Assembly: GCA_013290125.1 (NCBI GenBank)
Contig: JABCYQ010000022.1
Span: forward strand, 1-50,504
Length of the DNA stretch: 50,504 nt
Direction of reading: 5' to 3'
From: Vulcanimicrobiota bacterium
Lineage (GTDB): Bacteria; Vulcanimicrobiota; Vulcanimicrobiia; Eremiobacterales; Eremiobacteraceae
The notes beneath the pieces were generated by a model. It made no database searches and was not told the origin of the DNA. It saw only the letters and a program-made list of their open reading frames with translations. The position numbers and the translations under genes are program-made. This document shows positions 1-50,504 of this stretch, in pieces (the stretch's first letter is position 1; every line of letters starts with the position of its first letter).

Positions 1-351
1 CTATTTTGACCGGCCACGTCGACTCGCTTTCTCTCCGTCCTCACGAAGCAGAAGATCTAGGCGTTCAAGACTCTCTTCCCAAAAGCGGCGATACCCGTCT
101 GCCCAATCGGCGACTTGGCGGATCGCGTTTGGTCTGAGGCTGCAGAGATGCTCTCGACCGCGGCGTTTTTTTGCGACGAGCCGAGCGCGCTCCAGATATG
201 CCACGTGTTTCGAAACGGCTTGCTGCGTCATCTTATGCGGCTTGGCGAGCTCGTTCACAGTCGCTGGCCCGCGCATCAGGCGATCGAGGATCATCCGGCG
301 CGTGGGGTCCGAAAGGGCTGCGAACGCGGAGCTGAGAGTATCCACAACCAT
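1..351 (-). CDS. ArsR/SmtB-family winged-helix transcriptional repressor
   Basis: Small DNA-binding repressor of about 116 residues. The segment L-S-D-P-T-R-R-M-I-L-D-R-L at the N-terminus followed by the recognition helix around T-Q-Q-A-V-S-K-H is the standard ArsR winged-helix signature. The C-terminal W-x-x-x-L-E-R-L-D-x-L-L tail is typical of the ArsR subgroup that usually precedes an AHSA1/SRPBCC gene. No metal-binding cysteine pair is visible, so metal sensing is not supported. The ATG at 351 (M-V-V-D-T-L) is preferred over an in-frame ATG at 387 because family proteins start here and because a palindrome at 344-359 covers this start. The stop codon is the first three bases of the window, so the gene is complete, but any partner gene downstream on the minus strand lies outside. 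Confidence 0.85.
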   Translation of the reverse strand: MVVDTLSSAFAALSDPTRRMILDRLMRGPATVNELAKPHKMTQQAVSKHVAYLERARLVAKKRRGREHLCSLRPNAIRQVADWADGYRRFWEESLERLDLLLREDGEKASRRGRSK

Positions 352-359
352 ATAGTTGT
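344..359. promoter_or_regulatory. Probable autoregulatory operator over the ArsR start codon
   Basis: ACAACCATATAGTTGT is an imperfect palindrome: 5-bp arms ACAAC/GTTGT around a near-symmetric CATATA core, 14 of 16 positions self-complementary. It contains the proposed ATG of the ArsR gene and sits between that gene and the divergent gene starting at 432, so a bound repressor could block both. ArsR proteins commonly bind such AT-centred palindromes near their own start. Binding here is inferred. Confidence 0.5.
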
Positions 360-431
360 ATATTTGAGCCGAAAAGTCAAGCCCCAAAATTGGACTCTGA
401 TGCGGGAATCCTCGCCCGGTCGCAGAGTATC

Positions 432-1049
432 ATGTCGGAGATGCCTCTGCAAAACCGGGTCACGCCGTTCGGCGAAATCGTCGCGCTCGAAGGACGCGGC
501 CTGCTCATGGGCAACCGCGGCATCTTGCACGACGATTCCAAACGCATCGTTCACTACGCAAAGCTCAGGCGTTGGATCGCATGCCGGTTGGAGTTCAAGG
601 GGATCCGCCGAGTTGTCATGACCCCGCACCGATACACCGAGCTCTTCTTCCTCGACGAGGCGACGGCGTTTGGCGCGGGCCATCGGCCATGTGCCGAATG
701 CCGCCGCGAAGACTACCGCCGGTTCTGCGCGGCGTGGACCGGCCGCTTCGGAGAGCCCTCGGGCGCTGACGCGATCGATCTGCAACTTCATGGAGATCGG
801 CTGATCAGACCCCGCACCAAACGAACTTACGCGGCGGACATCGCCGATCTCCCCGACGGCGCATTCATAGCGGATGACGGTGCCGCGTGGCTGGTGCGAG
901 GCGACGCCTTACTCGCATGGTCGCAACAAGGATATAACACCCGGCGCAAGCGGCCGCCGCATCGAGAGGTCGAGGTACTTACCCCGCGATCAGCCGTCGC
1001 CGTTCTATCCGCCGGCTACCGAGCTGATATCCACCCAAGCGCGGGTTGA
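432..1049 (+). CDS. Conserved hypothetical protein with an Ada-zinc-domain-like cysteine pattern
   Basis: About 205 residues counted from the ATG at 432; an ATG at 441 (M-P-L-Q-N-R-V) is also possible and one at 390 unlikely. No catalytic domain is recognised. The stretch A-T-A-F-G-A-G-H-R-P-C-A-E-C-R-R (C87, C90) closely resembles the end of the zinc domain of the Ada methylphosphotriester repair protein (A-G-Y-R-P-C-x-R-C-R-P). The upstream W-I-A-C-R-L-E-F (C51) lies where Ada has I-Y-C-R-P-S-C. The fourth Ada cysteine is replaced by phenylalanine, so a complete four-cysteine zinc site is not present. Transcribed divergently from the ArsR gene. Function unknown; a DNA-damage or metal-related role is only a suggestion from the motif. 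Confidence 0.7.
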   Translation: MSEMPLQNRVTPFGEIVALEGRGLLMGNRGILHDDSKRIVHYAKLRRWIACRLEFKGIRRVVMTPHRYTELFFLDEATAFGAGHRPCAECRREDYRRFCAAWTGRFGEPSGADAIDLQLHGDRLIRPRTKRTYAADIADLPDGAFIADDGAAWLVRGDALLAWSQQGYNTRRKRPPHREVEVLTPRSAVAVLSAGYRADIHPSAG

Positions 1050-1051
1050 TA

Positions 1052-1471
1052 CTACTTTTTGCGTGCTTTGGGCCGAGACGCGCGAGCGGTAGCCGGTTTC
1101 TTCCGCTTCAACTCGGCGCGATTGTGAGCGGCGGCGGCGAGGATAAGCTTTTTCAGAGCGCGCTCGTTGACTCTATCGCCCTCGAAGAGATCGATCGCGC
1201 GCCATTCTTTGCCGCCTAACCCGTTATTGAAGAGCTTGTCCGGATCCGGAAGGCCTGCGCCGTGAGCAAATGTCAGCTTTACCTTATCCTTGTGAGCGTT
1301 GCCGATGCAGATCGTTCCATCGCGCGACCAACGCGGCGTGCCCATATATTTCCATTCTTCGATTATCTCGGGGTCGGCTTGAAGAATCACTTTGCGAACA
1401 GTGGCGAGCATTTTGCCCCGCCAATCCTTGAGGTCTGCGATTGCCCTGTCGATAATTTCAGATGGTTTCAT
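1052..1471 (-). CDS. DUF1801 domain protein (YdhG/YdeI-like fold)
   Basis: 139-residue cytoplasmic protein. The N-terminal half (I-A-D-L-K-D-W-R-G-K-M-L-A-T-V-R-K-V-I followed by E-E-W-K-Y-M-G-T-P-R-W) is the DUF1801 pattern, in which a small alpha/beta protein carries a conserved W-K and P-x-W region. A central K-V-K-L-T-F-A-H-G-A and G-L-G-G-K-E-W-R-A-I-D-L also match. The last 20 residues are Lys/Arg/Ala-rich and look disordered. No biochemical function is established for the family. It converges with the upstream gene, the two stops lying 2 bp apart. It marks the left end of normal GC-rich chromosome before the AT-richer island. Confidence 0.75.
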   Translation of the reverse strand: MKPSEIIDRAIADLKDWRGKMLATVRKVILQADPEIIEEWKYMGTPRWSRDGTICIGNAHKDKVKLTFAHGAGLPDPDKLFNNGLGGKEWRAIDLFEGDRVNERALKKLILAAAAHNRAELKRKKPATARASRPKARKK

Positions 1472-1853
1472 CGTCCATGAATATGTCTATTTTTGCCACA
1501 CGCCCTATTCTCAACGGGACGCCGTCCGCACATTTGCGATCAACCAACGCCTGACCAAAACTCGTAGGATTTTGGCGACCGTGCAGGCCATGCGCGAGCC
1601 GAGATCTACTTTTAACTCGCTTAAAGCACGCATTTGATGTTACGGAACGACGGAGACGTCGCTGTCAACCAGGCTCGTAGAGACTTTGCAGGACGCCGGT
1701 GGTCGAAGCACGTGAGAACGGACTCGACTGGCGAATTCTTATGCAACCCTAGCGGGTCGACGAGCAATAGGGAAGAAGCTGTTGGCCCGATTGGAAAAGT
1801 CCGTGACTTGACTCCGAACATCTAACAACGTCACTCGGACTGGAGTTCAAACT
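1472..1853. other. Gene-free left flank of the AT-rich island
   Basis: Stretch of 382 bp without a convincing gene. Short open frames of 60-80 codons exist on both strands (for example from 1634 and, on the minus strand, 1821), but they overlap each other, lack good ribosome-binding sites and resemble nothing recognisable. Base composition shifts from GC-rich to AT-richer at about 1600, so the left junction of the island probably lies here. No tRNA, direct repeat or integrase was found. Confidence 0.5.
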
Positions 1854-3797
1854 GTGCTAGATCCGCGACTCGCAACCATTGAATCTCGTTTGCGAAATTG
1901 GCGAGATATTTGGGAAGACCAGGTCGCGTCATTTAATGTCAATTCGCGTGGCTTAGAATTACGAGGCCCCCAAGTCATCTTACTCTATCTATTTGACGAG
2001 TTGCGACTTGGTGGACTGCGAAACAAGGCGAACCGGGCTTTCATCTGTGAGGAACTTCGATACTATATTGATTCGGATGAAATGCTCTCGAAGTCGGGCT
2101 TAGTAATTCTTTTTAAGCGCATTCTCGAAGAAATCCGTGAGATAAGTAAGACGCCTGACAAGATAGTTGTGTCCGCGCAACTCATTGAACTATGTGATCA
2201 GTCGACTACTGAATTCTTAAGAGGAAAGTATTTCGACGCGCTCTTGGCGGAACTCGTGTGGTGGATTACTGATCTATCGAAAGATTATAGGCCTGCAAAA
2301 ATAGCAGTTTTGACAAGAAATGCAATCGTTGCAATGATGTTTCAAGGCTTCGCTCTAAAGACTATAGGAGAAATCCCGAGTCGGCTCCTTGATAACGTAA
2401 CGCAAATTAATGACTACGTTTTTACTAGATTCCCGGCGATAACGACGTCGATGCGCCCTTTCTTTGAGGGCACGCGATTTGACCGAAAGAAATACTCGGC
2501 GGCATTAAAGCTAGAAATGGACGGGCTTACACCGACTCAGAGGCTGAACGGGCTTCGGACCCTTTTTCATGCGTTCCCACGGCGATACAATTACATGCTG
2601 CGCGTCGCGGGGCTCACCGGACTGCGCCCGCTCCAGGTCGGTGAAGTGCAATTTTACTCTCCAAGACTTAGGCCGCTCATTACATGCAATCATGCGAAGG
2701 ATGAACTCGACCTTAGTTCGGCGCCAGGATATATGAACGCATCGATAACGCTGGAAGCACTCGATCCAATCGCCGGTTTGGCCGAGGCTGTCGAAAAAAC
2801 AGCCCGTGCGGTTGATTTGATTCACTATTTTCTAAATCCGCATACGCTCATCGTCGTATCCGCAGACAATTACGTAGTTGCAGACGAAACTTATCATAGT
2901 GTTGCCTCAGGGTCTGGCACAGATACAAGGAATCCAGATGCTTTCGACGGCCTACTCGTTCTAAGGACCGATGGGCAATTCGATAGGGCAGCGATAGATA
3001 GCCTGACGAAGCTGGCTGAAGACCTGCAAACTAAGGGGCGTTGGCTCAACGGAAAGTTCGAAGCGGAAATGGCTTACAAATATTACCGAAAGGCTGAGGA
3101 GTCAGTACCACTTGAAGACAAAATATTGAATTACTGGATCTCCGTGGAGAACGTTCTCTCAACGAAGGGTGAGCGTCCGTTGTTGCGAGGGGAGGATGTC
3201 TCGATAGAGGCAACTTGTCGGGAAGTATTGTCGGCTCTCGGTGTACTCGCAAGGTGCCGTGAAGTCTTTTGGGATCTCTACTTGTTTCTGAATAACATTT
3301 TCAGGAACCAAGAACTTGGAAATCTCAGGCCCGGCGTAAACATCGGTCGACGGGAAGCCGATGAATTGGGTCTCACGCTACCGCTAGGCAAAAGTTTGGA
3401 GATTAAGGATTTCCTCGCGGCCGCGAAGCGCCTCCAACCGAATGTTTCTAATGTGCTAGTCAATGACGTGATAGAATACAGCGTTGCATTCTACGCTGAT
3501 CCGACTTTCGCACTAAAGGAACTAAAGAGAACTCGGCAGTCGGTTCGCGACCTTGTCACGGTGATCTATCAATTTAGGAATCGATTGGTCCATGAGGCGA
3601 CTGTCAATATGCGAATGCTCCCATATTTCACTCAAAGACTGCGGACTTTCAATATCGGATTGCTGTCCATCATCACACGAGCAACCGAGCGCGGAGGAGT
3701 TGTTGAGGCTATAGCAGATGCAATTGTTCGGGCGGATTTGGTGGTCGATCGGCTCTCGTCGAAGGAGCCCGTTGACCTGCTAAATGTATTTGCGTAG
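1854..3797 (+). CDS. Large protein with C-terminal HEPN (ApeA-like) domain; putative defence effector
   Basis: 647 residues, GTG start with GGAG eight bases upstream. The first 400 residues are not recognised. Residues about 400-610 are helical and fit an ApeA-type HEPN domain: first helices with Y-K-Y-Y-R-K-A-E then I-L-N-Y-W-I-S-V-E-N-V-L (the W-x-x-x-E-x-L element of the family), and a late helix with Y-Q-F-R-N-R-L-V-H-E. In the last, R575-N576-x3-H580 is the R-x4-6-H motif that forms the RNase active site of HEPN toxins and effectors. HEPN ribonucleases typically act in abortive infection, toxin-antitoxin and CRISPR systems. The gene is distinctly AT-richer than its surroundings and is followed 143 bp later, same strand, by a nuclease-like gene. 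No signal peptide or membrane segment is evident. A role in phage defence is inferred from domain and context. Confidence 0.65.
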   Translation: MLDPRLATIESRLRNWRDIWEDQVASFNVNSRGLELRGPQVILLYLFDELRLGGLRNKANRAFICEELRYYIDSDEMLSKSGLVILFKRILEEIREISKTPDKIVVSAQLIELCDQSTTEFLRGKYFDALLAELVWWITDLSKDYRPAKIAVLTRNAIVAMMFQGFALKTIGEIPSRLLDNVTQINDYVFTRFPAITTSMRPFFEGTRFDRKKYSAALKLEMDGLTPTQRLNGLRTLFHAFPRRYNYMLRVAGLTGLRPLQVGEVQFYSPRLRPLITCNHAKDELDLSSAPGYMNASITLEALDPIAGLAEAVEKTARAVDLIHYFLNPHTLIVVSADNYVVADETYHSVASGSGTDTRNPDAFDGLLVLRTDGQFDRAAIDSLTKLAEDLQTKGRWLNGKFEAEMAYKYYRKAEESVPLEDKILNYWISVENVLSTKGERPLLRGEDVSIEATCREVLSALGVLARCREVFWDLYLFLNNIFRNQELGNLRPGVNIGRREADELGLTLPLGKSLEIKDFLAAAKRLQPNVSNVLVNDVIEYSVAFYADPTFALKELKRTRQSVRDLVTVIYQFRNRLVHEATVNMRMLPYFTQRLRTFNIGLLSIITRATERGGVVEAIADAIVRADLVVDRLSSKEPVDLLNVFA

Positions 3798-3940
3798 GAT
3801 CAGAAATCCGTCCTTTCTGGTGAGCGAGATATTTTGATCTTGGCGAAGTGGTCACTGTTGCTTGATTTGATTCCTGAATTTGCTTCCGTTCATGTGAAGT
3901 CAGCTGCAAAGGCATACCTAGCGTAGTAAGGATCAATAAC

Positions 3941-5644
3941 ATGGCCGGCGGCGTGCTTGTGAATATCGCGTACGATGAAATGTTTCAGGGCTCAGCGAGT
4001 CTGTCAGAACTCGAATACTTAACATCCGCATGGCCTTTGGAATCAACTCTGGATCTGATCGGGCGACTTAGTGCCCTATTGCGCTTCGGTCAGCTAGACT
4101 ACCGAGCGCCGAAGTTTCAGCACCAATTCGTTGAAGCGCTTCGACTCAACTGTCACCGTACGCGCTTGGACGAATTTATCGATCAGGGCCGCACTTTGTT
4201 CTATCCGGAACAATTGGCGATACTCATAAAGCAAGTAGTTAAACATAGCAGAGCTGCAAAACGCCCTCAAACCTTTGGCGACGACTTTTGTCGGGCCTTG
4301 TTGACAATATCAAGTCTTCGTTCCGCCAGTATCCAAAGAACGCATAGCGGTACTCCGTCAGACCTTGTACCGACGGAAATAGCGGGGATGTTTGGATTTG
4401 AGGATCCGTACCTAAACAAACTCCTCGTATACGCATCGTTCTTCCGTTGGGCATCAACCGAGGAGGCACGAGGACACCCGGCGTTTAGCGATGTCAACTC
4501 GGACGTAGTGGATCTCCTTGAAATGTCGTGGGTTGACTTTATGGCTGTTGGCTATGGGGAAATCTTGAGATTTAAACAAATCACGTCGTTCGAAAATCTA
4601 TCAAACTACAGTTACCTTCTGCCTCCAGAATACCTTAATACGATTGCAAGTCCACAGGCCGTTGAAAAGTGGTTGCGGATCAACACGGTTGATGTTGCCG
4701 AATTGTCAACCCTTCTGGACACAGCGGGGTCGGACTCCCATCTTGGTGCGACGCTGTTCCCACTCAAACAACGACCATTCATCCGGCTTCCGAGCGGCAA
4801 CCTTTGTTGCCCATATATTCCATTTTTAGAAAACGCGTCGACCTCAGGGCTCTATTACAGGCTCGCGGATGCTTATCGCGAGAAGAATCCGAAACGGTCA
4901 AACCTTCTTCGCACATTTTTTGGCCACTATCTTGAGCTGCATGTTTTGTCTCTCTTTTCACGAGTCTCGAAGGAGCGTCACTATGCAATTGACGGTGACA
5001 AGACATATAGAATCGGTCGCGTGGAGTACCACGGAGCCGACGTCGTGGTCTCCGACGGACGCGACGTTGCTTTTATCGAGGTGACTGCCACGCGATTTCG
5101 TGAAATCGAATCACTGATCGAGCTGCGCGATGAATTCATCGAAGAAGACATAGCTAGACTAATCGAAAAGATTGAGGAATTGGATGAAGACATCCGTCAT
5201 TTCCGCGAAGGTCATCTTGAATACGAAGGGGTTAGTCCAAGGTCCCTCCATCGATTGTTCCCAATAATCGTAACATCGTTTGCCGTGCCACATTGGGTCG
5301 GCATCATATCACAGATTCGTGAAGCCATCAAAAGGAATAGCTGGCTCCAAAACACTGAGACTCTCGAAATAATTGAGGTACAGGCCCTTGACTTACTGGA
5401 AGGTGATCTTAGCGCGACGATAAGCATATTTGATCTCCTTACCGCCAAGCAATCGATGACGAAGACGTCTCCATGGAGCTTAATGAACTTCGTGGCGCTT
5501 CGGGGCAAAGAGATCGGTTTGGGGGAGCCAGTAGCTAAGCCCAATGCGCTAAATGAAATTGAGGACGAACTGCGTAAACGCTATAACTCATGGGGCGGTA
5601 TGCAGATTGTAAAGCCGCCCTCAGGTTCACCACCTACAGGTTAG
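3941..5644 (+). CDS. Putative PD-(D/E)xK-nuclease-like protein, partner of the HEPN gene
   Basis: 567 residues, ATG start with AAGGA eight bases upstream. The N-terminal 300 residues are unrecognised and mostly helical. Residues 325-385 fit a restriction-endonuclease-like core: E332 in a helix (H-Y-L-E-L-H), then a strand with G-A-D-V-V-V (D367), then D-V-A-F-I-E-V-T (E380, T382). Spacing and hydrophobicity match D-(x)n-E-x-K, but the lysine position is threonine, so activity is uncertain. A strongly acidic, probably coiled-coil stretch follows (about 388-425), where positively charged DNA-binding surface would be expected to be weak. Composition is AT-rich like the preceding HEPN gene, and orientation and spacing suggest joint transcription. 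Possible roles: a nucleic-acid sensor, a second effector, or an antidote to the HEPN protein. None can be chosen from sequence alone. Confidence 0.5.
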   Translation: MAGGVLVNIAYDEMFQGSASLSELEYLTSAWPLESTLDLIGRLSALLRFGQLDYRAPKFQHQFVEALRLNCHRTRLDEFIDQGRTLFYPEQLAILIKQVVKHSRAAKRPQTFGDDFCRALLTISSLRSASIQRTHSGTPSDLVPTEIAGMFGFEDPYLNKLLVYASFFRWASTEEARGHPAFSDVNSDVVDLLEMSWVDFMAVGYGEILRFKQITSFENLSNYSYLLPPEYLNTIASPQAVEKWLRINTVDVAELSTLLDTAGSDSHLGATLFPLKQRPFIRLPSGNLCCPYIPFLENASTSGLYYRLADAYREKNPKRSNLLRTFFGHYLELHVLSLFSRVSKERHYAIDGDKTYRIGRVEYHGADVVVSDGRDVAFIEVTATRFREIESLIELRDEFIEEDIARLIEKIEELDEDIRHFREGHLEYEGVSPRSLHRLFPIIVTSFAVPHWVGIISQIREAIKRNSWLQNTETLEIIEVQALDLLEGDLSATISIFDLLTAKQSMTKTSPWSLMNFVALRGKEIGLGEPVAKPNALNEIEDELRKRYNSWGGMQIVKPPSGSPPTG

Positions 5645-5671
5645 ACGGCAGCTACGTAGGTTAGAATTACC

Positions 5672-5935
5672 GTGAAAATTCGTGAAATCGGAGAACTCAT
5701 TTGGGCGGCGCTGGATCGACTCTTCCTGGTCGACTCAGCCCTTCTTGAATGCGAGCACAACCGAGACGGCCGCGACCCCAAGGGAGTGACCCCAATCCAA
5801 GAGGTCGACGCGACCGACCTGAGAGCCATAACCGTATTACCCGATATTATTGCGCATTGTCGCGCAGTTCCGAACAACTTACTTGTAATATTGAAGCAAA
5901 GAAGATTGAAAACTCGGAAATCACGCGTGACCTAA
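5672..5935 (+). CDS. Possible small hypothetical protein at the right end of the island
   Basis: 87 codons from a GTG 28 bp after the nuclease-like gene. The predicted product starts K-I-R-E-I-G-E-L-I-W-A-A-L-D-R-L-F-L, an amphipathic helix. It ends in a basic K-Q-R-R-L-K-T-R-K-S-R. The ribosome-binding site is weak (TAGG-like). Overlapping frames on both strands are also open. It could be a third member of the two-gene system, or chance coding. Confidence 0.25.
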   Translation: MKIREIGELIWAALDRLFLVDSALLECEHNRDGRDPKGVTPIQEVDATDLRAITVLPDIIAHCRAVPNNLLVILKQRRLKTRKSRVT

Positions 5936-6216
5936 AAAAACTCCGGTCTAATAAAAGGTGTCTTGGATACGAATTCGCCGCCTTTCTTCGCCTTGGCCGC
6001 GATCGCCGGACGACGACGCTTGAATTCTTATAGCATCTAATTTAAAGTCATGACTAATTCGAGTTTGCTTCCTTGAACTTGGCCCTACGCTTCCTCTGCC
6101 GAAAATCGGTTTTTTTCAAAGCCCCAGGATTCCGAATCGAAACACTTGGGTCCCGGAAATCAAGTGGCTCGACAAGGTTTTAGTTGCATCCCCTACACCC
6201 CGCGGGACATCATGCG
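5936..6216. other. Gene-free right flank of the island
   Basis: Mostly AT-rich spacer. A GC-richer patch around 5975-6025 could be read on the minus strand as a basic Lys/Arg/Ala-rich peptide, but it has no start codon and is too short to call. A run of seven T at 6110-6116 lacks a convincing stem. No repeat matching the left flank was seen. Confidence 0.4.
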
Positions 6217-6245
6217 TTGACATGTTAACCTCCTAACTATATAAT
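6217..6245 (+). promoter_or_regulatory. Consensus sigma-70 type promoter of the marR-emrAB-like operon
   Basis: TTGACA at 6217-6222 and TATAAT at 6240-6245 are both perfect consensus hexamers with an optimal 17-bp spacer. Transcription should begin near 6251-6253, about 30 bases before the ATG at 6281. Such a strong promoter normally needs a repressor, and the overlapping inverted repeat provides a site for one. Confidence 0.85.
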
Positions 6246-6272
6246 AAACTCGTAAATCATTAGGAGGTTAAC
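6224..6272. promoter_or_regulatory. 13-bp perfect inverted repeat, probable MarR operator
   Basis: GTTAACCTCCTAA at 6224-6236 is exactly mirrored by TTAGGAGGTTAAC at 6260-6272, with 23 bp between the arms. The left arm fills most of the -35/-10 spacer. The right arm lies just past the expected transcription start and contains the Shine-Dalgarno AGGAGG (6262-6267). Each arm also has internal partial symmetry (TTAACC/GGTTAA across arms), so two MarR dimers could bind side by side or loop. Autorepression by the MarR-type product is inferred from family behaviour and location. Confidence 0.7.
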
Positions 6273-6280
6273 TAATTCAG

Positions 6281-6859
6281 ATGGTAGAGCCCGAAAGCGG
6301 TCCGACCCCGCTCAGCGACGAGATGAAAGCCATGAAGGCAGGCTTGCTGCGCATGAGCCAGCGCTGCGAGAAGTTCGACGTCGCGGCTGTCTACGCGCTG
6401 ATCTCGCTCAAGCGGATGTCCGCGGACCTCGACGGCTTTGTCGACAAGATGTGCAAGACGTTTGATTTCTCCTCAGGCAGGCTAAACGTGCTTATGGCAC
6501 TTTTCAGCGCTGATAACCAGTCGATGGCGCTCTCGGAGATCGGCCGCTATCTGGTAGTTACCAGGCCGAATATAACCGGCTTGATCGACGGGCTCGTCAG
6601 CGATGGCCTGGTCGAACGCATCGATCATCCAGATGATCGGCGACTCATCATCGCCCGCCTGACCGAGCATGGGCAAGAGTTCATGCGTTGGTTCGTCCCT
6701 CAGCATATCGCCAACGTCTCCGAACTGATGGGCGCGCTCAACCAAGACGAACTCCGTCAGCTCGCCCACATGATCGAACGACTTCGCGAGCGCATGCGCA
6801 CTGCGAATTTCAAACCGTACGGCGAATTCAAGCCGGAATCCAAGATCGCGGCAGGCTAA
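6281..6859 (+). CDS. MarR-family transcriptional regulator
   Basis: 192-residue winged-helix regulator. The middle contains the family pattern: L-N-V-L-M-A-L-F, then L-S-E-I-G-R-Y-L-V-V-T-R-P-N-I-T-G-L-I-D-G-L (recognition helix), then L-V-E-R-I-D-H-P-D-D-R-R-L-I-I-A-R-L-T (wing with the conserved D-x-R), with dimerisation helices at both ends. Slightly longer than a typical 140-160-residue MarR because of an N-terminal extension of about 35 residues. It overlaps the next gene by one base (TAATG), so it is translated with the efflux genes. Members of this arrangement (EmrR-type) repress their own operon and release DNA on binding hydrophobic drugs; the actual ligand here is unknown. Confidence 0.9.
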   Translation: MVEPESGPTPLSDEMKAMKAGLLRMSQRCEKFDVAAVYALISLKRMSADLDGFVDKMCKTFDFSSGRLNVLMALFSADNQSMALSEIGRYLVVTRPNITGLIDGLVSDGLVERIDHPDDRRLIIARLTEHGQEFMRWFVPQHIANVSELMGALNQDELRQLAHMIERLRERMRTANFKPYGEFKPESKIAAG

Positions 6860-8223
6860 TGGCCACCAATTCGACAGAGACCATCGCACCTCCGACTCAA
6901 GCACGAAATGGAGCATCGATGAGCGCCGAAGACCAGAATTCGGGCGGCGTTGAGACGACCGGCCGCCGGCGCCGCATCCTCATACCGGCCGGCATCATCG
7001 TCGGGCTCGTGCTTTTGATCTTCGGCATCTCGTATCTCGTTTATGCAAGCCACCATGTCTCTACCGACGACGCACAAATCGAAGGCGACGTAACCACGGT
7101 CGCGCCGCGTGTCAAGGGCCAGATCACGGCGGTCTACGTCCACGAGAATCAATTGGTGCACAAGGGCGACTTGCTGCTCACGATAGATCCCCGTGACTTT
7201 GTCGCGGCCGTCGCTCAAGCGCAAGCCGCTCTCGAACAAGCACGCGGCGCAGCGCAAGCCGCCGCGATCGGCGTTCCGATGCAGTCGGCTCTGACGATTG
7301 CGCAGACGAGCCAAGCGCAGGCGGGCGTCGCGCAATCGCAGAGCGCGGCGGTCGGCGCTTCCGCAAAGATCGGCACGGCTCAGGCGGCGGTCTTGTCGGC
7401 AGACGCCGGCGTGGGCGTCGCAAAAGCTCAATTGGATTCGGCGAACGCCGCTTTGACCAAAGCCGCGAACGACCGCGACCGCGCGAAGACGCTCATCGCA
7501 GCGGGCGCCATCTCGCACCAGCAGTTCGACGCGACAGAAGCCGCCTACCAATCGGCCGTCGCCGCCCAGCAGTCTGCGTCCATCTCGGTGACGGCTGCGC
7601 AAGCAGGCGTTGTGCAAGCGCAGAGCAATCTCGAACAGGCGCAAGCCGGCGCATCCGCGGCCGGCGCGCAGATATCCGCAAGCCAAGCGCAACTCGCTCA
7701 AGCTCTGACCGGAAACGATCAGAACAGGATCAAGAGCGCGCAAGCGTTGACCGGGTCCGCGCAGCAGAGCGCGGCGCAGGCTGCATTGGATATCGCGAAG
7801 CTCCAGCTTTCGTACACGCGAGTCATTGCGCCCATCGACGGCATCGTCAGCAAGAAGTCCGTCAACGTCGGAGATAATGTAGCGGTCGCACAGCCGGTCA
7901 TGGCCATCGCGGCGCAGACACACCTCTGGGTCACGGCAAACCTAAAAGAGACGCAACTCGAGCGCGTGCGCGTTGGCGACCCCGTTGCCATCAGCGTCGA
8001 CGCATATCCGCACATCAAATTCACCGGCACGGTGACGAGCATCGCCGCGGCGACCGGAGCGACGTTCGCCCTGATCCCGCCGGACAACGCGACCGGCAAC
8101 TTCACCAAAGTCGTCCAACGCGTGCCCGTTCGTATCATGATCGATCCGGCGTCGGATCCGAACCACTTGCTCCGCCAGGGATTGTCCACCGAAGTGGCGA
8201 TCGACACGAGCTCGCAGCGCTGA
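6859..8223 (+). CDS. HlyD/EmrA-family periplasmic adaptor of a multidrug efflux pump
   Basis: 454 residues from the ATG overlapping the MarR stop. Residues 1-36 are cytoplasmic, 39-63 form a single membrane anchor, and S-T-D-D-A-Q-I-E-G-D (68-77) is the EmrA hallmark at the start of the beta-barrel/lipoyl region. Next come the first lipoyl half (V-A-P-R-V-K-G-Q-I), a very long alanine- and glutamine-rich coiled-coil hairpin (about 115-315), the second lipoyl half (I-A-P-I-D-G-I-V-S-K-K-S-V-N-V-G-D) and the beta-barrel (L-W-V-T-A-N-L-K-E-T-Q). The adaptor links the inner-membrane transporter to an outer-membrane channel; no TolC-like gene is in the window. Its stop overlaps the next start (TGATG). 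Confidence 0.92.
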   Translation: MATNSTETIAPPTQARNGASMSAEDQNSGGVETTGRRRRILIPAGIIVGLVLLIFGISYLVYASHHVSTDDAQIEGDVTTVAPRVKGQITAVYVHENQLVHKGDLLLTIDPRDFVAAVAQAQAALEQARGAAQAAAIGVPMQSALTIAQTSQAQAGVAQSQSAAVGASAKIGTAQAAVLSADAGVGVAKAQLDSANAALTKAANDRDRAKTLIAAGAISHQQFDATEAAYQSAVAAQQSASISVTAAQAGVVQAQSNLEQAQAGASAAGAQISASQAQLAQALTGNDQNRIKSAQALTGSAQQSAAQAALDIAKLQLSYTRVIAPIDGIVSKKSVNVGDNVAVAQPVMAIAAQTHLWVTANLKETQLERVRVGDPVAISVDAYPHIKFTGTVTSIAAATGATFALIPPDNATGNFTKVVQRVPVRIMIDPASDPNHLLRQGLSTEVAIDTSSQR

Positions 8224-9815
8224 TGGAGGCGCGCGCAAGCGCCGCCTCCAACTCGCGCCTCATCGTCGGCAACAAGTGGCTCATCACGTTGCCGGTCATG
8301 CTGGCGGCGTTGACGGCGGTCCTCGACGGCAGCATCGTAAACGTCGCGATCCCGAATCTGCAGTCGTCGTTCGGCGCGAGCGTCGACGAGATCGACTGGG
8401 TGATCACGGGTTACCTGATCACAAACGTCGCGATCATCCCGACCACTGGTTGGCTTTCGAGTCTCATCGGCTTGCGGCGCTATTTCATCATCAGCCAGGT
8501 GGTCTTCGTGGCCGGTTCGATCGCGTGCGGCTTCGCGTGGAACCTTTGGTCGCTTGTGATCTTCCGAGTGATCCAGGGTGTCGGCGGCGGCGCGCTCATC
8601 CCGATCACGCTGACGATCTTACTCGAGGCGTTCCCGCCCGAGGAATTGCCAATCGCAGGCGCGCTCTACGGCATCGGCGCCGCACTTGGCCCTGCGATCG
8701 GCCCGAGTCTCGGCGGTTGGCTCACCGACGCGCTATCGTGGCGCTGGATATTCTTCGTCAATGTGCCGCTCGTCGCGCTTTCGATAACGCTCAGCTATTT
8801 GTTCATCGGCGAGAATCGCGAGGTCTCGCGCGCTCGCGGCAGCGCGCCGATCGACATCGTGGGCCTCACCACCGTTGTGCTCTGGCTTTCGACCATGCAG
8901 ATCGTGCTGCAGAACGGCGAGAAAGACGGCTGGTTCGAATCGCCGTTTATCGCATCGTTGACGTTGATCTCCGCGGCGTCGCTCGTCGCGTTCATCGTGA
9001 CGGAACTGAGGTCGCCGCATCCGCTCATCAACATCCGCATCTTCGCGAATCGTAATTTCGCACTTGGCTCGCTCGCGGGAACCGTCTTCGGCGGCGCGCT
9101 CTTCGGCAGCCTATTCATCATCCCGCTGTTCGCCGGCACGCTCTTGCACTACACGGCGCTACAGATCGGGCTGCTGCTCGTTCCGGCGGCTCTCGTCAGT
9201 CTCGCTGGCTTCGGCATTCTCGGTCGAGTGGGCACCCGGATACCGCCGCGCGCGATGATGGTGATCGGCATCGGCCTCTTCGTGCTCTCGCTCATCGGCA
9301 ACGGCTTCCTCACATTGGATGATTCGTTTGCGGCGATCGCGTGGCTGCAGGTCCTGCGCGGCGCCGCGTTGCCGTTTCTTTTCACCGCGTTGACGGCGCT
9401 CGCGCTCGTCGATCTGTCGCCGCGCCAAAAAGCCGACGGCTCATCGCTGTTCAGTCTGACGCGGACGCTTGGAGGTTCCGTCGGCATCGCTCTTGTCGCT
9501 ACCGCAATCGTGACGCGTCAGAAATTCCATTTCGACCGTTTCGGCGAACACATAAGCGCGTTCAGCATCGCGACACGGTTCAGGCTCGCTGAGCTGACAA
9601 GTGCGTTCGTCTCGCACGGCGCCGACGCGACGACGGCCGCTTCGCAAGCCACCGCGGCTCTCGCGGGGACTCTTACCCAACAGGCGTACATGGCAGCGTT
9701 CGACGACGCATCGATCGGACTAGCGGTTGCGTTCTCGCTGACGCTGCTGCTCGTGCCGCTCTTCCACAGCAAGCGTGCGGTTGCGTCTCAGCCGCCAGCG
9801 GCTTTGAGGAAGTAG
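8223..9815 (+). CDS. DHA2-family (EmrB-like) multidrug MFS transporter
   Basis: 530 residues with about 14 predicted membrane helices, the length and topology of the DHA2 drug:proton antiporters. Diagnostic segments are D-G-S-I-V-N-V-A-I-P-N-L in helix 1, the G-R/W-L-S-S-L-I-G-L-R-R loop motif A, and G-I-G-A-A-L-G-P-A-I-G-P-S-L-G-G-W-L (antiporter motif C in helix 5) followed by W-R-W-I-F-F-V-N-V-P. It couples proton import to export of hydrophobic compounds with the preceding EmrA-like adaptor. Third gene of the operon, translationally coupled by TGATG. Its 3' end overlaps the convergent TPR gene by 28 bp. Confidence 0.93.
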   Translation: MEARASAASNSRLIVGNKWLITLPVMLAALTAVLDGSIVNVAIPNLQSSFGASVDEIDWVITGYLITNVAIIPTTGWLSSLIGLRRYFIISQVVFVAGSIACGFAWNLWSLVIFRVIQGVGGGALIPITLTILLEAFPPEELPIAGALYGIGAALGPAIGPSLGGWLTDALSWRWIFFVNVPLVALSITLSYLFIGENREVSRARGSAPIDIVGLTTVVLWLSTMQIVLQNGEKDGWFESPFIASLTLISAASLVAFIVTELRSPHPLINIRIFANRNFALGSLAGTVFGGALFGSLFIIPLFAGTLLHYTALQIGLLLVPAALVSLAGFGILGRVGTRIPPRAMMVIGIGLFVLSLIGNGFLTLDDSFAAIAWLQVLRGAALPFLFTALTALALVDLSPRQKADGSSLFSLTRTLGGSVGIALVATAIVTRQKFHFDRFGEHISAFSIATRFRLAELTSAFVSHGADATTAASQATAALAGTLTQQAYMAAFDDASIGLAVAFSLTLLLVPLFHSKRAVASQPPAALRK

Positions 9816-11239
9816 CCGGTCCGCTGCGGCGCGCGGCCGAGCACGATCGCGACTGAAAGTTCGCTGCGCGCCAGCGGCGCGTTGGCCGCGATGATCGCAA
9901 GCATGCCGGCCGTGAAATGCGCCGGGCCAAAATTCGGATCGTCGTTGACCGCTTGCCGAGCGTCTTTCAATGCGGAGCTGATGTCCCCGTCGTTCAGCGC
10001 CTGCAGCGCGAGGCTCGTATACGTCTCGGGCCGATCGGCGATGCGAGCTGACGCCAAGAACCACGAACGCGAACCCGATTCGTCGCCGAGCGCTTGCGCG
10101 GTAAGACCCTCGAGATACGGCGGCTGCCAATCGTTCGGAGCGATCGTCGCGGCGGCGCGATATGCCGCGGCTGCCGTCACGAGGTCGCCTTGGAGCAGTG
10201 CACCGGTGCCGAGCCGCAGCAGTTCGGCGTCGCTGCGAGCGGAGGCGATCTTGGTTTTGATCGCGGCCGGTGAGTCTGTCAGATCGGCGTCCGGCAGCGC
10301 CCGCGTGAAGTTCAAATCCTGTCCGACGCCCAGCAGATAGCTGCGCGCATCCGAAGACACTTTCGCAAGATCTGGCGCCGGCTCAAGCGATGGTGCAGGC
10401 GTAGGGGTCGGCGTTGCGACGCGCTGAATGATTTTGACGTGGTGTGCGCGCGGCGTCGGCGGAGCAGTGGGTGACGCGAGCGGTGTCGGCGTGGGCGTGG
10501 GAGTCGCGGTCGGCGTGGCCTGCGCGACGACCGTAGGCGACGGGCTCGGGATCGGCGTCGGGCTCGGACTCGGCGCGACGAGCGGATGGATGATGAGTTT
10601 CGCCGTCGGTTTTGGCTTCGGCGCGGTCAGCGCGACGGTTGGCAATGCGTGGCCGAGCGCTTGCGCTAACCCGTCTCGCGCCGGCGCATAGTCGGGCGAG
10701 AGCGTGAGCTCGGCGCGGAAGTCGGCGGCAGCCGCCGCGCGCAACCCCTCGCGCAACTCGACGGTACCGAGATCGTAGTGGAGGAATTGTACTTTGGGCG
10801 CTATGTTGGTGGCGGCGCGGAGATTCTCGTCCGCCCCCAACAAATTGTCTTCACGCTCATAGAGCTGACCAAGCGCGATGAAATTCCATGGAAAGGATGC
10901 GCCGAGCCGCTCACCCGCAAGGTAGTCCGCTTCCGCCGCCTTCTCGTCACCGGCGCTGAGCTGAACGTTCCCCGCGCGGTAGGCCATGCTCGCGTCGGGC
11001 GACCCTTGCATTGCTTGTGCCGCGAAGAGCCGCGCGCTCGCGGTATCGCCGGCGGTGAGGGCGTCTTCGGCTTGCTGGATCGGCGAACGCGCGTCCGTCG
11101 TCGTATCGAAGCCGCCGGTCAGATGTTCGAGCAGCTGCTTCCCGGGCGGCGTCAGCGAGACGACCGCCGCGACGATCACGACGGCCGCCAGGCCCAGCGA
11201 AACTCGTATGATAAGCCGCTCGATGTCTTTCGCGAGCAT
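9788..11239 (-). CDS. Membrane-anchored TPR protein with a Pro/Thr-rich linker
   Basis: About 483 residues from the ATG at 11239 (M-L-A-K-D-I-E-R-L-I); an upstream in-frame start at 11347 would add an unlikely 36-residue leader. A single transmembrane helix near residues 10-30 anchors the protein. A first block of TPR-like helical repeats follows (A-E-D-A-L-T-A-G-D-T-A-S-A-R and A-E-A-D-Y-L-A-G-E-R). The linker is about 100 residues of low complexity, with P-S-P-S-P-T-P and T-P-T-P-T-P runs. A second TPR block ends at the C-terminus. TPRs mediate protein-protein contact; the linker suggests two separated scaffolding modules outside the membrane. It is divergent from the giant Ig-repeat gene, which may be a partner. 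Confidence 0.75.
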   Translation of the reverse strand: MLAKDIERLIIRVSLGLAAVVIVAAVVSLTPPGKQLLEHLTGGFDTTTDARSPIQQAEDALTAGDTASARLFAAQAMQGSPDASMAYRAGNVQLSAGDEKAAEADYLAGERLGASFPWNFIALGQLYEREDNLLGADENLRAATNIAPKVQFLHYDLGTVELREGLRAAAAADFRAELTLSPDYAPARDGLAQALGHALPTVALTAPKPKPTAKLIIHPLVAPSPSPTPIPSPSPTVVAQATPTATPTPTPTPLASPTAPPTPRAHHVKIIQRVATPTPTPAPSLEPAPDLAKVSSDARSYLLGVGQDLNFTRALPDADLTDSPAAIKTKIASARSDAELLRLGTGALLQGDLVTAAAAYRAAATIAPNDWQPPYLEGLTAQALGDESGSRSWFLASARIADRPETYTSLALQALNDGDISSALKDARQAVNDDPNFGPAHFTAGMLAIIAANAPLARSELSVAIVLGRAPQRTGYFLKAAGG

Positions 11240-11350
11240 GTGCGGGACATTCGCCGCCGTGGATGGGCTGCCTGTGGAGGCGCACGCCGTCCGCTCTGCC
11301 AACACTGACTTTTCACCGAACCGGCGTCGCGTCAGCGCTCCGTCCAAAGC

Positions 11351-14300
11351 GTGGTCTCTTTGACTATCTCCCCGCCCGCAACGAAGCGAAGATCCTCATC
11401 TCGATTTCCCAGGTTCTGGGCGGTCGCGATGGCGCTCGCGCTCGTCGTGCCGCGCAGCGCCGCTGCTTCCGGACCGGTCGCGATCGTCGCGAATCTTGGC
11501 GGCGCACTCACGGTGCGCGACACTTCGGGCGCCTCGCATGACGTGAGCGGCGCGCAGGCGCTTCGATCGGGCGAGACCGTGATGACCGGCATCAATGGCC
11601 TAGCCTCCGTCGCCGCCGCGGGTGCACTGCGCGCTCGACTCGGCGCCGGAACCACAGTGCAATATGCAAGTTCGACGTCCGGCACGACGCTGCGATTGAG
11701 CGCGGGAGCGATGTGCGTTGCCGCCGATGCGCCGTCGCTCGCAGTTACGACGGGCGGAGCGACGCTGACCGTCTCCAGTGTGCCCGCGGTGTTCGACATC
11801 GCGGCGGATTCGAGCGGAGCGGATGTCGCGCTTTATATCGGAAGCATCACGACCAAAGGACCGAACGGCTCGACGACGACCGTCGACGCTCCCGCCGCGT
11901 TGCGGCTTGCCGGCAAGAACGCGCCGACGCACCTCGATTTCCAAGCCACGACGCAAGAGTTCACCGCGCTGCCATGCCCCGACCGCACCGATGCGCAACG
12001 CGTCGCGAACGCGTCGGCATCTCCAGTGCCGTCTCCGGATGTCACGGCTGCGCCGTCTTCGGGCGGCGGCGGAGGTGGAATCATCGGTTTGCTTGCGGGC
12101 ATCGCGGGACTCGCCGCACTTGCCGGCCATGGCGGGGGAGGCGGCGGCGGCGGTAGCAGTGGCGGAGGCGGCCCGCCGCCAACTCCGCCGCCCGGCGTGC
12201 TGAACACGAATCCGACGAGTTTGGATTTCGCGTCGCAAAGTGCGGCGCCGCAGCCCTTCACCGCGTCCGAGTCGAACTATACCGGCGCTATTTCCGCGGT
12301 GATCTCAGGTAATCCGGGCGTTGCGACGGTGAGCGGATCCGGTAACGGACCCGGCCCTGTGACATTCACGGTGACGCCCGTCGCCCCCGGAACCACGACG
12401 ATCACCGTTACCGACGCGCGCGGCGGCAGCGTAGCGGTTCAAGTTGCGGTTTCCGGGCCTTTCCAAGTGAACCCGCAAAGCTTGTCATTCGATTCACCAA
12501 CGGCGGGCCAAAAGCCGATCACCGTGAACGAACCTGACTACTCCGGACCGTTCAGCGCAATGTCGAACAACACGACGGTCGCGACGGTCAGCGGTTCGGG
12601 CAACGGTCCCGGACCGGTTACGTTTATGGTAATGCCACATGGCGCCGGCAACACGAATATCGTCGTGAGCGACAACCTTGGCCACACCACAAACGTGAGC
12701 GTCTCGGTCGCGGGAGTTCTGAGCGCCAACCCGACGTCGCTGACGTTCAACGTCGGCGCACCGGCGCAGAACGTCGGCGTTTCCGAAGCGAACTACACCG
12801 GCGCGATAAGCGGCAAATCCAACGATACGTCGATCGCTACGGTGACCGGAAGCGGCAACGGGCCCGGACCTGTGCAGTTCTCGGTGACCCCCGTGGGATC
12901 GGGCGCGACGTCGGTGACGTTCAGCGATGTCCACGGTAACACAGTCAACGTTTCTGTAACGGTGCAGACGCCGGGCGCGCTCCAAGTGCTGCCGACGAGC
13001 ATCGGCCCGATCGGCGTCAACGCTGCCGGCCAGACGGTGACCGCAAATGAAGCAAATTATTCCGGCGCGATAAGCGCGGTAAGCAGCGACCCGACGATCG
13101 CGACGGTTTCCGGCGGCGGTAATGGACCCGGACCGGTGACCTTCACGGTGACGCCCACGGGAAATAAGCACGGCGATGTCACCGTGACGGTCAGTGACAC
13201 GATCGGCAACTCCGTGCCGGTGAGCGTCAGAATCGCGGGTCCGATCAGCCCGAGCGTGAACAGCCTGTCGTTCAACGGCACCACGACGCCGCAGATGTTC
13301 ACGGCGACCGATCCGAACAACACGCCGAACGGCACGCTGAGCGCTCACTCGAGCAACACCGATGTCGCAACGGTAACCGGATCCGGCGGCGCCCCGGGGC
13401 CGGTCACGTTCACGGTCACGCCTGTCGGGCAGGGATCGGCGAACATCACGGTCACCGACAACATCGGCCAGTCGGCTGTCGTCTCCGTCTCTGTTTCGAC
13501 CGGTGGGCTCGTCCTCAATCCGACGAGTCTTGCACTGTACTTCAACGGCTCGTCCGGTACGCCCAAACAATTCACAGCGACGCAGGCGAATTTCGGCGGA
13601 ACGATTTCGGCGTCCACGGGTAACGCCGGTATCGCAACGGTTTCTCCGGCATCGGGTCCCGGGCCCGGACCCGTGACGTTCACGGTGACGCCGGCTGGCG
13701 CCGGCGACACGAACATCACGGTGACCGGCAACGGCAGCGTCATGTTACCGGTGACCGTCACTGGGCCGCTGACGACGACGAAACAATCGCTGACGTTCGG
13801 CGGAACGACCACGCCGCAGACGTTCGTCGCGAACGACCCGAACTTCAGCGGCACCATCACGGCTTCGAGCGACGCGACCGGCGTCGCGACGGTCAACCCG
13901 ACCGGCAGCGGACCGTCCGCCACGTTCACCGTGACGCCGGTGTCGAAAGGAAACGCGACGATAACGGTGACCGACGGTGTGGGCGGAACGGCCGCGGTCT
14001 CAATCACAGTCCAGACGGGCGCTCTCGGCATAGTTCCGACGTCGCTGACGTTCGCCGGCACGTCGGCACCGACGCAGACGGCGACGGCATCTGAGAACAA
14101 CTATGTCGGCAACATCACGCCTTCGAACTGCGCCATCGCGTCGTTCTCTCCTCCAGTAGGGCACGGCCCGATCCAACCGTTTGTCGTCGGACCGATCGCG
14201 GTCGGCATCTGTCACGCGAACATCGTGACGAGCGATCAGCAGGTGACGCTGACCATCACCGTCTTCGGCGGGCTCATGGTCAGCCCGAGTTCGCTCACGT

Positions 14301-16657
14301 ACAGTGACGTCAACGCATTGCAGACTGTCAATGTGTCTGAGAACACCTACACGGGCAATTTCAGCGTGGCGAACAACACGTGCTCGGGAATCGCGAGCGT
14401 CGGAACTCCGTCCGGTCCGGGTCCGACCGCGACGATCGCGGTGACTTCCAGCGTTTCCGCGTCGGGCGGCACGTGCAGCTTCGACGTCGACGACGATCAC
14501 GGCGGATCGCAGGCTGTCAGCGTGACGGTCGGACCGTTCGGCGTGGTCAATCCGTCGCCGGCAAGCGTTGCGCTTTCGGTGACGAGCCCGACAACCGGCA
14601 ACGTCAACGTCAGCGAGTCGAACTACGGCGGTCCGTTCACGGCGACGTCCGCGGACTGCTCTGGCATCGCAACGTTTAGCGGAGGACCGACCGCGTTCAC
14701 CGTGACCGCCGTCGCGCCGGGGTCGTGCACGATCACGATGCACGACGATCACGGCCAGACCGCGCCTGTCGCGGTCAGCGTCGCGGGCGCACTCATGGTT
14801 TCACCGACGAGTCACACGTTCAACGACATCGGCCTCACAACCCCGATCGCGATCACGGAGCAGAATTATACCGGAGCGTTCAACGTGACCAATAGCGCCG
14901 ACTGCGCAGGCATCGCGACGTTCAGCGCTCTGACCGGCAGCGGACCGAGCTTCACGCTCGGCGTGACCTCTGCGGGCGCCGGAACGTGCACGTTCGACGT
15001 GACCGACGCGTTTAGCGCAAGCACTCTCGTGACCATCACGGTCGGACCGTTCGGCACGGTCACGCCTGCACCGAATCCGTTGCCGCTCAACACGTCGAAC
15101 AATACGTCGCAGTCAGTCGCTGTCTCGGAAACGGGCTACAGCGGCCAATTCACCGCGGGGTCAACCGACTGCAGCGGTATCGCGACCTTCCCAGCCGGAC
15201 CGGCCACGAGCTTCCTCGTCTCGGCTGTCGCCGCAGGCACGTGTCACATCCAGTCCACCGACGATCACGGCGGTTCGGGCACTGAGACGGTCGTCGTCGA
15301 CGGCACGCTGACGCTTTCACCGAATCCGCTCGGCTTTAGCGACGTCAATGTGACGACGCCGCTCGCCATCTCGGAGACGAACTACACCGGCACGTTCGCG
15401 ACCGGGAATTCGACCTGTTCGGGAATTGCCACCATCGGAGCGCCCGCCGGACCGGGACCGAGCACGACGTTGAACGTCACCTCGCTCGCTACGGGATCGT
15501 GCACGTTCGTGGTCCAGGATACGGATGGACAAAGCGTGACCGAGACCGTGAATGTCGGGCCGTTCGGTGCGGTCGTACCGAGCACGGCGCAGCTCAATCT
15601 GAACACTGGCGGGCCGACGACCGGCACCTTCACGATATCGGAAACTGGCTACAACGGAACATTCACGGCGACGCTTGGACCGACGTGCAGTTCCGTGGCA
15701 AGCGTTTCGCCGGGAAGCGGCAACTCCAGCGTTACGTTCACCGTGACCGCACTCGGGGTGGGTACGTGCGGCGTCCATCTCGCAGACGATCATGGACAGA
15801 CCGCGCTCGTCACGGTGGAAGTCGCATCGGGCGGCATGTCGGTCAGTCCCGCGTCGCTGACCTTCCCCACGACGACGAGCCCGACGCAGAATTTCACCGC
15901 CTCTGACCTGTTGGGAATCAACTTCGTCGTCAACAACCCCGATCCGACCGACCTCGGCGTCACGGTGACGTCGGGAATCGGATCGGCGAGTATAGCGGTC
16001 ACACCGACCAACGCCAATCCGTCGTTCAGCGGCACGATCGCCTTGACCGTGACCGACGATATCCCCGGCTCGAGCGCGGTCGTCGAAGTGGGCATCGCCG
16101 TCGCGTCACCGCTTTCGAAACATCACAGGGTTCCGCCGGGCGGCGGCAAGCGCGTGCCGCCGCCGCGTCATGGTCCGCGTCATGGTCCGCCGCATCCGGG
16201 CTCGCCGCGTCCGATAGCACCGCACCCACTTCCGCCGCGCACGACGCTGCATCCACTCGCGGTGATGTCGCCCGCACCCACGAGGTCACCGTCGCCTGGG
16301 ATGCCGCGCGCCGTCCTACCGCCGCGAAGCGCGGCGCCACCCTTGCAACCGGCTCAACCGTTTGACATAGCGCTGGCATTTGCGACCTTGGATAGACCCG
16401 GCGCACAGCTTGTGATTCAGACGCGTGGCACGCCGGACGGCGCGCTCGCGGCCGAAGTCTCCGATCAAACCATCTGCACCGTGCAGATCATGCCGGGTGC
16501 AGGCGCCGTCAGATCAATCGTGATCGTCGCAAAGGCGGCGGGCATCGCGTTGGTGCGCGTCACGGATGCGCGCGGCGAGTTCCGAACCATCGCTGTTCGC
16601 GTTCTTGCCCCGTCCGCTGCGCGTGGCGTGCCGCACACTCCCGGAGGGCCGAATTGA
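11351..16657 (+). CDS. Giant exported FecR-like / Ig-like repeat protein
   Basis: 1768 residues. GTG start; residues 12-41 look like a signal peptide (K-R-R, hydrophobic core, S-A-A-A-S). Residues about 42-200 resemble a FecR domain (V-A-I-V-A-N-L-G-G-A-L-T-V-R...L-R-S-G-E-T-V-M-T-G). A Gly-rich stretch around 237-275 flanks a short hydrophobic segment. Then come 15 Ig-like/BACON-like repeats of about 82-92 residues (about 283-1585), each with the order N-P-x-S-L-x-F, E-x-N-Y-x-G, A-T-V-S-G, F-T-V-T-P and I-T-V-T-D. Repeats 1-7 have no cysteine; repeats 8-14 each carry two at fixed positions (D-C-S-G-I-A-T-F...G-T-C-x-F), probably one disulfide per domain. A Pro/His-rich segment (about 1587-1667) and one diverged terminal domain close the protein. 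Likely a surface or adhesion stalk; no sortase or autotransporter signal is seen. Overlaps the next gene by 4 bp. Confidence 0.85.
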   Translation: MVSLTISPPATKRRSSSRFPRFWAVAMALALVVPRSAAASGPVAIVANLGGALTVRDTSGASHDVSGAQALRSGETVMTGINGLASVAAAGALRARLGAGTTVQYASSTSGTTLRLSAGAMCVAADAPSLAVTTGGATLTVSSVPAVFDIAADSSGADVALYIGSITTKGPNGSTTTVDAPAALRLAGKNAPTHLDFQATTQEFTALPCPDRTDAQRVANASASPVPSPDVTAAPSSGGGGGGIIGLLAGIAGLAALAGHGGGGGGGGSSGGGGPPPTPPPGVLNTNPTSLDFASQSAAPQPFTASESNYTGAISAVISGNPGVATVSGSGNGPGPVTFTVTPVAPGTTTITVTDARGGSVAVQVAVSGPFQVNPQSLSFDSPTAGQKPITVNEPDYSGPFSAMSNNTTVATVSGSGNGPGPVTFMVMPHGAGNTNIVVSDNLGHTTNVSVSVAGVLSANPTSLTFNVGAPAQNVGVSEANYTGAISGKSNDTSIATVTGSGNGPGPVQFSVTPVGSGATSVTFSDVHGNTVNVSVTVQTPGALQVLPTSIGPIGVNAAGQTVTANEANYSGAISAVSSDPTIATVSGGGNGPGPVTFTVTPTGNKHGDVTVTVSDTIGNSVPVSVRIAGPISPSVNSLSFNGTTTPQMFTATDPNNTPNGTLSAHSSNTDVATVTGSGGAPGPVTFTVTPVGQGSANITVTDNIGQSAVVSVSVSTGGLVLNPTSLALYFNGSSGTPKQFTATQANFGGTISASTGNAGIATVSPASGPGPGPVTFTVTPAGAGDTNITVTGNGSVMLPVTVTGPLTTTKQSLTFGGTTTPQTFVANDPNFSGTITASSDATGVATVNPTGSGPSATFTVTPVSKGNATITVTDGVGGTAAVSITVQTGALGIVPTSLTFAGTSAPTQTATASENNYVGNITPSNCAIASFSPPVGHGPIQPFVVGPIAVGICHANIVTSDQQVTLTITVFGGLMVSPSSLTYSDVNALQTVNVSENTYTGNFSVANNTCSGIASVGTPSGPGPTATIAVTSSVSASGGTCSFDVDDDHGGSQAVSVTVGPFGVVNPSPASVALSVTSPTTGNVNVSESNYGGPFTATSADCSGIATFSGGPTAFTVTAVAPGSCTITMHDDHGQTAPVAVSVAGALMVSPTSHTFNDIGLTTPIAITEQNYTGAFNVTNSADCAGIATFSALTGSGPSFTLGVTSAGAGTCTFDVTDAFSASTLVTITVGPFGTVTPAPNPLPLNTSNNTSQSVAVSETGYSGQFTAGSTDCSGIATFPAGPATSFLVSAVAAGTCHIQSTDDHGGSGTETVVVDGTLTLSPNPLGFSDVNVTTPLAISETNYTGTFATGNSTCSGIATIGAPAGPGPSTTLNVTSLATGSCTFVVQDTDGQSVTETVNVGPFGAVVPSTAQLNLNTGGPTTGTFTISETGYNGTFTATLGPTCSSVASVSPGSGNSSVTFTVTALGVGTCGVHLADDHGQTALVTVEVASGGMSVSPASLTFPTTTSPTQNFTASDLLGINFVVNNPDPTDLGVTVTSGIGSASIAVTPTNANPSFSGTIALTVTDDIPGSSAVVEVGIAVASPLSKHHRVPPGGGKRVPPPRHGPRHGPPHPGSPRPIAPHPLPPRTTLHPLAVMSPAPTRSPSPGMPRAVLPPRSAAPPLQPAQPFDIALAFATLDRPGAQLVIQTRGTPDGALAAEVSDQTICTVQIMPGAGAVRSIVIVAKAAGIALVRVTDARGEFRTIAVRVLAPSAARGVPHTPGGPN
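12198..16107 (+). repeat. Array of 15 degenerate Ig-domain coding repeats, about 250-275 bp each
   Basis: In-frame repeats within the giant gene. The most conserved nucleotide block encodes G-S-G-N-G-P-G-P-V-T-F-T-V-T-P in repeats 1-4. The unit ends alternate in the second half: repeats 9, 11 and 13 end in V-G-P-F-G, while 10, 12 and 14 end in A-G, D-G or S-G. This points to duplication of a two-domain unit there. Repeats have diverged strongly and are not a recent expansion. Confidence 0.8.
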
Positions 16658-17487
16658 AAATCGACGTCGTGCGCGAAGACAATTTCGCGGACATCGTACG
16701 CAAGGCGTCGACCGGCCTAAAGATCGCAAACACCGCGCTGGCCGCCGAGGCGAAGGTCGCGCCCGGCCGCTTGGACGCGCTACTGGCTGAACGCGCTAAC
16801 CCGACCGAGGATGAGGCGCATTCGATCGCGCGCGTTCTAAACTTGGATCCGCAGAAGCTCGCCGATATCGGGTGTCGCGATTGGAGCCCGCGATCGGTGG
16901 AACTGAATGGGGAACTCCAACACCAGATAAATGCGCCGTTCCCGAGCAACGGCTATTTCCTGATCTCGAAGGAGACGAAGACCGCCGCGTTTGTCGACCC
17001 CGGCGGCAATGCCGAGCATATCCTGCGCGTACTCGAGCGCGCCAACGTGCCGTTGGAATACATCTTGCTCACGCACAAGCATCACGACCACGTTGACGCC
17101 GTTCCCGAACTGCGCGATGCGTTTCCCAGCGCGCGCGTCGTCATCAGTCGAATCGACGCGCTCGAAATCGGCGACAACGCTCGCGGAGCGCTCGACGCGG
17201 TGGACGGTGGAACCATACCATTCGGCAAAGGAGAGATCCGCGTCATTCACACGCCGGGGCACACGGACGGCGGAGTGTGTTTCCTCTACCGCGACATGCT
17301 TTTCACGGGTGATACTTTGTTCGCCGGTTCCGTTGGTAAGTTATACGGCCCGCGCCTCGGCTACGAAGACCTCTTGAACAGCGTGGCGACCAGGATATTC
17401 TCGCTGCCTGCCGCGACGGTCGTACTGCCCGGACACGGCCCGCCCTCTACCGTCGAACAGGAGCGCGAACACAATCCCTTCTTCTAA
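16654..17487 (+). CDS. Metallo-beta-lactamase-fold hydrolase with an N-terminal HTH-like region
   Basis: 277 residues from a TTG start overlapping the previous stop (TTGA), with GGAGG seven bases upstream, so translation is probably coupled. Residues 13-73 resemble an XRE-type helix-turn-helix (L-K-I-A-N-T-A-L-A-A-E-A-K-V-A-P-G-R-L-D-A-L-L then E-D-E-A-H-S-I-A-R-V-L-N-L). Residues 85-275 are a glyoxalase-II-type MBL domain: H-K-H-H-D-H at 141-146 (H-x-H-x-D-H metal motif), T-P-G-H-T-D-G-G, F-T-G-D-T-L-F and L-P-G-H-G-P. All zinc ligands expected for a two-metal hydrolase are present. Substrate unknown (thioester, persulfide or lactone classes share this core). HTH fusion to an MBL enzyme is unusual. 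Confidence 0.82.
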   Translation: MKIDVVREDNFADIVRKASTGLKIANTALAAEAKVAPGRLDALLAERANPTEDEAHSIARVLNLDPQKLADIGCRDWSPRSVELNGELQHQINAPFPSNGYFLISKETKTAAFVDPGGNAEHILRVLERANVPLEYILLTHKHHDHVDAVPELRDAFPSARVVISRIDALEIGDNARGALDAVDGGTIPFGKGEIRVIHTPGHTDGGVCFLYRDMLFTGDTLFAGSVGKLYGPRLGYEDLLNSVATRIFSLPAATVVLPGHGPPSTVEQEREHNPFF

Positions 17488-17521
17488 TGTACCATGCGCT
17501 GCTGCGCTAGGAGCCGAGATT

Positions 17522-18436
17522 TTGAAACCGAATCCAAGGTCGATGCAAGTGCTGATTCTCAAGCGCGGCGCCGGGGCCGCGCTCGCCGTCCTCGCCCTCC
17601 TGTCTGCCGCGTGCAGCGCGAACGGCGGATTCGGCAGCCCGTCGCCTCCAGTGCCGCCCGGTGGCCAAATGGGTCAGCCGGCCTATGGGGCGTCCCCAAC
17701 GCCGTTCGCGCTGTCGTCGGGCTCCCCCGGACCCACGAGCAGTCCCACCTCAGTGTATCTCTCGAGCGCAGTTGTGCGCGCAGCGTACGATGGAAGCGCG
17801 AAAGATCCCGTGAAAGCGAACCGGCTTCTCGAAGTGACGTTCGGTTTCAAGAATCCGACCGCCGATCCTGACATCTTGGCGACATTGAACGTGGCGCCCG
17901 ACGGCGACAAGATCGGCGTGCAGACGAACGTCACGCTGCAGATCCCGCCGGCCAAGTCGTCGGACGTTGCGGTCGTGGCGGTCGGGGTCAAACAGGACCT
18001 TACCAAGATCAAACACATCTCGCTGACGTTTGCGAACGTCGACGGCGACGATATCGCCACGACGATGTTGGATGCTCCCGCGCTTGATCTCGTCTTCACG
18101 CCGCTCGATGACAAAAAACCGGCCGGCGCCCTTTCGATCGTCGGTCTCGACGTGACGCGCGTGACCGGGCCGGGATCCGGCTTGCACTACGAGTGCACGT
18201 TCGGCCTGATGAATGCGAGCGGTTCGAAAGTCGCGGTTGACAGTTTCACGATCGCGCCGCCGAAGGGAACGGTCGCGCAGATGGCCATACCGGTCTCGCT
18301 CGCCGAGCGCACATCGTCGTCGCTGATGACGTTCGTGCTGCCATCCGACGGCAAGTCGCTGCCTGCCGGCAAGTACACCGTGACCGCGATATCGGGCGGT
18401 TCCGGCATTGCGCAGGCGACCGCCGATCTGCTGTAG
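17522..18436 (+). CDS. Putative exported lipoprotein of unknown function
   Basis: 304 residues from a TTG with AGGAG eight bases upstream; an ATG at 17543 is the alternative. The N-terminus has a basic start, a hydrophobic A-L-A-V-L-A-L-L stretch and L-L-S-A-A-C-S, a slightly non-canonical lipobox whose cysteine would be lipid-modified. Next are about 60 Pro/Ser/Gly-rich residues. The remainder has alternating beta-strand patterns in two similar halves (L-E-V-T-F-G-F-K-N-P and Y-E-C-T-F-G-L-M-N-A-S), suggesting two beta-sandwich domains. No catalytic motif. It follows the MBL gene by 34 bp on the same strand. Confidence 0.6.
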   Translation: MKPNPRSMQVLILKRGAGAALAVLALLSAACSANGGFGSPSPPVPPGGQMGQPAYGASPTPFALSSGSPGPTSSPTSVYLSSAVVRAAYDGSAKDPVKANRLLEVTFGFKNPTADPDILATLNVAPDGDKIGVQTNVTLQIPPAKSSDVAVVAVGVKQDLTKIKHISLTFANVDGDDIATTMLDAPALDLVFTPLDDKKPAGALSIVGLDVTRVTGPGSGLHYECTFGLMNASGSKVAVDSFTIAPPKGTVAQMAIPVSLAERTSSSLMTFVLPSDGKSLPAGKYTVTAISGGSGIAQATADLL

Positions 18437-18458
18437 TCCATAGGGTATCGAACACGCC

Positions 18459-20192
18459 ATGCCGCGCCAACGCGACACGCTGGAATTGGATGTCCTTTTC
18501 GTCGGCGCGGGCCCCGCGAGTCTTGGCGGCGCGATCAGACTCGCGCAGTTGTATGCCGAACACAATGCCGCAGTCAAAGCCGGAACTCGTTCGGGATCCG
18601 AGCTGAGTCCTGAGAACATCATGGTCGTCGACAAAGCTGGCGCGATCGGCGATCACGGGATCTCCGGCGCTGTGCTCGATCCACGCAGCATGCACGAGCT
18701 CTTCGGCGATTTCTTATCCGCCGGATGCCCTGTCGAGGGACCGGTTACAGCTGAGTCTTTCTGGCTTCTGACCAAGGGCGCGCGCATCGCAGCGCCCATC
18801 ATGCCGCCGGGCATGGACAATCACGGGAACTACGTCGCCAGCTTGAACAAACTTGTGAAGTGGATGGCGGAAAAAGCTGAAGCGCTGGGCGTGCAGGTCT
18901 TTGCGGAATTCCCCGGTCAGGAGCTGCTCTTCGACGGCGACAAAGTCGTCGGTGTGCGGATCGGTGACAAAGGCGTCGACAAGAACGGCAATCCGAAGCC
19001 GAATTTCGAACCCGGCCCGGACCTGATGGCGAAAGTCACGGTGCTCGGTGAGGGCCCGCGCGGCACGCTCGCAAAGCAACTGGCGCGGAAGATCGACATT
19101 GTGGCGGGCAAGAATCCGCAGACGTACGCGATCGGGATCAAGGAGCTCTGGCAGATGCCGGCGGGCTCGACGCCGCCTGGTCAGGTCATCCACACCGCGG
19201 GGTTTCCGTTGGACAACGCCACGTTCGGCGGCGGCTTTATCTATTCGATGGCGAGCGATATCTGGGATATCGGGCTTGTCGTCGGGTTGGACTACCGAAA
19301 TCCGCGCTTGGAGCCGCACGCGAATTTCCAGGCGATGAAGACGCACCCGAGCATCGCAAAACTGCTATCGGGCGGAACGATGATCCGCTACGGCGCAAAG
19401 GCCATCCCTGAAGGCGGTTGGTGGGCCATGCCGCGGCCGTATGTGGATGGCGCGCTTCTTGTCGGCGACACTGCAGGCATGCTCAATCCCATGCGCTTGA
19501 AAGGCGTGCACACGGCGATCAAATCTGGAATGCTCGCGGCCGAGACGATCTACGACGCGCTTGTCGTCAGTGACACATCGGCCACTTCGCTCGCGTCTTA
19601 TCAGACGAAGATCGAAAGTTCGTGGCTGCGCTCGGAACTCTACGCGGCGCGCAATTTCCATCAGGGTTTCAAGAACGGACTGTTCGCCGGCATGGCAAAT
19701 GTCGGGCTCGGTTCGATCACCGGGGGCCGCGGCTTCGGCGTCATCGATCACATGCCGAACGAGCCTGGCCACGAGCGGATGGAAAAGCTCACCGACTACT
19801 TCGGCCGCAACGTGCCAGGGTTAGCCACGCCGCAATACGACGGCAAGCTCACATTCGCGAAACTCGACGACGTCTTTCGCAGCGGAACGAGGCATGAAGA
19901 GAACGCGCCGAGCCATCTGCGCGTGGCCGATACCGACGTGTGCGCGAGCCGTTGCGCATCCGAGTATGGCAATCCGTGTCAGTTCTTCTGCCCGGCGGCG
20001 GTTTACGAAATGGTCCCCGCGGCCGACTCGCGCAAGATCGAAAAAGATGGTTTCGCCGATAGCGGCAAACGCTTGCAGATCAATTTCGCGAACTGCGTCC
20101 ACTGCAAGACGTGCGACATCATGGATCCGTATCAGATCATCGATTGGGTTCCGCCTGAAGGCGGCGGCGGCCCGGTCTACACCGGCATGTAG
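18459..20192 (+). CDS. Electron-transfer-flavoprotein:quinone oxidoreductase (ETF-QO)
   Basis: 577 residues, the family's usual length. It passes electrons from reduced ETF to membrane quinone through FAD and a [4Fe-4S] cluster. Visible features: dinucleotide-binding V-G-A-G-P-A-S-L-G-G near residue 15; the I-S-G-A-V-L-D-P segment; the second FAD contact L-L-V-G-D-T-A-G-M-L-N-P; and a C-terminal ferredoxin-like domain with F-C-P-A-A-V-Y-E and N-C-V-H-C-K-T-C-D-I-M-D-P, giving the four cluster cysteines. The terminal P-E-G-G-G-G-P-x-Y is diagnostic. No etfA, etfB or acyl-CoA dehydrogenase gene is nearby, so these must be elsewhere. Implies fatty- or amino-acid oxidation coupled to respiration. 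Confidence 0.95.
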   Translation: MPRQRDTLELDVLFVGAGPASLGGAIRLAQLYAEHNAAVKAGTRSGSELSPENIMVVDKAGAIGDHGISGAVLDPRSMHELFGDFLSAGCPVEGPVTAESFWLLTKGARIAAPIMPPGMDNHGNYVASLNKLVKWMAEKAEALGVQVFAEFPGQELLFDGDKVVGVRIGDKGVDKNGNPKPNFEPGPDLMAKVTVLGEGPRGTLAKQLARKIDIVAGKNPQTYAIGIKELWQMPAGSTPPGQVIHTAGFPLDNATFGGGFIYSMASDIWDIGLVVGLDYRNPRLEPHANFQAMKTHPSIAKLLSGGTMIRYGAKAIPEGGWWAMPRPYVDGALLVGDTAGMLNPMRLKGVHTAIKSGMLAAETIYDALVVSDTSATSLASYQTKIESSWLRSELYAARNFHQGFKNGLFAGMANVGLGSITGGRGFGVIDHMPNEPGHERMEKLTDYFGRNVPGLATPQYDGKLTFAKLDDVFRSGTRHEENAPSHLRVADTDVCASRCASEYGNPCQFFCPAAVYEMVPAADSRKIEKDGFADSGKRLQINFANCVHCKTCDIMDPYQIIDWVPPEGGGGPVYTGM

Positions 20193-20202
20193 GGCGGTAT
20201 TT

Positions 20203-20267
20203 GAAGGGGCCGATTTTATATCGGCCCGGGCGAATAAGACATGGGCCGACATAAAGTCGGCCCCTTC
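20203..20267. repeat. REP-like inverted pair, copy A
   Basis: Two 25-bp units in opposite orientation, 20203-20227 and 20243-20267, 15 bp apart. Each unit is itself a hairpin (GGGCCGA / TCGGCCC around an AT-rich centre). Units differ from each other at two compensating positions (T/C and A/G), so the stem pairing is kept. Located between the convergent ETF-QO and GH125 genes; may end transcription from both sides. Confidence 0.85.
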
Positions 20268-20279
20268 AGTTGGTCCGTC

Positions 20280-20305
20280 GGCGCGCCATAAAGGCGCGCC
20301 CTACA
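20280..20305. repeat. Second-family palindromic element ending CCCTACA
   Basis: GGCGCGCC-ATAAA-GGCGCGCC followed by CTACA: an 8-bp stem and 5-base loop directly before the GH125 stop codon. Shares the self-complementary core plus CCCTAC tail with the elements at 32636 and near 42249. Confidence 0.6.
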
Positions 20306-21457
20306 TCATTGTTGTGTGAACGTCTGCTCGAAGAGCGCGTTGACCCAGCCGAAGCGCTCGCGCGTGAACCGGCGCGGATCGTTGACGTCGAACGATTCGT
20401 GCAGCGCACCGTCGCCCGCTTCCGAGTCCGCGAGTTCGCGCAGAATTCGCCCGCGCTCCGGGTTGCTCGCCGCTGTGCGATATTGCACCACGAGGCTCAT
20501 CGGCCAAACGAAGTTGACCGGCGTGTGCGGGCTGCCGACGCCCGAGGCGTACCTTCCGCGGTAATAATACGGGTTGGCCGAACTGAGAATAAATCTGCGC
20601 GTGTTGTTGTACGCGCGTTGATCGTAAGCAAAGCCTAGGAGTGGAAGCGAGAGCAGGCTCGGCATATTCGCGTCGTCCATGAACTTCGCGTGGCCCAAGC
20701 CGTCGATCTCGTAGGCGTAGATATGACCGCGCGCGGTGGGCAGAATCGCGAGCCGCGAGATCGCCGACTCGATGCGTTGCGCCATCGTGAGCGCCTGATG
20801 CGCATCGGCCTGATCGCCATAGTGCTGGCTGAAGATCGTGGCCATCTCGCGCAGCGTGACCGCCGCGAATGCGTTCTCGGGAATATTGTAGTTGAAGGCG
20901 ACCGGATCATCGGAAGGGCGATAGGCGCTCCAGATCAGACCCGTGCCGCTCGCCGCCGGATGTTCGTTCCGATGGTACGTCGAGCGATCTGCGTGGCTCT
21001 GTTCGTCGCTGAGCGTCGCGAGAATTCGGCGAAGTTCGTTCCAATAGCCGGCGTCGTAGATCGACGTATCGCCGGTCTGATCGACGTAACGCTCGGCGAG
21101 CTTGACCGGGTAACTGAGCGAGTCCAGTTCGAATTTCCGCTCGGCCACGACATAGTTCGCGCGGAAGGCGTTGGCATACGGATCGGAGCGGATCATCCGC
21201 TCCTGGCGCACGATGACGCCACGTACGAGTGCGCGATCGCGGCTGCTGTTCAGGGCCATTGCCTGGACGCTCGAATCGCGCAGCCACATCGCATCGATGT
21301 CGCCCGTGCTGACGTACGTGGTCCCGTCAGGCTGATGGAAAAAGCAAGCGGCATTCACTTCAGCCGCGCGATGATAGCGCTGGGAGATGGTGGACGACTG
21401 CGCTGCGACAGCCGTGAGCAGAATCGCTCCGATTATCGCCGTGACGTGTATGCGCAT
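20306..21457 (-). CDS. Glycoside hydrolase family 125 (exo-alpha-1,6-mannosidase-like), exported
   Basis: 383 residues from the ATG at 21457, preceded by AGGGTGA; an extra 27-residue extension to 21538 is open but lacks sense. Residues 1-20 form a signal peptide (M-R-I-H-V-T-A-I-I-G-A-I-L-L-T-A-V-A-A-Q). GH125 (formerly DUF1237) hallmarks follow in order: S-T-G-D-I-D-A-M-W-L-R-D-S near the N-terminus, F-N-Y-N-I-P-E-N-A-F-A, M-D-D-A-N-M-P-S-L-L, V-G-S-P-H-T-P...W-P-M-S-L, and the late G-A-L-H-E-S-F-D region, which probably holds the catalytic base. The enzyme would trim alpha-1,6-linked mannose from glycans outside the cytoplasm. It stands alone, without other glycan genes. Confidence 0.88.
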   Translation of the reverse strand: MRIHVTAIIGAILLTAVAAQSSTISQRYHRAAEVNAACFFHQPDGTTYVSTGDIDAMWLRDSSVQAMALNSSRDRALVRGVIVRQERMIRSDPYANAFRANYVVAERKFELDSLSYPVKLAERYVDQTGDTSIYDAGYWNELRRILATLSDEQSHADRSTYHRNEHPAASGTGLIWSAYRPSDDPVAFNYNIPENAFAAVTLREMATIFSQHYGDQADAHQALTMAQRIESAISRLAILPTARGHIYAYEIDGLGHAKFMDDANMPSLLSLPLLGFAYDQRAYNNTRRFILSSANPYYYRGRYASGVGSPHTPVNFVWPMSLVVQYRTAASNPERGRILRELADSEAGDGALHESFDVNDPRRFTRERFGWVNALFEQTFTQQ

Positions 21458-21544
21458 CTTCACCCTAGCTGCCTGCGGCCCCGCGAAGTGCCGCGGGCCA
21501 CTACAACAGGTTTCGGTCGTTGGACCCGTCTCGCGCATAGAATG

Positions 21545-22654
21545 TTACCGGGGCCAGGGTTCGACGAGGGGAGCCTCGTCGACGAGTCCGATGTGGGCGA
21601 TGGCCGCTCCCGGGTAGGCCAAGACGCCGTCCTCGAGGCCGATGATCCACGAATCTTCCGTGGTTCTGATCGTGCCTTCGCCAACCGGACGGCCCCAGAT
21701 ATCGCGAAGTTCGGCGACGACACCGCCGGATAGTACATAGTCGCCCGGTGCCGCCCGATAGTCCAAGACGCCCGCCAGGCTCGAGTACGGCCCGTCATCG
21801 CGTCGCCGCGTTCGCGCATCGGGCGGCATCGGTAGCGGCGGCATTGCCTCGTTCGGACTGTCCAACATCTCGGCCCAGCGCATCACGTTGCGCAGGCCGA
21901 TCACTGCGGCCGCCACGTTTGACTCGTCGCTCACCGTGTGACTGCCAAGCTCGACGGCAAATGCCGGCAGGCGAAGTTCCTGGAGCGCCGCGCCGGTGGT
22001 GGATCGGTGGAGTTCCTTAGCGATGTACTGCGCGGCAGTATACTCCGCGACCGCACCGAAACCGAACGCCTTCACCATCGCGTCAAGCCGAGCGGAGAGG
22101 GCCTCAGCCGCGGCTCGCTCGGATTCGTCGTGATAGAGCACACGATCGCGAATGCTGAATGGGATGGAAAGGATCGAAGCGCAGTGCAGGTCGATGTAGT
22201 AGTCGGCGGTCTCCTTCATCGACTCGAACAGCCGCGCTGACAGCCGCTCGAAGACCGTCGGCTCGCGCAGCCGGTCGTCGTCCTTGCGCACGCCGGGAAA
22301 CGTCCGGTTCGGATCGCGATCGTCGTAGTAGGGATGCCGGCGGTGCGTTCGGAGGCCGGCGGGATTGAGGCTCGGGATGATCACGAGCGTGCCGCGCAAA
22401 TGGTCGACGATGTCGGAATTGAGCAGCCGGTGCAGCACCGCGATGCCCGCGACTTCGTCGCCGTGGATGTTCGCGGTCAGCCAAAAAACAGGGCCGCTCG
22501 TGCGGCCTTGCGCGATTATAACGGCGAGCATATCTGCGCCGCCGGTAGGAAGAGGCACGCCTTCAAGCGCGCCATACGTGATCGCTCCGGGGACCGCGGA
22601 GCATGTGCCGACCGACAGTGCATTCAAACGCACGCAACCGCAGTTCGCGCGCAC
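21545..22654 (-). CDS. Succinylglutamate desuccinylase/aspartoacylase-family zinc hydrolase
   Basis: 369 residues from a GTG at 22654 with GGAGG about ten bases upstream. The frame stays open to 22714, but that part is only translation of the repeat element, so the upstream ATG is rejected. Zinc-site motifs: N-I-H-G-D-E-V-A-G (H and E ligands) and Y-I-D-L-H-C-A (third ligand H), with S-L-N-P-A-G-L-R-T-H-R-R containing the substrate-binding arginines of the M14/AstE fold. The second half is beta-rich (L-D-Y-R-A-A-P-G-D-Y-V-L-S-G). Most members are amidohydrolases or deacylases acting on N-acyl amino acids; the substrate is not predictable. It lies 88 bp after the GH125 start, same strand. Confidence 0.85.
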   Translation of the reverse strand: MRANCGCVRLNALSVGTCSAVPGAITYGALEGVPLPTGGADMLAVIIAQGRTSGPVFWLTANIHGDEVAGIAVLHRLLNSDIVDHLRGTLVIIPSLNPAGLRTHRRHPYYDDRDPNRTFPGVRKDDDRLREPTVFERLSARLFESMKETADYYIDLHCASILSIPFSIRDRVLYHDESERAAAEALSARLDAMVKAFGFGAVAEYTAAQYIAKELHRSTTGAALQELRLPAFAVELGSHTVSDESNVAAAVIGLRNVMRWAEMLDSPNEAMPPLPMPPDARTRRRDDGPYSSLAGVLDYRAAPGDYVLSGGVVAELRDIWGRPVGEGTIRTTEDSWIIGLEDGVLAYPGAAIAHIGLVDEAPLVEPWPR

Positions 22655-22687
22655 GCGGACCTGACCTCCAGCCACACCGAAAAAAAA

Positions 22688-22772
22688 GAAGGGGCCGACT
22701 TTATGTCGGCCCACGTCACGTTGCCCCGGGCCGATATAAAATCGGCCCCTTCAAAATAAAGTCGGCCCCTTT
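22688..22772. repeat. REP-like inverted pair plus half unit, copy B
   Basis: Units at 22688-22712 and, inverted, 22728-22752, followed by a truncated third copy (ATAAAGTCGGCCCCTTT, 22756-22772) that abuts the stop codon of the GAF gene at 22775. The only copy between two genes of the same orientation rather than convergent ones. Confidence 0.85.
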
Positions 22773-22774
22773 AG

Positions 22775-23311
22775 CTAGGAAACGAATTCTGCCAAGTCGG
22801 CTGCGAATTGGTTGAGCAGCGAAAGGTCCTGGCCCCAGATCTGGCGTGCGTCGTTCGAATGGGCCGCCAGCGCGTGGGGTGTCTCATCCCGCCCCGCGAA
22901 CGGCACAGCGGCCACACAGCGGATTCCAAAGCTTCGCGCTCGCTCGCGCCAAGGGGCGAATGACGGATCGTGCACTTTGGCGACCGCCGGTTCGCGGCGC
23001 CTGATCGCGCGGCCGACGGGGCCGCCGCCTTCCTGACTATCGTCCCAGCGCATCGGCAAACCACTAAGGTAGTCCAGCGCTTCTCCGGCTGCGCCCACTA
23101 CGGAAACGCTTCCGTCCGGCTCGCCGCGCCCGATCCAGACGAGCGAGTAACCCCGGGACCGTGCTATAACACCGCAGCATTCGTGCAGCAGGTCGTCTCG
23201 CTCGCTTTTCGAGTCGAGAGCGCGGCCAAACTCGGCGAGCGCTTCGTCGCGACGCAAGTCGTCGATGCGGAGGGGCGTTCGACGTTCGATCTCGCTCAGT
23301 TCCCCAACCAT
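22775..23311 (-). CDS. GAF-domain protein
   Basis: 178 residues consisting essentially of one GAF domain: R-S-R-G-Y-S-L-V-W-I-G (first strand), V-S-V-V-G-A-A-G, then G-G-P-V-G-R-A-I-R-R-R-E-P-A and G-I-R-C-V-A-A-V-P-F-A (late strands). GAF domains bind small molecules or chromophores; no conserved cysteine in a bilin position and no output domain is present, so it may act as a stand-alone sensor or adaptor. Start overlaps the end of the upstream gene by 16 bp, indicating coupled translation. Confidence 0.75.
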   Translation of the reverse strand: MVGELSEIERRTPLRIDDLRRDEALAEFGRALDSKSERDDLLHECCGVIARSRGYSLVWIGRGEPDGSVSVVGAAGEALDYLSGLPMRWDDSQEGGGPVGRAIRRREPAVAKVHDPSFAPWRERARSFGIRCVAAVPFAGRDETPHALAAHSNDARQIWGQDLSLLNQFAADLAEFVS

Positions 23312-23736
23312 TTGATGACGGCGACTTGCTCGTCATCGATTTCGATGCTCACGGCACCGGATGGGAAACGCAGGTTGGTGGGTCCGTTGCTCTTCAGGCG
23401 GACGTGCAGCATCGACCGTTCGACGCGCTCGCCTTGGCGCGAGGTCTCGCGCAGCAGCAGCGTGCCGGCACCATCGACGCCCAAATAATCATACACGACG
23501 CTCTCGATAAAGGGCATCGGTGCGCGGGCGCCAGTCGTGTCGAATTCACGAGCGGAGTCGCGGTCTTGCTGCATCTTGATGTCGATGTGGACTTCAGCGA
23601 ACAACCGGTCGCCGATCGTAGCCCGATGCGCGCCGTTCTTAGGAAAAGCGAGTGTCGGCTCCCAGCGCGAGCGGCCGGCGCCGACGGATGCGTCGGCGAG
23701 CTGCGGGTCTGTGGTCCAGCGCCTCGATCTCGGCAT
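23296..23736 (-). CDS. Hypothetical protein upstream of the GAF gene
   Basis: About 146 residues if started at the ATG at 23736 (M-P-R-S-R-R-W), which has AGGA eight bases upstream; ATGs at 23745 and 23844 are alternatives. No domain is recognised. The C-terminal 100 residues alternate like a small beta-barrel (L-F-A-E-V-H-I-D-I-K, M-L-H-V-R-L-K, A-V-S-I-E-I-D-D-E-Q-V-A-V-I). No membrane segment. Forms an operon with the overlapping GAF gene. Confidence 0.5.
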   Translation of the reverse strand: MPRSRRWTTDPQLADASVGAGRSRWEPTLAFPKNGAHRATIGDRLFAEVHIDIKMQQDRDSAREFDTTGARAPMPFIESVVYDYLGVDGAGTLLLRETSRQGERVERSMLHVRLKSNGPTNLRFPSGAVSIEIDDEQVAVIKWLGN

Positions 23737-23867
23737 AGTCGTCATCCTGTCAACGGCAATGCTGCGAAGCTCTCGGTACGCGATACCGTCACGCGTACAC
23801 GCTCCCCAATTTGTCATCGGCATTTCTTGCGTGAAATCGCGCACTTATCGGCCGGGACGTCGGGTTT

Positions 23868-24329
23868 TTATGGGCCGGTCAACCGCTCGACGACGCGCGC
23901 GCCGCAGTAGCGCTCGTAGAACTCAACGGGTCCGACCGCGGGTATGATCGCGTATGCGAAGCCGAGAGATCGCAGCGAGCAGAGCGTTCGCCGGGCGAGC
24001 ACGCTGCCGAGACCGATGCCGCGCACGCTCTGGTGGACGCCGAGCGGCCCGAAGACCCCGACGTCGGATCGCGCGAGCCACGTGGTCAACCACCACCATC
24101 GGTGGAAGCGTTGTTCGAAGGTGCAAAAGCCGACGGGCGCACCGTCGGCCATAGCGAACCAATTCCAGCCTGCACCGGCCTCCGCGGCCCAACTGCCGCC
24201 GAACGTCGAGTCGATGAAGGTTCGTTCATTCGCAGAGATCCCGTGACGCTTCTCCAATGCGAAGCCGGCGTGGGCCTTCGGCGGATCCGCTTCGTCTTTG
24301 AATTCCGTCAGAGCGAGATCGACCAGCAT
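23868..24329 (-). CDS. GNAT-family N-acetyltransferase
   Basis: About 153 residues from the ATG at 24329; a GTG four codons upstream is possible and a start at 24479 unlikely. The acetyl-CoA binding motif is V-H-Q-S-V-R-G-I-G-L-G-S-V-L (Q/R-x-x-G-x-G/A pattern), preceded by the strand V-G-V-F-G-P-L-G-V and followed by a short helix and Y-E-R-Y-C-G-A. The N-terminal half has W-N-W-F-A-M-A-D-G-A-P-V-G-F-C-T-F, a typical beta2-beta3 GNAT hairpin. Substrate unknown. Divergent from the MFS gene at 24471. Confidence 0.78.
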   Translation of the reverse strand: MLVDLALTEFKDEADPPKAHAGFALEKRHGISANERTFIDSTFGGSWAAEAGAGWNWFAMADGAPVGFCTFEQRFHRWWWLTTWLARSDVGVFGPLGVHQSVRGIGLGSVLARRTLCSLRSLGFAYAIIPAVGPVEFYERYCGARVVERLTGP

Positions 24330-24470
24330 GTTGATGATCACGTTCGTGCGCTCGATTTCGGCAGTGCGCGATTTGTCATGGAGAATTATAGACGATTGAC
24401 GGCGCGTGCGAGGTCGCCTCTGGCCGTCGCTTGAAGTCCGCGAGGTTCGTCCGTAATCGGAGTCCCACCC

Positions 24471-25736
24471 TTGCCGCAACGCCCGGTCGCATCAGACATC
24501 GGCATCATAGGCCGGACGTTTGCCGCGCTTCGCCATCGCAACTACCGCCTGTACTTCTCGGGCATGTCGGTCTCGCTGATCGGCTCCTGGATGCAGACGG
24601 TTTCGGCCGGTTGGCTCGTATTGCGCGTGACGTCATCGCCGTTCTTGCTCGGCGTCATCACCGCGATCGAATGGCTGCCGTCGCTCTTTTTCTCGCTTTT
24701 GGCGGGCGCGCTCGCCGACCGCGTTGACAAACGTCGCTTCGCGATGATCACGCAAGGCTTGCTCGCGTTGCAGGCGCTCTCGCTGGGATTGCTCGTGCGT
24801 GGCCACGCCGCCTCGTTCTGGCCGATCTTCTGGCTCGCGCTGTTCGCCGGCTTGGTGAGCGCGTTCGATCTGCCGGTGCGGCAATCGCTGCTGTACGACC
24901 TCGTCGGCGCCGACGACATCATCAACGCGACTGCGCTGAACTCGGTGATCTTCAACGTCGCGCGGATCGTCGGCCCGACGATCGCGGCGATCATCATCGA
25001 GCGCAGCGGTGAAGCGGTCAACTTCTTCACGAATTCGGTGTCGTACGTCTTCGTCGTGTGGGCGCTCGCCGCGATCCGCACGAGCAAGCGCGCGGATCAA
25101 GCGCGGGCGGAGCGCGTGCACGAGCCGCTCGCTCACCAGATCCGAGCCGGTCTCCGCTACGTCATCAACCATCCGCTCCTCGCTCGGATGTTTCTCTGCC
25201 TGCTCGCGATCAGCGTCTTCGGATATAACTACGTCTTGCTCATGCCGGTGTTCGCGAAGTACGTGTTGCACGGCGGCGCGCACGCTCTAGGCGTTCTGCT
25301 CACGTGTCTCGGCGTTGGAGCGCTGCTCGGATCGTTGACCATGGCCGGCAGGTCGCGCACCAGCATCCGTTCGCTCGTCATCGCGGGTTTTGTTTTTCCG
25401 CTCTCGCTCATCGCATTCGCAGCGACGCGAAGTCTCGTGCCGGCAGCGATCGCCGTCGCGCTCCTCGGCCTATGCATGGTGCAGTTCGCCGTCCGCTTTT
25501 CGTCGCTGCTGCAGACGGAGGCGAATGCCGCCGTTCGGGGGCGCGTGCTGGGATTGTACAACACGGTACTCGTCGGACTAGCGCCGCTCGGAGCGCTGCA
25601 GGCCGGCGCAATCGCGCAGGTGTATGGCGCGGGAGCCGCCCTCGCGGCCGGGGCTGTCGTCTGTCTGGCAGCGGTAGCGACGGCGATCGCGTGGCCGAAA
25701 AGCAAGCAGATCGTCACCGCTGATCACGTTTACTAG
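24471..25736 (+). CDS. MFS transporter of the EntS-like (MFS_3) group
   Basis: 421 residues with about 12 predicted membrane helices. TTG start. R-H-R-N-Y-R-L-Y-F-S-G-M-S-V-S-L-I-G-S-W-M-Q is the characteristic first-helix entry of the enterobactin exporter EntS-like family, and A-G-A-L-A-D-R-V-D-K-R-R is motif A between helices 2 and 3. The central F-D-L-P-V-R-Q-S-L segment is also typical. It is probably a proton-driven exporter of a small metabolite; no siderophore genes are present to name the substrate. Converges on the metallophosphoesterase gene, with a repeat unit between. Confidence 0.85.
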   Translation: MPQRPVASDIGIIGRTFAALRHRNYRLYFSGMSVSLIGSWMQTVSAGWLVLRVTSSPFLLGVITAIEWLPSLFFSLLAGALADRVDKRRFAMITQGLLALQALSLGLLVRGHAASFWPIFWLALFAGLVSAFDLPVRQSLLYDLVGADDIINATALNSVIFNVARIVGPTIAAIIIERSGEAVNFFTNSVSYVFVVWALAAIRTSKRADQARAERVHEPLAHQIRAGLRYVINHPLLARMFLCLLAISVFGYNYVLLMPVFAKYVLHGGAHALGVLLTCLGVGALLGSLTMAGRSRTSIRSLVIAGFVFPLSLIAFAATRSLVPAAIAVALLGLCMVQFAVRFSSLLQTEANAAVRGRVLGLYNTVLVGLAPLGALQAGAIAQVYGAGAALAAGAVVCLAAVATAIAWPKSKQIVTADHVY

Positions 25737-25749
25737 CTGCCAAGAGTTT

Positions 25750-25774
25750 GAAGGGGCCGATTTTATATCGGCCC
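25750..25774. repeat. REP-like unit, single copy C
   Basis: One 25-bp unit in the same form as the first unit of copy A (AT-centred variant). It overlaps the last codons and the TAA stop (25763-25765) of the minus-strand metallophosphoesterase, so the terminal residues G-P-I of that protein are encoded by the repeat. Confidence 0.85.
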
Positions 25775-26569
25775 GACGCGTACGACTCGACCCGCCAGCG
25801 CATCGTCGCCGATCGTGACGACGCGCGCGCCGTCCGCACGCAGATCGTCGGCACCGAACTGCTTCGCGTGCGGCTTGAACTGGAAGAACGTCGATGGCGC
25901 GCTCGCATATATCGTTTGACCGCGATGCGCTTCGAATTCCTGATGCACGTGGCCGAATAAGACGAGCTTCACGTTCGGCGACGTGTCCAAGATAGCGAGA
26001 AGCGCAGGCGCGTCGGAGATCGTCATCGTGTCCAGCCACGCCGATCCGACCGGTAGGGGATTGTGGTGAACGGCGATGACCACTGGAATCTGGCCGTCGC
26101 GAGCGAGTTGGGCGCGCAGCCACTCGCGCTGTTCGTTCCCGATGCAGCCGCCGTCTTCGCCCGCGACCGAGCTGTCGAGCAGGATGAAGCGCCAGCCGCA
26201 CGCGTCAAACGTCTGCGTGAATTTCTCGAACTGTGCGAGGGCGCGATCCGCTAAGAGCCGCGCCATGAACGGCGCATCGTCGTGATTGCCCGGCAGATAG
26301 TAGGCCTTTGAGGAAAGCCGCGCGATTTTTTCGTGCAGCCGCTCGTACGATGCCGGCGTGCCGTCGGCCGAACAGTCACCCGTGACTATGACGAATTCCG
26401 GGTCGGGTGCGATCTCGCGCAGACGCTCCACGACCGCGTCGAGGCGTGGTTCTGGGGCGACGCGCCAGAGACGCGCGCCGGGGTCGGCGAAGAGATGCGT
26501 GTCGGATATCTGGATGAAATACGGCTTGCGTTCCACTACGGCTCCGAATCCGCGAGCGGCCGGGTCCAT
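25763..26569 (-). CDS. Calcineurin-like metallophosphoesterase (CpdA/Icc-type)
   Basis: 268 residues from an ATG at 26569. A GTG at 26536 (V-E-R-K-P-Y-F) with GGAG five bases upstream is equally likely, since the domain begins right after it. Two-metal phosphoesterase motifs are complete: I-S-D-T-H-L-F (D-x-H), V-T-G-D-C (G-D), L-P-G-N-H-D-D (G-N-H-D), A-V-H-H-N-P and F-G-H-V-H-Q-E (G-H-x-H). The family includes cyclic-nucleotide phosphodiesterases. The C-terminus is supplied by a REP-like unit. The 5' extension region (26570-26660) is made of small GCCGAATCCG-type repeats and overlaps the space before nadA, so it is unlikely to be coding. Confidence 0.85.
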   Translation of the reverse strand: MDPAARGFGAVVERKPYFIQISDTHLFADPGARLWRVAPEPRLDAVVERLREIAPDPEFVIVTGDCSADGTPASYERLHEKIARLSSKAYYLPGNHDDAPFMARLLADRALAQFEKFTQTFDACGWRFILLDSSVAGEDGGCIGNEQREWLRAQLARDGQIPVVIAVHHNPLPVGSAWLDTMTISDAPALLAILDTSPNVKLVLFGHVHQEFEAHRGQTIYASAPSTFFQFKPHAKQFGADDLRADGARVVTIGDDALAGRVVRVGPI

Positions 26570-26678
26570 TCCTCTCCAAGCCGACCGCGCCGAATCCGCG
26601 CCGACAGCGCCGAATCCGACAGCGCCGCAAGACCCCGGCGAGGCCTTTTCACCATCGCGCGGCGAATAAAGAGGAACC

Positions 26679-27641
26679 ATGGCAATCGCGCTACCGTCCA
26701 ACGACGGCACTGTCGCCCGCGAGATCACCCCCGAACTGCGCGCGATGCAGCGCCGCATCCGCGATCTCGTGGCGCAGAAGAACGCGGTCATCCTCGCGCA
26801 CATCTATCAGCGGGGTGAAGTGCAGGCCGTGGCCGATTTCATCGGCGATTCGCTGAATCTCAGCCGCGAGGCCGCCAGCACGAAAGCCGACATCATCGTC
26901 TTCTGCGGCGTGCATTTCATGGCGGAAACCGCCAAACTCCTCAGCCCGAACAAGCTCGTCTTGCTTCCCGACATGAAGGCCGGTTGCGGCATGGCCGACA
27001 TGATCACGGGCGACCAGGCCCGCGAATTCAAAGCTAGCCATCCAGGCCGGCCTCTCGTCAGCTACGTCAACACGTTCGCCGAAGTTAAGGCCGAGTCGGA
27101 CATCTGCTGCACCTCGACCAATGCAGCACGCGTCGTCCAATCGCTCCCGGATCGCGAAGTGCTCTTCGCGCCAGACCGATTCTTGGCGGCTTGGGTGCAA
27201 AAGCACACCCCTGACAAGAAGATCATCGCGTTCAACGGTTACTGCCCCACGCACTTCGTCATCAAGCCTTCCATGGTCGAAGCACGTAAGAAGCTTTCTC
27301 CCGACGCGCTCGTGCTCGCGCACCCAGAGTGTTCACCTGAAGTGCTGGAGATGGCCGATTATGTCGGGAGCACGCAAGGCCTCATGGATTATGCCGGCAA
27401 GAGCGATCGGCGCGAGTTCATCATCTTGACCGAGTCCGGTCTGCTGTTGCGCTTGAGAGAACTGTACCCGGAAAAACGCTTCGTCTCGATCGCTCCGTGC
27501 CCGCACTGCCCATACATGAAGTTCGTCGAGCTTGAAAAAGTTCTCGCGTGCCTTGAGAACGAGAGCAATCCGATCGAGATCCCGACGTCCATCATGCTGC
27601 GGGCGCGCACGAGCATCGAACGCATGATGGCCGTGGTCTAA
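26679..27641 (+). CDS. nadA: Quinolinate synthase A
   Basis: 320 residues; AGAGGA precedes the ATG. Condenses iminoaspartate with dihydroxyacetone phosphate to quinolinate, the second step of de novo NAD synthesis, using a [4Fe-4S] cluster. The cluster cysteines are C103 (K-A-G-C-G-M-A-D), C189 (N-G-Y-C-P-T-H) and one of the A-P-C-P-H-C pair at 274/277. The substrate segment L-A-H-I-Y-Q (40-44) corresponds to the usual A-H-Y/N-Y-Q, with isoleucine at the variable position. Slightly short N-terminus compared with the E. coli type, as in the compact NadA forms. First gene of nadA-nadB-nadC. Confidence 0.95.
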   Translation: MAIALPSNDGTVAREITPELRAMQRRIRDLVAQKNAVILAHIYQRGEVQAVADFIGDSLNLSREAASTKADIIVFCGVHFMAETAKLLSPNKLVLLPDMKAGCGMADMITGDQAREFKASHPGRPLVSYVNTFAEVKAESDICCTSTNAARVVQSLPDREVLFAPDRFLAAWVQKHTPDKKIIAFNGYCPTHFVIKPSMVEARKKLSPDALVLAHPECSPEVLEMADYVGSTQGLMDYAGKSDRREFIILTESGLLLRLRELYPEKRFVSIAPCPHCPYMKFVELEKVLACLENESNPIEIPTSIMLRARTSIERMMAVV

Positions 27642-27650
27642 GATACAAGA

Positions 27651-29219
27651 ATGATCCGCACCGACGTGCTCGTGATCGGATCCGGCGCGGCGGGTCTGTT
27701 GTTCGCGCTGCACTGCGCGGCGCAAGGCAAGTCGGTGATGCTCGCAACCAAGGGCACGGCGGGCGAATCGAATTCGGCGTGGGCGCAGGGCGGCGTCGCT
27801 GCGGCCCTCGATCTTGAGGAAGACTCGCCCACCGCGCACCTCTCCGACACGCTCGCCGCTGGAGCGGGCCTCTGCGACGAAGCGGCGGCGGCGATCGTCG
27901 CATCGGAAGCGCCCCAACGCGTTGAAGAACTCGTTCGGCTCGGCGTGGCATTCGACTTCGGCGGGTCCGGAGCGCTCGACCTCACGCGCGAAGCCGCGCA
28001 CAGCGCGGCGCGGGTCGCACACGCCGCCGACGCGACCGGCCGCGCGATCACGTCCACGCTCGTCTCACGCGCTCTCCGTCACCCAAACGTGACGGTGCTC
28101 GAACGCGCCACCGCGGTCGAGCTCATCGTCGACGATCGCGGTTGCCGCGGCGCCTGGTTGCTCGTGCACGATCGGCTGGTGGCGGTGATCGCAGGGTCCG
28201 CGACGGCGCTTGCAACCGGCGGCAGCGGGCGCCTGTTTGCGCGAACCACCAATCCGCCCGGCGCGACGGCCGACGGTCTGCCGCTTGCCTTGCAAGCAGG
28301 CGCGGTTCTCGCCGATCTCGAGTTCGTCCAGTTCCATCCGACCGCACTCGCGCTCGCCGGCGCACCCGCCCTGCTCGTCTCAGAAGCAGCGCGCGGCGAA
28401 GGCGGTATATTGGTCGACGCGGCGGGCCGGCGCTTCTGCTTCGACGCCGACCCGCGCGGCGAACTCGCTGCCCGCGACGTCGTCGCGCGCGCCATCTATA
28501 AGCAGCTGCAGCGCGATCCGGCCGGCGGGGTGCGCCTGGATCTGCGGCCGATCGGCACACCCGATGCGATCCGCGCGCGCTTTCCAAATATCGCGGCGGC
28601 GTGCGCGCGCTTTGGCATCGACATCGGCACGACGCCGATCCCGGTGTCGCCGGCAGCGCACTATCACATGGGCGGCATCCGCACCGATCTCTGGGGCCGG
28701 ACGGCGCTGCCGGGACTCTATGCGATCGGCGAATGCGCCTGCACCGGTCTGCACGGCGCGAATCGGCTCGCATCGAACTCGCTCGCGGAGTGTCTCGTCT
28801 TCGCCGCACGCGCGGCGGATGACGTGCATGCCGGCACCGCCGAAGGTTTCGACTCAGGAGATCCGAGCGCGCCGCCGGCGCACGTCGAAAGTCCCGACGC
28901 GATAGCGCCGATCGCTTCTCTGCTGTGGGATTCGGCCGGGGTGGAGCGCGAGCGCGAACTTTTGCGACGGGCCGTCGCCGCTCTTGATGGCTTCGCCGTG
29001 GAGCGGCGGCCGGTCTCGCGCGCAGCACTTGAGGCGCGCGCCGTGCTCGCGGCCGGCCTTCTCATCGCTCGTGCCGCACTGATGCGCGAGGAGAGCCGAG
29101 GCAGTCACTATCGGTCGGATTTCCCAGAGCGCGACGACGCGCATTGGCGTGCGCGAATCCTGTGGTCCGCTTCCGGCCAATCGTTTGAGCCGGTCGCGGC
29201 GCCGACGCCGATCAGCTGA
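27651..29219 (+). CDS. nadB: L-aspartate oxidase
   Basis: 522 residues, starting 9 bp after nadA. FAD enzyme that oxidises L-aspartate to iminoaspartate for NadA. Motifs: V-I-G-S-G-A-A-G-L-L-F-A-L near the N-terminus, S-N-S-A-W-A-Q-G-G-V-A-A-A around residue 45, F-V-Q-F-H-P-T-A-L, and the active-site region H-Y-H-M-G-G-I-R-T-D. The second FAD contact is Y-A-I-G-E-C-A-C-T-G-L-H-G-A-N-R-L-A-S-N-S-L. The C-terminal three-helix domain (about 410-510) is present. Its stop overlaps the nadC start (TGATG). Confidence 0.95.
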   Translation: MIRTDVLVIGSGAAGLLFALHCAAQGKSVMLATKGTAGESNSAWAQGGVAAALDLEEDSPTAHLSDTLAAGAGLCDEAAAAIVASEAPQRVEELVRLGVAFDFGGSGALDLTREAAHSAARVAHAADATGRAITSTLVSRALRHPNVTVLERATAVELIVDDRGCRGAWLLVHDRLVAVIAGSATALATGGSGRLFARTTNPPGATADGLPLALQAGAVLADLEFVQFHPTALALAGAPALLVSEAARGEGGILVDAAGRRFCFDADPRGELAARDVVARAIYKQLQRDPAGGVRLDLRPIGTPDAIRARFPNIAAACARFGIDIGTTPIPVSPAAHYHMGGIRTDLWGRTALPGLYAIGECACTGLHGANRLASNSLAECLVFAARAADDVHAGTAEGFDSGDPSAPPAHVESPDAIAPIASLLWDSAGVERERELLRRAVAALDGFAVERRPVSRAALEARAVLAAGLLIARAALMREESRGSHYRSDFPERDDAHWRARILWSASGQSFEPVAAPTPIS

Positions 29220-30103
29220 TGCGCCATCCTTTCGAGCGCTCGCCTTCGTTCGTACCGATGACGGTCGAGTCGGCCGGCGAATTCGATGCGCTACTGCGCG
29301 AAGCAATGCGCGAGGATATCGGACCGGGCGATCTGACGACGGATGCGGTGATTCCGCCGGGCGCGGTTGCCACTGCCGACGTCGTCATACGATCGCGCGG
29401 CGTGCTCGCCGGACTAGGGGTGGCGTTGCGGTCGATTGAGTTGCTCGATTCCACGGTCGTCTTCGAACAGCGAATTGCCGACGGTGCGCGCGTGGCTGCC
29501 GGCGCATCTGTCGCTCGAGTCAGGGGCGCGGCGCGGGCAATACTCTCGGGCGAACGCGTCGCGCTCAATCTTTTAGGTAGGCTGTGCGGAATCGCGACCT
29601 TGACGCGGGCGTACGTGGACGCCGTCGACGGATATACCGCGCGTATCACCGATACGCGCAAAACCACACCCGGGTTGCGCGTGTTGGAACGCTACGCGGT
29701 GCGTGCCGGAGGTGGCGTTAATCATCGCTTCGGGCTCTACGACGCGGTGCTCATAAAAGACAATCATATCGCTGCGATCGGCAGCATCGGCGAGGCGATA
29801 GCGCGCGCGCGCGCCGCTGCGCCCGCCGGAACCATCATCGAAGCGGAATGCGACACGCTCGATCAAGTGCGCGCCGCGCTCGCGGCGCACGTGGATTCGA
29901 TTCTCCTCGACAACATGACCGTGGAGGCGATGTCCGAGGCGGTTCGATTGACGCGCGGCGCCGCGATCGTCGAGGCGTCGGGCGGCGTCAATCTTTCGAC
30001 GGTCAGAGCGGTGGCGGCGACAGGCGTCGATGTGATCTCCTTAGGCGCGCTCACGCACGGGGCGACGTCGCTCGACGTCGCCCTCGATTTCTTGCTCGGC
30101 TAG
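29219..30103 (+). CDS. nadC: Nicotinate-nucleotide diphosphorylase (carboxylating)
   Basis: 294 residues. Transfers phosphoribosyl from PRPP to quinolinate with decarboxylation, giving nicotinate mononucleotide. Key segments are E-D-I-G-P-G-D-L-T-T-D near the N-terminus, L-N-L-L-G-R-L-C-G-I-A-T, the substrate-binding T-D-T-R-K-T-T-P-G-L-R, and A-G-G-G-V-N-H-R-F-G-L-Y-D, I-K-D-N-H-I, I-L-L-D-N-M and E-A-S-G-G-V-N of the alpha/beta barrel. The ATG overlapping nadB gives the most economical start; an internal ATG 13 codons later is possible. Completes the NAD operon. Confidence 0.94.
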   Translation: MRHPFERSPSFVPMTVESAGEFDALLREAMREDIGPGDLTTDAVIPPGAVATADVVIRSRGVLAGLGVALRSIELLDSTVVFEQRIADGARVAAGASVARVRGAARAILSGERVALNLLGRLCGIATLTRAYVDAVDGYTARITDTRKTTPGLRVLERYAVRAGGGVNHRFGLYDAVLIKDNHIAAIGSIGEAIARARAAAPAGTIIEAECDTLDQVRAALAAHVDSILLDNMTVEAMSEAVRLTRGAAIVEASGGVNLSTVRAVAATGVDVISLGALTHGATSLDVALDFLLG

Positions 30104-30127
30104 CATCGTTCGGACAGGAGTATATGG

Positions 30128-30514
30128 ATGGCTAAGCGGCCGGAAGACGTCCAACAGGACTGGGTCAACGCACATCTCGGCAAGTCGTCGAAGCAGACGG
30201 TCGAGCGATTGCTGTCCGCGCCGCAAAGCCGCCCACCCAAAGACACCCCGATCTTGACGCTGCGTGGCGTTCGAGGGCGTTGCGTGGCCGGCGGCGCCTC
30301 GAATTTCTGGATCGTGGGTCATCCGGCAGCCGAGCCGACGTTGTTGGGCGCATTTCCGCTTATCGGCATGTCCCCGAGCGCCTACTTCGTTCAGGTTCAG
30401 GAGTACAACTGGCTGCCTTATGCCGTGCCGCGGGCCTTGCTAACCTCGGAGAACCACTCGATCGAGGGTGATATGAGACCCCTCGAAGCCGAGATGCACG
30501 AGGCCTACGGATAG
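30128..30514 (+). CDS. Hypothetical protein
   Basis: 128 residues with AGGAG seven bases before the ATG, 24 bp after nadC, so it may be co-transcribed with the nad genes. Basic N-terminus, then a mixed alpha/beta middle (G-A-S-N-F-W-I-V-G-H-P...L-L-G-A-F-P-L-I-G-M). No signal peptide, no cysteine cluster and no recognised domain. Confidence 0.55.
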   Translation: MAKRPEDVQQDWVNAHLGKSSKQTVERLLSAPQSRPPKDTPILTLRGVRGRCVAGGASNFWIVGHPAAEPTLLGAFPLIGMSPSAYFVQVQEYNWLPYAVPRALLTSENHSIEGDMRPLEAEMHEAYG

Positions 30515-30624
30515 GTTCCTTAACCTGCCGGAGGGCCGACCCGGTCCGCCGCGAAAACCCCTCGTAGGACCAACCACGCCTGCCGCGCGCGTGTCCGACC
30601 AACGGTCGACAAAAGGAGGCGTTC

Positions 30625-31023
30625 GTGAGCAAACCCATTGAGCCCGAGCACGTGATGCTCGAGTTTTATACGACGTGCTCGTTCCATCCTGACGACGAAC
30701 CGGCCACGGCACCAGTACCCCTCTTCGTTCTGGGGTATCGAGAAGGCGGCGAGCCGGTTTTCGTTTGGCTTGTCGACAAGCACCACTTCGATGGATCGCG
30801 CTTGACGAAGGATGCATACTGGCTTCACGCACTCAACAATCTTGAAGAATATTTCCACAAGAAGCTCGCGAAATGCGTCGAAGAAGAGGCGTGTGTTCGT
30901 GGCGGATTAGAACTGCTCGTCCAGACTTATCAGCGACAATTGCGTTTCACGCCACTGACCCCGGTCGCCGACCACGCGTTCGGACTGCGTCGCGCGGAGA
31001 ACACGGAACTCGCGTCCGTCTGA
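30625..31023 (+). CDS. Hypothetical protein
   Basis: 132 residues from a GTG with a strong AAAGGAGG seven bases upstream. The sequence is acidic and globular (V-M-L-E-F-Y-T-T-C-S-F-H-P-D-D-E-P; L-F-V-L-G-Y-R-E-G-G-E-P-V-F-V-W-L-V-D-K). Not recognised. Sits 110 bp after the previous hypothetical gene and is followed by a strong hairpin, so it is the end of a transcription unit. Confidence 0.6.
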   Translation: MSKPIEPEHVMLEFYTTCSFHPDDEPATAPVPLFVLGYREGGEPVFVWLVDKHHFDGSRLTKDAYWLHALNNLEEYFHKKLAKCVEEEACVRGGLELLVQTYQRQLRFTPLTPVADHAFGLRRAENTELASV

Positions 31024-31057
31024 CATCCTAACGCTGCGCGCTCGCGCACGATCTAAG

Positions 31058-31092
31058 ACGGGCGGCCACGCGGCCGCCCGTTCGTCTTGTGA
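31058..31092 (+). terminator. Probable intrinsic terminator
   Basis: ACGGGCGGCC (31058-31067), loop ACGC, GGCCGCCCGT (31072-31081): a perfect 10-bp GC-rich stem followed by TCGTCTTGT. The U-tract is weak, so termination may be partial. It separates the hypothetical gene from hflX. Confidence 0.6.
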
Positions 31093-31098
31093 GGATAG

Positions 31099-32178
31099 AT
31101 GCCAAAACAGGCCACGCATGCCACCGCCCCGCCGCGCCAGCGCGTGATCCTCGCGGGCGTCGACACGGGTCAGGACCACGTGCGCTTCGATGTGGAGATG
31201 GACGAACTCGATGCGCTCGCTCGCGCCGCCGGCTGCGACGTCGTGGCGCGCCTCGTGCAGCGCCGGCCGTCTGTAGACCCGGCAAGTCTGATCGGGTCGG
31301 GCAAAGTCACGGAAGTGTCGGAAGCGGCGCGGCTCAATAATGCGTCGACGGTTTTGACATTGAATGCACTGCGACCACGTCAGCGCACAAATCTGGAAAA
31401 ACTGTTGGGCGGCGAGATCTCCGTGCTTGATCGGACGGTCGTGATCCTCGACATCTTCGCGCAGCACGCCCGCACAAGCGAAGGTAAACTGCAGGTGGAG
31501 CTCGCGCAGCTCAAGCATCAGGCCGCGAACCTTATCGGCGCGCGCGACGCCCTTTCGCGACTCGGCGGCGGTATCGGCACGCGCGGCCCCGGCGAGACGA
31601 AGCTTGAGGTGGATCGGCGCCACATCCGCTCGCGGATTGAGCTCTTGGAAAAGCAACTGGACGATGTGCGCACGCGCCGGCGAGAACAGCGCCGCTCGCG
31701 CGAGGGAACGCCGGTCGTTGCGTTGGTCGGCTACACGAACGCCGGGAAGTCGTCGTTGATGAACGCGCTGTCAGGCTCGACGGTGTTCGTGGCGGATCAG
31801 CCGTTCGCGACGCTAGACCCTACGCTGCGCAAGGCGAGGCTCTCGGACTCGCGCGACGTGGTTTTGGCCGACACGGTCGGCTTTATCAGCGATCTGCCAA
31901 AGGAGTTGGTCGCCGCATTTCGCGCGACGCTGGAGGAAGTGACGAGCGCCTCGCTGCTCGTCCACGTGATCGACGCCTCGAATCCGTTTTGGGAACGACA
32001 GCGCTCGTCGGTCGAGTCGATTTTGAAGGATCTCGAAGCGGCCGATAAACCGACGATCATCGCTTGGAACAAGACGGACGTCGCGAGTGCCCACATCGGC
32101 GGCGAAGGCATAGCGGTCTCCGCAAAGACCGGCGCCGGTTTGGCTGAGCTTCGTGCTGCGATTGAGAATGCTCTATAG
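31099..32178 (+). CDS. hflX: Ribosome-associated GTPase HflX
   Basis: 359 residues. Binds the 50S subunit and splits stalled ribosomes in stress. The N-terminal HflX-specific domain (about 30-180) ends in the signature G-G-G-I-G-T-R-G-P-G-E-T-K-L-E-V-D-R-R, followed by a coiled coil and the G domain: G-Y-T-N-A-G-K-S-S (G1), the T-L-D-P-T switch I, D-T-V-G-F-I (G3), N-K-T-D (G4) and S-A-K-T-G (G5). The C-terminal extension found in E. coli is absent, giving the short bacterial form. Start ATG at 31099, about 20 bp after the upstream hairpin. Confidence 0.94.
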   Translation: MPKQATHATAPPRQRVILAGVDTGQDHVRFDVEMDELDALARAAGCDVVARLVQRRPSVDPASLIGSGKVTEVSEAARLNNASTVLTLNALRPRQRTNLEKLLGGEISVLDRTVVILDIFAQHARTSEGKLQVELAQLKHQAANLIGARDALSRLGGGIGTRGPGETKLEVDRRHIRSRIELLEKQLDDVRTRRREQRRSREGTPVVALVGYTNAGKSSLMNALSGSTVFVADQPFATLDPTLRKARLSDSRDVVLADTVGFISDLPKELVAAFRATLEEVTSASLLVHVIDASNPFWERQRSSVESILKDLEAADKPTIIAWNKTDVASAHIGGEGIAVSAKTGAGLAELRAAIENAL

Positions 32179-32189
32179 GCGGACCAAAA

Positions 32190-32486
32190 CTATTCGAAGG
32201 GTCTCCGTAGTCCGAGATTTACCAGATAAAGCGCAAGCATCGTTCCGACCAGTCCGAATACGACGAATATCAACGCAGTTAAGACCGTAGGCATTTGCAA
32301 CTCGCGCGCGACCCGAGATAAGCAAAACGCAAAAATAACAAAACCGACGATTGCCGAGAACCCAAATGCCGGCGGAGCGACGAGGGCGTGGATCGAGTAC
32401 CGCTGCAGCCTCGGAACGGCAGCGAAGAGCGCGAACGCGATGGCACCGAGCGCTACAAACGTAGCGGCATATATGACGTTCAACAA
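32190..32486 (-). CDS. Small three-helix membrane protein
   Basis: 98 residues with three predicted membrane helices (about 4-25, 38-57 and 68-90), short loops and no recognised family. Translation could start upstream at 32556, but that frame is different and unconvincing. Converges on hflX with a 12-bp gap. Confidence 0.55.
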   Translation of the reverse strand: MLNVIYAATFVALGAIAFALFAAVPRLQRYSIHALVAPPAFGFSAIVGFVIFAFCLSRVARELQMPTVLTALIFVVFGLVGTMLALYLVNLGLRRPFE

Positions 32487-32635
32487 TTCTGCCTGAATTC
32501 GTTGGCTGCGTTTCCGAGCGAAGTTGCGATCCGAACAAAGTACCCAGGCCTGGCACTATAACATATTTTAGCTCGGCGGTTACATAAGCGTATCCGCGCG
32601 TCCTTGACCCGACGTCGCTCGCAACCTAGAATTTC

Positions 32636-32658
32636 GGGCGAGCGTTGCTCGCCCTACG
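32636..32658. repeat. Hairpin element of the CCCTAC family
   Basis: GGGCGAGC (32636-32643), loop GTT, GCTCGCCC (32647-32654), then TACG. An 8-bp perfect stem with a 3-base loop, lying just downstream of the alkyltransferase gene (minus strand). Similar in shape to the element at 42214 and in tail to 20280-20305. Confidence 0.6.
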
Positions 32659-32664
32659 ACGAGA

Positions 32665-33174
32665 TCACAGGGTCACGCCTTCGCGCGCTAGTAGGCGGCG
32701 CTTTTTCGCGATGCCTTTCGCGCCTTCTCCGTATTGGCCGATCGAGCCGTCGGCGCGGACGATTCGGTGGCACGGAACGATCATCCAGAGCGGATTCTTT
32801 GCGATGGCGCTCGCCGCGGCCCGGACGGCAAGTGGTCGCCGCGCTTCGCGTGCGAGCCAGCGATAAGGCCGCGTCTCGCCCCAACGTATGCGCATCGCAG
32901 CGAAGAGCACATCGCGCTCGTAGTCGCGCGCCCAGGTGAGGTCGATGGGAAGATCGGTATCCTTCGCGCCGCGCGCGAGCTTAACGAGTCGGTCGCGGAT
33001 CAGTGCTGGCACCCGCACTTCTTTGAGCGACATCTTGATCCGACGTTCGATCTCGGCCTTGATGCCCCGCGCCTCTCGGTCCACGAAGGCCACGCCCATG
33101 AACGTCCAAACGACGCGCAGCGTACTCGAACCCGCGCGGCACGTGCCGGTCGATGCAGTCGCCCGCGGCGTCAA
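32665..33174 (-). CDS. Methylated-DNA-[protein]-cysteine S-methyltransferase (Ogt/MGMT type)
   Basis: 169 residues from a TTG overlapping the P1-peptidase stop (TTGA); an ATG at 33099 is the conservative alternative. It repairs O6-alkylguanine by moving the alkyl group to its own cysteine. The active site I-V-P-C-H-R-I-V is intact, preceded by the helix-turn-helix arginine segment (R-P-L-A-V-R-A-A-A-S-A-I-A-K-N-P) and followed by G-Q-Y-G-E-G-A-K-G-I-A-K-K-R-R-L-L, close to the family G-x-Y-x-x-G-x-x-x-K-x-x-L-L pattern. The N-terminal domain is short and diverged. Translational coupling to an unrelated peptidase gene is curious. Confidence 0.88.
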   Translation of the reverse strand: MTPRATASTGTCRAGSSTLRVVWTFMGVAFVDREARGIKAEIERRIKMSLKEVRVPALIRDRLVKLARGAKDTDLPIDLTWARDYERDVLFAAMRIRWGETRPYRWLAREARRPLAVRAAASAIAKNPLWMIVPCHRIVRADGSIGQYGEGAKGIAKKRRLLAREGVTL

Positions 33175-34328
33175 TGCCCGTAGCGATGCAGGATCTGCAA
33201 CAGCCTGTCGTGCGGCAGACCGTACGCGGTGTCGCCGTCGCGCCCGGTCATCGTGGTGCCGGCGAGCAACGCGTTGATCACGGATTCTTCCGTCGCGTCT
33301 TCGGTCGCGTCGAAGACCGGATTGATGTGGTACTGGTCGAGCACCGTAACCTGAAAAGTCCGAGCCTCCGGATAATGCGGCACGACGTTGGCTGTGGAGA
33401 ACGCAATCACGAGATCGCCGCTGCCGGTCATCGCCGTGGCGCCGGTGCGCGCAAGACCGAGTGCCGCGCGTTTGGCCAATCGTTCGAGTTGATCATGGAG
33501 CAGCGGCGCGTCAGTGGCGATGACGATGATGATGGAACCGTTTCCGGGCCGCGGCGCGCGGGGGAGCAGATCTTGGATATTCGCACCGACGGGCGCGCCG
33601 TCGACCATCAGTTGATCGCGTCGCGCGGTGTTCGTGTTGACGAGAACGCCGACCGTGTATCCGCCGTCGGCGGCGGGCAGCACGCGCGAAGCTGTACCGA
33701 TGCCGCCTTTGAATTCAAACGACATCATGCCGGTGCCGCCGCCGACGCCGCCCTGTGCCACCGGTCCGCCGACGGCTGCGTCGAGCGCAGCGACTGCGTC
33801 TTCTGCCGTGTTGTGCCGCCCTTCCTGATCGTTGAGGAATTGATCGTCGCACTCCGCGACGACCGGCAGCGGCACGTCATCTTCGATGCCGATGCTCTGA
33901 TACTGCTTGAGGTACCACGAGATGACGCCGTCGTCGACTCTGCCGACGGAGAGCGTATCCGTAAGCACGACCGGCACTTCCATCCAGCCCGCCTCGTTGA
34001 CCCAATTCGTGCCGGTCATCTCGCCGTTGCCGTTGAGCGCCCAGGCCGCCGCGAACACTTTGCGATGCCAGACGTCGGCCCGGGGCAGTATGGCCGTCAC
34101 GCCGGTTCGAACCGGCCCAACGCCGGGCACGAGTTTGCCTGTGCCGGAGATGTGCGTCACCTGCCCGACGCGCACGCCCGCGACGTCGGTGATCGCATCG
34201 TAGCGGCCCGGCTGCAATCGTCCGATATGGATGCCCAGCGCCGGCGCCTTTACGTACGGTCCGGATGTTGCAAATGGGTTGGCCGCAGCGGCAAGCGTTG
34301 CGGCCAACAAAATAGATGCGATCGTCAT
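33171..34328 (-). CDS. P1-family (DmpA-like) aminopeptidase, exported
   Basis: 385 residues from the ATG at 34328; longer readings run antisense through the SpoIID gene and are rejected. Residues 1-16 are a short signal peptide (M-T-I-A-S-I-L-L-A-A-T-L-A-A-A-A). P1 peptidases are N-terminal-nucleophile enzymes that cut themselves before a serine. The cleavage site G-N-G-S-I-I-I-V-I-A-T-D-A-P-L is conserved, so the serine after that glycine should be the nucleophile. Other family segments: D-V-A-G-V-R-V-G-Q-V-T-H, G-T-G-M-M-S-F-E-F-K-G-G-I-G-T-A-S-R and G-V-L-V-N-T-N. Substrates are typically D-amino or beta-peptides. Divergent from the SpoIID-like gene (76-bp gap). Confidence 0.9.
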   Translation of the reverse strand: MTIASILLAATLAAAANPFATSGPYVKAPALGIHIGRLQPGRYDAITDVAGVRVGQVTHISGTGKLVPGVGPVRTGVTAILPRADVWHRKVFAAAWALNGNGEMTGTNWVNEAGWMEVPVVLTDTLSVGRVDDGVISWYLKQYQSIGIEDDVPLPVVAECDDQFLNDQEGRHNTAEDAVAALDAAVGGPVAQGGVGGGTGMMSFEFKGGIGTASRVLPAADGGYTVGVLVNTNTARRDQLMVDGAPVGANIQDLLPRAPRPGNGSIIIVIATDAPLLHDQLERLAKRAALGLARTGATAMTGSGDLVIAFSTANVVPHYPEARTFQVTVLDQYHINPVFDATEDATEESVINALLAGTTMTGRDGDTAYGLPHDRLLQILHRYGH

Positions 34329-34403
34329 GCAGGTCGTGTTCGTCGCGGCGCGGCAACGCCTCCTGGCCAGGACAACCGCACGGATTGCGCGCACGGAATC
34401 GCG

Positions 34404-35525
34404 ATGCGACGCAGTCTTTTCTTGCAAAGCTCCGGCGCGCTGGCGGTCGCGATAGCGGTCGGCAGAGTGCCTGCCGCGAGCGCTGCCGTCGGACGCACGA
34501 TACGAGTCCGGCTCTTTCGGGGCCGCTCGCTGATCCGGGTCGACGTCAGTGGACCCGGCGCAGGCGGCGTGCCGCAGATCTTCTCGTTCGATGCGAACAC
34601 GACCATCAAGCCAACGCTCATCGGCGGCGGCGTGCCGCTCTCCGTCACCGCGTACGATGCTGATGGGCTCGTCGCATCGCGACGGTACGGCGGCCAGATA
34701 ACGGTGGCTCAGGCCGACGACGGCATACTCATCGTCAACACCGTCGATCTTGAGCAGTACGTGGGCTCGGTGCTCGCGGCCGAGATCAGTCCGAGCTGGC
34801 CCTACGAATCGATCAAGGCGCAGGCGATCGCCGCGCGGACGTTCGCGCTCCATGCATCGCACGCCAAACCGCACGCGTACGATTTGGGCGACGACACATC
34901 GAGCCAAGTCTACAACGGCATGGATAACATCGATCAAAGGCTCGTCGCTGCGGCGCAGGCGACGGCCGGAGTCACGCTCTTATCTGGCACTTCGCCGGCT
35001 GAAGTCTTCTACAGCGCGGCGTGCGGCGGCCACACGGCAAGCGCCGCCGAATTGACGGGCGCAACCGTGCCCGCATATTTGGCTGGAATCGCCGACGCCG
35101 ATTCGGGTGGTCGCGCATACTGCTCGAAAGCGCCATTCTTCAATTGGCAGAACACAGTGAGCGCTGAGTCGATGGCGAGCATCTTCGATCTCGCGACGAG
35201 CGACCTGGCTGGCGTCGACATCGCCGCAACTTGGCCCGATGGGCGGGCGCGCACGATCACGGCGCACCGTCACGGTGGAGCGGACATCGCGATCGGAGGC
35301 CGCACATTCTATGCGAAGGCAGCCTCGGCTCTCGGCTACAAGGTGATCCCGAGCCTGCTCTTCCAGATCCAGCCTGGGCCGGGCGGATATCAGGTGACGG
35401 GCCATGGTCTTGGCCATGGCGTGGGCATGTGCCAGTGGGGTGCGCGCGGCCGCGCGGACGCCGGCATGAGCGCGCAGGCGATATTGACAGCGTATTTCCC
35501 CGGGACGTTGTTCAGCCAGCCGTGA
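34404..35525 (+). CDS. SpoIID/LytB-domain exported protein
   Basis: 373 residues from the ATG at 34404. The N-terminus M-R-R-S-L-F-L-Q-S-S-G-A-L-A-V-A resembles a Tat signal peptide. The SpoIID domain (about 100-370) has V-N-T-V-D-L-E-Q-Y-V-G-S-V-L-A-A-E-I-S-P-S-W-P with the catalytic-type glutamate, then E-S-I-K-A-Q-A-I-A-A-R-T-F-A-L, Y-S-A-A-C-G-G-H-T-A and the terminal G-H-G-L-G-H-G-V-G-M-C-Q-W-G-A-R. SpoIID is a peptidoglycan lytic transglycosylase active on stem-peptide-free glycan; in non-sporulating bacteria it works in cell-wall remodelling. No other sporulation gene is in the window. Confidence 0.9.
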   Translation: MRRSLFLQSSGALAVAIAVGRVPAASAAVGRTIRVRLFRGRSLIRVDVSGPGAGGVPQIFSFDANTTIKPTLIGGGVPLSVTAYDADGLVASRRYGGQITVAQADDGILIVNTVDLEQYVGSVLAAEISPSWPYESIKAQAIAARTFALHASHAKPHAYDLGDDTSSQVYNGMDNIDQRLVAAAQATAGVTLLSGTSPAEVFYSAACGGHTASAAELTGATVPAYLAGIADADSGGRAYCSKAPFFNWQNTVSAESMASIFDLATSDLAGVDIAATWPDGRARTITAHRHGGADIAIGGRTFYAKAASALGYKVIPSLLFQIQPGPGGYQVTGHGLGHGVGMCQWGARGRADAGMSAQAILTAYFPGTLFSQP

Positions 35526-35614
35526 CTGCGCTCACAGAGCGCTCTTCTTCGGCTTTCGCGTGTGATGACACGGCAGTGTGCCATGTCGTATGAGCGGAGG
35601 GCATCCGCACCGCC

Positions 35615-36652
35615 ATGGACTTCGACCCGCAATTCAGCGGCGCGACGCCGCGCGCTTACGGCTCAGACGAGCTGGAACAACATCTGCGTGCACTCGCGCA
35701 GACGGCGGTTTCGCTCGCACGCGACATCGACGCCGAGACGATGCTCTCGTGCGCTTTGCGCGCATGCGCGTCGAGCTGCCACGCATCGCGTGCGGTGATC
35801 CTGACGCGCGACTCGCGCGACGGCTCGCTGCACGGCATAGTTCCGGCGCTCGGTGTCGCCGACGAGGATGCGCTCGGCCTCCATGTCTCGCCCGACGAAT
35901 GCGAGACGACGAAAGCAGCCTTGGAAAGCGGCGTCACGGCGTTCGGCGAATCTGCCGGCAATGTTGACTCGACGCCAAAAGTCGTGCGCAGATTCCGCGC
36001 CCGCGATTGGATGGCCGCACCGGTGACGTCAGGCCGCGATATCGCCGGCGTGCTCTATCTCATGGACAAAGATGCCGGCTTCGGCACGTTCAACGCGCTC
36101 GATGTCGCCTTCGTACGAACGGCGATCGGCCTGCTTGGCGGAGCGCTGCAAGGGCTGCGCGTTCGCGACCGCATTCCGTCTTCGGTCGTCGGCAACGTCG
36201 CCGGACTCGTGGGACAAGACGGTTTCGAAGAAGTCGTCGGTCTGGAAGTCGAGCGCGCGGAGCGCCTCGGCCACCCGCTTGGTTGCGCCGTGATCGAAGT
36301 CGTCGATTTCGCCAATATCCTCGAGGCGCACGGGCCGCAAGCCGCGGACGTGGTGATGCGCCACTTGGGTCAGACGCTTGCCAAGCACGTGCGACAGATC
36401 GACGTGCTCGCGCGTTACGATGATCGACGGATCGTCGCGCTGATGCCGGGAACACCTGGTGATGTCGCGCGAGTCGTCGTGCGTCGGCTCGACGCGCAAG
36501 TGTCGCGCATCTCGTGGCCCAAGATCGGGAAGATCTCTTTGCGCTTCGGCGTCGCTTCATATCCCGAAGAGACGAAGACCGCGCACGAGCTCGTTGCGAC
36601 GACGCTCAAAGCGGCCGCGACCGCCAATCAAGAAAACTCCGGCGCCGCCTAA
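35615..36652 (+). CDS. GAF protein with degenerate GGDEF domain
   Basis: 345 residues. Residues about 25-180 form a GAF sensor domain (A-S-R-A-V-I-L-T-R-D...W-M-A-A-P-V-T-S-G-R-D-I-A-G-V-L-Y-L-M-D-K). Residues 195-340 match a GGDEF fold in length and order (V-G-Q-D-G-F-E-E-V-V, then V-M-R-H-L-G-Q-T-L-A-K-H-V-R-Q-I-D-V-L-A-R-Y-D-D-R-R-I-V-A-L). The catalytic loop reads R-Y-D-D-R-R-I-V where G-G-D-E-F is expected, and no allosteric R-x-x-D site is obvious. It should therefore not make cyclic di-GMP and may act as a sensor or GTP-binding regulator. The upstream gap from the SpoIID gene is 89 bp. Confidence 0.72.
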   Translation: MDFDPQFSGATPRAYGSDELEQHLRALAQTAVSLARDIDAETMLSCALRACASSCHASRAVILTRDSRDGSLHGIVPALGVADEDALGLHVSPDECETTKAALESGVTAFGESAGNVDSTPKVVRRFRARDWMAAPVTSGRDIAGVLYLMDKDAGFGTFNALDVAFVRTAIGLLGGALQGLRVRDRIPSSVVGNVAGLVGQDGFEEVVGLEVERAERLGHPLGCAVIEVVDFANILEAHGPQAADVVMRHLGQTLAKHVRQIDVLARYDDRRIVALMPGTPGDVARVVVRRLDAQVSRISWPKIGKISLRFGVASYPEETKTAHELVATTLKAAATANQENSGAA

Positions 36653-36682
36653 CCAATTTTGACTGAACCGCGCGATTTCACT

Positions 36683-36746
36683 GAAGGGGCCGACTTTATG
36701 TCGGCCCACGCTACGCTTGCTGGGCCGACATAAAGTCGGCCCCTTC
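36683..36746. repeat. REP-like inverted pair, copy D
   Basis: Units at 36683-36707 and, inverted, 36722-36746, exact reverse complements of each other, with a 14-bp spacer. Lies between convergent genes; the right unit ends 5 bp from the stop codon of the PBP4-like gene. Confidence 0.88.
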
Positions 36747-36751
36747 TGCAA

Positions 36752-38341
36752 CTACATCGTCGAGATCTTCGCCAGCAAATCGTCCTCCGCGCGCCAGATC
36801 GAGTCCAACGAGCCATCCCAGTTGTTCACGATGAACACGTAGATCACGACCCCGTGATGCTTCGTCAGCACGTATCCCGCGAGGCTGCTCACGCCACCGA
36901 TGTAGCCATCTTTTCCAAGGACGCGGCCGAGCGCGTCCGGCGCTAGATCGCGCACACGGACAGTGCCTTCTACGCCTACGCGCGGCAGCAGATTTTGGAT
37001 CGCGGGTCCGGAGGCGTCCGTCGCGAGGCGTCGCAGCACAGCCGCAAGCGCACGCGGCGTGATCCGATCCGACGCGGACAATCCGGACGCGTCTTTCAGT
37101 GCGACGCCATCTTGAGGCGCGTCGATTCCGGCTAAAAATGCGTGCTCGCGCGCGATGCCATTCGAAAGCGTTCCGATTCCAGCGACGTGCGCTCCGACGA
37201 CCCGCACGAGTTGCTCGGCGATATGATTGTCGCTGTCGAACAGCATGCGGCGGATGATCGCGCTCAAGGGGCGAGATTGCTTGGACCAGAGCGCGGTCGC
37301 AGCGGCAGGCGCGGCGCCGACTCGCGCGACGCCGCCGACGTCGATTCCGTCGGACTGAAACATCGTGCGCAAGGCGTTTGCCGCGCTCGCTTCGGGATGC
37401 GCGAGGCTGCGCCAATACTTCTGCGGTGCACCATTCGGTATGTCACCGGAAACATGGAAGCTGTCGGTGCCCGGAAGGGGATCGATGCGTAGCGTGTTCT
37501 CGCCGTCGGCTGACACCGTGCGCACGTCGCCAAGAATAGGCCCGACGAGATTCGTAGGATCGACGCGTACGTCAGCAGCGCCGCCTGCGGGATCGGGCGT
37601 GATCGTGAACTGCGCCGTGCCGCCGTCCAAAGTTACGGCGCTTGTCGGCGCGGCGTAGCCATACTCAAGATCGTCCGCTTCCCAGGTCGGATCCACGTTG
37701 TCCGAGCCGAACAGACTTCCATCGGCGACCACGTCGCCCGTGATCTTTAGGACCCCTTGGTCGCGAATCGCGTTCACTGCCACGCGCAGGTCGTGACTCG
37801 TCAGTTCTGGGTCGCCGCTGCCGACGAGCCAGACGGAACCGGCGATCGCGCCGGTCTGCGGGGCGGCATCCGTGACGACGCGCGTGGTAAATCGATAGGA
37901 AAGACCAAGGTCGTGCAATGCGGTCGCCGCGATGACGAACTTCTCGACCGAGGCCGGCGTCAGCGACATCGCCGCGTTGCGAGAGTACAAAACCGATCCG
38001 TCGCGAGCCGATTCGATCACGATGCCGGTCTGCGACGGAAAAGCGGGATCGCCGAACGTATCGACTGCCATCGTATGGAGCGCACGCCGCGAGTGATCGG
38101 TCCACGCTGCGCCGTGCCGAACGGCTGCGTTTGCGTCGACGTGCGAAACCTGCAAAGCCGACGCGGCTGGAGGCAACACGGTTGGAGCGCGCCGCGCCGC
38201 CACGGCGCGAGAAATCGCAACGGCCCCGATCGCGATCGCCGCAACGGCGGCAACCCATAGGATAAGTCGAAGCCATCTGAAGCGCTTGCGATGACGTCGC
38301 GCTCGGTATGGGTTCGGCGCGTCAGGCCGACGAACGCCCAC
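36752..38341 (-). CDS. D-alanyl-D-alanine carboxypeptidase/endopeptidase, PBP4 (S13) family
   Basis: 529 residues with a cytoplasmic basic tail and one N-terminal membrane anchor (about 24-45). Acts on cross-linked peptidoglycan in the periplasm. The first motif S131-V-E-K134 (T-P-A-S-V-E-K-F) and the second S370-D-N372 are intact. The typical large insertion domain lies between them, and D-A-S-G-L-S-A-S-D-R-I-T matches the family. The third motif, normally K-T-G, reads K477-D-G479 in an otherwise conserved G-K-D-G-Y-I-G-G-V-S-S-L-A-G-Y. Loss of the threonine could change or reduce activity. The start overlaps the preceding glycosylase gene by 20 bp, so the two are co-translated. Confidence 0.88.
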   Translation of the reverse strand: MGVRRPDAPNPYRARRHRKRFRWLRLILWVAAVAAIAIGAVAISRAVAARRAPTVLPPAASALQVSHVDANAAVRHGAAWTDHSRRALHTMAVDTFGDPAFPSQTGIVIESARDGSVLYSRNAAMSLTPASVEKFVIAATALHDLGLSYRFTTRVVTDAAPQTGAIAGSVWLVGSGDPELTSHDLRVAVNAIRDQGVLKITGDVVADGSLFGSDNVDPTWEADDLEYGYAAPTSAVTLDGGTAQFTITPDPAGGAADVRVDPTNLVGPILGDVRTVSADGENTLRIDPLPGTDSFHVSGDIPNGAPQKYWRSLAHPEASAANALRTMFQSDGIDVGGVARVGAAPAAATALWSKQSRPLSAIIRRMLFDSDNHIAEQLVRVVGAHVAGIGTLSNGIAREHAFLAGIDAPQDGVALKDASGLSASDRITPRALAAVLRRLATDASGPAIQNLLPRVGVEGTVRVRDLAPDALGRVLGKDGYIGGVSSLAGYVLTKHHGVVIYVFIVNNWDGSLDSIWRAEDDLLAKISTM

Positions 38342-39275
38342 TCGCGTCTTCCCACCAGGCGAGCTGCGCTTCCCAGCGCGCGAACCAGTAGACGAGTGAT
38401 TGCCACTTGCCGAACTCCGCGAATCTGCGGCGGATCTGCTTCTCCGTTGGTCGCTTGCCGTTGAAGAGTTCGCGCTTCGCGTAGGCGTAGGTCGCGCTAT
38501 CGATCGAGATATGCGCGTAGTGGCCGAGAAGATTCATCAAGAAGTGCGCGGACGATTTGCCCACGCCTTTGATCTGCACGAGCGCCTTGTAGAGCACTTC
38601 GTCATCTCCGCTCACCGCTAATGCCTCGATCTCAGCGAGACCCGCTTCGCCGGCGGCGTGCTTACGCGCGAGCTCGACGATGTACGGCGAGCGATATCCC
38701 GCGCGTACGCGCGTGCGCAGGTAGCGCTCGCCGGCTTTTGCGATCTGCGCCGCCGTTGGCCATGCGCGCAAGGTCGGATCCGCCGGGCAATGATCGCCCA
38801 ACTCCGCGAGCCGGTTGATCATCACGACCGCTTGCTTCCAAACGACGTTCGTTCCCAGAATCGTTTTGACGACGTCCTCGAAGAGCGATGAGGCGCGCAT
38901 GCAGCGGCCGGCGCCGTGGCGCAGCGCTGCCGCAAGCTCTGGCCGCGAGGCGCAGAGCGCGTAGAAGCCGCGCAGGTCTTCCTCTGCGTGAAGCATCGTA
39001 GAGCAGCGCCGCGTGATCTCGCGCACTACGTCGGAATCTTGCGCGCTTTCGCCCGCGATCTCAATGCGAAGATCGACATGTCCCCGCTTTTTGGACTTCT
39101 GCTCTGACATCTCGACGAGCATGGCGCGTCCATCGACGAGTCGTTCAGCGCGCTGCAAAACGCCGCGCTCGTGCTGCCAGCGAAACGGCAACGTCTGATA
39201 CCAACCGTGCGAAATGACTGTTGAGAAGAGACCGAACGGTTTTCTGATCGTAAGTTCAGTTGTGGCGCGCTGCAT
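38322..39275 (-). CDS. HhH-GPD superfamily DNA glycosylase, probably monofunctional
   Basis: 317 residues. A beta-rich N-terminal domain (about 1-95) precedes an all-helical glycosylase domain, the layout of OGG1/AlkA-type enzymes. The helix-hairpin-helix is L-V-Q-I-K-G-V-G-K-S-S-A-H-F-L, followed about 15 residues on by the catalytic-type aspartate in I-S-I-D-S-A-T-Y. At the position of the endonuclease III lysine (G-V-G-R-K-T-A) this protein has serine (G-V-G-K-S-S-A), so it should lack lyase activity. It removes damaged bases; substrate not predictable. Start overlaps the stop of the TonB-C gene by one base (TGATG). Confidence 0.75.
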   Translation of the reverse strand: MQRATTELTIRKPFGLFSTVISHGWYQTLPFRWQHERGVLQRAERLVDGRAMLVEMSEQKSKKRGHVDLRIEIAGESAQDSDVVREITRRCSTMLHAEEDLRGFYALCASRPELAAALRHGAGRCMRASSLFEDVVKTILGTNVVWKQAVVMINRLAELGDHCPADPTLRAWPTAAQIAKAGERYLRTRVRAGYRSPYIVELARKHAAGEAGLAEIEALAVSGDDEVLYKALVQIKGVGKSSAHFLMNLLGHYAHISIDSATYAYAKRELFNGKRPTEKQIRRRFAEFGKWQSLVYWFARWEAQLAWWEDASGRSSA

Positions 39276-40774
39276 CAGATCTCGAGCACGTAATCGATCT
39301 GAAACGTCTCCGTAACGATGCTTCCGTCGGCGTTGAGCGGAACGATGTACTTACTCGCCATCGCCGCATCAAGCGCGGCTTTCGCGTATGCCGGCGACGC
39401 TGATCCATTATCCAGATAAGCGACGAGGGGTGTTCCGTCTTGTGCAACGCGTACCGTCACTCCCATAGTCACGGAGCCCCTCGACCGGTCCTCGTCCGAG
39501 GGTTTATACGCAGGCCATGCGATGGTCGCAAACTGCGCGGGCATGTCCGATTGGATTTCGGGGGCAGTCACCCAGGGACTGGCAGTCGTAGCGTATTCGA
39601 CAAGGGCGTCCTGTCGCACAGTGTTGTTCGCGCCGAACGCCTCGGAGTGGCACACCGCCGCTTTGCCCGCTAGTGTATCCTGCGTAGAAGTGATCCGTAG
39701 CGTGGTTACAGGCGGCCCCAACCAATAAAGCACACCGCCTTGGGAAACCTGGTCGTCGAATTTATCGTCGGCTACGGCATGCAGCGGCCACTGCACGGTA
39801 GTCGAATCGGAAGAAGTGCCTACAGCAATCGTCGACAAACCGTCTCCCGCACGTTGTCTGTGTAGATCGATGTCGTAGAGATGGATAGCGCCGCCAGATG
39901 CTCCGGTCAAAAGTTGAGCGTTAGCGAATGCGACTGGGCAATTCTGAAAAAGAATCTGATCCAGATCGTATCTGCCACTTCCCGCTGCGAAGCGGAAGGC
40001 ATAAATCACCTTGTATTCTTGACTAACCGGCACGTCTTCGAAGAGCGTCGGCCTGTACTTGCTCTGCGCGGCAGCGGCCATAGCCGAGTCATCGAGCGCT
40101 TTGGAGCCGGACGAGCTGTCGATCGACTCTTTTGCTAGGCTTCCGTCAGCGGCGATGCGTATTAGGACAGAAACGTCCCCCGTGACGTTTTGGTCCTGTG
40201 CCATCTGGGGATAGTCAGGCAGCGCTTTGCGTTTGAATGCGGCTTCCGTGATCTCGGAATCCGACGCGGATCGCTTGGCCGCTACGGCAACGATATCGAC
40301 TCCGACCTGCTGCGGATCGGAAAAGGTCACAATTGCTGTAGTCCGCGACGCATCGAGAGGACCGTCGCCCGCTTTGCCAACCGCCCGTTCGTTCGAGGCA
40401 CATTTCGCGTCGTTGCCATCGACGTTGCGCGCTGACACGACAGACGCCGAGATGACATCGTCCGAGGGTCGGTCGAAGACCGCTAGCGCGAATGCTCCGC
40501 TCGTGCCGCCCACGAATTTCAACGCGTCGACTGGCTGCACGATGGGTTGGCCACCGCGCAACGTGAGCTGCACCGACGCATGCGTCGGTGCACGCCCAGG
40601 TCCTGCCAGCGACGAAAACCAGAGCGCGTAGTGATAGGCGCTGCCTGAAATGCTTCGGCCTTCGAGCGTGACGGCTGAAACGGAGATCGGGCATTGATCG
40701 GCTAGTGCCGTCCTTGGTAAGAATGCGAAGAGCATCAGCGCGAAAACAACTGCAGCGATTGGCCGCTCTCGCAT
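39275..40774 (-). CDS. Exported protein with two TonB C-terminal domains
   Basis: 499 residues. Signal peptide 1-25 (R-E-R-P-I-A-A-V-V-F-A-L-M-L-F-A-F-L...A-L-A-D). After about 170 unrecognised residues comes a TonB C-terminal domain (about 183-268: P-D-Y-P-Q-M-A-Q-D-Q-N-V-T-G-D-V-S-V-L-I, then G-S-K-A-L-D-D-S-A-M-A-A-A). A second, more diverged copy ends the protein (about 415-499: G-S-V-T-M-G-V-T-V-R-V-A-Q-D-G-T-P...A-Y-A-K-A-A-L-D-A-A). There is no separate N-terminal anchor and no ExbB/ExbD gene nearby, so it is not an ordinary TonB. First gene of an overlapping operon with the glycosylase and PBP4-like genes. Confidence 0.75.
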   Translation of the reverse strand: MRERPIAAVVFALMLFAFLPRTALADQCPISVSAVTLEGRSISGSAYHYALWFSSLAGPGRAPTHASVQLTLRGGQPIVQPVDALKFVGGTSGAFALAVFDRPSDDVISASVVSARNVDGNDAKCASNERAVGKAGDGPLDASRTTAIVTFSDPQQVGVDIVAVAAKRSASDSEITEAAFKRKALPDYPQMAQDQNVTGDVSVLIRIAADGSLAKESIDSSSGSKALDDSAMAAAAQSKYRPTLFEDVPVSQEYKVIYAFRFAAGSGRYDLDQILFQNCPVAFANAQLLTGASGGAIHLYDIDLHRQRAGDGLSTIAVGTSSDSTTVQWPLHAVADDKFDDQVSQGGVLYWLGPPVTTLRITSTQDTLAGKAAVCHSEAFGANNTVRQDALVEYATTASPWVTAPEIQSDMPAQFATIAWPAYKPSDEDRSRGSVTMGVTVRVAQDGTPLVAYLDNGSASPAYAKAALDAAMASKYIVPLNADGSIVTETFQIDYVLEI

Positions 40775-40868
40775 CGGACGACCGTCCCTTCTCCAGGCAA
40801 GTGTTTTGCCGGCCTGCCGATTCGCTGTGCCGCAGGCTCGCCCCGCTCACGAGCGGAACTTCGAGCCG

Positions 40869-41861
40869 ATGCACTCTGGTTCAACGGGTCACGACGCGCA
40901 TGCCGTAGAGCACGGCCGCGAACTAGCGAAGCGAGTCCTCAGCGGCGATTGGCGATCTCTCGCACGGGCGATCACCGTGATCGAGAACGATGAAGCGGCA
41001 GCCGATGCGCTGGCCGCCGCGCTCTATCCAAAGACCGGCCACGCGCACGTGATCGGCATAACCGGACCACCGGGCTCTGGGAAGAGCACGATCGTCGACG
41101 TCCTGGTGAAAGTGATCCGCGACCAGGGCATGACGGTCGGCGTCGTCGCAGTGGATCCGTCGAGTCCGTTCACGGGTGGCGCGGTGCTGGGTGATCGCGT
41201 TCGGATGCAGCGCCACGCTGGCGACGCCGGCGTCTTCATCCGCAGTATGGCGTCGCGCAAACAGGCAGGCGGACTCGCTCCGGCCACGCGCGATGTCATC
41301 CGCGCGCTCGACGCATTTGGCCGCGATGTCATCATCGTCGAGACGGTCGGCGTCGGCCAAGTCGAGCTCGACATCATGAAAGTGGCCGACACCGTTGTCG
41401 TTGTCACCGTGCCGGGTCTCGGCGATGGCGTTCAGACGATCAAAGCTGGCCTTTTGGAGATCGCGGACATCTTCGTCGTCAACATGGCCGATCGACCGGG
41501 CGCCAATCAGAGCGTGAGCGACTTGAAGATCATGTTGACGCTTGGCGGCGCAGAAGAGCGCCGACGCCGTTGGAAACCGCCGGTGATTCAGACCGTCGCG
41601 ACCGCGGGTACAGGAATCGCAGAGCTCTGGGAGCGCATCCTTGAACACCGCCGCGTGCTGCAGGCCGATGAGCGCATGGGTCGGTCACACGATCGACTGC
41701 GCGCCGAAGTCGTGGAGGCTGTGCAGCATCGCGTGGGCACGATCGTGAGCGAGCAGATGTCGAGAAATGGCTCGATGGAGCCCGTGCTTGCCGCCGTGCT
41801 GCGACGCGAACTAGACCCGCGAACGGCTGCATCTACCATCATCGCCCAGCACTTCAAGTAA
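40869..41861 (+). CDS. meaB: Methylmalonyl-CoA mutase-associated GTPase MeaB (ArgK type)
   Basis: 330 residues from the ATG at 40869. G3E/SIMIBI-class GTPase that protects adenosylcobalamin-dependent methylmalonyl-CoA mutase and gates cofactor loading. P-loop G-P-P-G-S-G-K-S-T, Walker B-type V-D-P-S-S-P-F-T-G-G-A-V-L-G-D-R-V-R-M, E-T-V-G-V-G-Q-V-E and N-M-A-D (the family's N-K-A-D equivalent, with methionine). The C-terminal helices serve dimerisation. No mutase gene (mutA/mutB, mcm) is in the window. The MeaB-type segment A-S-R-K-Q-A-G-G-L-A-P-A-T is preserved. Confidence 0.93.
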   Translation: MHSGSTGHDAHAVEHGRELAKRVLSGDWRSLARAITVIENDEAAADALAAALYPKTGHAHVIGITGPPGSGKSTIVDVLVKVIRDQGMTVGVVAVDPSSPFTGGAVLGDRVRMQRHAGDAGVFIRSMASRKQAGGLAPATRDVIRALDAFGRDVIIVETVGVGQVELDIMKVADTVVVVTVPGLGDGVQTIKAGLLEIADIFVVNMADRPGANQSVSDLKIMLTLGGAEERRRRWKPPVIQTVATAGTGIAELWERILEHRRVLQADERMGRSHDRLRAEVVEAVQHRVGTIVSEQMSRNGSMEPVLAAVLRRELDPRTAASTIIAQHFK

Positions 41862-41998
41862 GGCGTCCCGGCGAGCGGAATAACTGCCCGCACAATTGGG
41901 AAATAAGTTTCAAAAGGCTTTAGCATGGATAGAAGAAACTTGCTACGCGGCGAGGTCAGTAGGCCGCAATCCAATTGCCGACTTGTGAGGAGTACTCG

Positions 41999-42178
41999 AT
42001 GATCACGCTTCCCACCGATGTGTTTCGCGAACCAACGGCCGACGATGTGCTCAAACTGGACGTTGTCAACGAATACGAGCGGCGACGCGTGATGCGTCAA
42101 GTCGCGGATACGATCGTCGCCGAGACAGGCGATGAAAGTTCTTCAATCGTGGACCGCGGCCGACCGACCGGCCCTTAA
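41999..42178 (+). CDS. Small hypothetical protein
   Basis: 59 residues with GAGGAG six bases before the ATG, better than most starts in the window. The product has a helical middle (D-D-V-L-K-L-D-V-V-N-E-Y-E-R-R-R-V-M-R-Q-V-A-D-T-I-V) and a disordered, Ser/Gly/Pro tail; no cysteine or membrane segment. Followed by a strong intrinsic terminator. Expression is likely, function unknown. Confidence 0.55.
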   Translation: MITLPTDVFREPTADDVLKLDVVNEYERRRVMRQVADTIVAETGDESSSIVDRGRPTGP

Positions 42179-42213
42179 TGTTTATCCGTTCGTAAATCCG
42201 GTAAAACGGATGG

Positions 42214-42244
42214 AGGGCAAGCAACGCTTGCCCTTTTCATTTTG
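42214..42244 (+). terminator. Intrinsic terminator
   Basis: AGGGCAAGC (42214-42222), loop AAC, GCTTGCCCT (42226-42234), then TTTCATTTT. A 9-bp perfect stem with a tetra-T start and T-rich tail, placed 36 bp after the small gene. Confidence 0.8.
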
Positions 42245-42248
42245 TCCT

Positions 42249-42274
42249 GGCGGACCTAAACGGCCGCCCTACAC
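42249..42274. repeat. CCCTACA-tailed hairpin element
   Basis: GGCGG (42249-42253) and CCGCC (42264-42268) flank a short spacer, followed by CTACACT; same tail as the elements near 20300 and 32654. It overlaps the 3' end of the RNA-nuclease gene (stop at 42269). Confidence 0.45.
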
Positions 42275-43645
42275 TATTTCAACGCGCTCGCCGGCGTGCG
42301 CCGGCGTCACCGTAAATCCGTACTTCTTCCCGATCGCGTCGGCGAGCGATTGTGCGGCCCCAGGATCTGCATGAACGAGAAACGTTCGCGGCTTGCCGGT
42401 GAAATTGGCGAACCAGCGCAATAACTCGCCGCGATCGGCGTGTGCGGAGAAGCCGTCGATCTGGATGACATTGGCTTTGACGTCGACCGGCACGCCGAGG
42501 ATCTTCACCGATTTCGCGCCGCCTTCCAGCTGACTGCCGAGCGTCGAAGGCGCCTGGAATCCGACGAAGCAGATCGTGTCGTTCGCGCGCGGCAACCGAT
42601 TGCGCAGGTGATGTAGAACTCGACCACCGCTCGCCATCCCGCTCGCGGACAGGATGATCGCGCCTGATTGGATGTCGTTCAACGCGATCGAGTCGGCGGA
42701 TTGCACCGTCACTTTCACGTTGCGCGCGCCGAGGCTCTCATCGCCCGGACCGAAGCGGGCCTTCGGATTGAAACGCATGGCTTCGGGATGGCGCTCCATG
42801 ATGGCGTCGGCGGAGATCGCCATCGGACTGTCGACGAAGACGTTGACGTTCGGAATTGACGAATCGCGCTGCAGCTGACCGATCGCGTAGAGAAGCTCTT
42901 GCGTTCGGCCGACCGCGAAGGACGGGATGACGAGCACCCCCTTGCGCGCCATCGCGGTGTTGATGACCTTGCCGAGGTCGACTTGCGGATCGGACGCGGG
43001 ATGCATGCGGTCGCCGTACGTGGATTCGGCGAGTACGTAGTCGCTCTCGGCGATCGGTGTCGGATCGTTGAGTAGCGGTCTCCCATACCGTCCGAGGTCG
43101 CCCGTGAACGTCAGCTTGCGCTGGTCGAACCAGAGCTCGGTGATCGCCGACCCAAGGATGTGGCCGGCATCGCTGAGACGATAGCGTAGTCCGGCTATAT
43201 CGTCGCACATCGCGCCGTACTCAGCCGGCTTGAACTGCGCGACGACCTTGTCCACGTCGTCGTGCGTGTACAGCGGCGTGGCATGAAGGCCGCGATTCGG
43301 ATGTTTGGCCGCACGCTGCGCTTCGTATTCCTGGATGTGTGCGGAATCGTAGAGGACGAGCGATGCAACATCAATCGTTGCTGATGTCGTGTGGATCGGC
43401 CCTTTGAATCCTGCTTGGACGAGCGCCGGCAAGTAACCGCAATGATCGAGATGACCGTGCGAGAGGATCACCGCATCGACCGTCTTCGGATCGACAGGCG
43501 GTAGAGTCCAGTTGCGCGCTTCGAGATCTTTCTCGCCCTGATACATGCCGCAATCGAGCAAGACGCGCCGACCGGCGGTCGTCTCGATGAGATGCTTGCT
43601 TCCGGTCACGACGCCCGCCGCGCCGATGAAGGTAATACTTGCCAC
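42269..43645 (-). CDS. Beta-CASP metallo-beta-lactamase RNA-processing nuclease
   Basis: 458 residues, the usual length of bacterial/archaeal CPSF73-like RNases lacking KH domains. Metal motifs are complete: S-H-G-H-L-D-H-C-G (motif 2), A-G-H-I-L-G-S (3) and F-T-G-D-L-G-R (4). The beta-CASP motifs are A (A-E-S-T-Y-G-D), B (I-D-G-F-S-A-H-A-D) and C (L-V-H-A-D-P-G), with the motif C histidine present. This supports endo/exoribonuclease activity in RNA maturation or decay. The start follows the LOG-family gene by 11 bp, so both are likely co-transcribed. The last codons overlap a dispersed hairpin element. Confidence 0.92.
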   Translation of the reverse strand: MASITFIGAAGVVTGSKHLIETTAGRRVLLDCGMYQGEKDLEARNWTLPPVDPKTVDAVILSHGHLDHCGYLPALVQAGFKGPIHTTSATIDVASLVLYDSAHIQEYEAQRAAKHPNRGLHATPLYTHDDVDKVVAQFKPAEYGAMCDDIAGLRYRLSDAGHILGSAITELWFDQRKLTFTGDLGRYGRPLLNDPTPIAESDYVLAESTYGDRMHPASDPQVDLGKVINTAMARKGVLVIPSFAVGRTQELLYAIGQLQRDSSIPNVNVFVDSPMAISADAIMERHPEAMRFNPKARFGPGDESLGARNVKVTVQSADSIALNDIQSGAIILSASGMASGGRVLHHLRNRLPRANDTICFVGFQAPSTLGSQLEGGAKSVKILGVPVDVKANVIQIDGFSAHADRGELLRWFANFTGKPRTFLVHADPGAAQSLADAIGKKYGFTVTPAHAGERVEIV

Positions 43646-43656
43646 GTCAGCTCCCG

Positions 43657-44340
43657 TCAGCTCATCTTTTCTTCTACAAATGTGGAGGGCCGCAAATAGT
43701 GCGATTCGCGATACTCAGCGATGCATCGGTCGATCAAGATATCCGGATCGGATTCGTAGACGATGCGTGCGCCCGTGACTTTGCCTAGTTTAGGAACGAT
43801 CGCCTCGAGTTCGTCGGCCACGCCGCCTGAATCGGCCAGAACCCCGATGAGTTTGCCTTCATCGTACGCGATGCAGAACTCGCCGAGCGTGCCGGATCGA
43901 CCGCCCGCGATAATGACGATGTCGGACGAGTGGATGTTGTGCACCTCGCGGCCCATCAGACCGCTGCCCGTGTAGATGATAACATCGTAGGCGTCGACCG
44001 GCGAATCGTATTTCATCACGTGTTCGCTGCGCGAGAGCGCCGGCGATACGCCGACCGACAAGCCGCCGGCATCGCGCGCGCCGCGCGCCGCGTCGTACGG
44101 CAATCCTGGGCACGCGCCCGTGATCAACACGCAACCCTTGCGCGCAATCGCTGCTCCGATCGCGTAGCAGCGAGCACGCACGGCCGGCAGCAATTCGCCG
44201 CCCGCCGCGCCCATCACGCCGATAGAGCGGACCGTGGGATCGAGATTCGGATCGTATGCCTGGTCTGCGTCGGGCGCGACGTCGCCTGTGTATGGACGCA
44301 GCTCCTGCCGCGCGGCATTGTCGCCGTCGGTGTTCGCCAT
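43657..44340 (-). CDS. LOG/SLOG-family (lysine decarboxylase-like) Rossmann protein
   Basis: 227 residues from the ATG at 44340; an ATG five codons upstream (44355) is possible. Nucleotide-binding Rossmann core: I-G-V-M-G-A-A-G-G-E near residue 45, V-L-I-T-G-A-C-P-G-L-P-Y-D-A-A, then I-I-A-G-G-R-S-G-T-L-G-E-F. The last replaces the classical P-G-G-x-G-T-x-x-E of cytokinin-activating LOG enzymes but keeps G-T-x-x-E. This matches the TIGR00725-like subgroup, whose function is not established. Divergent from typA. Confidence 0.75.
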   Translation of the reverse strand: MANTDGDNAARQELRPYTGDVAPDADQAYDPNLDPTVRSIGVMGAAGGELLPAVRARCYAIGAAIARKGCVLITGACPGLPYDAARGARDAGGLSVGVSPALSRSEHVMKYDSPVDAYDVIIYTGSGLMGREVHNIHSSDIVIIAGGRSGTLGEFCIAYDEGKLIGVLADSGGVADELEAIVPKLGKVTGARIVYESDPDILIDRCIAEYRESHYLRPSTFVEEKMS

Positions 44341-44472
44341 GATGTTAATTCCCATTAAGATCTATCTTTGCGCCGCTGGCCTTTCTTTCACGCGGTGCGA
44401 GCGGCCTGCGAGCGACGAATGTCGGTGTCGCGACGGGTCGGCGATGCTCGGCTCGCGAAGATACGACATAAG

Positions 44473-46311
44473 ATGCGCACCCGACCGGACATCCGCAACA
44501 TCGCCATCGTCGCTCACGTCGATCACGGCAAGACGACGCTTGTCGACGGCATGCTGCGACAAGCCGGCGTCTTTCGCGACCCGAGCGCTCAAGGCGAGCG
44601 CATCATGGACGTCAATCCGATCGAGCGCGAACGCGGCATCACGATCCTCGCTAAGAACACCGGCATCCTGTGGGGCACGACGAAGATCAATATCGTCGAC
44701 ACGCCTGGCCACTCCGATTTCGGCGGCGAAGTCGAGCGCGTGCTGCAGATGGTCAACGGCGTGCTGCTGCTCGTCGACGCGGCCGAAGGGCCGCTCCCTC
44801 AGACGCGCTTCGTGCTCAAAAAGGCGCTCGAACAAGATCTCCCGGTCGTCTGCGTCATCAACAAAATCGACCGCAAAGACGCGCGGCCGCTTGAAGTCCT
44901 CGACGAAGTGCTGGCGCTTTTCATCGACATCGGTTGCGCCGACCACCAACTCGATTTTCCGGTCATCTTCGCAGTGGCACGCGAAGGCCTCGCCACGGCC
45001 GACCTCGCCGTTCCGGGCAAGGATCTCACGCCGCTGATGGACACGATCCTGAAGTATGTCCCCGAGCCGCCAGGCGATGACGAGGGGCCGTTCCAGATGC
45101 TCGTCTCCAACATCGACCACAACGAATATGTCGGGCGCATCGCGATCGGCCGGATCTTCCGCGGCGTCGTCCACCCGGGCGATTCGATCGCGCGCATGCA
45201 TCGCGACGGCTCTACGACGCACCGCGTCACCAAGATCCTCGAGTTCTACGGATTGCAGCGGCGCGAACTCCAAGAGGCGCGCGCGGGCGACATCGTGGCG
45301 ATATCCGGTGTGGAAGGCGTGAACATCGCCGACACGCTTGCCGACGGATTGCATCCTGAAGCGGTCGACGCGGTTTTGGTGGACGAGCCGACGGTCGCGG
45401 TCGACATCTTGGTCAACACCAGTCCGTTCGCCGGACTCGACGGCAAGTATCTGACAAGCCGCCACATCAAAGAACGCCTTGAGCGCGAACTGGAGAGCAA
45501 CGTCGCGCTGCGGCTCGCGCCGATCCTCTCGCCCGACACGTTCAGCATCTCAGGGCGCGGTGAGCTTCATCTTTCCGTGCTGATCGAGACGATGCGCCGC
45601 GAAGGCTACGAGCTCGGCGTCTCCAAACCGCAAGTGGTCGTGATCGAACGCGATGGCGTCAAGATGGAACCGGTCGAATATGTCGTGGTCGACGTCGCCG
45701 AGGAGCATGCCGGCGCGGTGATCGAGGCGCTGGGCCGGCGCCGCGCGCAGATGCTCAACATGCTGACGATGGGATCGCAGCGGCGCCTTGATTACACGAT
45801 GCCCACGCGGCTGCTGTTCGGACTGCGCGGCGAACTGATGACGCTCACCCGCGGCACCGCAACGGTCAACCACACGTACTTCGACCACCAGCCGGTGGGC
45901 GGTGAGATGCCGCGGCGCAATGTAGGCGCGCTCATCAGTGCCGAAACTGGCACCGTCACGGCATACGCACTCGATAACTTGCTGGCGCGCGGAACGTTCT
46001 TTGTTCCGCCGCAGACGCAGGTCTACGAAGGCATGGTCGTGGGGCGCAGCAAGACCGAAGACGACATCGTCGTCAACGTCTGCAAAGCGAAGAAACTCAC
46101 GAACATGCGCGCTTCGGGCTCCGACGACGCGCCGAACCTTCCGCCGCCCGAGGAGATGTCACTCGAGCGCGCGCTCGAGTTCATCGAAGACGACGAGCTG
46201 TTGGAAGTCACGCCGAAGAACATCCGGCTGCGCAAACGCTATCTTAATGAAGAATCGCGCAAGAAAGCGCGCATGGCTGAGCGCCAGCGACTGGCCGCGG
46301 CAAAGGCATAA
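44473..46311 (+). CDS. typA: Translational GTPase TypA/BipA
   Basis: 612 residues, the family length, from the ATG at 44473; the open frame continues 35 codons upstream but with non-homologous sequence. Ribosome-associated GTPase needed for 50S assembly and stress growth. G1 A-H-V-D-H-G-K-T-T, switch G-I-T-I, G3 D-T-P-G-H-S-D-F, G4 N-K-I-D, then domains II, III and V and the TypA-specific C-terminal domain. The segment [19 protein letters not shown] is diagnostic. The tail is Lys/Arg-rich. Converges with the SDR gene (12-bp gap). Confidence 0.96.
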
Positions 46312-46323
46312 ACCCGCGCCGGT

Positions 46324-47265
46324 CTAATGCACGGAACCGAGCTTCTCTTTTCTAGCTGCAATCGTCGCGTTGATCGCCACGTCGTGCGGCGTGATTCTGC
46401 TGCCAAACGCGCGCGTGAATTTTGACGCGTCCATCACAAACGGTTGCGCGAACTGATAGTAGACTTCAATAGCTTCGCGGATCTGCGGATTGAATATCCC
46501 CGCGAGCATCATCATCGGCTTGTTGATCACGCTCATTCGAACTGGCTGCCCGGCGACTTCGCTCACCATCGTGATGAACTGACGGCCGGTGATCGGCTCC
46601 GCGGCTGGGATGTGCCAGATCTGACCTAACGCTTCCACCCGCGCGCCCAACGTGACGAGTCCCCAGCCGACATCGGGAAGATAGCTCATCGTGCGCGCTG
46701 CGTCGAGATTCGCGATCCACGAAGCGGGGCGTCCTTGCAGAACAGGGTCAACTGCCAGGGCGATCGCCGCGCTCGCTCCCAACTTCCCGTAGAAATCCGA
46801 CGCGCGGCCGATCGTGAGTTTCACGGTTCCGGCGGCGTGTGCGGCAAGGTAGCGCTCCTCCAAACGGCTGCGGAGTCTGCCCTTGTGACCAGCCGGCCGA
46901 TGCGGCGTGGTCTCGGTCATCGGGCCTTGCGACGGCCCGTACATGTAAAGGTTGTCGGTGACGACCAGGGTTGCGTTTGCACCGGCGGCCGCATTTATCA
47001 CGGCGTCGGCGATCGGGATAAGTTTCGTCTCCCATTCGGGGTACGGAACGTTCGCGCAGTGATAGACGACGGCGGCTCCCTGACAGGCGCGCGCGACGTC
47101 GTCTGCATTCGTCGCATCGAGCGCGACCCACTCGACGCCGGATGAACCTTGCGCCGGCGGTCGCCGGCTCGTCGCGCGAACGCGCATGCCGCGCGCGATC
47201 AGCTCATCAACTACCGCCGTACCGGCACCGCCGGTACCACCGAGAACCACGTGTAGCTCGTCCAT
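46324..47265 (-). CDS. NAD(P)-dependent epimerase/dehydratase-like SDR
   Basis: 313 residues. Extended short-chain dehydrogenase fold with L-G-G-T-G-G-A-G-T-A-V for cofactor binding and a Y-H-C-A-N-V-P-Y mid-strand. The Y-x-x-x-K catalytic pair of typical SDRs is not evident at the usual place, so this is probably an atypical subgroup (NmrA/epimerase-like). It lies 22 bp after the zinc alcohol dehydrogenase, same strand, and is likely in one operon with it. Substrate unknown. Confidence 0.72.
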   Translation of the reverse strand: MDELHVVLGGTGGAGTAVVDELIARGMRVRATSRRPPAQGSSGVEWVALDATNADDVARACQGAAVVYHCANVPYPEWETKLIPIADAVINAAAGANATLVVTDNLYMYGPSQGPMTETTPHRPAGHKGRLRSRLEERYLAAHAAGTVKLTIGRASDFYGKLGASAAIALAVDPVLQGRPASWIANLDAARTMSYLPDVGWGLVTLGARVEALGQIWHIPAAEPITGRQFITMVSEVAGQPVRMSVINKPMMMLAGIFNPQIREAIEVYYQFAQPFVMDASKFTRAFGSRITPHDVAINATIAARKEKLGSVH

Positions 47266-47287
47266 CAGTTAGCTAGTCTTTCGTTCA

Positions 47288-48310
47288 TCAATCTTTCGTC
47301 GTGAGAACGACTCTGAAGCGCGCGTCACCGCTCATCATCCGATTGTACGCGTCCTCGGCTCGTCTCAACGGAAATATCTCATTCATTGAGCGGATGCCGG
47401 TCAGCGCACAGAAGGCCATCGTATCTTGCGAATCGATCGACGAGCCCGACGCCCAACCCGCTACCGAATGTCTCCCACCGATCAACTGAAGGGCTTGAAC
47501 CTCGATTGGATCTGATGGGGCGCCGACGACCAAGAGCTTTCCGTCGACGCCGAGACCGCCGATCGTCGCGGACATCGCCTTGCCGTTAGTGGCGGTTGCG
47601 AGTACGACTTTAGCGCCGCCGAGTTTAAGCAGCTCCGCAGCGACGTCTTGCGAGCTGCTGTCGATATAGACGTGCGCGCCCAGTTCTTTCGCGAGCGCGG
47701 CCTTGTCCGATCCGCGGGCGATCGCGACCGTGTGATATCCCATCTTGGCGGCGAACTGTACGCCCAAGTGGCCAAGACCACCGATGCCGAGAATTGCGAC
47801 GACGTCGCCTGCCCGCGCCCCGCTGTGTCGTAGTGCGTTGAACGTCGTGACGCCCGCGCACATGAGCGGCGCGGCCTCGGCAAACGTGAGCGCATCGGGT
47901 ATGAGCGCGAGCACGGCGGCGGGAACGATCATGAAATCTTCGTAGCCGCCATCGTACAAGATCCCCGGGATAAGCGGAGCAACTTGGCACGTGAGGAAGT
48001 CGCCGCGGCGGCACCGATCGCAGTAGCCGCAGTGGCCGCCGTGCCAGCCGACGCCGACGCGTTGCCCGACAGACCAGCCCTTGACGCCCTCACCGATCGC
48101 ATCGATCGTGCCAGCTATCTCGTGTCCGGGAACGCGAGGATATTGAATGCCCGGCCAGTAGCCTTCTTTGGTCAGGGAGTCGCTGTGGCAGATGCCGCAC
48201 GCCTCCACCGCCATCCGCACTTCGCCGAATTTCGGTTGCGGAACATCGCGTTCCACGGTTTCAAACGGCTGACCGGGTTTGGTCACTTGCACCGCGCGCA
48301 TTTTTGCCAT
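47288..48310 (-). CDS. Zinc-dependent alcohol dehydrogenase (AdhP-like)
   Basis: 340 residues, normal for the bacterial MDR family. Catalytic zinc ligands C-G-I-C-H-S-D (C) and G-H-E-I-A-G (H-E); structural zinc lobe C-G-Y-C-D-R-C-R-R-G-D-F-L-T-C with four cysteines. NAD(P)-binding L-G-I-G-G-L-G-H-L-G-V-Q. Oxidises or reduces primary alcohols/aldehydes; the exact substrate is not evident. First of a two-gene unit with the SDR. Confidence 0.92.
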   Translation of the reverse strand: MAKMRAVQVTKPGQPFETVERDVPQPKFGEVRMAVEACGICHSDSLTKEGYWPGIQYPRVPGHEIAGTIDAIGEGVKGWSVGQRVGVGWHGGHCGYCDRCRRGDFLTCQVAPLIPGILYDGGYEDFMIVPAAVLALIPDALTFAEAAPLMCAGVTTFNALRHSGARAGDVVAILGIGGLGHLGVQFAAKMGYHTVAIARGSDKAALAKELGAHVYIDSSSQDVAAELLKLGGAKVVLATATNGKAMSATIGGLGVDGKLLVVGAPSDPIEVQALQLIGGRHSVAGWASGSSIDSQDTMAFCALTGIRSMNEIFPLRRAEDAYNRMMSGDARFRVVLTTKD

Positions 48311-48388
48311 TGCGTGTGTTTCTCCGGATAGAACTGGTCGAGGGGGAGACGCGCGTTCGACGCCTGGAGGCTGAATGGCTCTAATGGG

Positions 48389-49045
48389 TTAGGTCACTTT
48401 TGGATATCGTTTCCGAAGCCATAAGCCGGTCGCCATGAGAGCGAATGGGATCACCCAAAACGCCATCATAAATACGTACGGATTCACGAGCGCGATCACG
48501 AACGCCAAAACGTAGCACCCAAGCACGACCGCAGCGCGGAGCGTTGTGCCGACGCGGATTTCCTCTGTCACGCGCGGATCGAGCAGCCCCTTGCGCACCG
48601 CATGCAACCAATGCAACAGTTGGAAGAGGCCGACGGCGACGATATTGCCGCAGTAGATCAGGCTCGCGAGCGCTACCCCGAAATATTTTCCGTAGACGTA
48701 CGCGGTGAACGGCACCAGGGTGATCACAAAGAGAAATCCGAGATTGATCCAAACGAGTCCGTCGTCGGCGCGTGCGATGCGGTGCAGCTGCTTGTGATAG
48801 TAGAACCAGAATAGTCCGAGCAGAAAGAAGCTGATCACATAGCTGATGAGGTTGTCGGTGATGGACGCGAAGTAGGCGAGCAGCCCGTTCGTATCACGGG
48901 CTCCGAGCGGGGCGCCCTTCAGGTCGAAGACCAATATCGTCATCGCGATGGCAAAAACGCCATCGGTCAGACTTTCCACGCGGTTGAGATGCAGGCCGCG
49001 TAGCGGGGCCTGCCTGTGCGACGATTCGATGTCGCTGCTGTGCAT
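48389..49045 (-). CDS. TMEM175-like (DUF1211) potassium channel protein
   Basis: 218 residues from the ATG at 49045; a TTG at 49090 would add 15 residues. About six membrane helices. Helix 1 holds the family selectivity-filter-bearing pattern: R-V-E-S-L-T-D-G-V-F-A-I-A-M-T-I-L-V-F-D-L, close to R-F-x-x-F-S-D-G-V-F-A-I-x-x-T-L-L. Bacterial TMEM175 forms tetrameric K+ leak channels. Divergent from the DUF2269 gene. Confidence 0.82.
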   Translation of the reverse strand: MHSSDIESSHRQAPLRGLHLNRVESLTDGVFAIAMTILVFDLKGAPLGARDTNGLLAYFASITDNLISYVISFFLLGLFWFYYHKQLHRIARADDGLVWINLGFLFVITLVPFTAYVYGKYFGVALASLIYCGNIVAVGLFQLLHWLHAVRKGLLDPRVTEEIRVGTTLRAAVVLGCYVLAFVIALVNPYVFMMAFWVIPFALMATGLWLRKRYPKVT

Positions 49046-49124
49046 CGACCAGGTGTTTGCGTCGATCTCGACCGTTCCTCTCCGACGCAAGAGGCGTCCG
49101 GTATCGAACGCCTAACGGCGCGCC

Positions 49125-49604
49125 ATGTACCTATGGCTCAAACTCATTCACGTCGTCGCTGTGATTGTCTTCGTCGGTAACATCACGGTCGGTATTTTTT
49201 GGAAAGTGATCGCCGACCGCAGCCGCGATCCGCGCATCATGGCGCATACGATCCGCGGCATCATCGGCGCAGATCGAGTGTTCACGATCCCTGCCATCGT
49301 CGTGATCGTCGCCGCCGGCGTGGCGACGGCACTCGCCGAGCAGATCCCGATCCTCGGCACCGGTTGGATATTCTGGGCCATCATCTTGTTCGTGATCGCC
49401 GGTCTCGCATTTGTCCCGGTGTCTCGGGCGCAACATGAGTTGCAAGTGGTGGCGGACGAGGGCGCCAAGACGGGCACGGTTGATAGCGCGCGTTACGAGG
49501 CCATCTCGGCCCGCTGGAATTTCTGGGGCATGGTCGCTTTGATCGCACCGCTCGGCGCCGTCGCGCTCATGATCTTGAAACCGACTCTACCGGCTTTCCA
49601 CTAG
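49125..49604 (+). CDS. DUF2269-type integral membrane protein
   Basis: 159 residues with four predicted helices (about 4-26, 52-72, 79-98 and 133-152). The N-terminal L-K-L-I-H-V-V-A-V-I-V-F-V-G-N-I with a histidine in helix 1, and a second histidine-containing segment in the loop (M-A-H-T), resemble DUF2269 and related heme-protein-like membrane families. Function unknown. Confidence 0.7.
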   Translation: MYLWLKLIHVVAVIVFVGNITVGIFWKVIADRSRDPRIMAHTIRGIIGADRVFTIPAIVVIVAAGVATALAEQIPILGTGWIFWAIILFVIAGLAFVPVSRAQHELQVVADEGAKTGTVDSARYEAISARWNFWGMVALIAPLGAVALMILKPTLPAFH

Positions 49605-49719
49605 CAAGCGACCGAAAGTCCCCATCTCCTTTTGAGCTGCGCCAAGAGGCAGGGCCGCATCGCGTTGCCGGGCAACGACCTCGCGAGTCGCGTCACTTCC
49701 GTTAAAGAGAGGCGCCGTT

Positions 49720-50504
49720 ATGCGCGTTCGCGTCGTCCTTTTGGCACTTGGGCTATTCTCGTCATTTGCGATCGGCTCGACCGCCGGAGCGACGCAGCTC
49801 TTCCGACCGGCTCCGGCGCCCCGCGCGCTTTCCGATGCGGCTCGGGCCGGTTCGTTCGTGGCGCCAGCGGATCGACGACTCGTGCTGAACGTCGGCGTTT
49901 TGCTGCATGGCCAGCACCTCGATGAGATAGCGGCGCTGGAAGCGGCGCTCTCCGATCCGCACACGCCGTTCTTCCATCACTGGCTGACGCCCGCGCAGTA
50001 CGGCTCGTATTTCGGCGCGCCGGCAGACCAGGTGGAGAATACGATCGCGTACTTGCGTGCGCACGGATTCGCAGTCACGGTGAGCGCCGCCAATCGACGC
50101 TATTTGCTCGCGCGTGCGCCGATCGCGACCGTGGAATCCACGTTCGGCACGCCGATCGACATCCGACAGCAAGGCGCGCAGCGGTTCCTTGCCAATCGTT
50201 ATGACCCGCTCATCCCCGCGCAGTTGAGCTGGGTCGCGTCAATCGGCGGGCTCGACACCTATCACGTGGTCCACGACCACCTCGCCAAACCGGCGCAGCG
50301 ACCATATCCGCAGCCACAGGCGACCGTCATTCCGGGAGAGTTCGGCTTCGGACCACAGGATCTGTACACGGCGTACGACTTCGACGCTCGCTACAACGGG
50401 TCGGGGACGACGATTGCGCTGCAAGTGGTGCGCAATTTTCTGCCGAGCGACATCTTCAACTACGACTCGCAGTTCGGCATCGCAAATCCGTCGTACAACC
50501 GTGT
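49720..50504 (+). CDS. S53 (sedolisin/kumamolisin) protease precursor, 3' end beyond the window
   Basis: First 261 codons of a gene cut by the window edge; AGAGAGG precedes the ATG. Signal peptide about 1-25 (M-R-V-R-V-V-L-L-A-L-G-L-F-S-S-F-A-I-G-S). Pro-domain: R-L-V-L-N-V-G-V-L-L-H, H-T-P-F-F-H-H-W-L-T-P-A-Q-Y, V-S-A-A-N-R-R-Y-L-L-A-R-A-P and V-E-S-T-F-G-T-P-I, the pro-kumamolisin activation pattern. The catalytic domain starts at F-G-P-Q-D-L-Y-T-A-Y-D-F. The Ser-Glu-Asp catalytic residues lie outside the window. Acidic-pH secreted endopeptidases of this type are self-cleaved after export. Confidence 0.9.
   Translation, partial: MRVRVVLLALGLFSSFAIGSTAGATQLFRPAPAPRALSDAARAGSFVAPADRRLVLNVGVLLHGQHLDEIAALEAALSDPHTPFFHHWLTPAQYGSYFGAPADQVENTIAYLRAHGFAVTVSAANRRYLLARAPIATVESTFGTPIDIRQQGAQRFLANRYDPLIPAQLSWVASIGGLDTYHVVHDHLAKPAQRPYPQPQATVIPGEFGFGPQDLYTAYDFDARYNGSGTTIALQVVRNFLPSDIFNYDSQFGIANPSYNR

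Follow-up and report, generated by a model that had tools for sequence, protein, structure and literature searches.

A probable exported stalk of Big_2-type Ig domains with a cysteine-free block followed by a cysteine-paired block

Proteins built from tandem Pfam Big_2 domains (PF02368), with SbsC, intimin and LigA among our fold matches, share their domain family, fold and tandem Ig rod with the protein described here. They differ from it in that here a cysteine pair between the C-D loop and strand F is confined to one block of domains, and in that the N-terminal domain is FecR-like. The nearest published parallel that we found is the giant adhesin of Mobiluncus mulieris, with several kinds of cross-link (PMC10619420). 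That report describes a long Ig-like array in which kinds of domain are cross-linked differently, growth by domain duplication as presumed by its authors, and a disulfide in the isopeptide domain studied, involving strands 2 and 5 (PMC10619420). As described there, the Mobiluncus adhesin differs from our protein in its ester- and isopeptide-bonded Ig domains, its Gram-positive host and the place of the disulfide (PMC10619420). The periplasmic domain of FecR/PupR and the structure 5ix9 are alike in fold to the predicted N-terminal domain. We take 5ix9 to come from a Marinomonas adhesin. Literature searches of titles and the beginnings of abstracts returned other adhesins, and neither the two-block Ig-repeat protein itself nor a comparable protein in the phylum Candidatus Eremiobacterota.

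The window, the whole stretch of DNA that was analysed, is 50,504 nucleotides long, and its plus strand holds a 1768-aa ORF (11351-16657) for an Ig-repeat protein with 15 Ig-like repeats (R1-R15). A basic n-region, a hydrophobic stretch and AAA, seen by eye, mark a probable Sec signal peptide region (11351-11467), and the protein is probably exported. It continues with a FecR-like N-terminal domain (11468-12007; assigned by alignment, AlphaFold2 and Foldseek), with cysteines at aa 122 and 209, and a linker (12011-12196) in which a Gly run, a hydrophobic stretch of about 17 residues (IIGLLAGIAGLAALAG), a second Gly run and a Pro-rich part were recognized by eye. The cysteine-free Big_2-like repeats R1-R7 (12197-14020) are followed by seven repeats with two cysteines each. 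R8 (14021-14269) is a divergent type with a short C-D loop; R9 (14270-14542), R11 (14789-15055) and R13 (15305-15568) belong to type A, and R10 (14543-14788), R12 (15056-15304) and R14 (15569-15832) to type B. The degenerate penultimate domain R15 (15833-16105), a His/Pro-rich linker (16106-16360) and a C-terminal Ig-like domain (16361-16609) with a single unpaired cysteine (aa 1709) complete the protein. Judged by their divergence the 15 repeats are old, since no two of them exceed 58% identity in protein or 62% in DNA.

The probable explanation, which we favour, is an exported stalk whose proximal block is plain and whose distal block is clamped by disulfides. Such a stalk would begin with the probable signal peptide and the FecR-like domain; after the hydrophobic segment between its Gly runs would come 15 Big_2-type Ig domains as a rod, then a Pro-rich linker and the terminal Ig-like domain. 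The cysteine pair conserved in R8-R14 would in R9-R14 join the C-D loop to the start of strand F, and the resulting disulfide would clamp the C-D-E part of each distal domain. This clamp would make the distal block more resistant than the proximal one to unfolding or proteolysis. The array would lengthen or shorten by entire domains, two at once in the clearest case, with the two blocks keeping their order. We infer a surface location, a stalk shape and a mechanical role.

The distribution of cysteines described in the earlier note was confirmed: R1-R7 contain none and R8-R14 two each, the latter at 14021-15832, 2 nt from where that note had placed them. Under random order, the exact sequence of seven cysteine-free and seven cysteine repeats has a chance of about 1/3432. 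The alternation of repeat ends that it reported for R9-R14 was also recovered, with VGPFG in R9, R11 and R13 and AG, DG and ASG in R10, R12 and R14, respectively. R8 takes no part in this alternation, and in the alignments its loop with the first cysteine is shorter than in R9-R14. The ORF has 17 cysteines in total, two in the N-terminal domain, 14 in R8-R14 and one in the C-terminal domain; the pair of the N-terminal domain, the lone C-terminal cysteine and the cysteine-free R15 are additions to what the earlier note had described.

The repeats are Big_2-type Ig domains. PF02368 matched five stretches of the ORF (42.7 bits against a gathering cut-off of 22.8; E 5.5e-11). An AlphaFold2 model of the R9-R10 pair, built from 30 rows of related domain pairs including cysteine-free ones, had a mean pLDDT of 95.8 and showed an Ig-like beta sandwich with eight strands per domain. 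In structural comparisons R10 aligned with lambda gpV (Z 12.0, 1.7 A over 83 residues) and SbsC (Z 11.4, 1.7 A over 81 residues). Most Foldseek and VIA-align matches were generic Ig folds, beside the S-layer protein SbsC, intimin and Ig domains of phages, and they are silent on function; the search for a sequence relative of the cysteine repeats in the PDB gave nothing useful (best E 0.37). In the Ig fold, from which the strand names are taken, the end of strand C and the start of strand F adjoin in one sheet. The model places C38 and C130 four residues past strand C, and C69 and C153 as the third residue of strand F. An intradomain disulfide from the C-D loop to the start of strand F is therefore likely in R9-R14 by predicted topology. 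The AlphaFold check that the earlier note had proposed for disulfide geometry supports such a bond through predicted strand order, in which the cysteine positions of R9-R10 are neighbours.

Cysteine pairing was followed across the family in 13 ORFs, including that of the window, each no shorter than 350 aa and exceeding a crude motif-count threshold; loci L051-L054 gave none. Among the 95 repeat-like domains in these ORFs (domain E<0.1), 56 had no cysteine, 38 had two, and one, the C-terminal domain of the window, had one. In 32 of the 38 two-cysteine domains the two positions were common to all, in alignment rows picked for those positions; the other six (four penultimate and two C-terminal domains) had their pair at different positions. 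For the trees, 17 low-scoring domains were omitted (penultimate and terminal ones, and G009_09, the third cysteine repeat of G009), and four further penultimate or terminal domains were left out of the 74-row tests. The 74 core repeats comprised 43 with neither cysteine, 31 with both and none with one (raw Fisher p = 1.5e-21). The weight of this co-occurrence is far below what the raw p suggests, because the cysteine label changes three to four times on the trees and starred branches hold a single independent pair. Together with the predicted topology, these counts support the earlier proposal that one half of the protein is stabilised by disulfides.

Between the paired cysteines there are 23-31 residues. 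The main column of the first cysteine was a gap in all 43 cysteine-free core repeats in the alignment used, so the cysteine type, R8 excepted, has a longer loop there. A GPFG end was found in 14 of the 31 cysteine core repeats and in 0 of 43 cysteine-free ones. We regard it as highly improbable that the cysteines cross-link adjacent stalks, or act as ligands of a metal or cofactor, rather than form intradomain disulfides. E24 and D75 (R9 numbering) are likewise conserved in at least 90% of the cysteine repeats, as ligands of such a site might be; however, E24, Y27 and D75 are equally conserved when the cysteine-free repeats are included in the alignment, which leaves the cysteine type without an additional ligand of its own. 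Moreover, the two cysteines of each domain stand at fixed places, near each other by predicted topology. The genome contains a match to VKOR, a disulfide-forming oxidase; a search for DsbB gave no match in the genome.

It is quite possible, if somewhat short of probable, that cysteine pairs were gained (or lost) repeatedly as local changes in the same Ig scaffold, with the R8 type arising apart from R9-R14. This history is compatible with the disulfide-clamped stalk that we favour. The best trees require the three to four label changes noted above and place the R8-type repeats (win_08, G002_04, G013a_02 and G013b_01) on the mostly cysteine-free side, at a weak fork (22/47). The shorter C-D loop of R8 and the penultimate and C-terminal domains with pairs elsewhere point the same way. 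However, a single clade of all cysteine repeats was not rejected (AU p = 0.116; p = 0.345 without the R8 type), and the alignment has only 87 columns and many weak forks.

Repeat number, which the earlier note had suggested comparing, was compared at one syntenic locus. The search covered 14 family genomes, and seven of them, the window's included, have this locus. The TPR, metallo-beta-lactamase and lipoprotein-like neighbours were present in six of nine loci tested, L044, L048 and L049 being those without them. Cysteine-free and cysteine repeats, in this order, numbered 7 and 7 in the window, 3 and 5 in the congener G002, 6 and 3 in both G003 and G009, 1 and 2 in G010, 1 and 4 and 0 and 3 in the two ORFs of G013, and 0 and 3 in G005, giving ranges of 0-7 and 2-7 over the seven genomes. 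With penultimate and terminal domains set aside (they are often cysteine-free), the cysteine-free repeats stood ahead of the cysteine repeats in six of six ORFs with both kinds, which are relatives and not independent cases. At this locus the two blocks vary in length separately with their order kept. These seven genomes form a natural series at one locus, in which one could measure how Ig domains with a disulfide clamp and plain ones differ in their effect on a bacterial stalk; otherwise the array is an ordinary instance of Ig-array evolution. At the syntenic locus of G013 (L046) the two FecR-Ig ORFs, from near 2057 (1+4 repeats) and 5152 (0+3), lie in tandem.

Selection may have fixed the order of the blocks as a gradient of stiffness or stability along a surface stalk, plain near the FecR-like end and disulfide-clamped distally, with two zones tuned in length separately and in part through the gain or loss of domain pairs; we consider this reading unlikely.

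A profile built from the cysteine repeats matched in 99 of 117 genomes of the class, cysteine-free repeats also being picked up. Its best matches outside the family, and hence a biased sample, were 13 loci in 13 genomes of the class (L070-L082) with short lipoprotein-like ORFs of one to three cysteine-type Big_2 domains. All 16 domains of these ORFs had the cysteine pair, identical in kind to that of the window and in a similar core sequence, and 12 of the 13 had a lipobox-like start by eye. They differ from the Ig-repeat protein in their small number of domains, most after a Pro/Thr-rich linker, and in that no FecR-like domain was seen by eye in the 13 ORFs. A scan of named genomes for cysteine-type domains gave four loci, three of Candidatus Eremiobacterota and one of candidate division WPS-2, and on this ground the window is assigned to the phylum Candidatus Eremiobacterota.

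That cysteine-type domains stand without the rest of the protein in these short ORFs (16/16 domains at 13 loci, in the biased set) would suit the graft proposed in the earlier note, in which a single fusion in the window's lineage would have joined an independent cysteine-type array to a cysteine-free one. The tree also sets R9-R14 apart from R1-R7, and the mixing of both halves that the earlier note had named as a refutation was not seen for R9-R14; the placement of R8 is weak. However, the two-block order occurs in five other family ORFs, which makes any fusion at least that old, the GC content at each codon position hardly differs between the two blocks, and type A repeats already lead the cysteine block in G003 and G009. 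A graft in the window's lineage is accordingly improbable.

Expansion by pairs of domains, also proposed in the earlier note, was supported by phylogeny and identity. R9, R12, R13 and R14 have counterparts in the congener (G002_05 to G002_08 in this order) at 67%, 64%, 62% and 57% identity; the counterpart of R8 is weak (44%, tied with R7). R10 and R11 had no counterpart there by identity, and the trees agreed. Type B repeats (R10, R12, R14 and two of G002) formed one branch (89/87), and type A repeats shared another (85/92) with the first cysteine repeat of G003, that of G009 and one of G013a. The grouping of R9 with G002_05 was starred in one tree (99/82) and unstarred in the other (95/70). 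By these comparisons the cysteine arrays of the window and G002 differ by exactly one two-domain unit, R10+R11, and because the congener stands without exactly this pair the unit is real. In the best tree R10 fell outside R12+G002_06, which would mean loss of the pair in G002. AU tests rejected neither R10+R12 (p = 0.092) nor R9+R11 (p = 0.24) as window-only duplications, and are compatible with gain in the window as well as with loss in the congener. In the cysteine-free half, G002_03 was closest to R5, and G003_03, G003_04 and G003_05 to R5, R6 and R7, for which reason G002 may be without R6-R7 as well; G002_01 and G002_02 had no clear single counterpart in the window.

A link between pair duplication and the cysteines, as implied in the earlier note, was not supported. 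Repeats 2-8 of the cysteine-free paralogue G005b formed starred alternate clades in perfect even/odd alternation, reached by 144 of 5040 orders (the least possible), in a stretch picked after the sequences were viewed. The pair unit is thus not peculiar to the cysteine half, since part of a cysteine-free paralogue alternates too. All nine repeats of G005b gave a weak signal (3591 of 20000). Alternation was also perfect in R9-R14 of the window (72 of 720), G002 5-8 (8 of 24) and G009 1-6 (72 of 720), arrays too short for lower fractions. It was weak or absent in the window's R1-R7 (2160 of 5040), R4-R8 (24 of 120) and R1-R14 (5623 of 20000), and in all of G002 (16128 of 40320), G003 1-6 (360 of 720) and G005a (17792 of 20000). 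At locus L044 of G005, two long Ig-repeat ORFs start near 2798 and 8913. They have cysteine-free repeats, and the FecR-like domain is absent from both; in the second, the type alternates over repeats 2-8.

In the N-terminal domain the two cysteines were invariant in 10 of 10 aligned members. Nine of these matched FecR (PF04773) at E<=1 (best 2.6e-6), and the window's own domain did not. The AlphaFold2 model (pLDDT 90.3) gave four Foldseek matches at E<=0.001, among them 6ovk_R (E 1.6e-6) and 4m0n (E 7.5e-5), and its predicted fold resembles periplasmic FecR/PupR and anti-sigma domains; a weaker match was 5ix9, a 'cell surface anchoring domain' (E 6e-3, TM by target 0.71). A profile of this domain matched at E<=0.001 in 38 of 149 genomes of the phylum, and below 1e-60 in eight, all of the window's family. 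RTX/LapA-type adhesins carry a retention module and a C-terminal type 1 secretion signal. In contrast to the FecR/PupR and 5ix9 systems, no sigma factor was found among the ten neighbouring ORFs scanned and no RTX or retention family in Pfam and NCBIfam scans of the whole ORF, and the signal peptide is probably of the Sec type.

The Gly-flanked hydrophobic segment follows the FecR-like domain in 10 of 10 FecR-bearing members (by eye). It could be a membrane anchor, which complicates the topology: if it acted as a conventional stop in the inner membrane once the signal peptide had been cleaved, the repeats would end up in the cytoplasm, an unlikely place since the cysteines appear to pair.

Upstream of the Ig-repeat ORF lie a divergent TPR gene and genes for MarR, HlyD-family and MFS proteins. 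The HlyD-family gene, the closest one of an export type, is followed by that of the MFS transporter; the two look like a drug-efflux pair and are no evidence for export of the Ig-repeat protein. Elsewhere in the window, ORFs of 647 and 567 aa (1854-3797 and 3941-5644) had no Pfam match at E<=0.01. The metallo-beta-lactamase ORF downstream has, in its longest reading, a TTG start codon overlapping the stop codon of the Ig-repeat ORF (16654-16657), and this overlap may reflect translational coupling. The two ORFs lie without overlap in G002 (L041), and the metallo-beta-lactamase neighbour is kept in six other genomes.
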